Origin: a virus
DNA length: 40,713 nucleotides
IMG/VR virus record: IMGVR_UViG_3300044539_000138
Coordinates: 1-40,713 of that record
Reading direction: 5' to 3' (one strand)
Part shown: positions 1-40,713 of the stretch, one piece after another
Layout: every line of letters begins with the position of its first letter
Position numbering within the stretch: the stretch's first letter is position 1
The notes under the pieces: generated by a model
What the model was told of the DNA's origin: nothing
Seen by the model: only the letters and a program-made list of their open reading frames with translations
The model's database searches: none
Translations under genes and position numbers: made by a program

Positions 1-232
1 GGCTAACGGAGATAGCGTCTAGCTCTCCCTCAGTTACGACCACCATCTTGCCACCATCTTTCCAGAGGTGCATACCATAAAGACCCATCTTGGAGGACTC
101 ACCTTTGATAGTGAACTCCTTGTTTGGGAACCTAAGCTTCTGTGCTATTACCTCACCCTGAAGGTTACGATAGTTGGCAATCTGAACTGGTTGGCTGTTA
201 AATGTACCTACCTTGTAGTCCCAAACTTTGCA
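1..232. repeat. Contig-end overlap (left copy)
   Basis: Positions 1-232 align without gaps to 40482-40713 with 11 substitutions (about 95 percent identity). All lie in the primase-helicase gene and only one changes an amino acid (Val to Ile). This looks like circular closure of an assembly over two strain variants rather than a terminal repeat. Confidence 0.9.
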
Positions 233-481
233 GGACTCCTCAGTAAGTGCTCTCTTGGGAAGTGCTTTTACTTCCCCTGATACTGGATCAGTGATGTCCA
301 TTTTATAATAGGGTTTGTTAGTTTTAATTGTCCCATCTCCATGCTCGTAATGACCACATCCGAAACAATGTCCATGACCATCTGAATAACGAGCTAGGTT
401 GTCTCGTGACCCACACGAGGGACACGGCTCTTTCTGTAAAAAGTGGCTATCTGAGCCACTGGTGAGGGATGGTTCCTCCAT
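1..481 (-). CDS. Primase-helicase (T7 gp4-like), N-terminal part, continues at window end
   Basis: Read on the minus strand from an ATG at 481, this open frame runs off position 1. It encodes the N-terminal zinc-binding primase module: Cys20/Cys23 (CPSC) and Cys39/Cys42 (CFGC), then a TOPRIM-type start (VTEGELDAISVS), closely matching T7 gp4. Bases 1-232 duplicate 40482-40713, so the true gene is 481 to 233 joined in frame to 40713 to 39325, giving 545 residues against 566 for T7 gp4A. The start overlaps the end of the endonuclease I gene by 35 nt. The product primes lagging-strand synthesis and unwinds DNA at the phage fork. No Shine-Dalgarno sequence is visible before the ATG. Confidence 0.93.
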   Translation of the reverse strand, partial: MEEPSLTSGSDSHFLQKEPCPSCGSRDNLARYSDGHGHCFGCGHYEHGDGTIKTNKPYYKMDITDPVSGEVKALPKRALTEESCKVWDYKVGTFNSQPVQIANYRNLQGEVIAQKLRFPNKEFTIKGESSKMGLYGMHLWKDGGKMVVVTEGELDAISVS

Positions 482-875
482 CTGAGTATATGAATCCATG
501 TTTTTTACACCAATCGGCGTAAGTAGTCTTGGAAGTCTTGTGGATTTTATTATTCGCTTGCTGGAAGACCAGACGCAGATCTATCTCAGGGTTTTGAGCC
601 CTGACTAAGAGAAGCTTCTTTCGGTCAGTTTGTCTGAAGTACCCTTTAACTTCCAACAGGATGCCATTGCCAAGATCGAAATCAGGAGTGTACTTGTGTA
701 CTTCCTCAACCTTGTAAACCAGCTTCCTATTTTCATACTTGAAGGGTACTCCAGCAAACTCAAGACGCTTTGCTACGTCCTGTTCCAGCTTAGAGCGAAA
801 TGTGTATCTCTTAGAAATCGTCGCCACTTGCAACGGATTCAAGCGGAGACTCAGCAGCCTCAGCAAACACTTCAT
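447..875 (-). CDS. Endonuclease I, Holliday-junction resolvase (T7 gp3-like)
   Basis: The C-terminal 115 residues match T7 endonuclease I: FRSKLEQ (catalytic Glu), YTPDFDLGNGILLEVKG (catalytic Asp, Glu and Lys of the PD-ExK site), and a C-terminal KKHGF stretch. The enzyme resolves branched replication intermediates and helps degrade host DNA. It sits between SSB and primase-helicase as in T7. The start is uncertain: the frame is open to 962, but that would overlap SSB by about 150 nt. The ATG at 875 (142 residues; a GGAGGT lies 13 nt upstream) and the GTG at 827 (126 residues) are both plausible. T7 gp3 has 149 residues. Confidence 0.88.
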   Translation of the reverse strand: MKCLLRLLSLRLNPLQVATISKRYTFRSKLEQDVAKRLEFAGVPFKYENRKLVYKVEEVHKYTPDFDLGNGILLEVKGYFRQTDRKKLLLVRAQNPEIDLRLVFQQANNKIHKTSKTTYADWCKKHGFIYSDGGTIPHQWLR

Positions 876-1437
876 CTGGGAAGCTCTCACCTCCAGATAC
901 GAAACCCTCCTCCTCAGCGGAGAATCCAAACGCCTCAGAAGATACCATGCGGCTAGGAGCAACTAGCTGAATAACCTGTACAGCTTTCATGCGGAGGGAA
1001 ACTCCCATGCCAAGCAGAGGTGCGTACCAAGTGAAGATCTCAGCAGCAACACGAATGATGCTGTTGGAGCCAATGTACTCAGTGACTGGATTACCCTGCG
1101 TATCAAAGAGGGCAACCTTCTTGTCGTAGATCGTTCCATCCTTGGCCTTGATCTGTGCCTTAGCTGCAAACTTAATCAGGAAGCTACCATCTTCCTCTTT
1201 CCAAGGATAATCAGCAAGCTTGAGCTTGTCCTTCTTAAGGAGCATACACTGATCCTTATAAGCATCCTTGAGGATTGACTTGACCTTCTCAACGAAGGCT
1301 ACTGCTTCATCGCCACTCACCTTGAGTTTGACGGAGAACTCACCCTCAGGCTTAAACTTTGTGGAGGGGTTATTGAGGAAGGCATAAGATGCTTCTCCCT
1401 TAGGACTGACAAGACTGACTGATTTTGTTTTGTTCAT
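811..1437 (-). CDS. Single-stranded DNA-binding protein (T7 gp2.5-like)
   Basis: The 208-residue protein has a central OB-fold-like core (KLKLADYPWKEEDGSFLIKF, then AEIFTWYAPLLGMGVSLRMKA) typical of gp2.5. Its acidic C-terminal tail rich in Glu and Asp ends in ...SGDDF. The terminal Phe and acidic tail are the elements that in T7 contact the polymerase and helicase. It coats ssDNA and organises the replisome. It lies directly downstream of the RNA polymerase. The leader has no Shine-Dalgarno but carries CCCAAACAAAATG, shared with several other genes here. Confidence 0.93.
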   Translation of the reverse strand: MNKTKSVSLVSPKGEASYAFLNNPSTKFKPEGEFSVKLKVSGDEAVAFVEKVKSILKDAYKDQCMLLKKDKLKLADYPWKEEDGSFLIKFAAKAQIKAKDGTIYDKKVALFDTQGNPVTEYIGSNSIIRVAAEIFTWYAPLLGMGVSLRMKAVQVIQLVAPSRMVSSEAFGFSAEEEGFVSGGESFPDEVFAEAAESPLESVASGDDF

Positions 1438-1515
1438 TTTGTTTGGGTTGACTGACTTATTTTCACCTAAGCATTTCGCTCAGATCGGCCTAGACGTTTA
1501 TACTAGCGTGGTCGG
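1438..1515 (-). promoter_or_regulatory. Intergenic leader between RNA polymerase and SSB
   Basis: This 78-nt gap is one of few non-coding gaps in the replication block and so a candidate for a phage-polymerase promoter. It contains GCTAGTATAAACG on the minus strand and ends in the CCCAAACAAA leader. I found no sequence here clearly shared with other gaps, so the promoter call is positional only. Confidence 0.25.
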
Positions 1516-3897
1516 CTATGAGATGAAATATTCAGAACCCAACAACTCGTCAATCGAAAATCTTCCAAGATCAGGTATTTTTTTTATCTCTCCATGATGA
1601 GATAATTGTTGACTAAAATTCTCAAGTTGGTTCTTGACGAATACATCGTAGTACTTGTGACGTACAACCTTCCTTACTGCGTCCATGCTTGCTGCATGGG
1701 AGAAGAAACAGTCATGAACGATTCCAAAACTCAGACCCTGATCTCCTAGCTCTTTTGCCACGAGATGAGCAACTGAGGCATCTAGGGAATGGACAAAGTT
1801 TGGAGCAATAGTCCGTATAGCAGCCTTCACATCCATCTCAGGAAGCTCTTTGAGGAGCCTTCTATAATCGAATCTATCACCCACAGCAGTCTTCACTTCT
1901 ACCTCCTTGTACATCTTGTAATCGTTGTTGACTGGAAACCCTGAGGGAGTGATCCACTGGATAGGTGTGAGGGTTTCGGCAATAGGAGCCACAGCTTCTT
2001 TCAGCCATGTCATAGCCTTCCTGCTCTCCCCTAGAAATGGTTCCATGACAACCATGAGGTGCTTGGTGAGCCACTTGGACATCTCTCTCCTCTCGCTCAT
2101 TGGAAGGATCTTCTGGAGTGCAGGAGCAGCAAAGAGAGCCTTGGCAAGGGCATCATCGATGTTTCTCGTAATGCCAAACCTTGTCACTCCGTAGGGAATT
2201 GTCATCACTGGAACCTTAACCAGCTTCCTAGTCACTAGCCCTGATCGGAGGATGATATGAGCCTGTGGGTCTTCCAGTTCTTTCAGGTGAAGGACAAGAG
2301 CATCTGCAACTGCTTGGTAAAGATCATGAGGAACGTCTCCAGCTGCTACGTTTGTGAGCTTTGCTCCCTCTTCATCTCGCATGAGCATTGACAGGATCTG
2401 GAGTCCATTGTTGGTAGCGTCAAGGGAACAGGGTAGATGAGAGATCGTGTCAGGGGTAGCTGTTGCGTACTCCATGCAGAAGGCTAGGAACTCCCAAGGA
2501 TCGTCAGCATACGTCCACCAGTCATCCGATACAGGGTCTTGAGATACGCTTTGTATCTGAGCGTAGTGCTGCTGTACCCACAAAAGTCGCTCATGGTAGG
2601 TCTTCTTATCTAACCCAAACTTGTTGGCTCCATGAATAGCAAGCCACTTCATTCCCTCCTGTCCCAGCTGTTTACCTTCTGAGAAGAGCAGGAGAGCTCT
2701 TGAGGCATCACTCCCTTGGTAGTGGAGCATCTCGTTGAAGCAGTACATTCTCCCCCTGAAGTCGAGTTGGATAGGGAAATAGATAGCAGGGTGTGCTTTC
2801 ATGGTATCAGCAAGACAGATCATCTTGGATACTACAAAAGCCTTGGTCTTGTTGTGGAAGTTGGAGGCATGGATATGGAAGGCTTGCCTCTTATACTCCT
2901 TCTTCCTCTCTATATCATCGTCCAAAGGGTTGTAGGTAGGTAGCTCCAGTACACCACTAAACGGCATCACTTCGTTAACACATAGTCCTCTAATGTGATA
3001 CTCCTTCATCACCTCAAGCATCCTTGTGTTGATCTTCCAAGGGACTCCCTGCATGGCATTTACAGAGTTCATGATAGGAGTGATGTCCACTTTACTCAGG
3101 GCATCCCTATCTGACTTCCTGCGTATCTTTACCAGAGGGTAGGAGATAAGCTCATGGTAACCCCCACTGAACAGGTCATTATCTTTCCACTCAAGGGGCT
3201 TTATGACTGTTGGATACCTAACAGGACGTAGGATCTCAGCAGCAGTGTTGTAGTCAGTGATCCACTTACGAGACTCCTCAGTGAGGACGATAAAGGTCTT
3301 AAGTCGTTTACTGCCATGAGCTACGTTCACCATCTCAATCAATCCGCTTACCTGTTTAAAGAGATGGATTAAGGATATGCCCATCCTACACCTGTCTTTA
3401 GAACACCACTCAGGAGCATACCCAAAGTTGGTAAAGAAATAGTTGTACCTTTCTATCCTCCGCTTGCGTCTCTTTGCGGTAGCGGCAAGCTCTTCTACCT
3501 TCTTGCGTACTCCTGTAGGCATAGCCTCAAGAGCCTTCTTGCCCTCCAGCTCAGCCTCCACTGCGTTGCCAACCTCCATAGCTACAGCTGTCAATCCTCT
3601 TTCGTCCCCCATAGCACAGAAGAGGTTACGCATGACGATATAGGCTATCGCATTGATGTCCCCTTCTAGGAGCTTCTGGCAGTGTTGTATTAGGTAACCA
3701 GCTTTCCGCTTAGAGGTTTCCTCAGCCCATGTTGTGATTGCCTCAGTAAAAAGAGGGAGCAGCTGAGACCCCATTTCCCTACCCCATGAGGTAGATATAG
3801 GTAGATATCCCAGCTGCTTATTGTAGCGAGCTGTCCCTTCTTGTTTTGATTTCTCAAAAAGAAACTTCTGACTTTGTTCAGGACTTGTCAACGGCAT
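1516..3897 (-). CDS. DNA-directed RNA polymerase, single-subunit T7 type
   Basis: At 793 residues it is shorter than T7 gp1 (883). Catalytic motifs are all present: LDFRGRMY (379-386), motif A with Asp493 (SLDATNNGLQ), motif B with Arg557, Lys561 and Tyr569 (RKLVKVPVMTIPYG), and motif C with Asp729 (GIVHDCFF). Residues 646-656 (IQWITPSGFPV) mark entry to the specificity-loop region, but the following 40 residues diverge strongly from T7, so promoter sequence should differ. The protein ends SEYFIS where T7 has SDFAFA. It transcribes the middle and late genes. The start at 3897 overlaps the upstream gene by 20 nt and has no Shine-Dalgarno. Confidence 0.97.
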   Translation of the reverse strand: MPLTSPEQSQKFLFEKSKQEGTARYNKQLGYLPISTSWGREMGSQLLPLFTEAITTWAEETSKRKAGYLIQHCQKLLEGDINAIAYIVMRNLFCAMGDERGLTAVAMEVGNAVEAELEGKKALEAMPTGVRKKVEELAATAKRRKRRIERYNYFFTNFGYAPEWCSKDRCRMGISLIHLFKQVSGLIEMVNVAHGSKRLKTFIVLTEESRKWITDYNTAAEILRPVRYPTVIKPLEWKDNDLFSGGYHELISYPLVKIRRKSDRDALSKVDITPIMNSVNAMQGVPWKINTRMLEVMKEYHIRGLCVNEVMPFSGVLELPTYNPLDDDIERKKEYKRQAFHIHASNFHNKTKAFVVSKMICLADTMKAHPAIYFPIQLDFRGRMYCFNEMLHYQGSDASRALLLFSEGKQLGQEGMKWLAIHGANKFGLDKKTYHERLLWVQQHYAQIQSVSQDPVSDDWWTYADDPWEFLAFCMEYATATPDTISHLPCSLDATNNGLQILSMLMRDEEGAKLTNVAAGDVPHDLYQAVADALVLHLKELEDPQAHIILRSGLVTRKLVKVPVMTIPYGVTRFGITRNIDDALAKALFAAPALQKILPMSERREMSKWLTKHLMVVMEPFLGESRKAMTWLKEAVAPIAETLTPIQWITPSGFPVNNDYKMYKEVEVKTAVGDRFDYRRLLKELPEMDVKAAIRTIAPNFVHSLDASVAHLVAKELGDQGLSFGIVHDCFFSHAASMDAVRKVVRHKYYDVFVKNQLENFSQQLSHHGEIKKIPDLGRFSIDELLGSEYFIS

Positions 3898-4090
3898 TTA
3901 GGAATGTAGCCACATCTGTCCACTTCTTTTTCTCAAGGGCTTTAGCAGCTAAGACTAGGCACTGAGCTAAACCATCTGAACGTCTATGGGTAAAGGTAAC
4001 GAGTACGTCATGATTTACCCTTAACTCATAGTTCCTGATGCCCATGATGTCTTGGGAGTCTCCTCCTCCAACATTTACAATGGCAATCAT
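3878..4090 (-). CDS. Small conserved phage protein, function unknown
   Basis: This 70-residue protein has a beta-rich N-terminal half (IRNYELRVNHDVLVTFTHRRSDGL) and an alpha-helical C-terminus (LVLAAKALEKKKW). Similar short proteins of unknown function occur next to early genes in many tailed phages; this is recalled family knowledge, not a search. The stop overlaps the RNA polymerase start by 20 nt and its own ATG overlaps the stop of the gene upstream (ATGA), so translation is probably coupled through this run. Confidence 0.7.
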   Translation of the reverse strand: MIAIVNVGGGDSQDIMGIRNYELRVNHDVLVTFTHRRSDGLAQCLVLAAKALEKKKWTDVATFLNAVDKS

Positions 4091-4206
4091 TTACGTTTTG
4101 GGTAGGTAGTCCTCGTGAAGCGAGGGGAGCCAATAAGTCCTTTATCTTTAAGGCTAGTGAGCATGACCCAGATAAAGGGTATGCAAGGTGAGTATCGGGT
4201 GTTCAT
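4087..4206 (-). CDS. Short basic protein, 39 residues
   Basis: This frame exactly fills the gap between its neighbours. The ATG at 4206 follows the upstream TAA by one base, and the TGA at 4089-4087 overlaps the next ATG (4090) as ATGA. The peptide has a hydrophobic N-terminal patch (CIPFIWVML) and a very basic tail (RFTRTTYPKRK). No family is recognised. Coding status rests on the tight coupling to genes on both sides. Confidence 0.5.
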   Translation of the reverse strand: MNTRYSPCIPFIWVMLTSLKDKGLIGSPRFTRTTYPKRK

Positions 4207-4207
4207 T

Positions 4208-4378
4208 TTAGGTTGTGTGGTAACTAGTTACTGGGATGTTGTCTGCGTTATAGATGATTGCCAACCACCCACTAGGGAGCTGGTTGAGAATCTCCCCCAC
4301 CATCATGGCAGGGATCTCTATGAATTTACCATCGAACTTACAGTTTGGGCTGTGGAATGCTATTGTGAAGAGAGGCAT
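4208..4378 (-). CDS. Small hypothetical protein
   Basis: This is a 56-residue frame if started at the ATG at 4378; a further ATG at 4417 would give 69 residues with a longer overlap with the preceding gene. The sequence (VGEILNQLPSGWLAIIYNAD, then NIPVTSY) looks like a small globular fold. No family is recognised. It sits in a run of overlapping small genes, stops one base before the next ATG, and is followed by the 39-residue gene. The start choice is uncertain. Confidence 0.5.
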   Translation of the reverse strand: MPLFTIAFHSPNCKFDGKFIEIPAMMVGEILNQLPSGWLAIIYNADNIPVTSYHTT

Positions 4379-4541
4379 AAGCGTTGGCTCCATGCATAAG
4401 GCCAGAGATAAAGGCATATCTCATGTACTCCTCATGACCTTTGATAGTGTAAAAGCGAGAGCCTTCACTGCTGTACCATGAATCGAACACCTTATCTAAA
4501 GGGTTAGCTTCAGGTGTTTTCTTAGATGTCTTCTTTTTCAT
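4338..4541 (-). CDS. Small hypothetical protein with Lys-rich N-terminus
   Basis: It is 67 residues from the ATG at 4541. The frame extends to 4628 but that would overlap the upstream gene by over 100 nt, so the shorter start is preferred. The N-terminus is very basic (MKKKTSKKT), followed by a mixed helical region (KVFDSWYSSEGSRFYTIKGH and ISGLMHGANAYASLHN). It overlaps the upstream gene by 20 nt and the downstream gene by about 40 nt. No function can be assigned. Confidence 0.55.
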   Translation of the reverse strand: MKKKTSKKTPEANPLDKVFDSWYSSEGSRFYTIKGHEEYMRYAFISGLMHGANAYASLHNSIPQPKL

Positions 4542-4716
4542 TTCTTTTGATGATGATGTCGCAAAGGTCTGCAATCTCCTTAGTCTTCCCTCTACTGTTG
4601 AGGTGCATGACTGTATGAAGGGTTTCAAGTAGCTCTATTGTATTCTCCCTATACCAGTCAAGGAGGTAAAGAGCTGTCTTTAGATCAGGGTTAGGGAATG
4701 TAGTTGCGTTGCTCAT
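4522..4716 (-). CDS. Small hypothetical alpha-helical protein
   Basis: This 64-residue, mostly helical protein (LKTALYLLDWYRENTIELLE and KEIADLCDIIIKRNEK) has no recognised family. Its ATG overlaps the TGA of the preceding gene (4716/4713, ATGA), and its end overlaps the next start by 20 nt. This continuous overlap supports expression as part of one early polycistronic message. Confidence 0.6.
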   Translation of the reverse strand: MSNATTFPNPDLKTALYLLDWYRENTIELLETLHTVMHLNSRGKTKEIADLCDIIIKRNEKEDI

Positions 4717-4946
4717 GCTAGTTGTAAGGTTGGCTGATGTTTTGATTGCTGCATCCTGATGTAGTCAGCCTTAGCAGCAGATAGTTCTTGGTTCTGGTAG
4801 GTTCTCTTCTTGTAGTTCTCAAAGCAGGAAGCATCCACCCATCGTTCAGCTTTCGTGCCTGTCTTCTTGCTGATGTATGACTGGTACTGCCAGAAACGTA
4901 GTGTTCCACAGGGTGAGTAATCACCTAGTTTGTATCTAGTTTCCAT
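4713..4946 (-). CDS. Small hypothetical protein rich in aromatic residues
   Basis: This 77-residue protein has a Tyr/Trp-rich N-terminal half (YKLGDYSPCGTLRFWQYQSY, then ERWVDASCFENYKKRTYQNQ) and a helical C-terminus. The pattern resembles small phage proteins of unknown function with a compact beta fold. The start ATG directly follows a TAA and is preceded by AAGGAGGAG about 11 nt upstream, one of the very few Shine-Dalgarno-like sequences in the window, though these bases also code for a possible upstream peptide. Confidence 0.6.
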   Translation of the reverse strand: METRYKLGDYSPCGTLRFWQYQSYISKKTGTKAERWVDASCFENYKKRTYQNQELSAAKADYIRMQQSKHQPTLQLA

Positions 4947-5006
4947 TTACTTGATCTCCTCCTTAAGTGCTGCGATTTCCTTAGTCATTTGTATGCGGTT
5001 ATTCAT
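4947..5006 (-). CDS. Possible 19-residue peptide
   Basis: A tiny frame starts at the ATG at 5006 and ends with a TAA that abuts the next ATG. It would encode a charged helix (MTKEIAALKEEIK). It may be a translated leader peptide or simply the untranslated leader of the next gene. Support is only positional. Confidence 0.3.
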   Translation of the reverse strand: MNNRIQMTKEIAALKEEIK

Positions 5007-5031
5007 GTTGAAGGTGTGTTTCGTTATAGGT

Positions 5032-5103
5032 TTAAGTAAGGGAGTGATAAGCGTCTGTTAGGTCGTCTAGTATATTTATCCAAAGGGCTTTTAGTTTTTT
5101 CAT
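5032..5103 (-). CDS. Possible 23-residue peptide
   Basis: An ATG at 5103 overlaps the TGA of the upstream gene (ATGA) and opens a 23-codon frame, an amphipathic helix (MKKLKALWINILDDLTDAYH). The coupling geometry matches the real genes around it, but a frame this short could arise by chance. Confidence 0.33.
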   Translation of the reverse strand: MKKLKALWINILDDLTDAYHSLT

Positions 5104-5453
5104 TGAAATTCTGCTTTGAAAGTAGCTGCGTAGGTTGGGTTGTAGCTTTCTAGAAGATAAACAGCGTGTGTAAGTTTTTCTCTTAACCTATAAATTTCTG
5201 CTTCGGCTTTACTCATTACCTCCGTCCCCTTATTCAATGAGGCGGAAACATCCTTTAGAGCATCCTTCAGCCTCTCGACCTCGGCCTGAGATGCGGTTAG
5301 TTCGCGCTCAAGTTGGCGTGACAGGTTGGAGTAAGTAAAATAATCCAATCGATGACGGGCGGCATCTGTCCTTGGTGTGTCGGTGTTGTCGTGCATATTT
5401 AAGGTATGTTGAGGTGTCAAGGAATCCTTGACTACTGGCGAGTCGGCTGTCAT
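5100..5453 (-). CDS. Coiled-coil hypothetical protein (TPRTDA motif)
   Basis: This 117-residue protein has an N-terminal segment with DTPRTDAARHR, then a long heptad-rich coiled coil (about residues 44-105: LSRQLERELTASQAEVERLK and further). Proteins with a TPRTDA segment followed by a coiled coil are, as I recall, common as unknown proteins in environmental phages. The ATG at 5453 overlaps the TGA of the upstream gene (ATGA), favouring this start over the internal Met at 5396. No catalytic motif is visible; a scaffold or interaction role would be a guess. Confidence 0.65.
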   Translation of the reverse strand: MTADSPVVKDSLTPQHTLNMHDNTDTPRTDAARHRLDYFTYSNLSRQLERELTASQAEVERLKDALKDVSASLNKGTEVMSKAEAEIYRLREKLTHAVYLLESYNPTYAATFKAEFQ

Positions 5454-5635
5454 TTAAGCTTCTTCCCTGTGTAATAGGTGTAAACTACCTGTAGTGCTTT
5501 AGTTAACTCTTTAGTCTCCTCATCTTTGAAGAGAAGATTACGCTTATACGACCAAGTAAGGGAGTCAGATACGATTTTATCTTCCTGATCTTCGTTAAGT
5601 GTAATGGTAAAGGACAGTGGTTTCATTTGTGTCAT
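5450..5635 (-). CDS. Small hypothetical acidic protein
   Basis: It is 61 residues from the ATG at 5635; a longer frame to 5665 would overlap the integrase gene, and an ATG at 5626 is also possible. It begins with a beta-like stretch (SFTITLNEDQEDKIV) followed by helices (KELTKALQVVYTYYTGKK). Small proteins of this shape are frequent in phage early regions, with unknown function. The leader contains CACCACTAAAATG and no Shine-Dalgarno. Confidence 0.6.
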   Translation of the reverse strand: MTQMKPLSFTITLNEDQEDKIVSDSLTWSYKRNLLFKDEETKELTKALQVVYTYYTGKKLK

Positions 5636-5648
5636 TTTAGTGGTGTGG

Positions 5649-6659
5649 TTAGGTTTGAGGTTCAAGGACTTTAACAGCCTCTACAAGCTGCTGAGGAGCA
5701 AGGTGAGCGTATCGTAAGGTGACAGCTAGGGTCTTATGACCCAGCCACTCCCTCACAGTGAGGATAGGGATGTTGCGTTGAACAAGGCGAGAGGCACAAG
5801 TGTGACGCAAGGCATGAGGAACAAAGTCTGCATCGTCCTGCAGACCCATCTCCTGTTGAACTTGCGTCCACTTAGCGTTGAGTGATGACTGTTTAACTTC
5901 AAAAGGGAAGAGAGCATCAACAAGGGCATTGCGATCAATCATCATCTCCTTGACTCGCTTAGTCATGGGAATGGAACGTGATCCACCTCCCTTGGTATCC
6001 CAGAAGGTCACTAGACTCTGAGACCAATTCACATCAGCCCATGTCAACCTGAGAGCCTCAGAGACACGACATCCAGTGTCTACAAGGAACAAGCACAGCT
6101 CAGCGAGGTAAGGACTCTTAGCCCCCATAAGCCTAAGCAAGGACGCTTCCTCCTCGTCTGTGAGGAACCTGATGCGATGGAAAGGCTCAGCCTTACGTTC
6201 AATCACAGGAAGTGTCGTGATCCACCCACGAGAGTGAGCAAACCTAAGCATCTTGCTGAGTGCTGCAAGCTTCCTGTTGATCGTGGAGCCTTGGTTCCCC
6301 TTAGCTACTAAGTCAGCTACAAAGGCATCAACATCTCCCAAGGTGACGTTCTTGAACTCTAGCTCAGGACAGAAGAAGTCAACAACTGCTGAGCCATTGA
6401 GAACTGCTGTCTTCTCTCCCTTAGTACCTTTCCAGACACGATAGTAGACAGAGCTGAACAGGTGACCCCAAGTGTGAGGTGTTACGTTATCATGCACAGG
6501 CTCAATAACCTTAACCTCCTTGGGAGGCTTTACGATCTCTTGCTGAGCAGCCCACTCAAGGGCATCAGGTTGAGCTTTGAAGTCTTTACGGAATCGCTTG
6601 CCGTTGACCATGACAGAAGCTTGATAGCGTCCGTTAGTACGTTGGATGATAGAGGACAT
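5649..6659 (-). CDS. int: Tyrosine recombinase / integrase
   Basis: From the ATG at 6659 the protein has 336 residues. An N-terminal AP2-like arm-binding beta region (IIQRTNGRYQASVMVNGKRF) is followed by a SAM-like core-binding domain and the catalytic domain with the full set Arg198, Lys223, His282, Arg285, His308, Tyr317 (TGCRVSEAL, PHALRHT, EWLGHK, YAHL). The frame stays open to 6860, but the extra sequence is unlike the family. It would catalyse site-specific integration of the phage genome. It lies upstream of the RNA polymerase, as in int-carrying marine T7-like phages, and downstream of a terminator, so it probably has its own promoter. The attP core was not identified. Confidence 0.95.
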   Translation of the reverse strand: MSSIIQRTNGRYQASVMVNGKRFRKDFKAQPDALEWAAQQEIVKPPKEVKVIEPVHDNVTPHTWGHLFSSVYYRVWKGTKGEKTAVLNGSAVVDFFCPELEFKNVTLGDVDAFVADLVAKGNQGSTINRKLAALSKMLRFAHSRGWITTLPVIERKAEPFHRIRFLTDEEEASLLRLMGAKSPYLAELCLFLVDTGCRVSEALRLTWADVNWSQSLVTFWDTKGGGSRSIPMTKRVKEMMIDRNALVDALFPFEVKQSSLNAKWTQVQQEMGLQDDADFVPHALRHTCASRLVQRNIPILTVREWLGHKTLAVTLRYAHLAPQQLVEAVKVLEPQT

Positions 6660-6895
6660 TTGTTTTTGGGTTGGTGTGTCTCGCAGACACAAGAGCACTC
6701 TCCTACAGATGAAATGGTGAGTCAACAATAAAAAGATAAAAGTTTCTGGGGTGAGAAAGTTGTTGACATAGGACAAAGTTTTACCAGTGAAATCTACATG
6801 GAGGAAGCTAGGCAAGGACGGAGGCAAGGACGTATGACTGTATCCCACTTTCCGTAACACCCAGCCACCAGTACCCCCAGAATCTAGGCACGAGA
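6660..6895. promoter_or_regulatory. Integrase upstream region with inverted and tandem repeats
   Basis: This is non-coding DNA between the integrase start and a terminator hairpin. It holds an inverted repeat, GTCAACAA (6721-6728) with TTGTTGAC (6760-6767), and a 12-bp tandem repeat GGCAAGGACGGA/GGCAAGGACGTA (6811-6834). Such repeats near an integrase gene are typical of regulator or arm-type integrase sites, making this the best candidate region for int control or attP. No tRNA-like core was seen here. Confidence 0.4.
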
Positions 6896-6930
6896 AAACC
6901 CCTAGCTGATGTTAAGTCAACTAGGGGTTT
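6896..6930 (-). terminator. Hairpin terminator ending the early operon before int
   Basis: There is a perfect 10-bp inverted repeat, AAACCCCTAG (6896-6905) and CTAGGGGTTT (6921-6930), with a 15-nt loop. On the minus strand the stem runs into TTTTC, a short U-tract, so termination of the upstream early genes is plausible. The plus side has GGGGTTTGCTC and would be weaker. Confidence 0.65.
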
Positions 6931-6950
6931 GCTCTTACTAATGTGTGATT

Positions 6951-7016
6951 TTATTTTCTAAAGGTGGTAATGATGAAAAGCAAGATGATGGAGAATCCTA
7001 TGAGGTGAAAGGTCAT
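6951..7016 (-). CDS. Putative 21-residue membrane micropeptide
   Basis: The ATG at 7016 opens a 21-codon frame whose product is a single hydrophobic helix (IGFSIILLFIITTF) ending in Arg-Lys. It starts 3 nt after the stop of the previous micropeptide and ends 20 nt before the terminator hairpin, as expected for the last gene of an operon. No family is known to me. Confidence 0.42.
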   Translation of the reverse strand: MTFHLIGFSIILLFIITTFRK

Positions 7017-7019
7017 GTT

Positions 7020-7100
7020 TTAATGTCGAGAGGAGAATGCTGTGGATATGATGAAGGTCACGAGGATGAGGAAGCCAAGAAGGTCAGGAATGTTTATCAT
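7020..7100 (-). CDS. Putative 26-residue membrane micropeptide
   Basis: The ATG at 7100 overlaps the TGA of the upstream gene (ATGA). The 26-residue product is one transmembrane helix (IPDLLGFLILVTFIISTAF) with a short basic end. A second hydrophobic micropeptide follows 3 nt later. The coupling and the shared composition argue for real genes, but frames this short need expression evidence. Confidence 0.45.
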   Translation of the reverse strand: MINIPDLLGFLILVTFIISTAFSSRH

Positions 7101-7816
7101 AGGACGAAACCGCTTTCATCTTTCTTTGCTTTCCCCTTAGCCTTCAATCCTACAATAACAGGAAGACGAGCATCTAAGAATCTAAGATCTGAAAGGTCGC
7201 CATCCACTACGAGGTGATTAAAGGCCAAGCCTCCAACTAGTAAGGGTAGATTTTTAAATACCATTGCGACATTCCCTCCTGCTTTTAGAACCTTCTCAAC
7301 GTCAGCTTGATTACTTTCAGAACGTGAAAAGGTCAGATGATAGTTACTCGGCCAAGGTTGGGAAGCATCGCGAGATTGAATCACTCTCTTTGTGCGTTTA
7401 CTGTAGTCGTAAAACTGCACACTAGGGAACATCTCCATGATGTTTTTAGTTCCAAAAGGAAGGGTTTGATTTTCCCAATCGATGTCGCTTGTGCCATTCA
7501 GCCTGACACAAGGTTTCTTGCCCTCTTTCTTAGCCTTCTTAATGAGGGAAACGATATCCTGCACGAGATGGCCAAAGAAGGTTTCTCTCTCCTGAACATA
7601 AAGCCTAGTTTTTTCGATTCTAGCCTTTTGGACATTAGAAAAAGCCCCTCTTCCTGCTGAATAGAGACAAGCAACGCGACATCCTTTAGAAGCCTGAGGG
7701 CAAGTGTTAACGAGTCCAGAAACATCACTTGGGGCAAGGTACAGAATACCAGTGAGCCAACCGAATTTCTCGCCTTTGGAAGTTTTGGAATCGTTGCCTA
7801 TAGATAAGAGTTTCAT
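7097..7816 (-). CDS. Conserved phage protein with CX6CX3C motif, function unknown
   Basis: It is 239 residues from the ATG at 7816, chosen because MKLLSIGNDSKTSKG is the family-like N-terminus. A cysteine cluster Cys39, Cys46, Cys50 (CPQASKGCRVACLYSAGRG) is followed by VRLNGTSDIDWEN, VQFYDYSKRT and YHLTFSRSES, a series of beta strands that could form a barrel. I recognise this as a widespread phage family of unknown function. The Cys pattern suggests a metal or iron-sulfur site, but it is not the radical-SAM CX3CX2C. Two membrane micropeptides follow. Confidence 0.75.
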   Translation of the reverse strand: MKLLSIGNDSKTSKGEKFGWLTGILYLAPSDVSGLVNTCPQASKGCRVACLYSAGRGAFSNVQKARIEKTRLYVQERETFFGHLVQDIVSLIKKAKKEGKKPCVRLNGTSDIDWENQTLPFGTKNIMEMFPSVQFYDYSKRTKRVIQSRDASQPWPSNYHLTFSRSESNQADVEKVLKAGGNVAMVFKNLPLLVGGLAFNHLVVDGDLSDLRFLDARLPVIVGLKAKGKAKKDESGFVL

Positions 7817-7845
7817 TTTTTGTAGGTGGTGAGGTGTGGTGTTTT

Positions 7846-8118
7846 CTACTCGTTTGCTTCTTTCCAAAGTGAATCCGCCTCACTTTCAATATATGAAATT
7901 GATTCTTCAAAAGCTTTTGAAGTGAAAGGGTAGATAAGGGGATCTGTTATTACTTCAGAATCTGAACCTTCAACGATGCTTCCAAGGGTAATTCCTTTTT
8001 CATCGAAGGAGATATAAGCTCCGCAATTTGTACCCTTGAAAAGATGTCGTTTTGCTTGTTCTTCCGTTTCAGCTGAAAGGTAAGATAAAACGTCTTCCTT
8101 TGTTTTTAGTGTGGTCAT
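7846..8118 (-). CDS. Hypothetical acidic protein
   Basis: It is 90 residues from the ATG at 8118; the frame opens at 8169, but the extra residues overlap the hairpin region and are poor. Acidic throughout, with a beta segment (CGAYISFDEKGITLGSIVEG) and a helical C-terminus ending LWKEANE. No family is recognised. The leader reads CCACCTAATAAAATG, without Shine-Dalgarno. It lies between the DUF932 gene and the Cys-motif gene, on the same strand. Confidence 0.55.
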   Translation of the reverse strand: MTTLKTKEDVLSYLSAETEEQAKRHLFKGTNCGAYISFDEKGITLGSIVEGSDSEVITDPLIYPFTSKAFEESISYIESEADSLWKEANE

Positions 8119-8159
8119 TTTATTAGGTGGTAAGGTGAGACTGTAAAAGCCAAGAGAGA

Positions 8160-8175
8160 AGGGGAGCAATCCCCT
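8160..8175 (-). terminator. Short perfect hairpin downstream of the DUF932 gene
   Basis: AGGGGA (8160-8165) and TCCCCT (8170-8175) flank a 4-nt loop, just past the DUF932 stop. On the minus strand it is followed by TCTCTCTTGGCTTTTAC rather than a clean U-tract, so it may be a weak terminator or an mRNA-stabilising or processing hairpin. Confidence 0.4.
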
Positions 8176-8192
8176 CCCCTCCTGATGGGTCT

Positions 8193-9044
8193 TTAGTTAA
8201 GGCTAAAACCTCCTAGTGTGGTGACGTAATCCTGATGCAGCTGTTCAGGTACAAGGGCTCTTTCTGCGATGTCCCAAAGCCGCTGATTAAGGGATGACGA
8301 CCGCATGAAGCTTTTAATGCCCTTTGAGCGTCGACGGCCTGCCTGAATCCCTCCCCTGATGGTGCTCTCTTGGATACGGTTGAAGGTAGTCCACAGGTCA
8401 CGGCTGTTATCTTCACTTCTACGGACAATGTCCATCTGCTGAGCAATTCCCCTAAGCTGTGAAGCGTCATTAACTTTTGGAAAGCGTAGGGCTGCTGCTG
8501 TGAATGTCAGCCTGTAAATCTCTTCAACAGAGAGCTGCCTCTCCTTCATTGTCTCGGCCTGATTGATTACCTGAGGCAGTAAGGTGGTCATCAGGTGGGA
8601 AGCTTCGGACAGCTTGGAGGTGATAGCATCAGAGCTGCCAGTGTGCCTGACGTTGACGCTTGCAAACGAGTTGCCCACCACTAAGCCATTTGAACAGATG
8701 AAGCGAAAGAGACCAGCCATGAACTTAAATGCACTTGTTCCATCGTTTGCATTTTGCAAGTATATGAGAGGCTGGAGCCCATCAACACTTGGTAAATCAG
8801 GGTGGATAAGCTGAGCTGAGTGCCGAGCAAAGGGAATTCTCTCTTGAATCCGAGTGCGAGCTGTCTCTGCTTTGAAGAGCTGCCATCCTTCCCCCTCCAG
8901 ATGAGAGAGTGCGTCTCGTGATGTGATAGGAGAGAATCTCTCTGTGGTGCGATCTTCAGCTCTTGAAGAGGTGTAAAACGCCGTTGGAAGGCTAAGGGTG
9001 GTCGATGCTGTGCCTGTCATGGTGTTATGTGCTGTGGTATTCAT
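8193..9044 (-). CDS. DUF932-type phage/plasmid protein
   Basis: It is 283 residues from the ATG at 9044. The frame extends to 9113 but the added residues are a Pro-Asn repeat coming from the leader microsatellite. The core (LIYLQNANDGTSAFKFMAGL, then FRFICSNGLVVG) is the signature region of DUF932 / phage-plasmid-like proteins; later helices and a basic segment (RGGIQAGRRRSKGIKSF) follow. Function is unknown; such proteins are frequent in early regions of phages and on plasmids. The leader carries four perfect CCCAAA hexamers ending in CCCAAACAAAATG. Confidence 0.8.
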   Translation of the reverse strand: MNTTAHNTMTGTASTTLSLPTAFYTSSRAEDRTTERFSPITSRDALSHLEGEGWQLFKAETARTRIQERIPFARHSAQLIHPDLPSVDGLQPLIYLQNANDGTSAFKFMAGLFRFICSNGLVVGNSFASVNVRHTGSSDAITSKLSEASHLMTTLLPQVINQAETMKERQLSVEEIYRLTFTAAALRFPKVNDASQLRGIAQQMDIVRRSEDNSRDLWTTFNRIQESTIRGGIQAGRRRSKGIKSFMRSSSLNQRLWDIAERALVPEQLHQDYVTTLGGFSLN

Positions 9045-9048
9045 TTTG

Positions 9049-9077
9049 TTTGGGTTTGGGTTTGGGTTTGGGTTGGG
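9049..9077. repeat. TTTGGG hexamer microsatellite in a 5' leader
   Basis: There are four perfect TTTGGG units (9049-9072) plus a fifth TTGGG (to 9077). The plus strand thus has five GGG runs spaced by 2-3 nt, matching an intramolecular G-quadruplex pattern. It lies immediately upstream of the DUF932 start codon. The transcript is C-rich, so a quadruplex would form on the template DNA strand. Confidence 0.85.
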
Positions 9078-9096
9078 TGAGTGATGACAGTAATGG

Positions 9097-9168
9097 ATCA
9101 AAGCTTGTGCCAATAGCGGATGATAACGGCTGAGGATAGAAGGATGAATAATAGGGCGAATCCGAACA
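9097..9168 (-). CDS. Putative 23-residue membrane micropeptide
   Basis: The ATG at 9168 lies 2 nt after the TAA of the upstream gene. The 23-residue product is one hydrophobic helix (FGFALLFILLSSAVIIRYW) with a short basic end. It resembles the two micropeptides at 6951-7100 in type and in placement right behind a longer gene. No family is recognised. Confidence 0.45.
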
Positions 9169-9170
9169 TC

Positions 9171-9365
9171 TTAGATAGAGGATGAAGGTGAGGAATTCCG
9201 CGAGGAAAGCTCGTGCTTTAGGGCGATCAGGTAAGGGTGGTCAGGCTCGTGAGAAAGTTTTAATCTCTCCTCTAGCCTGATGTTGGTTTCTAGCACATCA
9301 GTGGGAAACTCTGACATGAAGGCTTTTATCTTTTCAGCTGCTGGTGTGGTGGTGGTGGTATGCAT
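9171..9365 (-). CDS. Small hypothetical protein
   Basis: This 64-residue protein has a Thr-rich N-terminus, then helices (AEKIKAFMSEFPTDVLETNI and ALKHELSSR). No family is recognised. The start ATG at 9365 is preceded by a run of CACAC/CCACC repeats with no Shine-Dalgarno. It lies in the early block between two other small genes on the same strand. Confidence 0.5.
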   Translation of the reverse strand: MHTTTTTPAAEKIKAFMSEFPTDVLETNIRLEERLKLSHEPDHPYLIALKHELSSRNSSPSSSI

Positions 9366-9409
9366 GGTGTGGTGTGGTGTGGTTTGGTGGTGGTGTTAGG
9401 TGCTTAAAA

Positions 9410-9643
9410 TCAGCTAGCTCCTTGGCCATTAAATTTACCATGAGATTGCATAAAATCTTCATCTGGTAAGGTTTCGCCTCTAGCCGAAAGTTCAGTGTCG
9501 ATAATAAATACGATGTACTCATTACGCGCAGCTTTCTTATGTCCTAGGCACTTTCTACCTGTCACAAAAGCGTTGCACGCTGCTGTCACAAGGTCTGGAG
9601 AGCTAATTGAGCTGATGTCTTTTCCGTGTAGTGTGGTGATCAT
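9410..9643 (-). CDS. Small hypothetical protein, first gene behind the early promoter candidate
   Basis: It is 77 residues from the ATG at 9643; the frame opens at 9679 but CACCCAAACAAAATG, the leader shared with SSB and DUF932, precedes 9643. The central part (LVTAACNAFVTGRKCLGHKK, then NEYIVFIIDTELSARGE) looks like a small globular fold. No family is recognised. A sigma70-like promoter candidate lies 45-75 nt upstream. Confidence 0.55.
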   Translation of the reverse strand: MITTLHGKDISSISSPDLVTAACNAFVTGRKCLGHKKAARNEYIVFIIDTELSARGETLPDEDFMQSHGKFNGQGAS

Positions 9644-9687
9644 TTTGTTTGGGTGCTGGCTGAAAGGTGATTCCTTCAACTAGGGTG

Positions 9688-9717
9688 AGCCTAAGTCATG
9701 ACCTGCTGGAGTGTCAA
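9688..9717 (-). promoter_or_regulatory. Candidate host sigma70 early promoter
   Basis: On the minus strand TTGACA (9717-9712) is followed after 18 nt by TAGGCT (9693-9688). The -35 is perfect and preceded by an A/T-rich stretch resembling an UP element; the -10 is weak. It points to the first gene of the early operon at 9643. T7-like phages need host RNA polymerase for this step. If the host uses other sigma consensus this call fails. Confidence 0.4.
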
Positions 9718-10031
9718 TGGTATTTCTTTAATTATTTTCATTATGTCACAAGATGCCATTAGAAGAGCAAGAGATGCCTTAAAACTCTCCACACTCTTTT
9801 CAGGCTGTCACCATATGGAAAAGCTTTCAAAGGCCTTTTTCCGTCGATCTACTCTGTTATTTCAGAGCTTAGTACTTATGTTCAAAAGATGCTTATAATT
9901 GATTGATTATAAACTTGAGATTGTTTGGATTGTAATACTATAGGCTACAAAGTGTGCTGGTGGCTTAGATTATAGGCTAATGAGTGACAGGTGCTGGTGT
10001 TAACTATTGTTGCACAAAAACCAAAAGGGGG

Positions 10032-10050
10032 CGACATGACGAATATGTCG
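10032..10050 (-). terminator. Hairpin downstream of the metallopeptidase-like gene
   Basis: CGACAT (10032-10037) and ATGTCG (10045-10050) form a 6-bp stem with a 7-nt loop. On the minus strand it is followed by CCCCCTTTTGG and then TTTTTG, so it may terminate the transcript of the gene at 10323-10766, although it lies about 270 nt past that stop and the C-run is atypical. Confidence 0.3.
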
Positions 10051-10322
10051 GGTTAACTATGCGTTGACTAATGTATAACGTTCGCTCCGCTTAGTGGTGA
10101 AAGGTGGCGAGGTGACAGCCTGAATAGATTGCACATCTGATCATCCTTCCCTGTTCTCCTCTGTAGCTGTGGCAGCGTGGCCTGATTCGATGCCTTATAT
10201 GACCACAATATGCCCCAATTTGATGCCCAATTATGACTGTTTGCTCCAACCTTAGGAGAATTCAGCCGACCGACCGACCCAGCAGGGGGGAACCAGTACG
10301 TTGTTACGTATAGGTGACCCTC

Positions 10323-10766
10323 TCAGATTTTTCCTTTATTTTTCAAAACGACTTTAGACTTAGCCTTTATCAGCTTCTCCTTGGGTGTACTAGCCAGATT
10401 AAAAAGGATGTACCCAGCCTCATCCCTGTTGTCAGCACAGAACCCCATGAGGGACTGCTCTAAGACCCTAATCTGACTTTCTGTTAGGTTCAGGTTGTTG
10501 ATTGCTGAAATACCCTCAAGGATCTCATGGAAGATGGTTGTCCTGAATTGAAATGAACAAGCTTGAAGAACCTCAAGATTCACATAGATCTTTGGCTTAG
10601 GGTAGTGACAGAACGAACCAAACACTGCTGTCTTGGTCTTGTCCTCGTAGATCTTATCAGCTGTTAGAAGCTCTATAGTTTGATTACAAATCCTTAGGTC
10701 AGCTACCTTCTTTGGATTGTCTTCTACTACACTTTCTCCAAAATGATTAGGATCTTGGTCACTCAT
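10323..10766 (-). CDS. Metallopeptidase-like phage protein (HEILE motif)
   Basis: This 147-residue protein contains TTIFHEILEGISAINNLNLT (zinc-site helix at His80-Glu81) followed by ESQIRVLEQSLMGFCADN, the arrangement of a family of small phage and bacterial proteins resembling HExxH metallopeptidases. The second His of HExxH is Glu here; I recall HExxE variants in this family, so this may be normal. Substrate and activity are unknown. It is the outermost early gene, divergent from TerL, with a 670-nt AT-rich region between them. The C-terminus is Lys-rich (KLIKAKSKVVLKNKGK). Confidence 0.65.
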   Translation of the reverse strand: MSDQDPNHFGESVVEDNPKKVADLRICNQTIELLTADKIYEDKTKTAVFGSFCHYPKPKIYVNLEVLQACSFQFRTTIFHEILEGISAINNLNLTESQIRVLEQSLMGFCADNRDEAGYILFNLASTPKEKLIKAKSKVVLKNKGKI

Positions 10767-11438
10767 TGTTCTACTTCATTGTACTAGTAGTAGAAGGTCA
10801 ACTAGTTTATTTAGACCATAGCTCTACTTATATCTTACTTTAGGTCTACTTTAGTCCTCTTCTACGAAGCATAATAAAGGTAATACTAACAATGTTAGCT
10901 ACATTTCACCTTCTGCTCTAATTACTTACCTTCTACCTTTTATAATAGCTTATAGTAATGAACATCAACAGTAGTAACAATAGTAGTATCATTTATAATT
11001 TAAGTCTAATCTGAACAATCTACTACGTTGGTACATTCAGTTTACTCTTAACCTTCTAATACCAAGTATCAAGTATCTTCAATGGGTCTTATTTATGGTT
11101 CTTATACTAGGTCAAGTCTTAGACCTTCTAAGCTCTTCTGTTGTTGTTGTAGTTTAACCAACGTAGTTGATCACTTACAATTCTTACAAGAGTGCTTAGG
11201 TAATCTAAGATACAAACCTAAAGTTAAACCTAAAGCTAACCCACCTTCCAAGTGGATGGGAGTATAATCACCTACAAGACTCATCGTCAAGACTATTTTT
11301 AAAGAAACTAGCTCTCTCTCTTATAATTGGTCATCAATAGGTCGTTTAAAAAGAGAGGTCTCATTAGAGAAGTAAAAACCAACGTACGTTGATTACTACT
11401 TGTAAACGAGACAATACCTAGAGTAGAACAGAAAGGAA
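10767..11438. promoter_or_regulatory. AT-rich divergent control region with short repeats
   Basis: This 672-nt region between the leftward early block and rightward TerL is markedly AT-rich. It has ACCTTCTA three times in direct orientation (10928, 11051, 11123), once inverted (10791-10798) and once as a one-mismatch copy (10908). ACCAACGTA occurs at 11157 and 11378 and inverted at 11024, the 11378 copy lying in a perfect 12-bp palindrome CAACGTACGTTG (11380-11391). A TATAAT (11322-11327) could serve TerL. It could act as promoters, an origin, or a packaging/terminal site. Confidence 0.5.
11082..11267 (+). CDS. Doubtful 61-residue ORF
   Basis: An open frame lies inside the AT-rich control region upstream of TerL, with an odd Cys cluster (FCCCCS) and a Lys/Pro-rich end (KPKVKPKANPPSKW). 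It overlaps two of the short repeats. No family or leader signal supports it, so it is listed only because it is the sole frame of this size in the gap. Confidence 0.2.
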   Translation: MGLIYGSYTRSSLRPSKLFCCCCSLTNVVDHLQFLQECLGNLRYKPKVKPKANPPSKWMGV

Positions 11439-13142
11439 ATGGCAATCAAAACGAAGACAAAGGTTCCGCTTCTAGACCCTCAACTCAAGGACTTCAGGAA
11501 CTTCCTCTTCCTTGTTTGGAAGACCATCAACCTTCCTGATCCTACTCCTATCCAGTACGACATAGCTGAGTACATCCAGAATGCCCCTAGAAGGGCTATT
11601 ATTGAGGCTTTCCGAGGAGTTGGTAAGAGTTTCATCACAAGTGCCTTTGTCTGTCACCAGCTGCTGCTTAATCCAGACTACAAGTTCCTAGTGGTCTCTG
11701 CTTCCAAGGCTAGGGCTGATGACTTCTCCACCTTCACCCTCAGGTTGATCAATGAGATGCCTATCCTCCAGCACCTAAAGCCTCAGGATGAGCAAAGGAA
11801 CTCCAAGATAGCCTTTGATGTGGCTCCAGCTACTGCCAGTCACTCTCCCTCCGTCAAGAGTGTGGGTATTACTGGGATGCTCACTGGGTCTAGGGCTGAC
11901 TTCATCATTGCTGATGACGTAGAGAGTGCCAACAACTCCATGACTCAGGGCATGAGGGACAAGCTTGCTGAGAGTGTGAAGGAGTTTGAGGCTATTCTTA
12001 AGCCTGATGGTAAGATTATTTACCTTGGGACACCTCAGCTGGAGGAGAGTCTCTACAACAAGCTACAGGAAAGGGGCTATAAATGCCAAATTTGGACTGC
12101 TAGATACCCTGAGAAGGACAAGTTACCTTCCTATGGTGATAAGCTCGCACAGGTCATCCTCGACGCACTGGAGGCTAGTCCTGACGTAGCTGGTCACTCC
12201 ACAGATCCAAAGAGGTTTACCGATATAGACCTAATGGAGAGAGAAGCTTCCTATGGGAGGAGTGGGTTTCAGCTTCAGTTCCAGCTGGATACAACTCTTT
12301 CGGATATGGATAGGTATCCTCTTAAGCTTGCCGATCTTTCTGTGATGACCTTGAACCCTACGGATGCTCCTCAGAAGGTAGTGTGGGCTTCTGGGTTGGA
12401 TCAGGTGATTAAGGAGCTTCCTTGTGTTGGGATGTGTGGGGATAGGTACTATAGGCCGATGGTAGTCTCTTCTGATATGTGGATACCCTACGAGGGGTCT
12501 ATCATGTCTATCGATCCTTCAGGTAAGGGTAGGGATGAGACAGCCTATGCTGTGGTCAAGTACCTACATGGAATGCTGTTCCTGTGTGCCTCTGGAGGGT
12601 TTACCTCAGGTTATACTGATGAGACCCTAGAGGGGATAGCAAAGATAGCTAAGGCTCATTCTGTACAACAGATCGTTATCGAAGAGAACTATGGTGGAGG
12701 TATGTTTGCTCAGCTTCTTAAGCCAATCCTTGGAAAGATCTACCCAGTGACTGTAGAGGAGGTTAAACACTCTAAGCAGAAGGAACTCCGTATCATCGAT
12801 ACCATTGAACCTGTGCTCAACCAGCATCGGCTTATTGTGGATCAAAGGGTGATTGAAAAGGACTACAAGTCCAACCTTCATTTACCTCCAGACCAAGCAC
12901 TCCGTTATCAGTTGTTCTACCAGTTGTCTCGTATTACCAAGGATAGAGGGGCTTTAGCTCAGGACGATAGACTGGATGCCTTGGCTATAGCTGTCAGCTT
13001 CTGGACAGAAAGGATGGGACAGGACATTGATAGAGCTGTGGATGCTCAGAGAGACTTCATGCTGGATAAGGAGCTTAATCACTTCATGAGTGGAGTCTTT
13101 GGGGTCAAGAAGGAGCCTAAGGGTTGGTTACAAGGGTGGTAA
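11439..13142 (+). CDS. Terminase large subunit (T7 gp19-like)
   Basis: The 567-residue protein aligns along its length with T7 gp19 (586). Walker A is AFRGVGKSF (about residues 58-66), followed by VSASKARADD, HSPSVKSVGITGMLTGSRAD and Walker B FIIADDVES. The nuclease domain begins SIDPSGKGRDETAYAVVK and ends with DDRLDALAIAVSFW. It cuts concatemers and powers DNA packaging through the portal. Unlike T7 it is on the strand opposite to all other virion genes and separated from TerS by about 1 kb with a tRNA. AAAGGAA directly before the ATG is one of the few SD-like sequences, but its spacing is too short. Confidence 0.97.
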   Translation: MAIKTKTKVPLLDPQLKDFRNFLFLVWKTINLPDPTPIQYDIAEYIQNAPRRAIIEAFRGVGKSFITSAFVCHQLLLNPDYKFLVVSASKARADDFSTFTLRLINEMPILQHLKPQDEQRNSKIAFDVAPATASHSPSVKSVGITGMLTGSRADFIIADDVESANNSMTQGMRDKLAESVKEFEAILKPDGKIIYLGTPQLEESLYNKLQERGYKCQIWTARYPEKDKLPSYGDKLAQVILDALEASPDVAGHSTDPKRFTDIDLMEREASYGRSGFQLQFQLDTTLSDMDRYPLKLADLSVMTLNPTDAPQKVVWASGLDQVIKELPCVGMCGDRYYRPMVVSSDMWIPYEGSIMSIDPSGKGRDETAYAVVKYLHGMLFLCASGGFTSGYTDETLEGIAKIAKAHSVQQIVIEENYGGGMFAQLLKPILGKIYPVTVEEVKHSKQKELRIIDTIEPVLNQHRLIVDQRVIEKDYKSNLHLPPDQALRYQLFYQLSRITKDRGALAQDDRLDALAIAVSFWTERMGQDIDRAVDAQRDFMLDKELNHFMSGVFGVKKEPKGWLQGW

Positions 13143-13360
13143 GACCCACTGAGGGGTGGTAAGTCGTATCTAAGAGAAATACTAGTTGCACATCTAATAA
13201 GAACCTTGCGGTGAATAAACTCCCTAATCTCCGCATAATTGCCGATCTTTTTGCCGATAACATTTCCTAGACATTTATGCACAAATGCAGAGGTTTTGTA
13301 AAAACGGATAGAGTTGCTGAGGTTATCCTTATTGATAACTTGAGCAGTTATAACCGAAAG

Positions 13361-13408
13361 GGTATAAAGATGAGTTATACCTCAAGAATCATACCCAATC
13401 AGGTATAA
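13361..13408. promoter_or_regulatory. GGTATAA inverted-repeat cluster upstream of tRNA
   Basis: GGTATAA (13361-13367) and TTATACC (13375-13381) are perfect arms around 7 nt, and a third GGTATAA is at 13402-13408. A separate inverted repeat GTTATC/GATAAC lies about 30 nt further upstream. The density of dyads suggests an operator or promoter for the tRNA transcript; the binding protein is unknown. Confidence 0.35.
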
Positions 13409-13497
13409 AGGGACGCATGGAACTTCTAATTCCATCGAATGTAGGGGGATTACAAAAGGTTGCTCTTTGTGCAAGGATATGTGTAGAGTTTTTTAGT

Positions 13498-13571
13498 GCC
13501 TTACTAGTTCAATGGTAGAACACCAGTTTTGTAAACTGGTTATCACAGTTCGATTCTGTGGTTCGGCTCCA
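13498..13571 (+). tRNA. tRNA-Thr(UGU)
   Basis: A full cloverleaf can be drawn: D-arm GTTC/GAAC, anticodon stem CCAGT/ACTGG with loop TTTGTAA and anticodon TGT (13530-13532), T-arm CACAG-TTCGATT-CTGTG, and an encoded CCA end. The acceptor stem GCCTTAC/GTTCGGC pairs at positions 1-3 and 6-7 but has two mismatches (T-C and T-T) in the middle. The discriminator base is T. It is on the plus strand behind TerL. It would read ACA codons; the mismatches may reduce function or reflect decay. Confidence 0.82.
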
Positions 13572-13833
13572 CTTAGTCCTTGTCAGGTATCCAACATTCT
13601 TGGATAACTCATTCATACCTCTCTCTGGCTGTTAAAGCAGATTGATCACCTGTAGGTCTGGGAATACTCGGACGCTGTTAAGAAGAGGGCTTGGTAGCCA
13701 GCATGACTATCTGACTCCGTGACTAGCGGATAACGGGGGTTTCCCAATCTAGTTACCTTTTTGTTTAGATCTGGGGTAGATAATCCCCTTGTAGGGTCAT
13801 TTGGTTACACAACCCTAATCAAAGGTGTCCTCC

Positions 13834-13857
13834 ATGAGAGATTCGATGTACTCTCAT
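13834..13857 (-). terminator. Hairpin at the end of the late operon
   Basis: ATGAGAG (13834-13840) and CTCTCAT (13851-13857) form a perfect 7-bp stem with a 10-nt loop, about 50 nt past the HNH gene stop. No U-tract follows on the minus strand (GGAGGACACC), so intrinsic termination by host polymerase is unlikely; it may stop or stabilise phage-polymerase transcripts. Confidence 0.3.
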
Positions 13858-13906
13858 CTCCCCCTAAGAAGAGGGATTCTATTTGAACTAATGGAGGAAC
13901 AAAACT

Positions 13907-14149
13907 TTAGTAGCTCTTGTCAGCCCTGTTGCTGGAAGCTGAACGAATCCTTAGGTTGCTCCTACCTCCACTACCACCAGCACTTAGTGCCTTCTTGTGG
14001 TCAATGTCTTTCCCCTTGAGAGCAGCCTTGCCGTAGATCTTGAGCATATGCCTACGAGCCTTGTTTCTAAGGACACGCTTCTTTACCTCAGACCTAGTGG
14101 CCTGAAGCTTTTTGTCGTAGTCTGAGTAGACTCTACCTGAAGCACTCAT
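13907..14149 (-). CDS. HNH-like small protein beside TerS
   Basis: This 80-residue, very basic protein has a C-terminal segment KDIDHKKALSAGGSGGRSNL followed by RIRSASSNR, the DH...GG...NL..S..NR pattern of phage HNH-type proteins. Proteins with this motif are common next to terminase genes in T7-like phages, where HNH proteins can assist packaging cleavage in some systems. The metal-binding residues seem fewer than in full HNH nucleases, so activity is uncertain. Its ATG abuts the TerS stop. Confidence 0.75.
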   Translation of the reverse strand: MSASGRVYSDYDKKLQATRSEVKKRVLRNKARRHMLKIYGKAALKGKDIDHKKALSAGGSGGRSNLRIRSASSNRADKSY

Positions 14150-14371
14150 TTATCCATTAGCCACTTTGCTAAACGGAAGCACAACAGCAAGCTTGGTAGC
14201 TGGATGATCACTCTCTACGTTCACAATGATGTTGTTGTCCTTAAGGAGAGCCCTAGCGACATTCAGATCAGCAGGAGTAGCAACTCCAGTCTGGATACGA
14301 ACAAGCAGCTCATCTGCTATTGCCACTGATAGCTCTTCTAATACGTCTGCTTTTGACTTGGTTGCGCTCAT
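14150..14371 (-). CDS. Terminase small subunit (T7 gp18-like)
   Basis: The 73-residue, largely helical protein contains VAIADELLVRIQTGVATPAD and LNVARALLKDNNI, the pattern of small terminases of T7-like phages (T7 gp18 has 89 residues). It recognises concatemer DNA and loads TerL. The position after tail fibre and holin candidate is the T7 order. GGAGGG lies about 12 nt before the ATG but is also the coding end of the upstream gene. TerL itself has been moved away and inverted. Confidence 0.85.
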   Translation of the reverse strand: MSATKSKADVLEELSVAIADELLVRIQTGVATPADLNVARALLKDNNIIVNVESDHPATKLAVVLPFSKVANG

Positions 14372-14376
14372 AAGTA

Positions 14377-14604
14377 TTAAGACCCTCCAAGGATTCTTGT
14401 TTTAACAAAGTCAAAGAGGATCGTAAACCCAATCGAAATAACAGCCACGATACCCATGAGATAGCTCTTGTACCCTTCCATGACTTTAAGACGAGTATCA
14501 TGCTTCTCAAAGTTGTCTGAAAACGTCTTAAGAGAGTTAGCAATGCTGTCTACCTTAGCGTCTAGTTTGCCAATGGAGTGGGAGATTTCGTCGAGCTCAG
14601 CCAT
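14377..14604 (-). CDS. Coiled-coil plus single-TM protein, gp17.5-type holin candidate
   Basis: Residues 1-45 of this 75-residue protein form a charged heptad helix (IGKLDAKVDSIANSLKTF...) and residues 46-69 a transmembrane helix (SYLMGIVAVISIGFTILFDF). T7 gene 17.5, a one-TM class II holin, occupies exactly this slot between tail fibre and TerS; XhlA-like holin-associated proteins share the coiled-coil/TM layout. Function by position and topology is an inference. A second holin candidate lies at 29424-29765. Confidence 0.6.
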   Translation of the reverse strand: MAELDEISHSIGKLDAKVDSIANSLKTFSDNFEKHDTRLKVMEGYKSYLMGIVAVISIGFTILFDFVKTRILGGS

Positions 14605-14610
14605 GATCGT

Positions 14611-15396
14611 TTACCCTAGAAGCCCTGAAAACTGCATATCAGTGGCTACTGCTCCAACATATGCTTGGATTACTAGATTAGCTCCTGAACAAGAGATAAT
14701 CCTAAAGTTAGCGTTAGCTGAGGCTGCTGCCATGAAAGCTGCAAAGGGTGCGGCTGTTCCAGAAGTAAGAACAATGGTGTAGAGTCCAGCAGTTGCCCCT
14801 CTAGTGACTGAAGCAATGTTAACTCCAGAAAACGTAACTGCTCCAGCAGCTGTTGGGTTACTTGTGGTGTAGAGTTTAGCAACAAGTAGTCCAGTAGTAA
14901 CATCAGTGCTAAGCTTAGCAGGAGTAACAGCAAGAGCAGCAATCTCACTTGTTCCAACAGCACCATCAGCAATCTTAGAAGCTGTCACTGCGTTTGCGAT
15001 AATGTTGACATTCTGAACACTATCAGTTCCTAGCAAAGCAGAAGCAGCATTAGACACATCCTCAGCTACATCTGTAATCTTATCTGACTGCTCTTGGAGA
15101 AGGTAGAAGAACTGCTTGGCAGAGTTGTCAAGGTCAGTCTCATCAAGACGAGATCCGTTAACAAAATCTACATTCCTTGAAACAAGGTTGGAGGATCGGC
15201 TTACCTTAACAGAGAGACCAGCAGCAGGAGCAGCAGTGAAGACTACGTTCTTAGCTACTATCGAGTAGTGAGTGCCTAGCACCTTAACAAGACCATCTAC
15301 AGTCACGACTACATCAGTAGAAGTTATCCAATCAAAAGAGATAGGGAAGGTAGTTAAGGAGCCTGTCCCTGTGTATGTCTGATATGTGTAAGCCAT
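14611..15396 (-). CDS. Tail fibre protein with T7 gp17-type N-terminus
   Basis: Residues 1-130 match the T7 tail fibre N-terminal domain that docks to the tail (MAYTYQTYTGTGSLTTFPIS, FVNGSRLDETDLDNSAKQFF). A short coiled coil follows, then an approximately 85-residue beta-rich tip. At 261 residues it is half of T7 gp17 (553), so it may be a short fibre or an adaptor for another receptor-binding protein. It lies between the large internal protein and the holin candidate. The leader is AATAAGACATG, without Shine-Dalgarno. Confidence 0.88.
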   Translation of the reverse strand: MAYTYQTYTGTGSLTTFPISFDWITSTDVVVTVDGLVKVLGTHYSIVAKNVVFTAAPAAGLSVKVSRSSNLVSRNVDFVNGSRLDETDLDNSAKQFFYLLQEQSDKITDVAEDVSNAASALLGTDSVQNVNIIANAVTASKIADGAVGTSEIAALAVTPAKLSTDVTTGLLVAKLYTTSNPTAAGAVTFSGVNIASVTRGATAGLYTIVLTSGTAAPFAAFMAAASANANFRIISCSGANLVIQAYVGAVATDMQFSGLLG

Positions 15397-15415
15397 GTCT
15401 TATTGTCTATTAGGA

Positions 15416-18400
15416 TTACTTAGAGGAATCAATCAATTTCTGAACTTGACTGACTGACTCCCTAGCCACTTCTTTAGATTGAACTTTGGAGAACGCCTTC
15501 ATTGCTTTGTCTCCCAGCTGGATCTTAGCAAACTCAGGAAACTCTTTCTTAACTTGAGCAAGAGCAGCATCACGATAAGCCTGAACAAGCTGCTGTTTGA
15601 GCTGAACTCGTCCAGTGTAGTACCCATTCTCAACAGTAGACTGAGCTGGAAGAGCCTTGTACTGCTTGGAATCAATAAGCTTAACAAGAGAGTCCCTAAG
15701 AGTCTTACCTTCAACCTTGGTCTCACTGGTAATCTCCTGCCACCTATCATAGGCATCCTGACCCTTATCGTTGACAAAATCCCTCATGTCATAGGCTTGT
15801 TTAACTCCATTAGGAGAGGAAAGCCGTGGAGGAGCACTATAGCTATATCCATCATCAGCAAACTCTTTAAGAACCTTATCATTCCTATCTTCAGAGATAA
15901 GGACAGGGCTGATAGCATCAAAGAAGGTTAAACCAGTAACAGCCTTATCAATAGGCTCTCCAAGAATGTTACGTTGCTTGTTAACTTGCATTCCTAGCTC
16001 GTTAGAGATTCCAGCTCCAAGACGATTAGCAATGTTCTGAAGAACTCCACGAGCCTCGTTAAGGTCTGGATCAGCAGCAGTCAAAGGCTGAGAGATAACG
16101 GAAGGAACAGCAACTGGAGCAAGACGCTTAAGTGCATACTTCATGAAAGTCTGTGTAGCTAGTTTAGGAGTCTGCCAGTTAGCAGGGTCAACAAACATAA
16201 GAGCCTGTTTAATGTTTGTAAGTGTAGACTTCTCATAGAATAGCTTCCCTGCTGCTAGTCCACTCGAATACATAGCTGCTTGAAGTTTCTCATCTGACGA
16301 AGCTGAAGCATCTAAATTAGGGTTCCTCATTAGGTCACCAACTTCAGCAAACCACATAAGGTGAGTTCCGATAGGGTCAATTCTGTTAAACTGAATATAG
16401 ATGTTTCCTTCATCTTCAGAGTCGTGACCCCCAAAGTTATCAGCAACAAGCTTCACCAGCTCACTATTCTTAGGAAGCTTAACAGAGTAAGGCAACCACC
16501 CAGTAGCTCTCTGTGCTTTGTTTTCCTGCACATTGAATGCACCAGCACCTGTAAGATACCCTTGAGCAGCTGCATACCCAGCCATTCCCATGATCATAGC
16601 TCCAGTGGCTTGTTTACCCTGTGCTGATGCCATACGAATTGGATCACCAGAAGCCATGTCTTGAGCGTGTTGGAGGTGAAGTCTCTCAAGTCCTTTATAC
16701 CCATTAATCTTTTTAGCTATTCCACTTATCTGAATGATTCCTACAGGGAACCGCTGAGCAGTCCACCTGAAGATGTTAATCGGAGTGTTAACAAAGTACA
16801 TTCCAGTGATTAACCTAAGAGCTGGATGAGTAGCCATGAAGTTACCAAATGACTTAGCTACTGTTGGTTTTCCCTCAGGAGTGCTCATTTGCCTCTGTTG
16901 GAATGTAACTTCCTCAGCAAAGTCCTGAACAGACTTGGAAACCTCTCCTACGTTGGAATCCATCCTTTCAGTGATTCTCCTTGTAAACTCAGCCTGAGCT
17001 GCATCACCAGTGAGTCCTTCACTGACAATCTCCTGATAGACTTCCCTTTTGATGTTTTCTGGGTTGTACAGCTTACCATTACGATCAATCAATTTCTCCA
17101 TGCTGTTCTTAACAAACAAATCAAGATCAGCTCCTTTAAGACCATTCTGTTTACCTTCAAGGTAGAACTTAGCTTTGCCCATTGCATACCCATTGACTGA
17201 TTTAAAGAACTCATCAGTAGGAATCATGAGACGCTGAGAGAAGCGGAACACCTCTCCAAGAGAATCAACAATAGGAGCCATGAATGGATTAGACTTAGGA
17301 TCAAGACCCATTGTCTCAGAGCTAATAAACCCACGAGACCTGAATCCATCCACAGAGTTCCCATATTGGGAAGGGTTCTTAGCAGCTCCTCCACGAGCTT
17401 CATCAATCTTGGTATGACCAGTAAAGACAGGCTCAAGAGTCTTGAAAGAGACCCAAGCAGAACGAGCAGCTGAAGACACTGCTTCAAGTTGGAAAGCAAA
17501 CATCTTAAGTCCTACGTCTGCCACTGGGATGTTTCCATTAAAGATACCACCCATGTAGATCTCAACTGGACGAAGTATAGACTGACCCATTCCACCAATG
17601 ATGTTTCCAACTGCTGATTTAAAGCCAAGAACAGAGTTAACAAGAGCCTCACCAGCAGCTCCAACAGCTTTCTGATTGAAAGTTAATGGGAGTTTGTTAA
17701 GAGCCCCAATAGGATTGTCACCATTCAAGGCAAAGGTTGCCTGATCAAGCCATTTAGGGCTCCACCTATAAGCAGCAAGAGCCCTACCAGCGTCAGAAGA
17801 CCCAGCCTCAGCTGGACGAAGGTACTTGAAAAGAGTGTCTAGGGACTTCCTGTAAGCAGCATCAGCAACTGGATCATTGCGGTTAAACATCCAAGCAGCC
17901 TTAGCTGCTTCAACTTCCTGCTGGGCTTTACCAATAACAAGCATACCAGCAAGGGCAAACGTGTCTCCCTTCTGTCCGCTCTTACCAGCTTGGCCTTGAA
18001 GTTTGGCAAGTACATCATCAAGTCCGTTGTCTTTGAACCATGACTGTACATCTTTCATGACAGCTTCACCTGTCCTACGTCCACCATTGGCTTTAGCAAG
18101 CTCAGGTTCAAAAGCAGCAGCTACGTCAGCAATATCCTTAACTGCACTATCAGAGTCGCCATACTTAGCTAGGTTGATAACTCCAGAGTCGTTGACCTGA
18201 GAGATGATGACATCAGGCTTAGTGTCGCTGAACTTGGAGACAATATCGTTGATTTTAAGGCTGAGGCGAGGGTCAGCATTAGGCATTGGAGTAGAAAGTA
18301 CCTCCCTTACAGATTCAGGGTTAGAGTGAATAGCCTGTGATTTCTGCCAGATAGACTCCAGATGAGGCTTAATAGCTTCTCCAAAATCCTTAACCATCTC

Positions 18401-20167
18401 AGCAGACCAAGCTGCAAACTCAGCTGTTCCCCTAGAAATCTTATAAGCACCCTTAACAATATAAGCAGAGAAAAGGATAGACTCGTTTACTGGGTCACCA
18501 GCACCCATGTTTACGTTTCCTCTCTTTTTCTTATTACGTTCCTTAATGGTGTTATCAGCCCATTCTTCTAATTTAGCTTTAGGAGTTGGCTTCTTCTGCT
18601 CACCTAGAAGCTTAAGGCCATCAATCTCATTAAGAGGGCGATTTCCATTGTCTCCAATAGGAGAAACCTCAATAGGAGTCTTATTCTTTTTACCAAGAGG
18701 TGTAATTAGAAGCATATCTCCATCGACGCTAAGAATGCCTTTAGTGCCGTTGAAAGAGGCTCTTACTTCAGCTCCACTGTTAACTACATCAGCAACAGTA
18801 GACTCAGGCTTGATTGTTGGGTAAGTAGCTCCACCTTCAAGAGGGAGGTTAGCCTGATTAGGGTTCTCACCAGTGACAGGAGCTACTTCAGTTCCAACAG
18901 GAGCATCAACAGGCTTAGTCTCGTTAGGAGTAAGGTCTCCAAAGAACTCAAACTTAGATTGTCCTGTCTCATCAAAGTTAAGAAGAGGAGGACGCTCAGA
19001 AGCTCCTACTTCTCCTTCCAGTTTAAACTCAGGTTGAGTTAGCTCAGTGCTAAGAGGAAGAGGCTCTTCTGTAAGGTTATCAGTCCTTGAGATAGGAGGA
19101 TCAACAGGAGCAGGAGTAGCTCCTCCTTCTACCTCAAGACCATTACGCATACGATAGTCTTCAATAGAAGTCGTAAGAGGAAGAAGAAGCTGCTCAGTGG
19201 ACATCTCTGTTGCAGCAGTAGTAATGTCAGCTGCAGAAGGGGCTTTTGGAACCTCTGGAACCTTAAGTGAAGACCCAGTAATTTTAGCTCCAAGCTTAGT
19301 CTCCTTGTTCAGTACTGCTCCAATGATCACTGCTCCAGCAAGCTTAGCAAGGTCAAGTTGACCACTCATCAGCTGGTTAACAGCTTCAGTAGCCACCTGA
19401 CTGCCAGCACCAAAAGCAACACCTACTAAATCTTTAGCTGCTGCTTGTCCTTCTGGAGTAGCAATATACTGACTAAATCCTTTACTATCTGAAAACAACA
19501 TCTTAGCTGCTTCAGCTGAGTTGCGAAGAGAAGCAAGAGATGGACGCATTGTTGGGAGCTGAGCAGCAGCAGACCCAAGCATTGCTGCTTTAGGGCTATC
19601 AGTACGAGCCCCCTTCTCCAACCTTTCCCAATTCTCTGATACGTCCTTAGGAAGGAGGTGATCAATTCCAAACTTCTGAGCAATAGAGGTTACATAGTTA
19701 GCACCAAAAGCCCCAGCCAACCCAGTAGCAATAGCAGCTCCAGCTTTAACAACAGGAGGAGCAGGAATCTTTGCACCTACAGCAGCTCCCTTAACAAACC
19801 CATACAAACCAGCAGTAGCTGGGACAACCTCATTAGCAGCACTGACTCCAAAAGCTTTCATAGCTCCTACCTTTTCAGGAGCAACAGGAGCAGCCGTAGC
19901 TACTGGAGCACTCCCCTCTTCCTGAGCTTGGTAGTTCTTAAGCATCTCCTCATCACTCAGGAGAGGGGCATACTTAGGAGCCTCAGGAGCAGCAGGGGTC
20001 TCTGTAGCAACTGCATCAGGGACAGGAGCAACTTCTGGAGTAGGAGACTCAGCTACTGGATCACCTTCTCCTTCTTGAGGGATTATGTCATTCATCCAGC
20101 TAGTGTCTCCACCAGCAGATATTGAGAGATCAAGAGAAGGAGGAGTAGGAGTAGTTTCGTCTGCCAT
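15416..20167 (-). CDS. Large internal virion protein (T7 gp16-like ejection protein)
   Basis: This 1583-residue protein is last of the internal core genes, as in T7 (gp16, 1318). Residues 1-110 are Pro/Ala/Glu-rich low complexity; about 110-165 is an Ala/Gly-rich hydrophobic region (VVKAGAAIATGLAGAFGANY); the rest is mostly helical with Gln/Lys-rich segments. By analogy it is ejected and helps form the channel across the cell envelope. The lytic transglycosylase domain found at the T7 gp16 N-terminus is not visible. Some internal segments could carry unrecognised domains. Confidence 0.85.
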   Translation of the reverse strand: MADETTPTPPSLDLSISAGGDTSWMNDIIPQEGEGDPVAESPTPEVAPVPDAVATETPAAPEAPKYAPLLSDEEMLKNYQAQEEGSAPVATAAPVAPEKVGAMKAFGVSAANEVVPATAGLYGFVKGAAVGAKIPAPPVVKAGAAIATGLAGAFGANYVTSIAQKFGIDHLLPKDVSENWERLEKGARTDSPKAAMLGSAAAQLPTMRPSLASLRNSAEAAKMLFSDSKGFSQYIATPEGQAAAKDLVGVAFGAGSQVATEAVNQLMSGQLDLAKLAGAVIIGAVLNKETKLGAKITGSSLKVPEVPKAPSAADITTAATEMSTEQLLLPLTTSIEDYRMRNGLEVEGGATPAPVDPPISRTDNLTEEPLPLSTELTQPEFKLEGEVGASERPPLLNFDETGQSKFEFFGDLTPNETKPVDAPVGTEVAPVTGENPNQANLPLEGGATYPTIKPESTVADVVNSGAEVRASFNGTKGILSVDGDMLLITPLGKKNKTPIEVSPIGDNGNRPLNEIDGLKLLGEQKKPTPKAKLEEWADNTIKERNKKKRGNVNMGAGDPVNESILFSAYIVKGAYKISRGTAEFAAWSAEMVKDFGEAIKPHLESIWQKSQAIHSNPESVREVLSTPMPNADPRLSLKINDIVSKFSDTKPDVIISQVNDSGVINLAKYGDSDSAVKDIADVAAAFEPELAKANGGRRTGEAVMKDVQSWFKDNGLDDVLAKLQGQAGKSGQKGDTFALAGMLVIGKAQQEVEAAKAAWMFNRNDPVADAAYRKSLDTLFKYLRPAEAGSSDAGRALAAYRWSPKWLDQATFALNGDNPIGALNKLPLTFNQKAVGAAGEALVNSVLGFKSAVGNIIGGMGQSILRPVEIYMGGIFNGNIPVADVGLKMFAFQLEAVSSAARSAWVSFKTLEPVFTGHTKIDEARGGAAKNPSQYGNSVDGFRSRGFISSETMGLDPKSNPFMAPIVDSLGEVFRFSQRLMIPTDEFFKSVNGYAMGKAKFYLEGKQNGLKGADLDLFVKNSMEKLIDRNGKLYNPENIKREVYQEIVSEGLTGDAAQAEFTRRITERMDSNVGEVSKSVQDFAEEVTFQQRQMSTPEGKPTVAKSFGNFMATHPALRLITGMYFVNTPINIFRWTAQRFPVGIIQISGIAKKINGYKGLERLHLQHAQDMASGDPIRMASAQGKQATGAMIMGMAGYAAAQGYLTGAGAFNVQENKAQRATGWLPYSVKLPKNSELVKLVADNFGGHDSEDEGNIYIQFNRIDPIGTHLMWFAEVGDLMRNPNLDASASSDEKLQAAMYSSGLAAGKLFYEKSTLTNIKQALMFVDPANWQTPKLATQTFMKYALKRLAPVAVPSVISQPLTAADPDLNEARGVLQNIANRLGAGISNELGMQVNKQRNILGEPIDKAVTGLTFFDAISPVLISEDRNDKVLKEFADDGYSYSAPPRLSSPNGVKQAYDMRDFVNDKGQDAYDRWQEITSETKVEGKTLRDSLVKLIDSKQYKALPAQSTVENGYYTGRVQLKQQLVQAYRDAALAQVKKEFPEFAKIQLGDKAMKAFSKVQSKEVARESVSQVQKLIDSSK

Positions 20168-20215
20168 GCTGTTAGAGGTTCACTTGTTTAAGTTGTTTTA
20201 CACCTGTTGCCAAGT

Positions 20216-22534
20216 CTATTTAAGAGAGGGAGTACCCATAGGTACACCATTGTTTACCTTGGTATGCTGAGGGTAATTAGGATTGGAGATCATATAATCG
20301 ATAGAAGGAGGAGTCCTCTTGACAAGCCTACCTAGCTGTTGAGTAAGAAACTCATTAAGATCCTCCACTTTAAGAGCCTGTTGAAGCTTAACAAGCTTTG
20401 TATTCTCAGCCTGTGTAGCGTCTCCAGTAAGGGTATCAGTGTACTCTTTCTTAAGAGCCTGTAGCTCTCCAAGACTCCTAAAGAAGATACCATGAACAGG
20501 GTCAACCTTAGAAGCATCTACAGGGATACCATACTCATCCTTACCATTGATAATCTCATCAGGGCTATACCCCAAGCTCTGCTTAGCCACGTTCATGGCA
20601 TTAAGAGCCTGTGCCTTGTCTTTGTCAGTTACTGCATACCTGTAACGATTAGCTAGATCCTGTTTGACTCCTGAGAGCCTTGAGAACGATTGCTGAACAT
20701 CTTGTGGAGTTTGACCCACTTTAGAGCTGTCAACAGCCTGTGCAGTAGAAGCTACGGCTTTAAGAGCTGAGGCATACTCACCAACAGCTTCATCTGGAGC
20801 AGTTGTACCCTCATTCATAGCCTTCTTAACTTGCATACCAAACTCTTTAGTCCTTGCTAGGGCTTTAGCAGCTGCGTCATCTAGTGCAATTTTATAGGCA
20901 TTAGGATCTGACTGCTTAAGAGCTGCGATCTTAGGATCATCCATAGCTCTGCGTACATCAGTAAGAAGTGCATTTCTTCCAAATTTGTTAACTTTATCAG
21001 TAGCTTCTGTGCGTAGCTGAACATCCTCAGGAGTTTCGGCTTTAAGAAGCTCACCCATAACTCCACGTTTAGGGTACATAGCTTCCAAGTCAGTCTCTAC
21101 AAGAGTCTTAAGCCTATCTGATCCTTTAACAGCGTCCACAGCTGCAAACGTATCATCAGATTTGTTAACTTCATCCATCTTTGTACGGAAAGTATTGTAA
21201 GTAATAACTTTGGATTCTAACGCTTCACTTAGAAGTGCTTTAGCCTGTTTAGGATTAGTGACTGTAAGGTCGTCAATAGCTTTAATCATGTTTGGATTAG
21301 CTTTCTCACTATCAGCAGCTGCATTAACAGCTCTATTAGCATCATCAATCTTAAGACCCAGAAGAGCATCAGAGATATGAGGGAACTGTTGTTTAAGCTG
21401 TGCTTTTAGGACTTCTCTGTTCTCAGAAGTAAGTACATTACCGTTCCTATTAAATTCATTAATACTAGCTTCAGCGGTTGTAGCTGCTTGCTTCTCATCA
21501 TCGTTACGCTGCTTGATGTTAAGCTCTGCATTAGATGTAGCTTGCGTTTGTAGGAATTTATTAAGTTTACCTAGAGTCTGCTGACCAGTAAGGGTATCAG
21601 CCCATTTACCAGTGCCTCCAGAAACATTTTTATTGATGCCTACTGTGAGCTTATAAGCATCTTCAACAGAGAGCTGTTTAGACTCAACTGCGTTAGATAC
21701 ATAAGCTTCTAAATTTTTAGAGAAAGTCTCATTAGGAGTGCCATCTCCTTTTCTTGGAGTCCCTACCTGAGCGTAGAGGCTGCTAAGCATCTCAGGAGGA
21801 GTGTTAGGGTCAGAAAGAGCAGCAGCAATAGTGTTAAAGTTCTGCTTAGTATCAACCTGATGCACTTCCTCAAGCTTAGTATCAAAGTTAGCATTCCTCT
21901 TAGTCTCAAAGGAACTAGTCGTTTGCATGACAATCTGCTGAGCAGCCCTACCAGCTGACATCCTAGACAGAGGATCTTGGTACTTCTCGTTAAGATACTT
22001 GTCAGCTTCCATAGAGAGCTGCTGACCAATGTTGGTAGCACCAGCATCAGTAAGCTCATCTCTCCTTTTATTAAGAACGTCTCCTAGCTCCTGAACAGTC
22101 TGAGTCTTTGCAGTTCCCTCCATGAGAGCCATGCGGTAAGCAGGATGCATTGCCTTAGGAAGTATCCCAGCCTTTGTTGCTGCATCGACGTTGCCCTTAA
22201 ACTCGTTAAAGAGCCTTGCCCTCTCCTCTGGAGCCATTGTAGCGGAATCAGCCTCTCCCTGAAGAGTCTCTTTCTCATTAGTGTACTTACCAAAAGCACC
22301 AGCAAACCTATTTACTCCATCATTGAACTGTCCAAGGCTTGTCAGGAAATTAGCAGACTGCTGGGTAGCAACATAAGGAGACCCAAACTGAACCTGTTGT
22401 GCTTGTACTGGGTTGATCCCCTGAGAGAACTTAGAGATCCCAGCACTAAGACCCCCTCCGCTAGGAGAAAGTGTGGGTACGTCCTGTCCTTCCTTTCGGA
22501 TGGTAAAGTTAGGGGAGATTCCAGTTTGAGGCAT
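20216..22534 (-). CDS. Internal virion protein (T7 gp15-like)
   Basis: The 772-residue, almost entirely helical protein (T7 gp15 has 747) has a glycine-rich N-terminus (LSPSGGGLSAGISKFSQG) and the gp15-like start of the helical body (FLTSLGQFNDGVNRFAGAFG). It is assigned by order between gp14-like and gp16-like genes, length and composition. In T7 this protein forms part of the ejected periplasmic tube. No enzymatic motif is seen. Confidence 0.83.
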   Translation of the reverse strand: MPQTGISPNFTIRKEGQDVPTLSPSGGGLSAGISKFSQGINPVQAQQVQFGSPYVATQQSANFLTSLGQFNDGVNRFAGAFGKYTNEKETLQGEADSATMAPEERARLFNEFKGNVDAATKAGILPKAMHPAYRMALMEGTAKTQTVQELGDVLNKRRDELTDAGATNIGQQLSMEADKYLNEKYQDPLSRMSAGRAAQQIVMQTTSSFETKRNANFDTKLEEVHQVDTKQNFNTIAAALSDPNTPPEMLSSLYAQVGTPRKGDGTPNETFSKNLEAYVSNAVESKQLSVEDAYKLTVGINKNVSGGTGKWADTLTGQQTLGKLNKFLQTQATSNAELNIKQRNDDEKQAATTAEASINEFNRNGNVLTSENREVLKAQLKQQFPHISDALLGLKIDDANRAVNAAADSEKANPNMIKAIDDLTVTNPKQAKALLSEALESKVITYNTFRTKMDEVNKSDDTFAAVDAVKGSDRLKTLVETDLEAMYPKRGVMGELLKAETPEDVQLRTEATDKVNKFGRNALLTDVRRAMDDPKIAALKQSDPNAYKIALDDAAAKALARTKEFGMQVKKAMNEGTTAPDEAVGEYASALKAVASTAQAVDSSKVGQTPQDVQQSFSRLSGVKQDLANRYRYAVTDKDKAQALNAMNVAKQSLGYSPDEIINGKDEYGIPVDASKVDPVHGIFFRSLGELQALKKEYTDTLTGDATQAENTKLVKLQQALKVEDLNEFLTQQLGRLVKRTPPSIDYMISNPNYPQHTKVNNGVPMGTPSLK

Positions 22535-22543
22535 AAAGAAGTG

Positions 22544-23317
22544 TTAGGCTGACAGCACTGGTCTAGCAGATAGCTTATTTGAAACAGGGGACTTTGATGA
22601 AGGAAGCCTACTTGGAGATACTGAAGGTTTCGTCATAGAATAATAAGAAGCTCCAGAGTTCAGTGCAGTAGACGCAATGCTCAGTCCAGTCTGCTGGTTA
22701 GAGATACGGCTATCGTTGATCCTGTTCATGTTGTTCTGGAAGCTAAAGTCACCTGATTTAGATCCATACATGAGGTTGGTGTACATATTCTTGCTGCTAG
22801 TCGTGTAATCCTGATTCAAACGAGTCTGACCAGTCTTGTAATCGTAGTAACTGTTAGATCCCTGCATGGCAATAGAGTTACGATCCGTATCAAGAGCCAA
22901 ACGAGAATCAAGCTCTTGCCTGTAGTAATCGGACATCATTGTGTCTACAGAGAGACCTCCTACTCCACCTTCTCCTGCACGAACAGCAGCTGTAGAAGCA
23001 GCCTCATTAGTCTTCTTACTGAGAAGCGCATACTGGGCATCTTGAGCATTTAGCTGATTAGCCTCCAGATTCAACCCCCTTTGATATTGAAGAGCAGCAT
23101 CAGTAGACTGACGTTCATAGTCCAACTGTTGAGCAGCTACTTGATCAGCATATACCTCATCCCTACGTTGTGCTTCTAGGTTATAGTTCTGTTGAGCTAA
23201 AGCAGAAGCAGTATCAGCCTGTTTGTTTGACTGTTTTTGAGACTCTAAAGCCGAGTAAGTCCCTACAGCTGCTGATGCTAGGGTTAAACCAACTGCGATT
23301 AGTGATACGTCACACAT
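22544..23317 (-). CDS. Internal virion protein (T7 gp14-like)
   Basis: This 257-residue protein begins MCDVSLIAVGLTLASAAVGT, a hydrophobic N-terminal segment typical of gp14, then long helical repeats rich in Gln/Ala (KQADTASALAQQNYNLEAQR) and AGEGGVGGLSVDTMMSDYY, the gp14-family region. T7 gp14 has 196 residues and inserts in the outer membrane on ejection. The extra C-terminal 70 residues are Ser/Pro-rich. It lies directly after the gp13-like gene. Confidence 0.85.
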   Translation of the reverse strand: MCDVSLIAVGLTLASAAVGTYSALESQKQSNKQADTASALAQQNYNLEAQRRDEVYADQVAAQQLDYERQSTDAALQYQRGLNLEANQLNAQDAQYALLSKKTNEAASTAAVRAGEGGVGGLSVDTMMSDYYRQELDSRLALDTDRNSIAMQGSNSYYDYKTGQTRLNQDYTTSSKNMYTNLMYGSKSGDFSFQNNMNRINDSRISNQQTGLSIASTALNSGASYYSMTKPSVSPSRLPSSKSPVSNKLSARPVLSA

Positions 23318-23321
23318 ATAT

Positions 23322-23807
23322 TTATTGTTTTTTAATCTTTAGAAACTCATAGAAAGACAATCCTAAATACCCAAAAGAGTCAATCTTACGAATGAAGGTA
23401 AAGCCTAGCCACTTGAGCCAGTTGATATGTACTGTGTTACCTTCGTACACACAATTACAAATGATATCATAATCCTCATGTAGCTGAGTTACCCAGAACT
23501 TAGAATGTCTAAGGAACTCCCTCTTGATATCAATGATCCCACTAGTCCCTAGAAGCCAGACACTCCCTATCTTAGGGGCAAGAGGGGCAACTCCAAAGAT
23601 AGCTATAGGCTTGTCACTGGTGTTAAGGATCGTCCAGCACCTGTCGCCACTTGCCTTAATACACTCCATAAGAGCCTGAATAGGGGGAACATCCTTCCTA
23701 CCTGATCGAATCTCTATCAGATCCTCATTCCTGAGCCGTGGAGCCACCCACAAGGCATCTTTAAGGATAGCCTTCCTGATGGTAGCGTTCCTGTACTTGT
23801 GGATCAT
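23322..23807 (-). CDS. Gp13-like protein with GNAT-type fold
   Basis: It is 161 residues from the ATG at 23807, which overlaps the TGA of the nozzle gene (TGATG); a longer frame to 23870 would overlap more. The segment NCVYEGNTVHINWLKWLGF matches T7 gp13 (VWVGNTSHIRFLKTIG), with the acetyltransferase-like end seen in this family. T7 gp13 is needed for virion maturation but its chemistry is unproven. Its place between gp12 and gp14 equivalents is the T7 order. Confidence 0.85.
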   Translation of the reverse strand: MIHKYRNATIRKAILKDALWVAPRLRNEDLIEIRSGRKDVPPIQALMECIKASGDRCWTILNTSDKPIAIFGVAPLAPKIGSVWLLGTSGIIDIKREFLRHSKFWVTQLHEDYDIICNCVYEGNTVHINWLKWLGFTFIRKIDSFGYLGLSFYEFLKIKKQ

Positions 23808-26800
23808 CAGCCCAGTCGTTGGTTGCGAGTCTGATACCAGCTCTCCCAATCCATACTGAGAAGTGAACAAGGGAAGGGGCTATCGTTATGAAGCTCAATA
23901 TCCACCATGTCGTTCTTAGCCATAACAGGGAACTTGAAAGCTCCGCTTACCAGCTCTCCTCTACCAATAGTAGCTCCTCCAGTGCCTAGACGAGCACCAG
24001 TAAACTTGTAGGTGTAGGTATCCCTGTACTTAGAGGTAACAAGAACCTTAAAGAAGAGGGAGTTGTTATAGGTGAGGTTTCCAGTCTTCACCTGAAGTCT
24101 ACCATCAGTAACTGCTATCTTACCCTGACCAGAAGCCTGTCTGATGAGGGGAGTAGAGAACTTGTAGAGCATATCGTAGGAGAGACCTACATAGAATGGA
24201 ACAGCTGTAAGGTCTCCTTGAGCCACAACAGAGGTATAGGAGAAGTTTGTGGTTCTGCTGACAGAGGTAACTCCACCAAAGTCAGCAAGGTTTACTGAGC
24301 CATAGCTGTCAAAGCGAGTCCCTGTAGCTTCCTCAAGCCTCCACCAAGCTGCTAGGTCAACTGTAAGTCCTACTGGAATATCAAAGAAGGAGACTCCAGC
24401 TCCTGAGTTATAGAGGTATGATCGTTCCGTAGGAGTAAGAACCCTCTTCCAGAATGCCATCTGATCCATAGATCCCTTAAAGTATGCTGGAGTATCAAGG
24501 TAGTAGCCTTCTGTAGTCCCCACAACGCTTGCAGGGGACTCTACAAGATCATAAAAAGTACTAGCTTGGTCATTCACTGACAAACGGAGCTTCCTATCAG
24601 AAGTATCAAACCAAACATTGATGAAATACCAAGTACCTACAACTAGAGCTGTAGATGTATCTGGTGTGTTGACATAAGAACCCCCTACAGGAGAGCCATA
24701 AGCCACAAGCTTGTTACCTGTACCACTAGTAAAGAGCTCAAACCCTCCACCCTCAGCATCAGCATTGCTAAGAATAGGTGTAAAAGGAACAAGAGCATCT
24801 AGGTTAATCCACCCAGAAAATGCAAAGCTCCCAGACCCAACAGTTGTTTCTGCTGATGTAGAGGCTTCTAGGTACTGACCATTACCATTAAAGGAAGCTG
24901 CATAGTTACCTTGGAAGATATTAAGAACCCTACCACCTGTAGCTGTGGTTGCAGATGCATCCCTAGTGACAACCTGAAGAGTATCTGCTCCAGTGTAAGC
25001 ATAGGGGAGGGTGATCTTAGTGGTATCAGAGGTTGCGTTATAAAGGAGAGTCGTAGCTGAGTTGGTGAGCCGACGATCAAGGCGAGTAGAAAAGTCACTA
25101 TAAGCGTCTTTAAAACCTACCTCAATGTTTACCTTCTCAAGGAAGACACCATCAGCACGTTTAATGGTTAGGTACAGGGTAGACTCAATGAACTCAGCAC
25201 TGAGAATCTCACACCCTACATCAAACTCCCACTTGCTCCATGATGACTGTATTTTCTCTTCTCCGCTATAGAAGTACTTGTAGATGTAGCATCCATTCTT
25301 AAACCCATCAGAGAGGGCAACTACGATCTGTTCGTTGTTGGAAGTAGCAAGCTTTACAATACTTCCTTCAATGTACTTTGAAACAGGAGCTGTAACATCA
25401 AGACCATCAAAGAGAGAGGTAAGAGGAGATACAAAGTACTCCATAACACCTGAGTACTCTCCGCGAACAAAGGGGAACAATACGTTCTTACCTACGTTGA
25501 TAGCCTTGGTGTAACTATCATTTGAGAACTCAGTAGTCTGTTGGATAGAAACAGTCTTAGGGGTAAGGATGTCAGCTGAGGTTAGAGAGAACTGAGACTG
25601 ATCTGAGAACAGCAGGAGCTTCTCAGAGAAAGGAATCATGTTGTAGATGATAGAAACCTTAGAGGAGGTAACAGCTACATCAATAGGGTCAGCATCCAGC
25701 AGAGACTGAAGGGAAGTCCTGAAGAAGTTAAAGAAACTTGAAGACTCAGATAGGGAGATATTTTCACCAGAAGCAAAGGTAAGCCTAGATCTGAATAGAG
25801 TAATATCATTGATAGTGGTTCCTACAAAGGAGGGGTCTGGGTTTGAATCAACTGTTCCATACTTCCTCTCTCCCCACGCTGGTAAAGCATAGCTGCTTTG
25901 GGTAGACCCATCAGCCTTAGCAAACAGGAACTGACCACTAGCAAGCCTGATAAGAACAAAAGGCATTGTGGAAGAATCCAGCTTGTACTTAATAGCTGGT
26001 GCTACTGTCTCTTTCCACCTTCCTGTTCCGTTATTATCAAGAGCTGAATCTGGAACAAAAGTTACCCAGTAGTCATCCTTAACTCCATCAGTTCCTCCTG
26101 TTATTTTTACAAGCTGTCCTCGTCTTCCTGCACTAGGAAGAGAAGCAAGAGAGGCTGCTGTATCATTGGCTACTTTACCATATGTATTACCAACAGAATC
26201 AGTGTATGTAAGAGATACCTGTCCACCATCTTTTTTAGTAACGTAAATAATGTTTCCGTATCCTCTAGTAACATTATAAAGTGAATTAATAGAGGCATTT
26301 GCCAGCATTGCATTTTTAAGTGCTTCAGCAATTTCTATAGTACTTGCAGCTCCTGCTGTTGATCCTGAAACAAACGTAGCAGTGTAATAAGTAGCCCCTA
26401 CAGCTAGGTTAATGCTGTAAGTAACATTGTAGGCTCCTTGAAGGATATGCAAAGTAGCCATACTGGTGAAAGCAGCAGTCGTAGCTGCATCCATAGCCAC
26501 TGTTTTATCTGTATTAAGAACAAAGGTATAATCAGCAATGGTTACACACCTTATGTTATCTCTGTTAGCTCCTGTTAGGTAGGTATACCCATGAGGGGCA
26601 TTAACAGTCTTCTCAGTCCCAGCTAAGTCAAAGACCCTTATAGACCCATCCTGAATAAGGACATTGTACCTCTCAACAGAGTCACGATTGATTAGGTGAA
26701 CAGCTGGAGTGTTTGCAGTAGCTGTAGTCAGCTTAGCAATATGCCTAGTTGGATTCCTCTTGATTAACCCCTCAACAATAGAGGAGTACCCATTAACCTG

Positions 26801-26890
26801 TTCAACAGCCTGTGTAGCGAACTTAAGAGAATCAGCCTGTTGGCTAACTCCATTGATTAGGTTTGGTTGGTTAGTAGAGACTAAAGGCAT
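23807..26890 (-). CDS. Tail tubular protein B / nozzle (T7 gp12-like) with LamG-like domain
   Basis: The protein has 1027 residues against 794 for T7 gp12. It begins with the gp12 signature (NQPNLINGVSQQADSLKFAT, GLIKRNPTRHIA) and continues with nozzle-type beta propeller segments (SRLTFASGENISLSESSSFF). Residues about 660-880 are an inserted LamG/concanavalin-like domain (SFNGNGQYLEAST, GSFAFSGWINLDAL, WYFINVWFDTSDRKLRLSVN, GSMDQMAFWKRVLTPTE). Gp12-like sequence resumes near 885 and ends WYQTRNQRLG. It forms the tail nozzle; the insert may bind sugars on the host surface. Confidence 0.95.
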   Translation of the reverse strand: MPLVSTNQPNLINGVSQQADSLKFATQAVEQVNGYSSIVEGLIKRNPTRHIAKLTTATANTPAVHLINRDSVERYNVLIQDGSIRVFDLAGTEKTVNAPHGYTYLTGANRDNIRCVTIADYTFVLNTDKTVAMDAATTAAFTSMATLHILQGAYNVTYSINLAVGATYYTATFVSGSTAGAASTIEIAEALKNAMLANASINSLYNVTRGYGNIIYVTKKDGGQVSLTYTDSVGNTYGKVANDTAASLASLPSAGRRGQLVKITGGTDGVKDDYWVTFVPDSALDNNGTGRWKETVAPAIKYKLDSSTMPFVLIRLASGQFLFAKADGSTQSSYALPAWGERKYGTVDSNPDPSFVGTTINDITLFRSRLTFASGENISLSESSSFFNFFRTSLQSLLDADPIDVAVTSSKVSIIYNMIPFSEKLLLFSDQSQFSLTSADILTPKTVSIQQTTEFSNDSYTKAINVGKNVLFPFVRGEYSGVMEYFVSPLTSLFDGLDVTAPVSKYIEGSIVKLATSNNEQIVVALSDGFKNGCYIYKYFYSGEEKIQSSWSKWEFDVGCEILSAEFIESTLYLTIKRADGVFLEKVNIEVGFKDAYSDFSTRLDRRLTNSATTLLYNATSDTTKITLPYAYTGADTLQVVTRDASATTATGGRVLNIFQGNYAASFNGNGQYLEASTSAETTVGSGSFAFSGWINLDALVPFTPILSNADAEGGGFELFTSGTGNKLVAYGSPVGGSYVNTPDTSTALVVGTWYFINVWFDTSDRKLRLSVNDQASTFYDLVESPASVVGTTEGYYLDTPAYFKGSMDQMAFWKRVLTPTERSYLYNSGAGVSFFDIPVGLTVDLAAWWRLEEATGTRFDSYGSVNLADFGGVTSVSRTTNFSYTSVVAQGDLTAVPFYVGLSYDMLYKFSTPLIRQASGQGKIAVTDGRLQVKTGNLTYNNSLFFKVLVTSKYRDTYTYKFTGARLGTGGATIGRGELVSGAFKFPVMAKNDMVDIELHNDSPFPCSLLSMDWESWYQTRNQRLG
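24251..24913 (-). other. LamG-like domain inserted in the nozzle gene
   Basis: This segment encodes residues about 660-880 of the nozzle protein. The order of motifs (FNGNGQYLE, FSGWINL, WYFINVWFD, DQMAFWKRVLT) is that of laminin-G-like jelly-roll domains that often bind carbohydrates. The nozzle gene exceeds T7 gp12 by about this length. Confidence 0.8.
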
Positions 26891-26901
26891 AGCTCTCTAT
26901 G

Positions 26902-27474
26902 TTACCAGCGTTCAAGAACTCTGGCTACATCGTAGGTATCAAATACGTTAAAATCACCAGTCTCAGCGTCAAACTGCTTCATAATAACAAGAGCCGTAAG
27001 CTCATCCTGCTGGAGCTGCTGAGAAAGCTCAGTAGAACCAACCATCCTCTGCTGGAAGACACGAGCAGCCTTAGCAGTGATGAAAGTCCTAAAAGGTTGT
27101 GGAAGATCATCCCACTCAAGGAGACGAACAACGTCAGCCTTAGGAGCCTCTGTAAAAGTAAAGGTATGGTTCTTCCTATCGTAGAGTTTACCACTACGTT
27201 GAACCACATCGATGTTGGGGTAACGATCTTTATCGACATCTACCCTGATGATGTCACTGGAAATTGGGATTGTACCATCAACAGCTAGTGTTAATGGAAA
27301 ATCACTATCGGTATTACAATGCCAACCTATGGCTTGTGTGTTCCTAGTAGCCTCGTCAAGCGTAGCTAATGCAATAGCAGAATCTACTGTAGCTTCATCA
27401 ATCTGGTTAATAGGAGCTTCCCCGATAGAGGAAAGCATTGAGTTGATTGCCTCTAATTTTGTACTAAGCGTCAT
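26902..27474 (-). CDS. Tail tubular protein A (T7 gp11-like)
   Basis: It is 190 residues from the ATG at 27474 (T7 gp11 has 196); the frame opens at 27510 but those codons lie in a terminator hairpin. The N-terminus (LEAINSMLSSIGEAPINQID) is the gp11 signature, followed by DEATRNTQAIGWHCNTD and, near the end, RVFQQRMVGSTELSQQLQQD. It joins the portal to the nozzle. The leader is only the terminator tail (CCTTTTGCATATG). Confidence 0.93.
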   Translation of the reverse strand: MTLSTKLEAINSMLSSIGEAPINQIDEATVDSAIALATLDEATRNTQAIGWHCNTDSDFPLTLAVDGTIPISSDIIRVDVDKDRYPNIDVVQRSGKLYDRKNHTFTFTEAPKADVVRLLEWDDLPQPFRTFITAKAARVFQQRMVGSTELSQQLQQDELTALVIMKQFDAETGDFNVFDTYDVARVLERW

Positions 27475-27486
27475 ATGCAAAAGGAA

Positions 27487-27561
27487 AGGCCAACCTGAGT
27501 TGCGAGTCAATCTTGAAAGTAAAATGAAGAAAACTTTCAGGATTGAGGCTCAGGTTGGCCT
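27487..27561 (-). terminator. Long hairpin terminator between capsid and gp11-like genes (T-phi analogue)
   Basis: The outer arms are 13 bp (27487-27499 with 27549-27561). An inner 5-bp stem (27108-side CAATC at 27508-27512 with GATTG at 27541-27545) and a 7-bp stem TGAAAGT/ACTTTCA (27514-27520 with 27533-27539) enclose a 12-nt A-rich loop. On the minus strand the stem is followed by TTCCTTTTGC. T7 has its late terminator T-phi at the same place, between genes 10 and 11, to limit expression of downstream tail genes relative to capsid. Confidence 0.88.
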
Positions 27562-27584
27562 CCTTATTTTTGCTTAGCTATCTA

Positions 27585-28775
27585 TTAGCTGATTGCAAGC
27601 TGGACGATACCTTCAGGACGAAGGACACCATGCCCCATCGCATACTTGGCAACCATGATGGTTCCCTGAAGTTCGATGGCATACTCACTCTCAACAGCCA
27701 GATCCATGAGCTTCACTGTACCAATCGAAGCCTTATGGAAGATAAGAGCAGCGTTGTTTGTGAAGTCACCATTGTAGGCGTTGTTCTGACCAGACTCAGA
27801 AGCAACCACTCCAGTAGGAAGGTTGTTGCTCTTGACGATCTTGATACCAGCAACCATTGCAACGTCACCAGTGACGAAGCTACCAACTGGGCTAGGCTTG
27901 CTAGGATCAGCGAGAGCCTGAACAATTGCGTAGTACTGAGCTGGCTTGACGATGCAGACGCGATCCTCGGAAGGAATGTTCTGTTCATCAAGAGCCTGAG
28001 CAGCCTCATAGATCTTGGCCACGAGAGTGGAACCAGATGTAAGGAGAGTGCTGTTGACCAGCTTGATACCCGAACCATAAGCAACGCTAACAGTCTGAGC
28101 AGAGAGAGCCGAAGCAGGAGCAACGTCAACGACGAATGTGAAGGTCGTGGTCGAGGGGATCGATGTGATCGTCCAAGTACCATTAAGCTTCAAGTTCTGT
28201 CCTGTTCCACCTGTGAGGGTGACCTTACCACCAAGTCCAAGACCATGAGCAGCAGCTGTAGTAGCCGTGATCGTAGTGGAGGAGTAGGTGAAGGTAACAC
28301 CAGCAAACGAGGTCTGCGAGATGTTGCTTCCCTTGGTAGCACCAAGAACAGCTGTCTGCATCACCTGACGATCAAAACGCTGAGCCAACGCACGTCCAAT
28401 TTCAGTCGTATAGATAGAACGGACATCGTAGTGGTTCATTGCCTCGTCGATGTTGGCGATGAATGAAGTAGCGAGGAGAAGACCATCGATGTTGATAACA
28501 ACCTCGTTAGCCTTGATTGCACTCTGATAGCCGTTTCCAGAATCAGTGATGCGCTCACCAGCGACATGATATTTAGCAGAAGCAGTACCAGTCACAGGGA
28601 ACTGTGCAGACTTGCCATTGCTGATTGTGCGAACAGTGTGAAGATCCTTCATCACGTTGCTTGTTGTGAAAGAGGTAAGAACCTCTCCTGCGAATTTCTT
28701 GAGGAAAAGTGCGCTAGAATCTCCAGATCCATTGACCTGACCGATACGAGACGGACTTGTGTTGCCGTTTGCCAT
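27585..28775 (-). CDS. Major capsid protein (T7 gp10A-like) with inserted beta domain
   Basis: The 396-residue protein has strong T7 gp10A matches: GEVLTSF, SGKSAQFPV, IDEAMNHYDVRS, IGTVKLMDLA and MVAKYAMGHGVLRPEG (HK97 fold). Residues about 155-235 (including ITATTAAAHGLGLGGKVTLT and LNGTWTITSIPSTTTFTF) replace some 20 T7 residues with an FCCH-like beta domain common in other phage structural proteins. The insert probably projects from the capsid surface. The gene lies behind the lysis cassette and is followed by a strong terminator hairpin. The leader is AT-rich (AATTTAATTATATG) with no Shine-Dalgarno. Confidence 0.96.
   Translation of the reverse strand: MANGNTSPSRIGQVNGSGDSSALFLKKFAGEVLTSFTTSNVMKDLHTVRTISNGKSAQFPVTGTASAKYHVAGERITDSGNGYQSAIKANEVVINIDGLLLATSFIANIDEAMNHYDVRSIYTTEIGRALAQRFDRQVMQTAVLGATKGSNISQTSFAGVTFTYSSTTITATTAAAHGLGLGGKVTLTGGTGQNLKLNGTWTITSIPSTTTFTFVVDVAPASALSAQTVSVAYGSGIKLVNSTLLTSGSTLVAKIYEAAQALDEQNIPSEDRVCIVKPAQYYAIVQALADPSKPSPVGSFVTGDVAMVAGIKIVKSNNLPTGVVASESGQNNAYNGDFTNNAALIFHKASIGTVKLMDLAVESEYAIELQGTIMVAKYAMGHGVLRPEGIVQLAIS
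28071..28313 (-). other. FCCH-like beta domain inserted in the capsid gene
   Basis: This segment encodes capsid residues about 155-235. The pattern ...TTAAAHGL..G..V.L.GG......LNGTWTI..I.STTTFTF.. is the repeat unit seen in many phage tail and fibre proteins (ubiquitin-E1 FCCH-like fold). The flanking residues align with T7 gp10A, so this is an insertion relative to T7. Confidence 0.72.
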
Positions 28776-28923
28776 ATAATTAAATTAAGTTGATTTGATT
28801 GAGTTTGATTTGGTTTCCCACATCAGGTTTTCTCCAATCAAGTTGTCCCTCGCAAGGGGCTTGTAGATAGGTGACCTTATTGGTTGGGTCTACATCTGCC
28901 AAACTTTGTAAGATATGTCAACG
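28776..28923 (-). promoter_or_regulatory. Capsid leader region, candidate late promoter
   Basis: This is the longest gap in the late block (148 nt), directly before the most abundantly needed gene. On the minus strand it begins GTTGACATATC, contains GGTCACCTAT (a 10-mer also found on the minus strand at about 10310-10319), and a small CCCTTGCGAGGG dyad. A phage promoter is likely here, but the consensus is not established. Confidence 0.4.
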
Positions 28924-29475
28924 CTAATTATTCCAGTATCTTGAAAACTTATTCTTCTCTTGTTTCATTAAGTAGACAGGTCTGCGTCTAGCATACACTC
29001 CTTGACCATCCCTATCACTAGCTGAACCAGCTACAGCATCAGGAGAAGTATTAGCCTCTACAGTCATTAGGTAGGCTCCCTTTACCCTATCTACAAACCC
29101 TACATGGGCTACTCGTTGCTTAGATGGGAAGTAGATACCAAACACATCCCCAGCCTTAAGATCAGTAAACTTGACTGAGTTCTTCCTTACTTGATCAGGA
29201 GCCCATGCTGAGACTGGGGCTTGTACACCCTCAAGGTGGTGCATATAGCTAATAAAAGAAGCGCAATAAGGACTGCCAAGATCGACTCCTGTGAATCTGT
29301 TCCAAGTATCAATGTGGGTAGATCTGTTATATCCATGCTCTCGTTCAGATAGATAACCTTTAGCTGTGTTTATCAGCTCTGTACCCTCACCAGATGCGTG
29401 GAGGAGTGTACATAAGAGGAGTGCTACAAGTTGCGTAGCAAGATGAAGACAGAAACGAGAAGTGTAGTTACCCAT
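28924..29475 (-). CDS. Endolysin, NlpC/P60-CHAP-like with signal peptide
   Basis: In this 183-residue protein, residues 11-27 are hydrophobic (LATQLVALLLCTLLHAS) with a plausible cleavage after HAS, so export by the host Sec system is likely. The catalytic domain has Cys71 (SPYCASFISYMHH), His124 (RVAHVGFVD) and Glu140/Asn142 (TVEANTS), the Cys-His-polar triad of CHAP/P60 peptidases. It would cut peptidoglycan peptides. The start overlaps the holin candidate by 52 nt and no other ATG precedes the domain. It sits in a spanin-holin-endolysin cassette ahead of the capsid gene. Confidence 0.82.
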   Translation of the reverse strand: MGNYTSRFCLHLATQLVALLLCTLLHASGEGTELINTAKGYLSEREHGYNRSTHIDTWNRFTGVDLGSPYCASFISYMHHLEGVQAPVSAWAPDQVRKNSVKFTDLKAGDVFGIYFPSKQRVAHVGFVDRVKGAYLMTVEANTSPDAVAGSASDRDGQGVYARRRPVYLMKQEKNKFSRYWNN

Positions 29476-29765
29476 AGGATCAAGCTAATAGTAGCAGCTT
29501 GAATCGGAGTAAAGTCTTTCTCCCAGCCAACCTTAAAAAAGTCACCAAACCATAGGTAATACAGGAAGTAAGAAAGAGACCCAGTAATAAGAAGAAGGAA
29601 GATGTTCCAGTTAAGCACTGAGAGTACCCCTAGCTCTAGAGTAGCTGCTGTAGGGTCTAGGAACCTAATAACACCTTGCCCTACTATGAAGAGGACAAAA
29701 GCACTTGGAGCAAGAATGACTAAATCACTCCACGTTTTAATGAAGTCTTTAATCTTATCTACCAT
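29424..29765 (-). CDS. Three-TM protein, class I holin candidate
   Basis: This 113-residue protein has three hydrophobic helices at about 17-37 (VILAPSAFVLFIVGQGVIRF), 48-70 (VLNWNIFLLLITGSLSYFLYY) and 88-110 (ATISLILWVTTLLVSVFILL). Size and topology fit class I holins. It is flanked by and overlaps a spanin-like lipoprotein upstream and an endolysin downstream, which supports a lysis role. No sequence family is recognised. With a secreted endolysin it may act as a pinholin or timing protein. Confidence 0.68.
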   Translation of the reverse strand: MVDKIKDFIKTWSDLVILAPSAFVLFIVGQGVIRFLDPTAATLELGVLSVLNWNIFLLLITGSLSYFLYYLWFGDFFKVGWEKDFTPIQAATISLILWVTTLLVSVFILLRNL

Positions 29766-30328
29766 ACCTTCATGGGAACAAGAGCCTTAAGGTAGATACC
29801 AAAACCAATCAAAGCTGCAATACCAGCTAGAATGAGATAAAGGACAATGATGTGGAGGTTCTTCTGAGCAATTACCTTACCTTGATTGGCAATAGTAATA
29901 ACAGAAGACTGGTAGTCTTTAATCAGCTGGTTGTTAATCTCGTATTGATTCTTACGTTCCTGATCTACCACTAGGAGATGCTCAGAGAGTACCTTGTTCT
30001 CCTCAGTAACCTGAACGAGCTTAGCGTATTCTTCAGTGCCTACATTAACCATGAGAGACCCTTTGTACGTCTCTGGAAGCGTGATAAAAGAAGAAGCCCC
30101 ACTACGGACAGGCTTAATGACAACCCTAAGGTTAGGGGGAGGTACGAGTTTTTGAGTAGCTTCATTGTATTCCTTAGCAAGCTCTACCCTCCCCAGTACC
30201 AGACTATCCCCTGTGGCATAGACTGACCTAGAGAGAGCTTCACTTGTCTTTTCCAGATACTTGGGGGTAGCTGCACATCCTGTTAAGAGGAGTAGTGAAG
30301 CTAGAAGTATTTGGATGGGGGGATTCAT
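29759..30328 (-). CDS. Unimolecular spanin-like lipoprotein
   Basis: The 189-residue protein has an N-terminal lipoprotein signal with lipobox LLTGC (Cys18) and a C-terminal transmembrane helix at about 157-181 (IIVLYLILAGIAALIGFGIY). A Gln/Glu-rich, partly coiled-coil periplasmic part (VTEENKVLSEHLLVVDQERK) lies between them. An outer-membrane anchor plus an inner-membrane anchor in one chain is the design of u-spanins such as T1 gp11, which fuse the two membranes in lysis. It overlaps the scaffold stop and the holin-candidate start. This implies a Gram-negative (diderm) host. Confidence 0.75.
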   Translation of the reverse strand: MNPPIQILLASLLLLTGCAATPKYLEKTSEALSRSVYATGDSLVLGRVELAKEYNEATQKLVPPPNLRVVIKPVRSGASSFITLPETYKGSLMVNVGTEEYAKLVQVTEENKVLSEHLLVVDQERKNQYEINNQLIKDYQSSVITIANQGKVIAQKNLHIIVLYLILAGIAALIGFGIYLKALVPMKVW

Positions 30329-31176
30329 TACAGAACAGAAGACATTTCAAGCCTACGCTCAACGTCCTTACGATAAGCAGAATCATTAGCGTAACGAGGA
30401 TCACTCATAGCCTTAACAACCTCTTGGGTAGAACGGAACTCCTGAACAGAGCTACGTCCAGTGGCGTTGCCTCCAATGAGCTGAGGAGCCTTACCATTCA
30501 CCTGAGTGTACTGAGCGTAGAGACCCTTGACTGCCATCTTAGCAGTGTTGATATCTCCACTGGATACAAGAGCATCGTAAGCCGTGATCTCTCCTGCTGT
30601 GAGGTTATTAACAGCCCACTTGGTCATTGCGGTGTAGGACTCTTCACCACCAGTCTCCTTGTACATAGCCTGTGTCTCACGTTCCTGAGTAGCTTGGAAA
30701 CCATTGATGTATTGACGTACAAGATCCTTAGGCAAGCCCATCTGCTCAAGCTTATCAAACGACTCAGGACTAAGCTCGCCCTTCTCATCCCACTCTTGGT
30801 GGAACGGAGTAAGATCGGTCTTGGAAACATCAGCAGGAGGAGCCTCCGCTTCCTCTCCTTCCTTTACTTGCTCAACCAGCTCGTCGGGTTTCCCCTCCGT
30901 TGGGGTTTCTGACTTGGCTTCTTGCTTGGGGGTACTGAGCTTTTTCTCAAGTTCCGAGTAGGCTTTGGCGAGGTCTTCGATACTTTTGAACTTTTCGGGA
31001 AGGGCTTCTGGTCGTTCTGGAAGAGGTGTGGGCTCTCCAACTTCAGGAGCTTGATCGCTAGGATTATCGATAGGCTGATTAACTTCTCCCTCAGGAAGGA
31101 GCTGATTGTTATCAGGAGTCGGAGCGTCTGCACCAGTTTCTCCTTCAGAAATAACGACACGATTGAATGAGGACAT
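30328..31176 (-). CDS. Capsid assembly scaffold protein (T7 gp9-like)
   Basis: The acidic 282-residue protein has a Pro/Glu-rich N-terminal half (PLPERPEALPEKFKSIEDLA) and a helical C-terminal half (LVRQYINGFQATQERETQAM and RKDVERRLEMS). Length and composition fit T7 gp9 (307). It is placed right after the portal gene. It guides procapsid assembly and is released before packaging. The leader contains AACCCAAACCAATATAA and no Shine-Dalgarno. Confidence 0.88.
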   Translation of the reverse strand: MSSFNRVVISEGETGADAPTPDNNQLLPEGEVNQPIDNPSDQAPEVGEPTPLPERPEALPEKFKSIEDLAKAYSELEKKLSTPKQEAKSETPTEGKPDELVEQVKEGEEAEAPPADVSKTDLTPFHQEWDEKGELSPESFDKLEQMGLPKDLVRQYINGFQATQERETQAMYKETGGEESYTAMTKWAVNNLTAGEITAYDALVSSGDINTAKMAVKGLYAQYTQVNGKAPQLIGGNATGRSSVQEFRSTQEVVKAMSDPRYANDSAYRKDVERRLEMSSVL

Positions 31177-31226
31177 ATTTGGTTCATTTATATTGGTTTG
31201 GGTTCATTTGGACAGAGCTACTTGCT

Positions 31227-32927
31227 CTATCCCTTATTTGAACTAACAGCAGGGGGAAGCTGTTGTCCAGATATTTGTTCGTATGTTGCGTTAGCAGCTT
31301 CAGGGGTAGCAGTAGCAATCTTAGAAGCAGCCTGAATACCAGCAGGAGCCATTTGACTCAGCATGGCCATCTGCTGCTGTTGCTGTTGTTCACCATCAAT
31401 CTCTTCAGCTGTCTTGATAAGACCTTCAGCATCGATACCTAGAGCAGCAGCCCTACGATTAAGGTACTCAGTAGCGTTAATCATCTTGAGAGCCTCAGCT
31501 CCAAAAGTCTGTGCAAGACCTTGGATAAACTGATCCAGCTTGGTCAGGTCATTACCCCTACCAAGAGCCTCAACACCAGTAACAATGAGAGGCTTGACTA
31601 GCTTCTTTGGAAGCTCAGGAAGCTTGCCCTGCTTAGTCAGACGATCAAGAAGGATGGTAACCAGTGGGAGCTGAAACTCCTGAGAAAGGATGCTGTAGGC
31701 TCCACCAAGAGAGGACTCAAGCTCCTGAGCCATGTAGCGAATCTCTTCAGCTGTAACACGCTCACCATTACGTTGAATGGCAGTGTTAAGGAGAAAAGCA
31801 AAGGAAAGTCTCTGTGTGATGTCTGCAATGACGCTGTTGACGATGGATAGATCAGCACGTTTTTCAACCTGTAGACTTGTAACGTCAGTTGCCTTACCAG
31901 AGATGAAGGCTCCATTCTTCGCATCAGCTAGATCCCTAATCTTGGTAGTACCAGTCGGGTCAACCATGAACACAACCTTAGAAGCAGCAGCTGTGGCTTG
32001 AATAACAGCCATAGAGAGAGCCTCAAGAGCCTTAAGGTCACCCATATACTCTTCAACAAACCCACGACCATAATCCTCACCATCGATACGGACAAGACGT
32101 AGTGCCATCCAAGGAAGCTTGTCTAGGGGGTAGGTTCCCTTGGTAGAAGGAATGATCTTCCCTGCGATCTCCTGATAGACTTCCCACTTCTTACCGTCCT
32201 CAGCAAGCATCACACAGGTATAGAGGTCTAGGTTTTCTTCAAGGCTATCTGGGCTCTTCTCTTTACCTTCTGAAACCTCTTCAGGATCATTCTCATTAAG
32301 GAATGCACGAATGTCAGCAGGAAGCATAGCTTCAGCTACGGACTCCTTGACTGCAATCTTAACTGCATTACCAGACTTGTCCCTCTTAACTCCAAAGCTA
32401 TCTAAGCGGAAGACACGCATACCTCCCTTTTCAGGGAAGTGAAGGAGGACGTTACCAGCTACGATCAGCTGACGGAGAGCCTCATAGGTAGAGACACGAA
32501 TGGAAGAGGATTCAATCTCCTTAGCAGCTGTACGCTCAATCTTAGAGAGAGCCTTCTCCATCTCTGTCTTAAGGGAGTCAAGCTCCTTAGGTTCAACATC
32601 AGGATTAGCTTCTTTACGGAGTTGATACTCGTCAACAGTAAGCCTGAAAAAGGGGGCATTAGGTGGGAGAAGAGCCAGCATCAACTTGGATGCAAGGTTA
32701 TTAACTCCACGAGCTCCAATGCTCTGGTAAGGGGTTGGGTAAATTGTAGAGTAAGAATGCCCCTGAGGAGGGACAAGCGTAGGGATGGTAAGCTCTGAGG
32801 AGTCCCTAGCCCTTCTAAGGACGGAGAATCGCTGAGTCTCTAAGGAAGAGTAGAGAGACTTAACTGATCCGTAATCATCCTCTTCAGTCTTCTCAGTGGA
32901 GATAGATGCTTTGTTGTAGTTAGCCAT
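31227..32927 (-). CDS. Portal / head-tail connector (T7 gp8-like)
   Basis: The 566-residue protein (T7 gp8 has 536) has the typical beginning (VKSLYSSLETQRFSVLRRAR, then ELTIPTLVPPQGHSYS) and core segments (GARGVNNLASKLMLALLPPN and ITQRLSFAFLLNTAIQRNGERVTAEEIRYMA). A polyGln segment lies near the C-terminus (GEQQQQQQMAML). It forms the DNA entry vertex and binds TerL and tail. It is the first of the portal-scaffold-lysis-capsid block. Confidence 0.95.
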   Translation of the reverse strand: MANYNKASISTEKTEEDDYGSVKSLYSSLETQRFSVLRRARDSSELTIPTLVPPQGHSYSTIYPTPYQSIGARGVNNLASKLMLALLPPNAPFFRLTVDEYQLRKEANPDVEPKELDSLKTEMEKALSKIERTAAKEIESSSIRVSTYEALRQLIVAGNVLLHFPEKGGMRVFRLDSFGVKRDKSGNAVKIAVKESVAEAMLPADIRAFLNENDPEEVSEGKEKSPDSLEENLDLYTCVMLAEDGKKWEVYQEIAGKIIPSTKGTYPLDKLPWMALRLVRIDGEDYGRGFVEEYMGDLKALEALSMAVIQATAAASKVVFMVDPTGTTKIRDLADAKNGAFISGKATDVTSLQVEKRADLSIVNSVIADITQRLSFAFLLNTAIQRNGERVTAEEIRYMAQELESSLGGAYSILSQEFQLPLVTILLDRLTKQGKLPELPKKLVKPLIVTGVEALGRGNDLTKLDQFIQGLAQTFGAEALKMINATEYLNRRAAALGIDAEGLIKTAEEIDGEQQQQQQMAMLSQMAPAGIQAASKIATATPEAANATYEQISGQQLPPAVSSNKG

Positions 32928-32935
32928 TTAAAAGG

Positions 32936-33175
32936 TTATTCAACTACTTCTGTGATCCAATCAGGGAGAGCTATCTCAGGGTCAACAAGAGCTTGCCACT
33001 CATAATAGAGAGGCTCTCCAACACCATTATCATGCTCATCTAGTGAAGCATAAACAGGACAAGGGATGATAGTAACACCCCATACTTCATCACGAATGCG
33101 AGTATTTGGAGAGTCATCCCAAGATTTCCAAGGGATTGTGTTATCTTGAAGTGCTGTAGCTCTGAAGGTTCTCAT
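32936..33175 (-). CDS. Small hypothetical protein before portal
   Basis: This 79-residue, acidic protein is rich in Trp and Asp (DNTIPWKSWDDSPNTRIRDE, VWGVTIIPCPVYASLDEHD). No family is recognised. It lies 8 nt upstream of the portal gene and 4 nt after the sugar-binding-like protein, in the same transcription unit, so a virion or assembly role is possible. It has no signal peptide or membrane segment. Confidence 0.6.
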   Translation of the reverse strand: MRTFRATALQDNTIPWKSWDDSPNTRIRDEVWGVTIIPCPVYASLDEHDNGVGEPLYYEWQALVDPEIALPDWITEVVE

Positions 33176-33179
33176 CTTG

Positions 33180-34616
33180 TTAAGGAAGATTTAGTCCAAG
33201 ACCTAAAGTTGTCTTGTAGAGGGTTGCTAGGGCTACTTCTTGCCCAGCAAGGGAGACGTTGCGGAATTGGCTAACGAAAGGGATGATAAATGTAGGGTTA
33301 TTAGATCCAGATCCAGCAATAATATGAGTGCTAGTTCCAACGATTCCAGCAGTGTCCCAGTTGGCTGCACTGCTCAAAGGAGTTATCGGTGTTGAATTAA
33401 CATATAAGGAAGCAGTAGTTCCTGTCAGCTGGGAGAACGTATAGATGGAGAGCTGTGAGAGAGGAAGAGTTTGATCTGGTGGGTAGTTGACAACTTGAAT
33501 ACCTAACGCATTGCTGGAGATTCCACGAGCCTTCCCTCCACCCGGCCCATTAATATTGAAGTGTCTACGTCCTACACCAGTGGAAGCCCCCCCTAGTGAG
33601 AATCCTTGCAGCCCATTAACGTCTGCTGTTGTGAGCACACACCCGAAAGAACTTTGAGGTGAGCTTCCAAACCCAGCAAGAGCTGTATTTGTGACAGACC
33701 TTATAGTTGATCCTGCTAAGAAAGTTAGACCATCATATCCCCATGTAGGGCTATTAACTAATGTTCCATTATACACCCCAAAACCTCCCAAGCTATGAGC
33801 AGTCGTTCCAGAGGATGCATTCTGACTTATCCTCAAAGGCCAACATACCATGTTGTTCCAGAGACCAAGGGTCTTTACTCCTTTGATGAAATCGATGATC
33901 TGTTGACGAGGGTTCACTGTGATTGTTCCAGAGATGCCCAGTGAAGCGATAGCTGTGGTTGGGACGTAGGAGGTTACTGAGGCTGATTGTTCAAGCTGTA
34001 CTCCCCAGATATAAGCTGACGATGTTCCGTCTCCTTGGTAATTAGCACCAGTGCTTAAAAGACTTAATCCTACAGCTGGAAACGCTGCTGCGGCTGTAGC
34101 TGCTCCTGTGGCAGATACACGATACCATCCATTACCTACACTAGTAATGCTACGAGCAGTGCTTGTTCCATTACTTGTAATTGTTCCGTTTACAAGATCA
34201 AAAGTAACAAGAGTAATTGCAAGACCACTCGAACCTAATGTTAAGTACTGACGAGTATTTGCTTTTGCATATGCTGAAAGCGTATATGTCGCCCCATTAA
34301 CAACTAATGTGCTCTGGGCTGAAACCCTGTGAGCAATAACCCCAACTGTTGCTGATTCAGTTACCTTCTCAGCAGTGTTTGTTCCTAAGGGATCAAGAGT
34401 GTCGCCTGTATTAGCAGAGACTGAGCATTCATTTTTTGTCCAAGCTGCATTATCAAACTGCTCTGAGAATGGTACTAAGTTCTTAGCACTATACTGAGGG
34501 ATATCAACCGTCCCACTAGCAATCCCAGCCCTAGAGAAATAGCTCAGAGCATCTGAATCAATAGAGGCTCGTGATCCTCCTCCAGCTCCTAGACCTAGAC
34601 CTAAACGAAGTGGCAT
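33180..34616 (-). CDS. Structural protein with two carbohydrate-binding-like domains
   Basis: In this 478-residue protein, residues about 45-222 form the CBM-like beta-sandwich found in phage fibre and head-decoration proteins (NLVPFSEQFDNAAWTKNECS, VNGATYTLSAYAKANTRQYL, VGNGWYRVSATGAATAA, AYIWGVQLEQ). Residues about 240-478 look like a second LamG-like sandwich (CWPLRISQNASSGTTAHSLG, GFGVYNGTLVNSPTWGYDGL, LSIYTFSQLTGTTASLYVN). The N-terminus is Gly-rich. It may be a capsid decoration or receptor-binding protein; its place at the start of the late block fits a virion component. Confidence 0.75.
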   Translation of the reverse strand: MPLRLGLGLGAGGGSRASIDSDALSYFSRAGIASGTVDIPQYSAKNLVPFSEQFDNAAWTKNECSVSANTGDTLDPLGTNTAEKVTESATVGVIAHRVSAQSTLVVNGATYTLSAYAKANTRQYLTLGSSGLAITLVTFDLVNGTITSNGTSTARSITSVGNGWYRVSATGAATAAAAFPAVGLSLLSTGANYQGDGTSSAYIWGVQLEQSASVTSYVPTTAIASLGISGTITVNPRQQIIDFIKGVKTLGLWNNMVCWPLRISQNASSGTTAHSLGGFGVYNGTLVNSPTWGYDGLTFLAGSTIRSVTNTALAGFGSSPQSSFGCVLTTADVNGLQGFSLGGASTGVGRRHFNINGPGGGKARGISSNALGIQVVNYPPDQTLPLSQLSIYTFSQLTGTTASLYVNSTPITPLSSAANWDTAGIVGTSTHIIAGSGSNNPTFIIPFVSQFRNVSLAGQEVALATLYKTTLGLGLNLP

Positions 34617-34628
34617 TCTATGATCTCT

Positions 34629-34883
34629 TTATGGCTTATTCTTATAAGCGATCACAGAACCGCTTGTAAGTGTGAACGACGAAGTGAGTCCGTAGATAGT
34701 CGTGCCAGCAGGAATCGTGATTCCAGTCATAGCTCCAGAAATGTTATCCACCATTGCAGAGAACACAGTATCAGTGACGCACTGAACGGCATAGAAAGAG
34801 CCTCCATAAGGGGCATCAGTCTTAGTTGTGTTGTTTACAAACACTCCTCCGTATTCACCAAAAGTTTTAGGTTCAAGTTGCAT
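34629..34883 (-). CDS. Small beta-rich protein, probably virion-associated
   Basis: The 84-residue protein ends in ITIPAGTTIYGLTSSFTLTS followed by GSVIAYK, a pattern seen in short phage proteins often found near head genes and thought to be structural. There is no signal peptide or catalytic motif. It lies 12 nt upstream of the sugar-binding-like protein and 5 nt after the Pro/Gln-rich protein. The leader is ACTAATACATATG. The structural role is inferred from context. Confidence 0.65.
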   Translation of the reverse strand: MQLEPKTFGEYGGVFVNNTTKTDAPYGGSFYAVQCVTDTVFSAMVDNISGAMTGITIPAGTTIYGLTSSFTLTSGSVIAYKNKP

Positions 34884-34888
34884 ATGTA

Positions 34889-35179
34889 TTAGTTAGCTGA
34901 GTTGATTCCAGAAGATGACCCATCCCCACCAGCGTTGACAAGGTTAATCTTCAAAGCAGCACGTCCTACACGAGCCTTGGACAAATTGGATGACTGGGTT
35001 TCACTCTTAACTGCTGCATCAGAAGCTTGCTGATCCAAGTAAGGAGTAGGAGCTGGAGGCACAGGAGGGATCGGAGGAGGAGCTACATATGCAGGCTGTT
35101 GAACAACAGGAGCTGTGTATTGAGATTGCTGAGGCTGTTGAGTAACAGGACGAGAACTTGTGGAACCAGAGAAGCACAT
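34889..35179 (-). CDS. Pro/Gln-rich MCF-type small virion-associated protein
   Basis: The 96-residue protein starts MCFSGS, continues with a Pro/Gln-rich linker (TQQPQQSQYT, YVAPPPIPPVPPAPTPY) and ends with a Gly/Ser segment (RVGRAALKINLVNAGGDGSS). Proteins with an MCFGG-like start, Pro-rich middle and GR..L.I.L..GG end are recurrent in marine T7-like phages next to the portal genes. The Cys is at position 2 with no signal peptide. Function is unknown, probably structural. Confidence 0.7.
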   Translation of the reverse strand: MCFSGSTSSRPVTQQPQQSQYTAPVVQQPAYVAPPPIPPVPPAPTPYLDQQASDAAVKSETQSSNLSKARVGRAALKINLVNAGGDGSSSGINSAN

Positions 35180-35184
35180 AAATT

Positions 35185-35373
35185 TTAGGGGTTAGGGTCT
35201 AGGATAGTTTGATTTTGATAATCGTGGTGTTGTTTAAGTATCCTGACAAGCTCTCGTTTTCCAGCATAAAACCAGATGTCACGATCAGACATAGAAAGGT
35301 GAGGACACTTTTCTGGTATAATCTCCTCCAGCTTGTCAATGAGTTTTTTAGAAATCGAAGGTAGATCTTCCAT
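35185..35373 (-). CDS. Small conserved phage protein
   Basis: This 62-residue helical protein reads KLIDKLEEIIPEKCPHLSMS, then DRDIWFYAGKRELVRILKQH. I recognise this pattern (helix, FP/CP..L...DRDIW...G.R.L...L) from short unknown proteins in T7-like and other podoviruses. It overlaps the dNMP kinase stop by one base, so it is the last gene of the metabolism block or first of the late block. Confidence 0.65.
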   Translation of the reverse strand: MEDLPSISKKLIDKLEEIIPEKCPHLSMSDRDIWFYAGKRELVRILKQHHDYQNQTILDPNP

Positions 35374-36086
35374 TATTTAGGCAGCCCAAACAGGCAAATG
35401 ATTTGATGCTTAAGGTCATCTAGGGTGCTGTTGTTATCTATAACCATATCATAATCAAGCCTTAACTCCTCACTGATGTGAGCGAAGCGAGGGTCAGATT
35501 CATCTCTATCCCTACGGACATTAACAACTAGTCCTCCAGCTTTTTTAACAGCTGCAACTTCATTAGGGAAACGTACATCATCAATGATTACTTTCATCCC
35601 ACAGCTGAGCTGCTTGTTAACTTTAGCCATAGTGTTCATTACCCAGATGTCCTTATGGATGACTGTACGTCCCCACTCAGTGCCTAGAGTCTGTAAGGCA
35701 TAACGAGGAGTCTTGCCTCCAAGAGCATTACAAGGAGCCTCCTTAAGCTCCCCATCAACCATAGCCACAGCATCCATCCTATCTACCCCAGCTGACAGGA
35801 GCAGAGCAGTGACCATCTCCTTGATAGGAGAGGCAAAGCGAGTCCTGAACATGAAGTAGTTGTTAGCCATGATCTGAGACACAGTTGATTTCCCACTCCC
35901 TGCATACCCACATAGCCCGATAAGGGTAGGGAGTACAGGTTCAGGGAGCTTGTTACCTAGCTCAACGCTTACGCATCTAAGGCACAGCAGCGCATTGTTG
36001 AACATACTGAGCTTACCAAGTGTACCACCTGTAGCTGAAGAGGAAGCTCCACACTCTTCACAATGATAGGATGTTTGAATTGTCAT
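35373..36086 (-). CDS. Deoxynucleoside monophosphate kinase with N-terminal zinc ribbon
   Basis: It is 237 residues from the ATG at 36086, which overlaps the stop of the zinc-ribbon peptide. Residues 9-38 carry CEEC...CLRC, a zinc ribbon. The kinase domain has P-loop GYAGSGKS (60-67), an LID-like region (ALGGKTPRYALQTLGTEWGR) and IIDDVRFPNE, matching T4 gp1-type dNMP kinases. It supplies dNTP precursors for phage DNA synthesis. The Zn ribbon fused to the kinase is uncommon in the family. Confidence 0.85.
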   Translation of the reverse strand: MTIQTSYHCEECGASSSATGGTLGKLSMFNNALLCLRCVSVELGNKLPEPVLPTLIGLCGYAGSGKSTVSQIMANNYFMFRTRFASPIKEMVTALLLSAGVDRMDAVAMVDGELKEAPCNALGGKTPRYALQTLGTEWGRTVIHKDIWVMNTMAKVNKQLSCGMKVIIDDVRFPNEVAAVKKAGGLVVNVRRDRDESDPRFAHISEELRLDYDMVIDNNSTLDDLKHQIICLFGLPK

Positions 36087-36190
36087 TTTGTTTTTTCGCA
36101 AGAGAGGCATTTGTTACTTCTTAGGGATACTGGAGCTTTCTTTCCACATTTGGAACAGGTTGGTAATTGGGCTTTTTGTTTGGGTTTCAT
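36083..36190 (-). CDS. 35-residue zinc-ribbon peptide
   Basis: The ATG at 36190 overlaps the exonuclease TGA and its own TGA overlaps the dNMP kinase ATG (ATGA on both sides). The product has two CxxC knuckles (LPTCSKCGKKAP and KCLSCEKTK) with 11 residues between and many Lys, a minimal zinc ribbon likely to bind nucleic acid or protein. The exact double coupling makes a real gene likely. No named family. Confidence 0.65.
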   Translation of the reverse strand: MKPKQKAQLPTCSKCGKKAPVSLRSNKCLSCEKTK

Positions 36191-36951
36191 TTTGTCTTAG
36201 GAGTCCAGAGGTTAACCTTGTGGGTCTTAAAGTTGTAATCTCCATGACGCAGGATTCGTGCAACTCGTGCATTAGTCAACGCATCAAGCGGCATCTGTCC
36301 TTGTTTCATGAAGGTAGTCTCAACGATCTCCCACATCTCTTCTAAGGTAGTAGCCTCAGCAAGAAGAGCAGTAGCTTTCTTCTCACCAATACCAAGGCAT
36401 CCTTTATAACCATCAGCCTGATCCCCCATGAGAGCCTGAGTCATCCAGTATCTATCAGCCTCCAGAGGAGTTACCTCAGTAATACCTAGCTCACTTTTGT
36501 TAGGGTTGTAGTGCTTACCAACAATGGTCTTGAAGTCTTTATCCACTCCAACCACAACGTAATCGTTCTTAGCTAGACGAAGCTTGTCCGTAGCGTAGAT
36601 ACCAATCACATCGTCAGCCTCAAGGGTTGGGAACACCTTAGCATTCCAGTTGTAGATGAGGTGCTCCCTAGCAGCTCCAAGAGTGACAGGCTTGCGTTGC
36701 CCCTTCCTATTCTCTTTGTAACTAGGGAGAATGTCTTTCCTCCAGTTATTAGAGTCAGTCAGGATGATCATCACCTCGTCTGCACTGAGCAGCTCCTTAT
36801 AGGCTGAGATGAGGTTCTCCGTGTTGGAGATGACTTGGTTAGCATCTGCGTGAAGAGTCCATAAGGTCTCATCCCACTGGATAGCTTGTTCTGCAATGAC
36901 GGACTGCTGGTAAGCAATAACGTCTCCATCGATTAGTAGTGTGCGTTTCAT
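36187..36951 (-). CDS. 5'-3' exonuclease (T7 gp6 / FEN family)
   Basis: The 254-residue protein has FEN-type metal-site motifs: LLIDGDVIAY, ILTDSNNWRKDILPSYKENR, FPTLEADDVIGIYAT, VVVGVDKDFKTI and the helix-hairpin-helix-like MGDQADGYKGCLGIGEKKA. T7 gp6 has 300 residues. It removes RNA primers, degrades host DNA and acts in recombination. It is the last large replication enzyme of the block. Its ATG is separated from the LAGLIDADG gene by one base. Confidence 0.93.
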   Translation of the reverse strand: MKRTLLIDGDVIAYQQSVIAEQAIQWDETLWTLHADANQVISNTENLISAYKELLSADEVMIILTDSNNWRKDILPSYKENRKGQRKPVTLGAAREHLIYNWNAKVFPTLEADDVIGIYATDKLRLAKNDYVVVGVDKDFKTIVGKHYNPNKSELGITEVTPLEADRYWMTQALMGDQADGYKGCLGIGEKKATALLAEATTLEEMWEIVETTFMKQGQMPLDALTNARVARILRHGDYNFKTHKVNLWTPKTK

Positions 36952-36952
36952 T

Positions 36953-37297
36953 TTAGTGACTTTGTTTTTTATCTTTTGTTATCTGTTTGTGAAGCTCGTT
37001 CATCAACCTTACGTTTCTGGCTTGTGTTTGTTTTTCCAACAGGAAGTCTTCTATCTCATCTAGCAAAGCAAGAGCTTTGTTACAGGTATAAGCCAGACGA
37101 TAGACTGCTCTTCCAGACTTACTCTTTCTTGTTCTTTCCCTTACGTTTCCTCCAAAGAAACTAGAGATGAATCTCATGGAAGCTGGGTTACAGCTCTCAA
37201 TGTAGATTGTTGGCTTACTATTGTAATAGCCGATACACCCTTCACCATCGATGTATCCTGCAATGTAGGCTAGTGTTTCTCTTGAGGGGGTTGTCAT
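36953..37297 (-). CDS. Single-motif LAGLIDADG homing endonuclease-like protein
   Basis: This 114-residue protein has LAYIAGYIDGEGCIGYY (residues 9-25), a clear LAGLIDADG motif with catalytic-type Asp/Glu, then PTIYIESCNPASMRFISSFF and a basic helical tail. One motif per chain implies a homodimer. It lies free-standing between the DNA polymerase and exonuclease genes, a usual homing site. It could be a mobile gene targeting polymerase-negative relatives or a domesticated nuclease. Confidence 0.85.
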   Translation of the reverse strand: MTTPSRETLAYIAGYIDGEGCIGYYNSKPTIYIESCNPASMRFISSFFGGNVRERTRKSKSGRAVYRLAYTCNKALALLDEIEDFLLEKQTQARNVRLMNELHKQITKDKKQSH

Positions 37298-37302
37298 ATG
37301 TA

Positions 37303-39159
37303 TTAGTGAGTCTCAGCCCAGTTGTTTCCAATGCGGAACTCTCCATTTAAAGGGCAACGGAAGTTGAAGCGTTCACCTGATGCCCTGATAGCATGAACTG
37401 AACTCTCTCCAGCAAGCTCAGCAAACTCTTCCTTCACTTCCATCTGCCACTCATCGTGGACATTCAGGACAAAGGAGTAATCTGTACCACTCACGAGACC
37501 TTCAGCCTTGAGAGTATGGTCAAGGATCACGCAAGCCTTCTTCATCACTAAAGCCCCTGCTGATTGCAGCAGAGTGTTAAGTGCTGCGTGTTGGCTACGC
37601 ACTGTTAGCTTCCTGCCATCCAGACCTAGTAGGTAACCTCTAGCTGAGGCTTTCTCAACAGCATCTTTTAGGTACTTGAGAGCTGGAGTCTTCTTGAGGA
37701 AGTTGGCTCTTAGCTTAGCTCCCTCCTGTTGACCCTTGCCTACCACAGTACCTATCTTAGCGTCTCCTGCTCCGTAGAGGAATGCGTAGATGAAGGTCTT
37801 AGCTTGATCACGAGTCTCTAGCCCTGCTGCTTTCTGGTTAGCTGTGTGAATGTCTCCATCTAGCAGCTCCTTGACGTAGGCTCCTTTATCCCATTTAGCC
37901 ATGAAGTGAGCTAGGCATCTAAGCTCTAGCCCTGAGGCATCAGCTCCTACCATCTTGTAACCCTTAGGGACGATGAAGAGGCTCCTGCACTCCTTACCAA
38001 ATGGAGCCCTGACAGCTGGAACCTGAGCCATATTGGGGTTGGAATGGGTGCATCTTCCGGTAACAGCTCCATTGGTGTTCACCCTGCCATGTATCCTTCC
38101 AGCTTTCTCAAGCTTTACCCATGCCTCCTTGCCCTCAGCAAGCTGTCCTAGACGCTTCTGGGTCATTAGGTACTCGCATAGAGGAGCAGCCTCAGGGTAC
38201 TTCATAGCCTTAAGGACAGACTCATCAACCTTAGGCTTACCATCAGGAGAGAAGTCCGTGGGTTTCCAGTTGTACTTCTTGATAAACCTTTGGGCTATCT
38301 GGTCACGAGAGCCACAGTTGAATGGGATCTCCTTGGTCTTAGCAGCACCATTAGTGATCATAGCACTAGCAGCCTTGATCGTTACTCCGTGATACTTAGC
38401 GTACTCTTTAGCCTTCCTCAGTGCCTCAGCCTTTGTGTTGTAACCCTCTCCGTTGAACACGAAGAATGTGCTCTTCATCTCCACCTTCTCAGGCTCAAAG
38501 ATACGTTGAAGGTCAGCCTCCAGCTCTACCCTACGCTTAGCAAGGGTTGCGTATAACACCCTAGCTGCTTCTACGTCGAACATAACCCCATGCTTCTCCT
38601 GCTGCTGGATGACCTTAGCAAACTGCTGCTCTAGGTCTAGTGCTTCAGGGGAATATCCCTCCTTCTGGAACATCTCAAGGAGCTTACGAGTGACTACCAC
38701 ATCGTTCTCACAATAGGTCTCCATCTCACGGCTCCAGTGGTCAAAACTATTGTTCTCCTTGAAGTCTCCCTTGAGACATCCAAGACGATAACCCCATGAC
38801 TTAAGGGAGTGCCTACCAATCATGTTCTTAGGGAAGTCAGTGTTGAGTCTCTGGAAGTCCCTATCTCTCATGTCAGGGTAAGTGAGACGAGAGAGGATAA
38901 GAGTGTCTATGATCTGAGCTGGACTGTTAAAGAAATGGTATAGTTTTTTTAACACTATCAAATCAAATCCAAGGATATTATGTCCAATTAACTCTGTAGC
39001 TCCCATGAGATAGCGAACACCAGCTTCAATATCCCCTTCCTTCTGGCTGCTCCATGTCCTAGCTTCACCACTGGTGATATCATAGGTGCAGATGCAGTGT
39101 AGTGTAGTAGTCTCCTCAATGAGACCATTTGACTCTAAATCGAAGATTACCTTACTCAT
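37303..39159 (-). CDS. DNA polymerase, family A (T7 gp5-like)
   Basis: At 618 residues it compares with 704 in T7. The 3'-5' exonuclease has Asp7/Glu9 (IFDLESNG) and HNILGFD. Polymerase motifs are A with Asp407 (GADASGLELRCLAHF), B with Lys454 and Tyr458 (RDQAKTFIYAFLYGAG) and C with Asp569-Glu570 (LNVHDEWQ). It ends GNNWAETH as T7 ends GPNWAICH. The thumb segment about 222-277, where T7 has its thioredoxin-binding loop, is different in sequence. Tyr at 458 corresponds to T7 Tyr526, which allows ddNTP use. The start overlaps the small upstream gene by 8 nt. Confidence 0.96.
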   Translation of the reverse strand: MSKVIFDLESNGLIEETTTLHCICTYDITSGEARTWSSQKEGDIEAGVRYLMGATELIGHNILGFDLIVLKKLYHFFNSPAQIIDTLILSRLTYPDMRDRDFQRLNTDFPKNMIGRHSLKSWGYRLGCLKGDFKENNSFDHWSREMETYCENDVVVTRKLLEMFQKEGYSPEALDLEQQFAKVIQQQEKHGVMFDVEAARVLYATLAKRRVELEADLQRIFEPEKVEMKSTFFVFNGEGYNTKAEALRKAKEYAKYHGVTIKAASAMITNGAAKTKEIPFNCGSRDQIAQRFIKKYNWKPTDFSPDGKPKVDESVLKAMKYPEAAPLCEYLMTQKRLGQLAEGKEAWVKLEKAGRIHGRVNTNGAVTGRCTHSNPNMAQVPAVRAPFGKECRSLFIVPKGYKMVGADASGLELRCLAHFMAKWDKGAYVKELLDGDIHTANQKAAGLETRDQAKTFIYAFLYGAGDAKIGTVVGKGQQEGAKLRANFLKKTPALKYLKDAVEKASARGYLLGLDGRKLTVRSQHAALNTLLQSAGALVMKKACVILDHTLKAEGLVSGTDYSFVLNVHDEWQMEVKEEFAELAGESSVHAIRASGERFNFRCPLNGEFRIGNNWAETH

Positions 39160-39319
39160 TGTAGAATGGGAAGTTGAGCTGATCTTCAGAGTCTATCTCA
39201 CGAAGCTTAAGCTTGGTGGAACGATAGCCTCTTATAGTACGCTTGTTATACTCTTTTGAATGCTTGACCTCTTTAACAAAGCCAAACTCCAGTTGCTTCT
39301 GTTTCTTTCTGGGTTTCAT
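39152..39319 (-). CDS. Small basic protein between primase-helicase and DNA polymerase
   Basis: This 55-residue frame starts at the ATG at 39319, 5 nt after the primase-helicase stop, and ends overlapping the DNA polymerase start. The first 40 residues are very basic (KPRKKQKQLEFGFVKEVKHS, RTIRGYRSTKLKLRE); the end is acidic/aromatic (EDQLNFPFYN). It fits the coupled style of the operon. The function is unknown; it may assist the replisome. Confidence 0.6.
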   Translation of the reverse strand: MKPRKKQKQLEFGFVKEVKHSKEYNKRTIRGYRSTKLKLREIDSEDQLNFPFYNE

Positions 39320-39324
39320 CAGGT

Positions 39325-40713
39325 TTAGAATTCAGAATCAACATCCTCAGTGGTCTCCTCAGCAACGAATGCTGACTCACGAAGTCTACCTTCCTCAGGG
39401 GAATATAAGAGGGTAGCTGCTAGTCCAGTTTCACCAGAGAAACGATTCTTAAGAACACGAACCATGCACTGGTTTTTATTCTCCGCATCCTGCTGGTTAC
39501 GCTCAAGACCCAGAACCATGTCTGAGAGTTGAGCAATACCAGCTGATCCTCTAAGCTGACTAAGGGAGGTAGAGGCTCCTTCCTCATGCCCCCTGCCATC
39601 AGGACGCTTAAGGTGAGAGACAAGGATAAGCCCGATCTTAAGCTCTTCCACTAGGGAACGGAGCTTAGTCATGACGTTATCAATCATCCTACGCTCATCA
39701 CCCTCTCCAAAGGAGCTGACAACGATGGATAGATGGTCAAGGAAGATCCAACCACATCCACATCCACGAGCCATGTAGCGAATGCGATTAAGGAGGTTCT
39801 CACTCTCCATAGATCCGAAATGGTCGTAGGTGTAGAACTTACCCCCATTGATAACCTCGTCAAAGGCTTGCTTAAGCTCAGTCTCAGAGGTTGTCTTCAT
39901 GTCTAGGTGAAGGGGCTTGTTCAGGTGAATACCAAGCATTCCAAGGACAGTACGACGAACTGATTCCTCTAATGCGATATAGCCAACTGACTGTCCAGAT
40001 TGAACTAGCCAATGTGCTATCTCCCTGCATAGCTGAGACTTACCAATACCTGAGCCAGCAGTGACTGTGACTAGCTCTCCTCTCCGAAGACCATGCGTCA
40101 TATCGTTTAGCCCTATGAAGGGATAAGGGATTGCCTCTACGTTTTCGCAGTTGACTAGGCTATCCCACATCTCCTCAGCTCCAACAATGCCATCAGGACG
40201 AAAAGCCTTAGCTCTCCAAATAGCATCAATTACCTCAGTGCCTTTACCAGCGACTAGCATCTCATTAGCATCCTTGAGGGAGAGGGTAGCTATCTTTGCC
40301 TTTGAAGGACTGAGCATTGAAGCACATTCCTTAGCTGCTTTGATCCCATGTTGATCATTGTCAAACATGAACACAACTGTCTCAAACCTTTCTAGGTACT
40401 CTAGGTTCTTGGCAATCGACTTGACTGCACTCTGTGCTCCATGAGGGATAGAAACCACAGGCCACTTGTGTGACTGGATTTGACTGACGGAGATAGCGTC
40501 TAGCTCTCCCTCAGTAACTATGACCATCTTGCCCCCATCTTTCCAAAGGTGCATACCATAGAGACCCATCTTGGAAGACTCACCTTTGATAGTGAACTCC
40601 TTGTTTGGGAACCGAAGCTTCTGTGCTATTACCTCACCCTGAAGGTTACGATAGTTGGCAATCTGAACTGGTTGGCTGTTAAATGTACCTACCTTGTAGT
40701 CCCAAACTTTGCA
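39325..40713 (-). CDS. Primase-helicase (T7 gp4-like), C-terminal part
   Basis: This is the continuation of the gene that begins at 481; the join from base 233 to base 40713 keeps the frame. It holds the TOPRIM core (VTEGELDAISVS, VVFMFDNDQHG) and the RecA-like hexameric helicase: Walker A TAGSGIGKS, Walker B IFLDHLSIVVSSFGEGDERR, LILVSHLKRPDGRGHEEG and LRGSAGIAQLSDMVLGLERN. The acidic tail ends in ...DVDSEF, with a terminal Phe like T7 gp4, which contacts the polymerase. It is part of the 545-residue full protein. Confidence 0.96.
   Translation of the reverse strand, partial: CKVWDYKVGTFNSQPVQIANYRNLQGEVIAQKLRFPNKEFTIKGESSKMGLYGMHLWKDGGKMVIVTEGELDAISVSQIQSHKWPVVSIPHGAQSAVKSIAKNLEYLERFETVVFMFDNDQHGIKAAKECASMLSPSKAKIATLSLKDANEMLVAGKGTEVIDAIWRAKAFRPDGIVGAEEMWDSLVNCENVEAIPYPFIGLNDMTHGLRRGELVTVTAGSGIGKSQLCREIAHWLVQSGQSVGYIALEESVRRTVLGMLGIHLNKPLHLDMKTTSETELKQAFDEVINGGKFYTYDHFGSMESENLLNRIRYMARGCGCGWIFLDHLSIVVSSFGEGDERRMIDNVMTKLRSLVEELKIGLILVSHLKRPDGRGHEEGASTSLSQLRGSAGIAQLSDMVLGLERNQQDAENKNQCMVRVLKNRFSGETGLAATLLYSPEEGRLRESAFVAEETTEDVDSEF
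40482..40713. repeat. Contig-end overlap (right copy)
   Basis: This is the counterpart of 1-232, with 11 substitutions, nearly all silent in the primase-helicase frame. It shows that the assembly closes into a circle or that it came from a concatemer-type path across strain variants. Confidence 0.9.

Follow-up and report, generated by a model that had tools for sequence, protein, structure and literature searches.

The major capsid protein (MCP) of an uncultured T7-like phage was found to carry an inserted segment at residues 155-235, right after the spine helix; the insert is real, its location is correct and it is not a product of chance. The segment was modeled as a small beta-barrel, and it was proposed, with slightly better than even confidence, that this barrel is an outer, built-in decoration domain, present once per subunit and engaged in weak, many-copy binding of a polymer or glycan. 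The window, meaning the whole stretch of DNA that was analysed, comprises 40,713 bases of one uncultured virus contig. Its MCP is called W below, and L numbers denote the compared loci. The features of the capsid gene and its neighbours were as follows.

27585..28775, minus strand: MCP of the gp10A family, HK97 fold, 396 aa (PF21703, phrog_267, Foldseek)
28338..28430, minus strand: spine helix of the P-domain, residues 116-146 (AlphaFold secondary structure)
28071..28313, minus strand: inserted segment, residues 155-235 (alignments with and without the insert)
28092..28307, minus strand: predicted beta-barrel domain core, residues 157-228, endosialidase-barrel/FCCH type (profile at 59.6 bits, AlphaFold, Foldseek)
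27984..28034, minus strand: first A-domain helix after the insert, residues 248-264 (AlphaFold secondary structure)
26902..27510, minus strand: tail adaptor, gp11-like, directly downstream of the MCP gene (phrog_446, 5.7e-55)
30328..31176, minus strand: scaffold/capsid assembly protein, gp9-like (PF05396, 8.4e-21)
31227..32927, minus strand: portal (head-tail connector), gp8-like (PF12236, 3.8e-87)

The MCP gene has genes of the portal, scaffold, adaptor and nozzle as its neighbours. Its product was recognized as a gp10A-type protein by PF21703 (Gp10A-like) with an E-value of 1.4e-63 and 215.7 bits against a curated cut-off of 27, the match covering both halves of the protein in two stretches split by the insert, and by phrog_267 'major head protein' (1.1e-76). 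The HK97 fold was assigned by Foldseek, in which the capsids of P-SCSP1u, Kp9, E1004 and T7 were at the top (8i4l, E 1.7e-27; 3j7v, TM 0.70-0.77 by target length). The solved MCPs of these four phages aligned to both flanks of W and none of them to the middle. T7 gp10A and P-SCSP1u gp19 share the family and fold of W and can be aligned throughout both flanks, but they have a short loop of ~35 residues where W carries the domain. The first-pass annotation had described T7-like flanks around an inserted middle, and both this description and its coordinates proved right for the minus-strand reading frame.

The protein was ~77-80 residues longer than its closest insert-free relatives. Four relatives in IMG/VR (L001, L002, L003 and L122) bear the insert and matched W over the full length at 64-68% identity, whereas a sister clade (L048/L050/L191/L199 and L004/L198) lacks it, with proteins of 319-321 aa versus 396 and an identity of 63-64%; the sister relation held on a tree built without the insert columns. 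Among ~145 compared MCPs, the barrel domain was present in W and these four closely related proteins only. The possibility that the segment is common to the whole gp10 family, which the first-pass annotation had named as refuting its claim, was therefore ruled out by its restriction to one clade. An assembly or frameshift artefact was rejected as well, the insert being in frame on four further contigs, and no other protein of the window was found of which the insert could be a copy. Isolate-phage records matching W numbered 1358, with 0 above 60% identity; the best-listed matches came in two pieces spanning ~300-345 codons and therefore left no room for an insert. When inserts only were searched against isolate phages by tblastn, W gave nothing at E 1 and L003 gave cyanophage fibres at E 0.1 or worse and nothing better, and the domain copy of L083 gave no match. 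All matches from a genome scan for prophage relatives and the host were insert-free or distant.

By sequence, the nearest kin of the insert appears to be the endosialidase barrel. PF12195 (End_beta_barrel, phage endosialidase barrel) was matched by L122 (E 1.1e-6, 29.0 bits), L001 (E 3.1e-6, 27.5 bits), L002 (E 8.7e-5, 22.8 bits) and L003 (E 0.04, 14.3 bits), all below the gathering cut-off of 35, and no match was listed for W itself. The window insert matched virion and tail-fibre families in PHROGs, namely phrog_5838 (5.7e-7), phrog_9998 (2.4e-5) and phrog_529 (2.5e-4). Further, a profile of 12 copies of the domain from non-capsid phage proteins scored 59.6 bits against W over residues 157-228, when the best domain score among 2000 shuffled inserts was 11.9 bits, and it picked exactly W, L001, L002, L003 and L122 from the ~145 MCPs. 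Since the 12 copies had been gathered by similarity to the inserts, this result is a consistency check and not an independent proof; the independent support comes from PF12195 and PHROGs. The domain recurs in large proteins of other uncultured phages (L082-L099), as seen when a stretch from one of these, GDVITISGATGVEQLKLNGTWTIASIPNSTTFTFVV, is set against the window insert, GGKVTLTGGTGQNLKLNGTWTITSIPSTTTFTFVV. A search of solved structures with the insert sequence returned chance antibody-type matches alone. The claim that a gp10A-type loop harbors a beta domain of a type known from other phage structural proteins was borne out.

The name 'FCCH-like', given to the domain in the first-pass annotation, was appropriate for the modeled fold, where UBA6 and UBA1 were retrieved by Foldseek, but among named families the endosialidase barrel comes closest. 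PF16190 (E1_FCCH) matched L003 alone, at 14.4 bits and E 0.04 against a cut-off of 29.5 bits, and W had no significant match to it by sequence. In UBA6 and UBA1, which are E1 enzymes, the FCCH region is a similar small barrel, and a functional link with the insert of W is not expected.

The AlphaFold model of the whole MCP had a mean pLDDT of 78, with strands across residues 161-215, and the domain modeled alone, together with its kin, formed a six-stranded small barrel with a core pLDDT of ~79-94; the two kinds of models concurred on a small barrel. The best PDB matches of the domain in Foldseek were the phi92 and K1F endosialidases and UBA6/UBA1 (probability 1.00, TM ~0.6 by query), with E-values for this small domain that were weak, 0.013 or weaker. 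The aligned parts are presumably the endosialidase barrel and the E1 FCCH region, as judged from family knowledge and the Pfam matches. Among viral models, cyanophage short tail fibres and structural proteins of uncultured phages were matched with a best E-value of 1.6e-4. Other small barrels, those of F1-ATPase subunits, were also retrieved, so the barrel fold alone is not diagnostic. The PF12195 barrel was both the best Pfam family for the insert relatives and the best solved fold match; however, it is a part of the tailspike enzyme in K1F and phi92, and a predicted domain of the capsid lattice, scoring below the Pfam cut-off, in W.

The insert was located between the spine helix and the first A-domain helix, in the G-loop/A-loop region, and not within the A-domain beta-sheet as a P22-type I-domain would be. 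An outer position of the domain on the shell is likely by analogy, since the decoration protein Dec of P74-26 contacts the G-loop from outside (PMC6775164) and the G-loop of R4C protrudes to the outer layer (PMC10276861). The alpha-claw of PhiM1 docks on loops equivalent to the insert site (PMC11440229).

It was also observed that the same site is used differently elsewhere in the family, where the loop length ranges from ~36 to 126 residues. The clade L125-L129/L137-L139 carries a different module there, rich in ITNPGSGYxxAPTVTxSGG (the 'GSGY' repeat), with kin among head-closure (neck), tail-fibre and baseplate-wedge families. A profile-profile comparison of the barrel with the 'GSGY' module, each profile holding only four sequences, revealed no kinship, and the idea of one diverged domain was discarded on that basis. 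Each insert type formed one fully supported clade and the tree separated the two, while the AU test of a joint origin (p 0.094) gave no rejection; two separate gains are therefore likely by these trees, not proven, and alternatively one module may have replaced the other. When IMG/VR was scanned again from the second clade, the same carriers topped the list, and no third barrel-type module was present among the matches listed, as judged from the listing and not insert by insert. The insert site acts like a plug-in position whose modules can be exchanged. Separately, a third group of gp10-type MCPs, an 18-member clade of the tree (L160, L165, L167-L170, L175, L177, L179-L181, L184, L186, L188, L190, L193, L194 and L196), had spans of 72-97 residues after the spine helix that were polar and unlike the barrel or the 'GSGY' module.

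The inserts differed much more than the proteins that carry them. W shared 34-41% identity with its insert-bearing relatives in the insert and 72-77% in the remainder. The backbones of L003 and L122 were the second-most similar (83%) and their inserts only 41% alike, when the L122 insert showed 68-70% identity to those of L001 and L002. With five sequences, the insert alignment rejected the backbone tree (AU 0.045; SH 0.24) and the backbone rejected the favourite tree of the insert (AU 0.012; SH 0.35), which is a modest conflict. In the second clade, L125 and L127 differed by 16 bases in 92 insert codons and by 4 in the other 314 (Fisher 7e-8), the codon changes being 8 nonsynonymous and 2 synonymous in the insert, and 0 and 4 in the remainder. 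The opposite pattern was seen between L125 and L126, with 1 base change in the insert versus 19 elsewhere. These sequence data, five sequences in the case of the first clade, point to an exchange or a fast change of the insert, and the modules may have been exchanged by recombination.

We proposed that the barrel would project from the shell exterior near the two-fold and quasi-two-fold contacts between capsomers. Assuming a standard T=7 shell with one portal, one module per subunit would give 415 copies; P-SCSP1u has 415 MCP copies (PMC10575957). A decoration domain built into the subunit in this way would bind, weakly and multivalently, to a polymer of the host surface or the environment, e.g., a glycan. 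The exposure, the copy number and any part in attachment or stability are deduced from homologous solved T7-like capsids and from evolutionary evidence of an indirect kind. Relatives of the module are for the most part proteins of the virion exterior, i.e., fibres, spikes and baseplate, and the barrel of the K1F endosialidase is one of three polysialic-acid binding sites and a hotspot for host discrimination (PMC12632334). Because of the exterior kin, the binding by the K1F barrel and the fast turnover of the insert, weak multivalent binding at the head surface was favoured over a purely structural role. The K1F type of ligand binding need not carry over to the insert, since the two are distant in sequence and E1 enzymes use the same fold for purposes unrelated to sugars.

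The main rival, which was considered rather unlikely, is that the barrel acts as structural cement, touching the neighbour subunit across the capsomer boundary and stiffening an otherwise undecorated T=7 shell. Most known insertions into the HK97 fold stabilise the shell (PMC5701804, PMC5957328), the G-loop region touches the E-loop of a neighbour in several phages (PMC6775164, PMC8538268), and T7, P-SSP7 and P-SCSP1u are without a decoration or cement protein (PMC10575957), and no cement protein was recognised among the annotated late genes of the window. However, no domain is present at the site in the sister clade or in most of the family, the insert diverges far faster than the surfaces against which it would have to pack, and another clade has an unrelated module there.

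It is improbable that the insert has no selected function and that the loop simply tolerates foreign, drifting modules. The range of loop lengths marks a permissive site, and the T7 loop after the G-loop was reported to make almost no contacts (PMC10635136); yet the module has stayed open and foldable in five divergent phages whose inserts share as little as 34% identity, it retains the family motif AHGL-x-x-G-x-K-V ... G-T-W/F, and the most abundant protein of the virion would be expected to lose a 20% extension that served no purpose. A domain facing inward with a role in assembly, e.g., on the scaffold or DNA, is scarcely probable: the spine helix spans the whole P-domain, the loop in the W capsid is placed by analogy and the insert of W is slightly basic (pI 9.4), but decoration proteins reach the G-loop/A-loop elements from outside in PhiM1 and P74-26, K and R number only 3 in 89 residues, and the named kin of the domain are mostly exterior (fibres, spikes).

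The capsids of T7 and several of its relatives are classic cases of a bare shell without decoration. Inserted domains in HK97-fold MCPs are already known; what is new, as far as the published accounts consulted show, is such a site in the T7-like family, together with its module of tail-spike type and the use of the position by a second module unrelated to the first. Since an extra barrel is present where relatives have nothing or a different module, the shell of the favoured reading, with its binding domains outside, probably bears exchangeable knobs on its surface, several hundred in number. Decoration is apparently encoded within the capsid gene, at a single site, by two unrelated modules in two clades, which gives structural virologists a naturally occurring comparison with which to test the purpose of capsid decoration. 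The sister pair that differs in the presence of the insert, the W clade and the L048/L004 clade, makes the question directly testable, and the site suggests a naturally proven high-copy display position on T7-like particles. More broadly, and held as a tentative idea of less than even probability, the loop that follows the spine helix in T7-like MCPs could be a natural display slot into which unrelated beta-modules of tails, baseplates and necks are recombined, turning the whole head into an evolvable binding surface.

The P22 I-domain, the T4 E-loop insertion and the Ig-like extension of T3 10B are likewise additions to HK97-fold MCPs (PMC5701804, PMC5957328, PMC13320782), and the first two act as shell-stiffening cement. 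However, their sites (the A-domain sheet in P22, the E-loop in T4 and the C-terminus in T3) and their domains differ from those of W, and a swap of unrelated modules at one site is not described in the published accounts consulted. The alpha-claw and alpha-paw of PhiM1 and P2_50 of Peru-2 are outer additions to capsids of short-tailed phages, as proposed for W (PMC11440229), but they are separate gene products; the claw and paw are helical, and P2_50 is Ig-like and found on pentons only.

The T7-like phage of the window encodes its own RNA polymerase, a family A DNA polymerase and an integrase. The first-pass annotation had supposed that no separate decoration gene is needed, and this stood for the annotated late genes, among which none was evident, the small ORFs having been scanned in part. 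The presence of the integrase and of one tRNA-Thr gene indicates that the phage is probably temperate. Other features of the window were as follows.

5649-6860, minus strand: integrase (phrog_1, 3e-59)
11439-13142, plus strand: large terminase subunit
13498-13571, plus strand: tRNA-Thr gene
23807-26890, minus strand: nozzle, gp12-like
28924-29475, minus strand: endolysin-like, part of a likely lysis set
29424-29765, minus strand: small membrane protein, part of a likely lysis set
29759-30328, minus strand: lipoprotein-like, part of a likely lysis set

The nozzle contained a laminin-G/concanavalin-type lectin domain at residues 668-822 (PF13385, E 9e-12), a further binding-type addition to a core virion protein in the same phage as the barrel insert. 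The likely lysis set (28924-30328, minus strand) lies between the scaffold and MCP genes; similar ORFs were found in the same order in L001 and L003, the latter having an extra dCMP-deaminase-like ORF. The large terminase subunit was encoded on the strand opposite to the remaining late genes.
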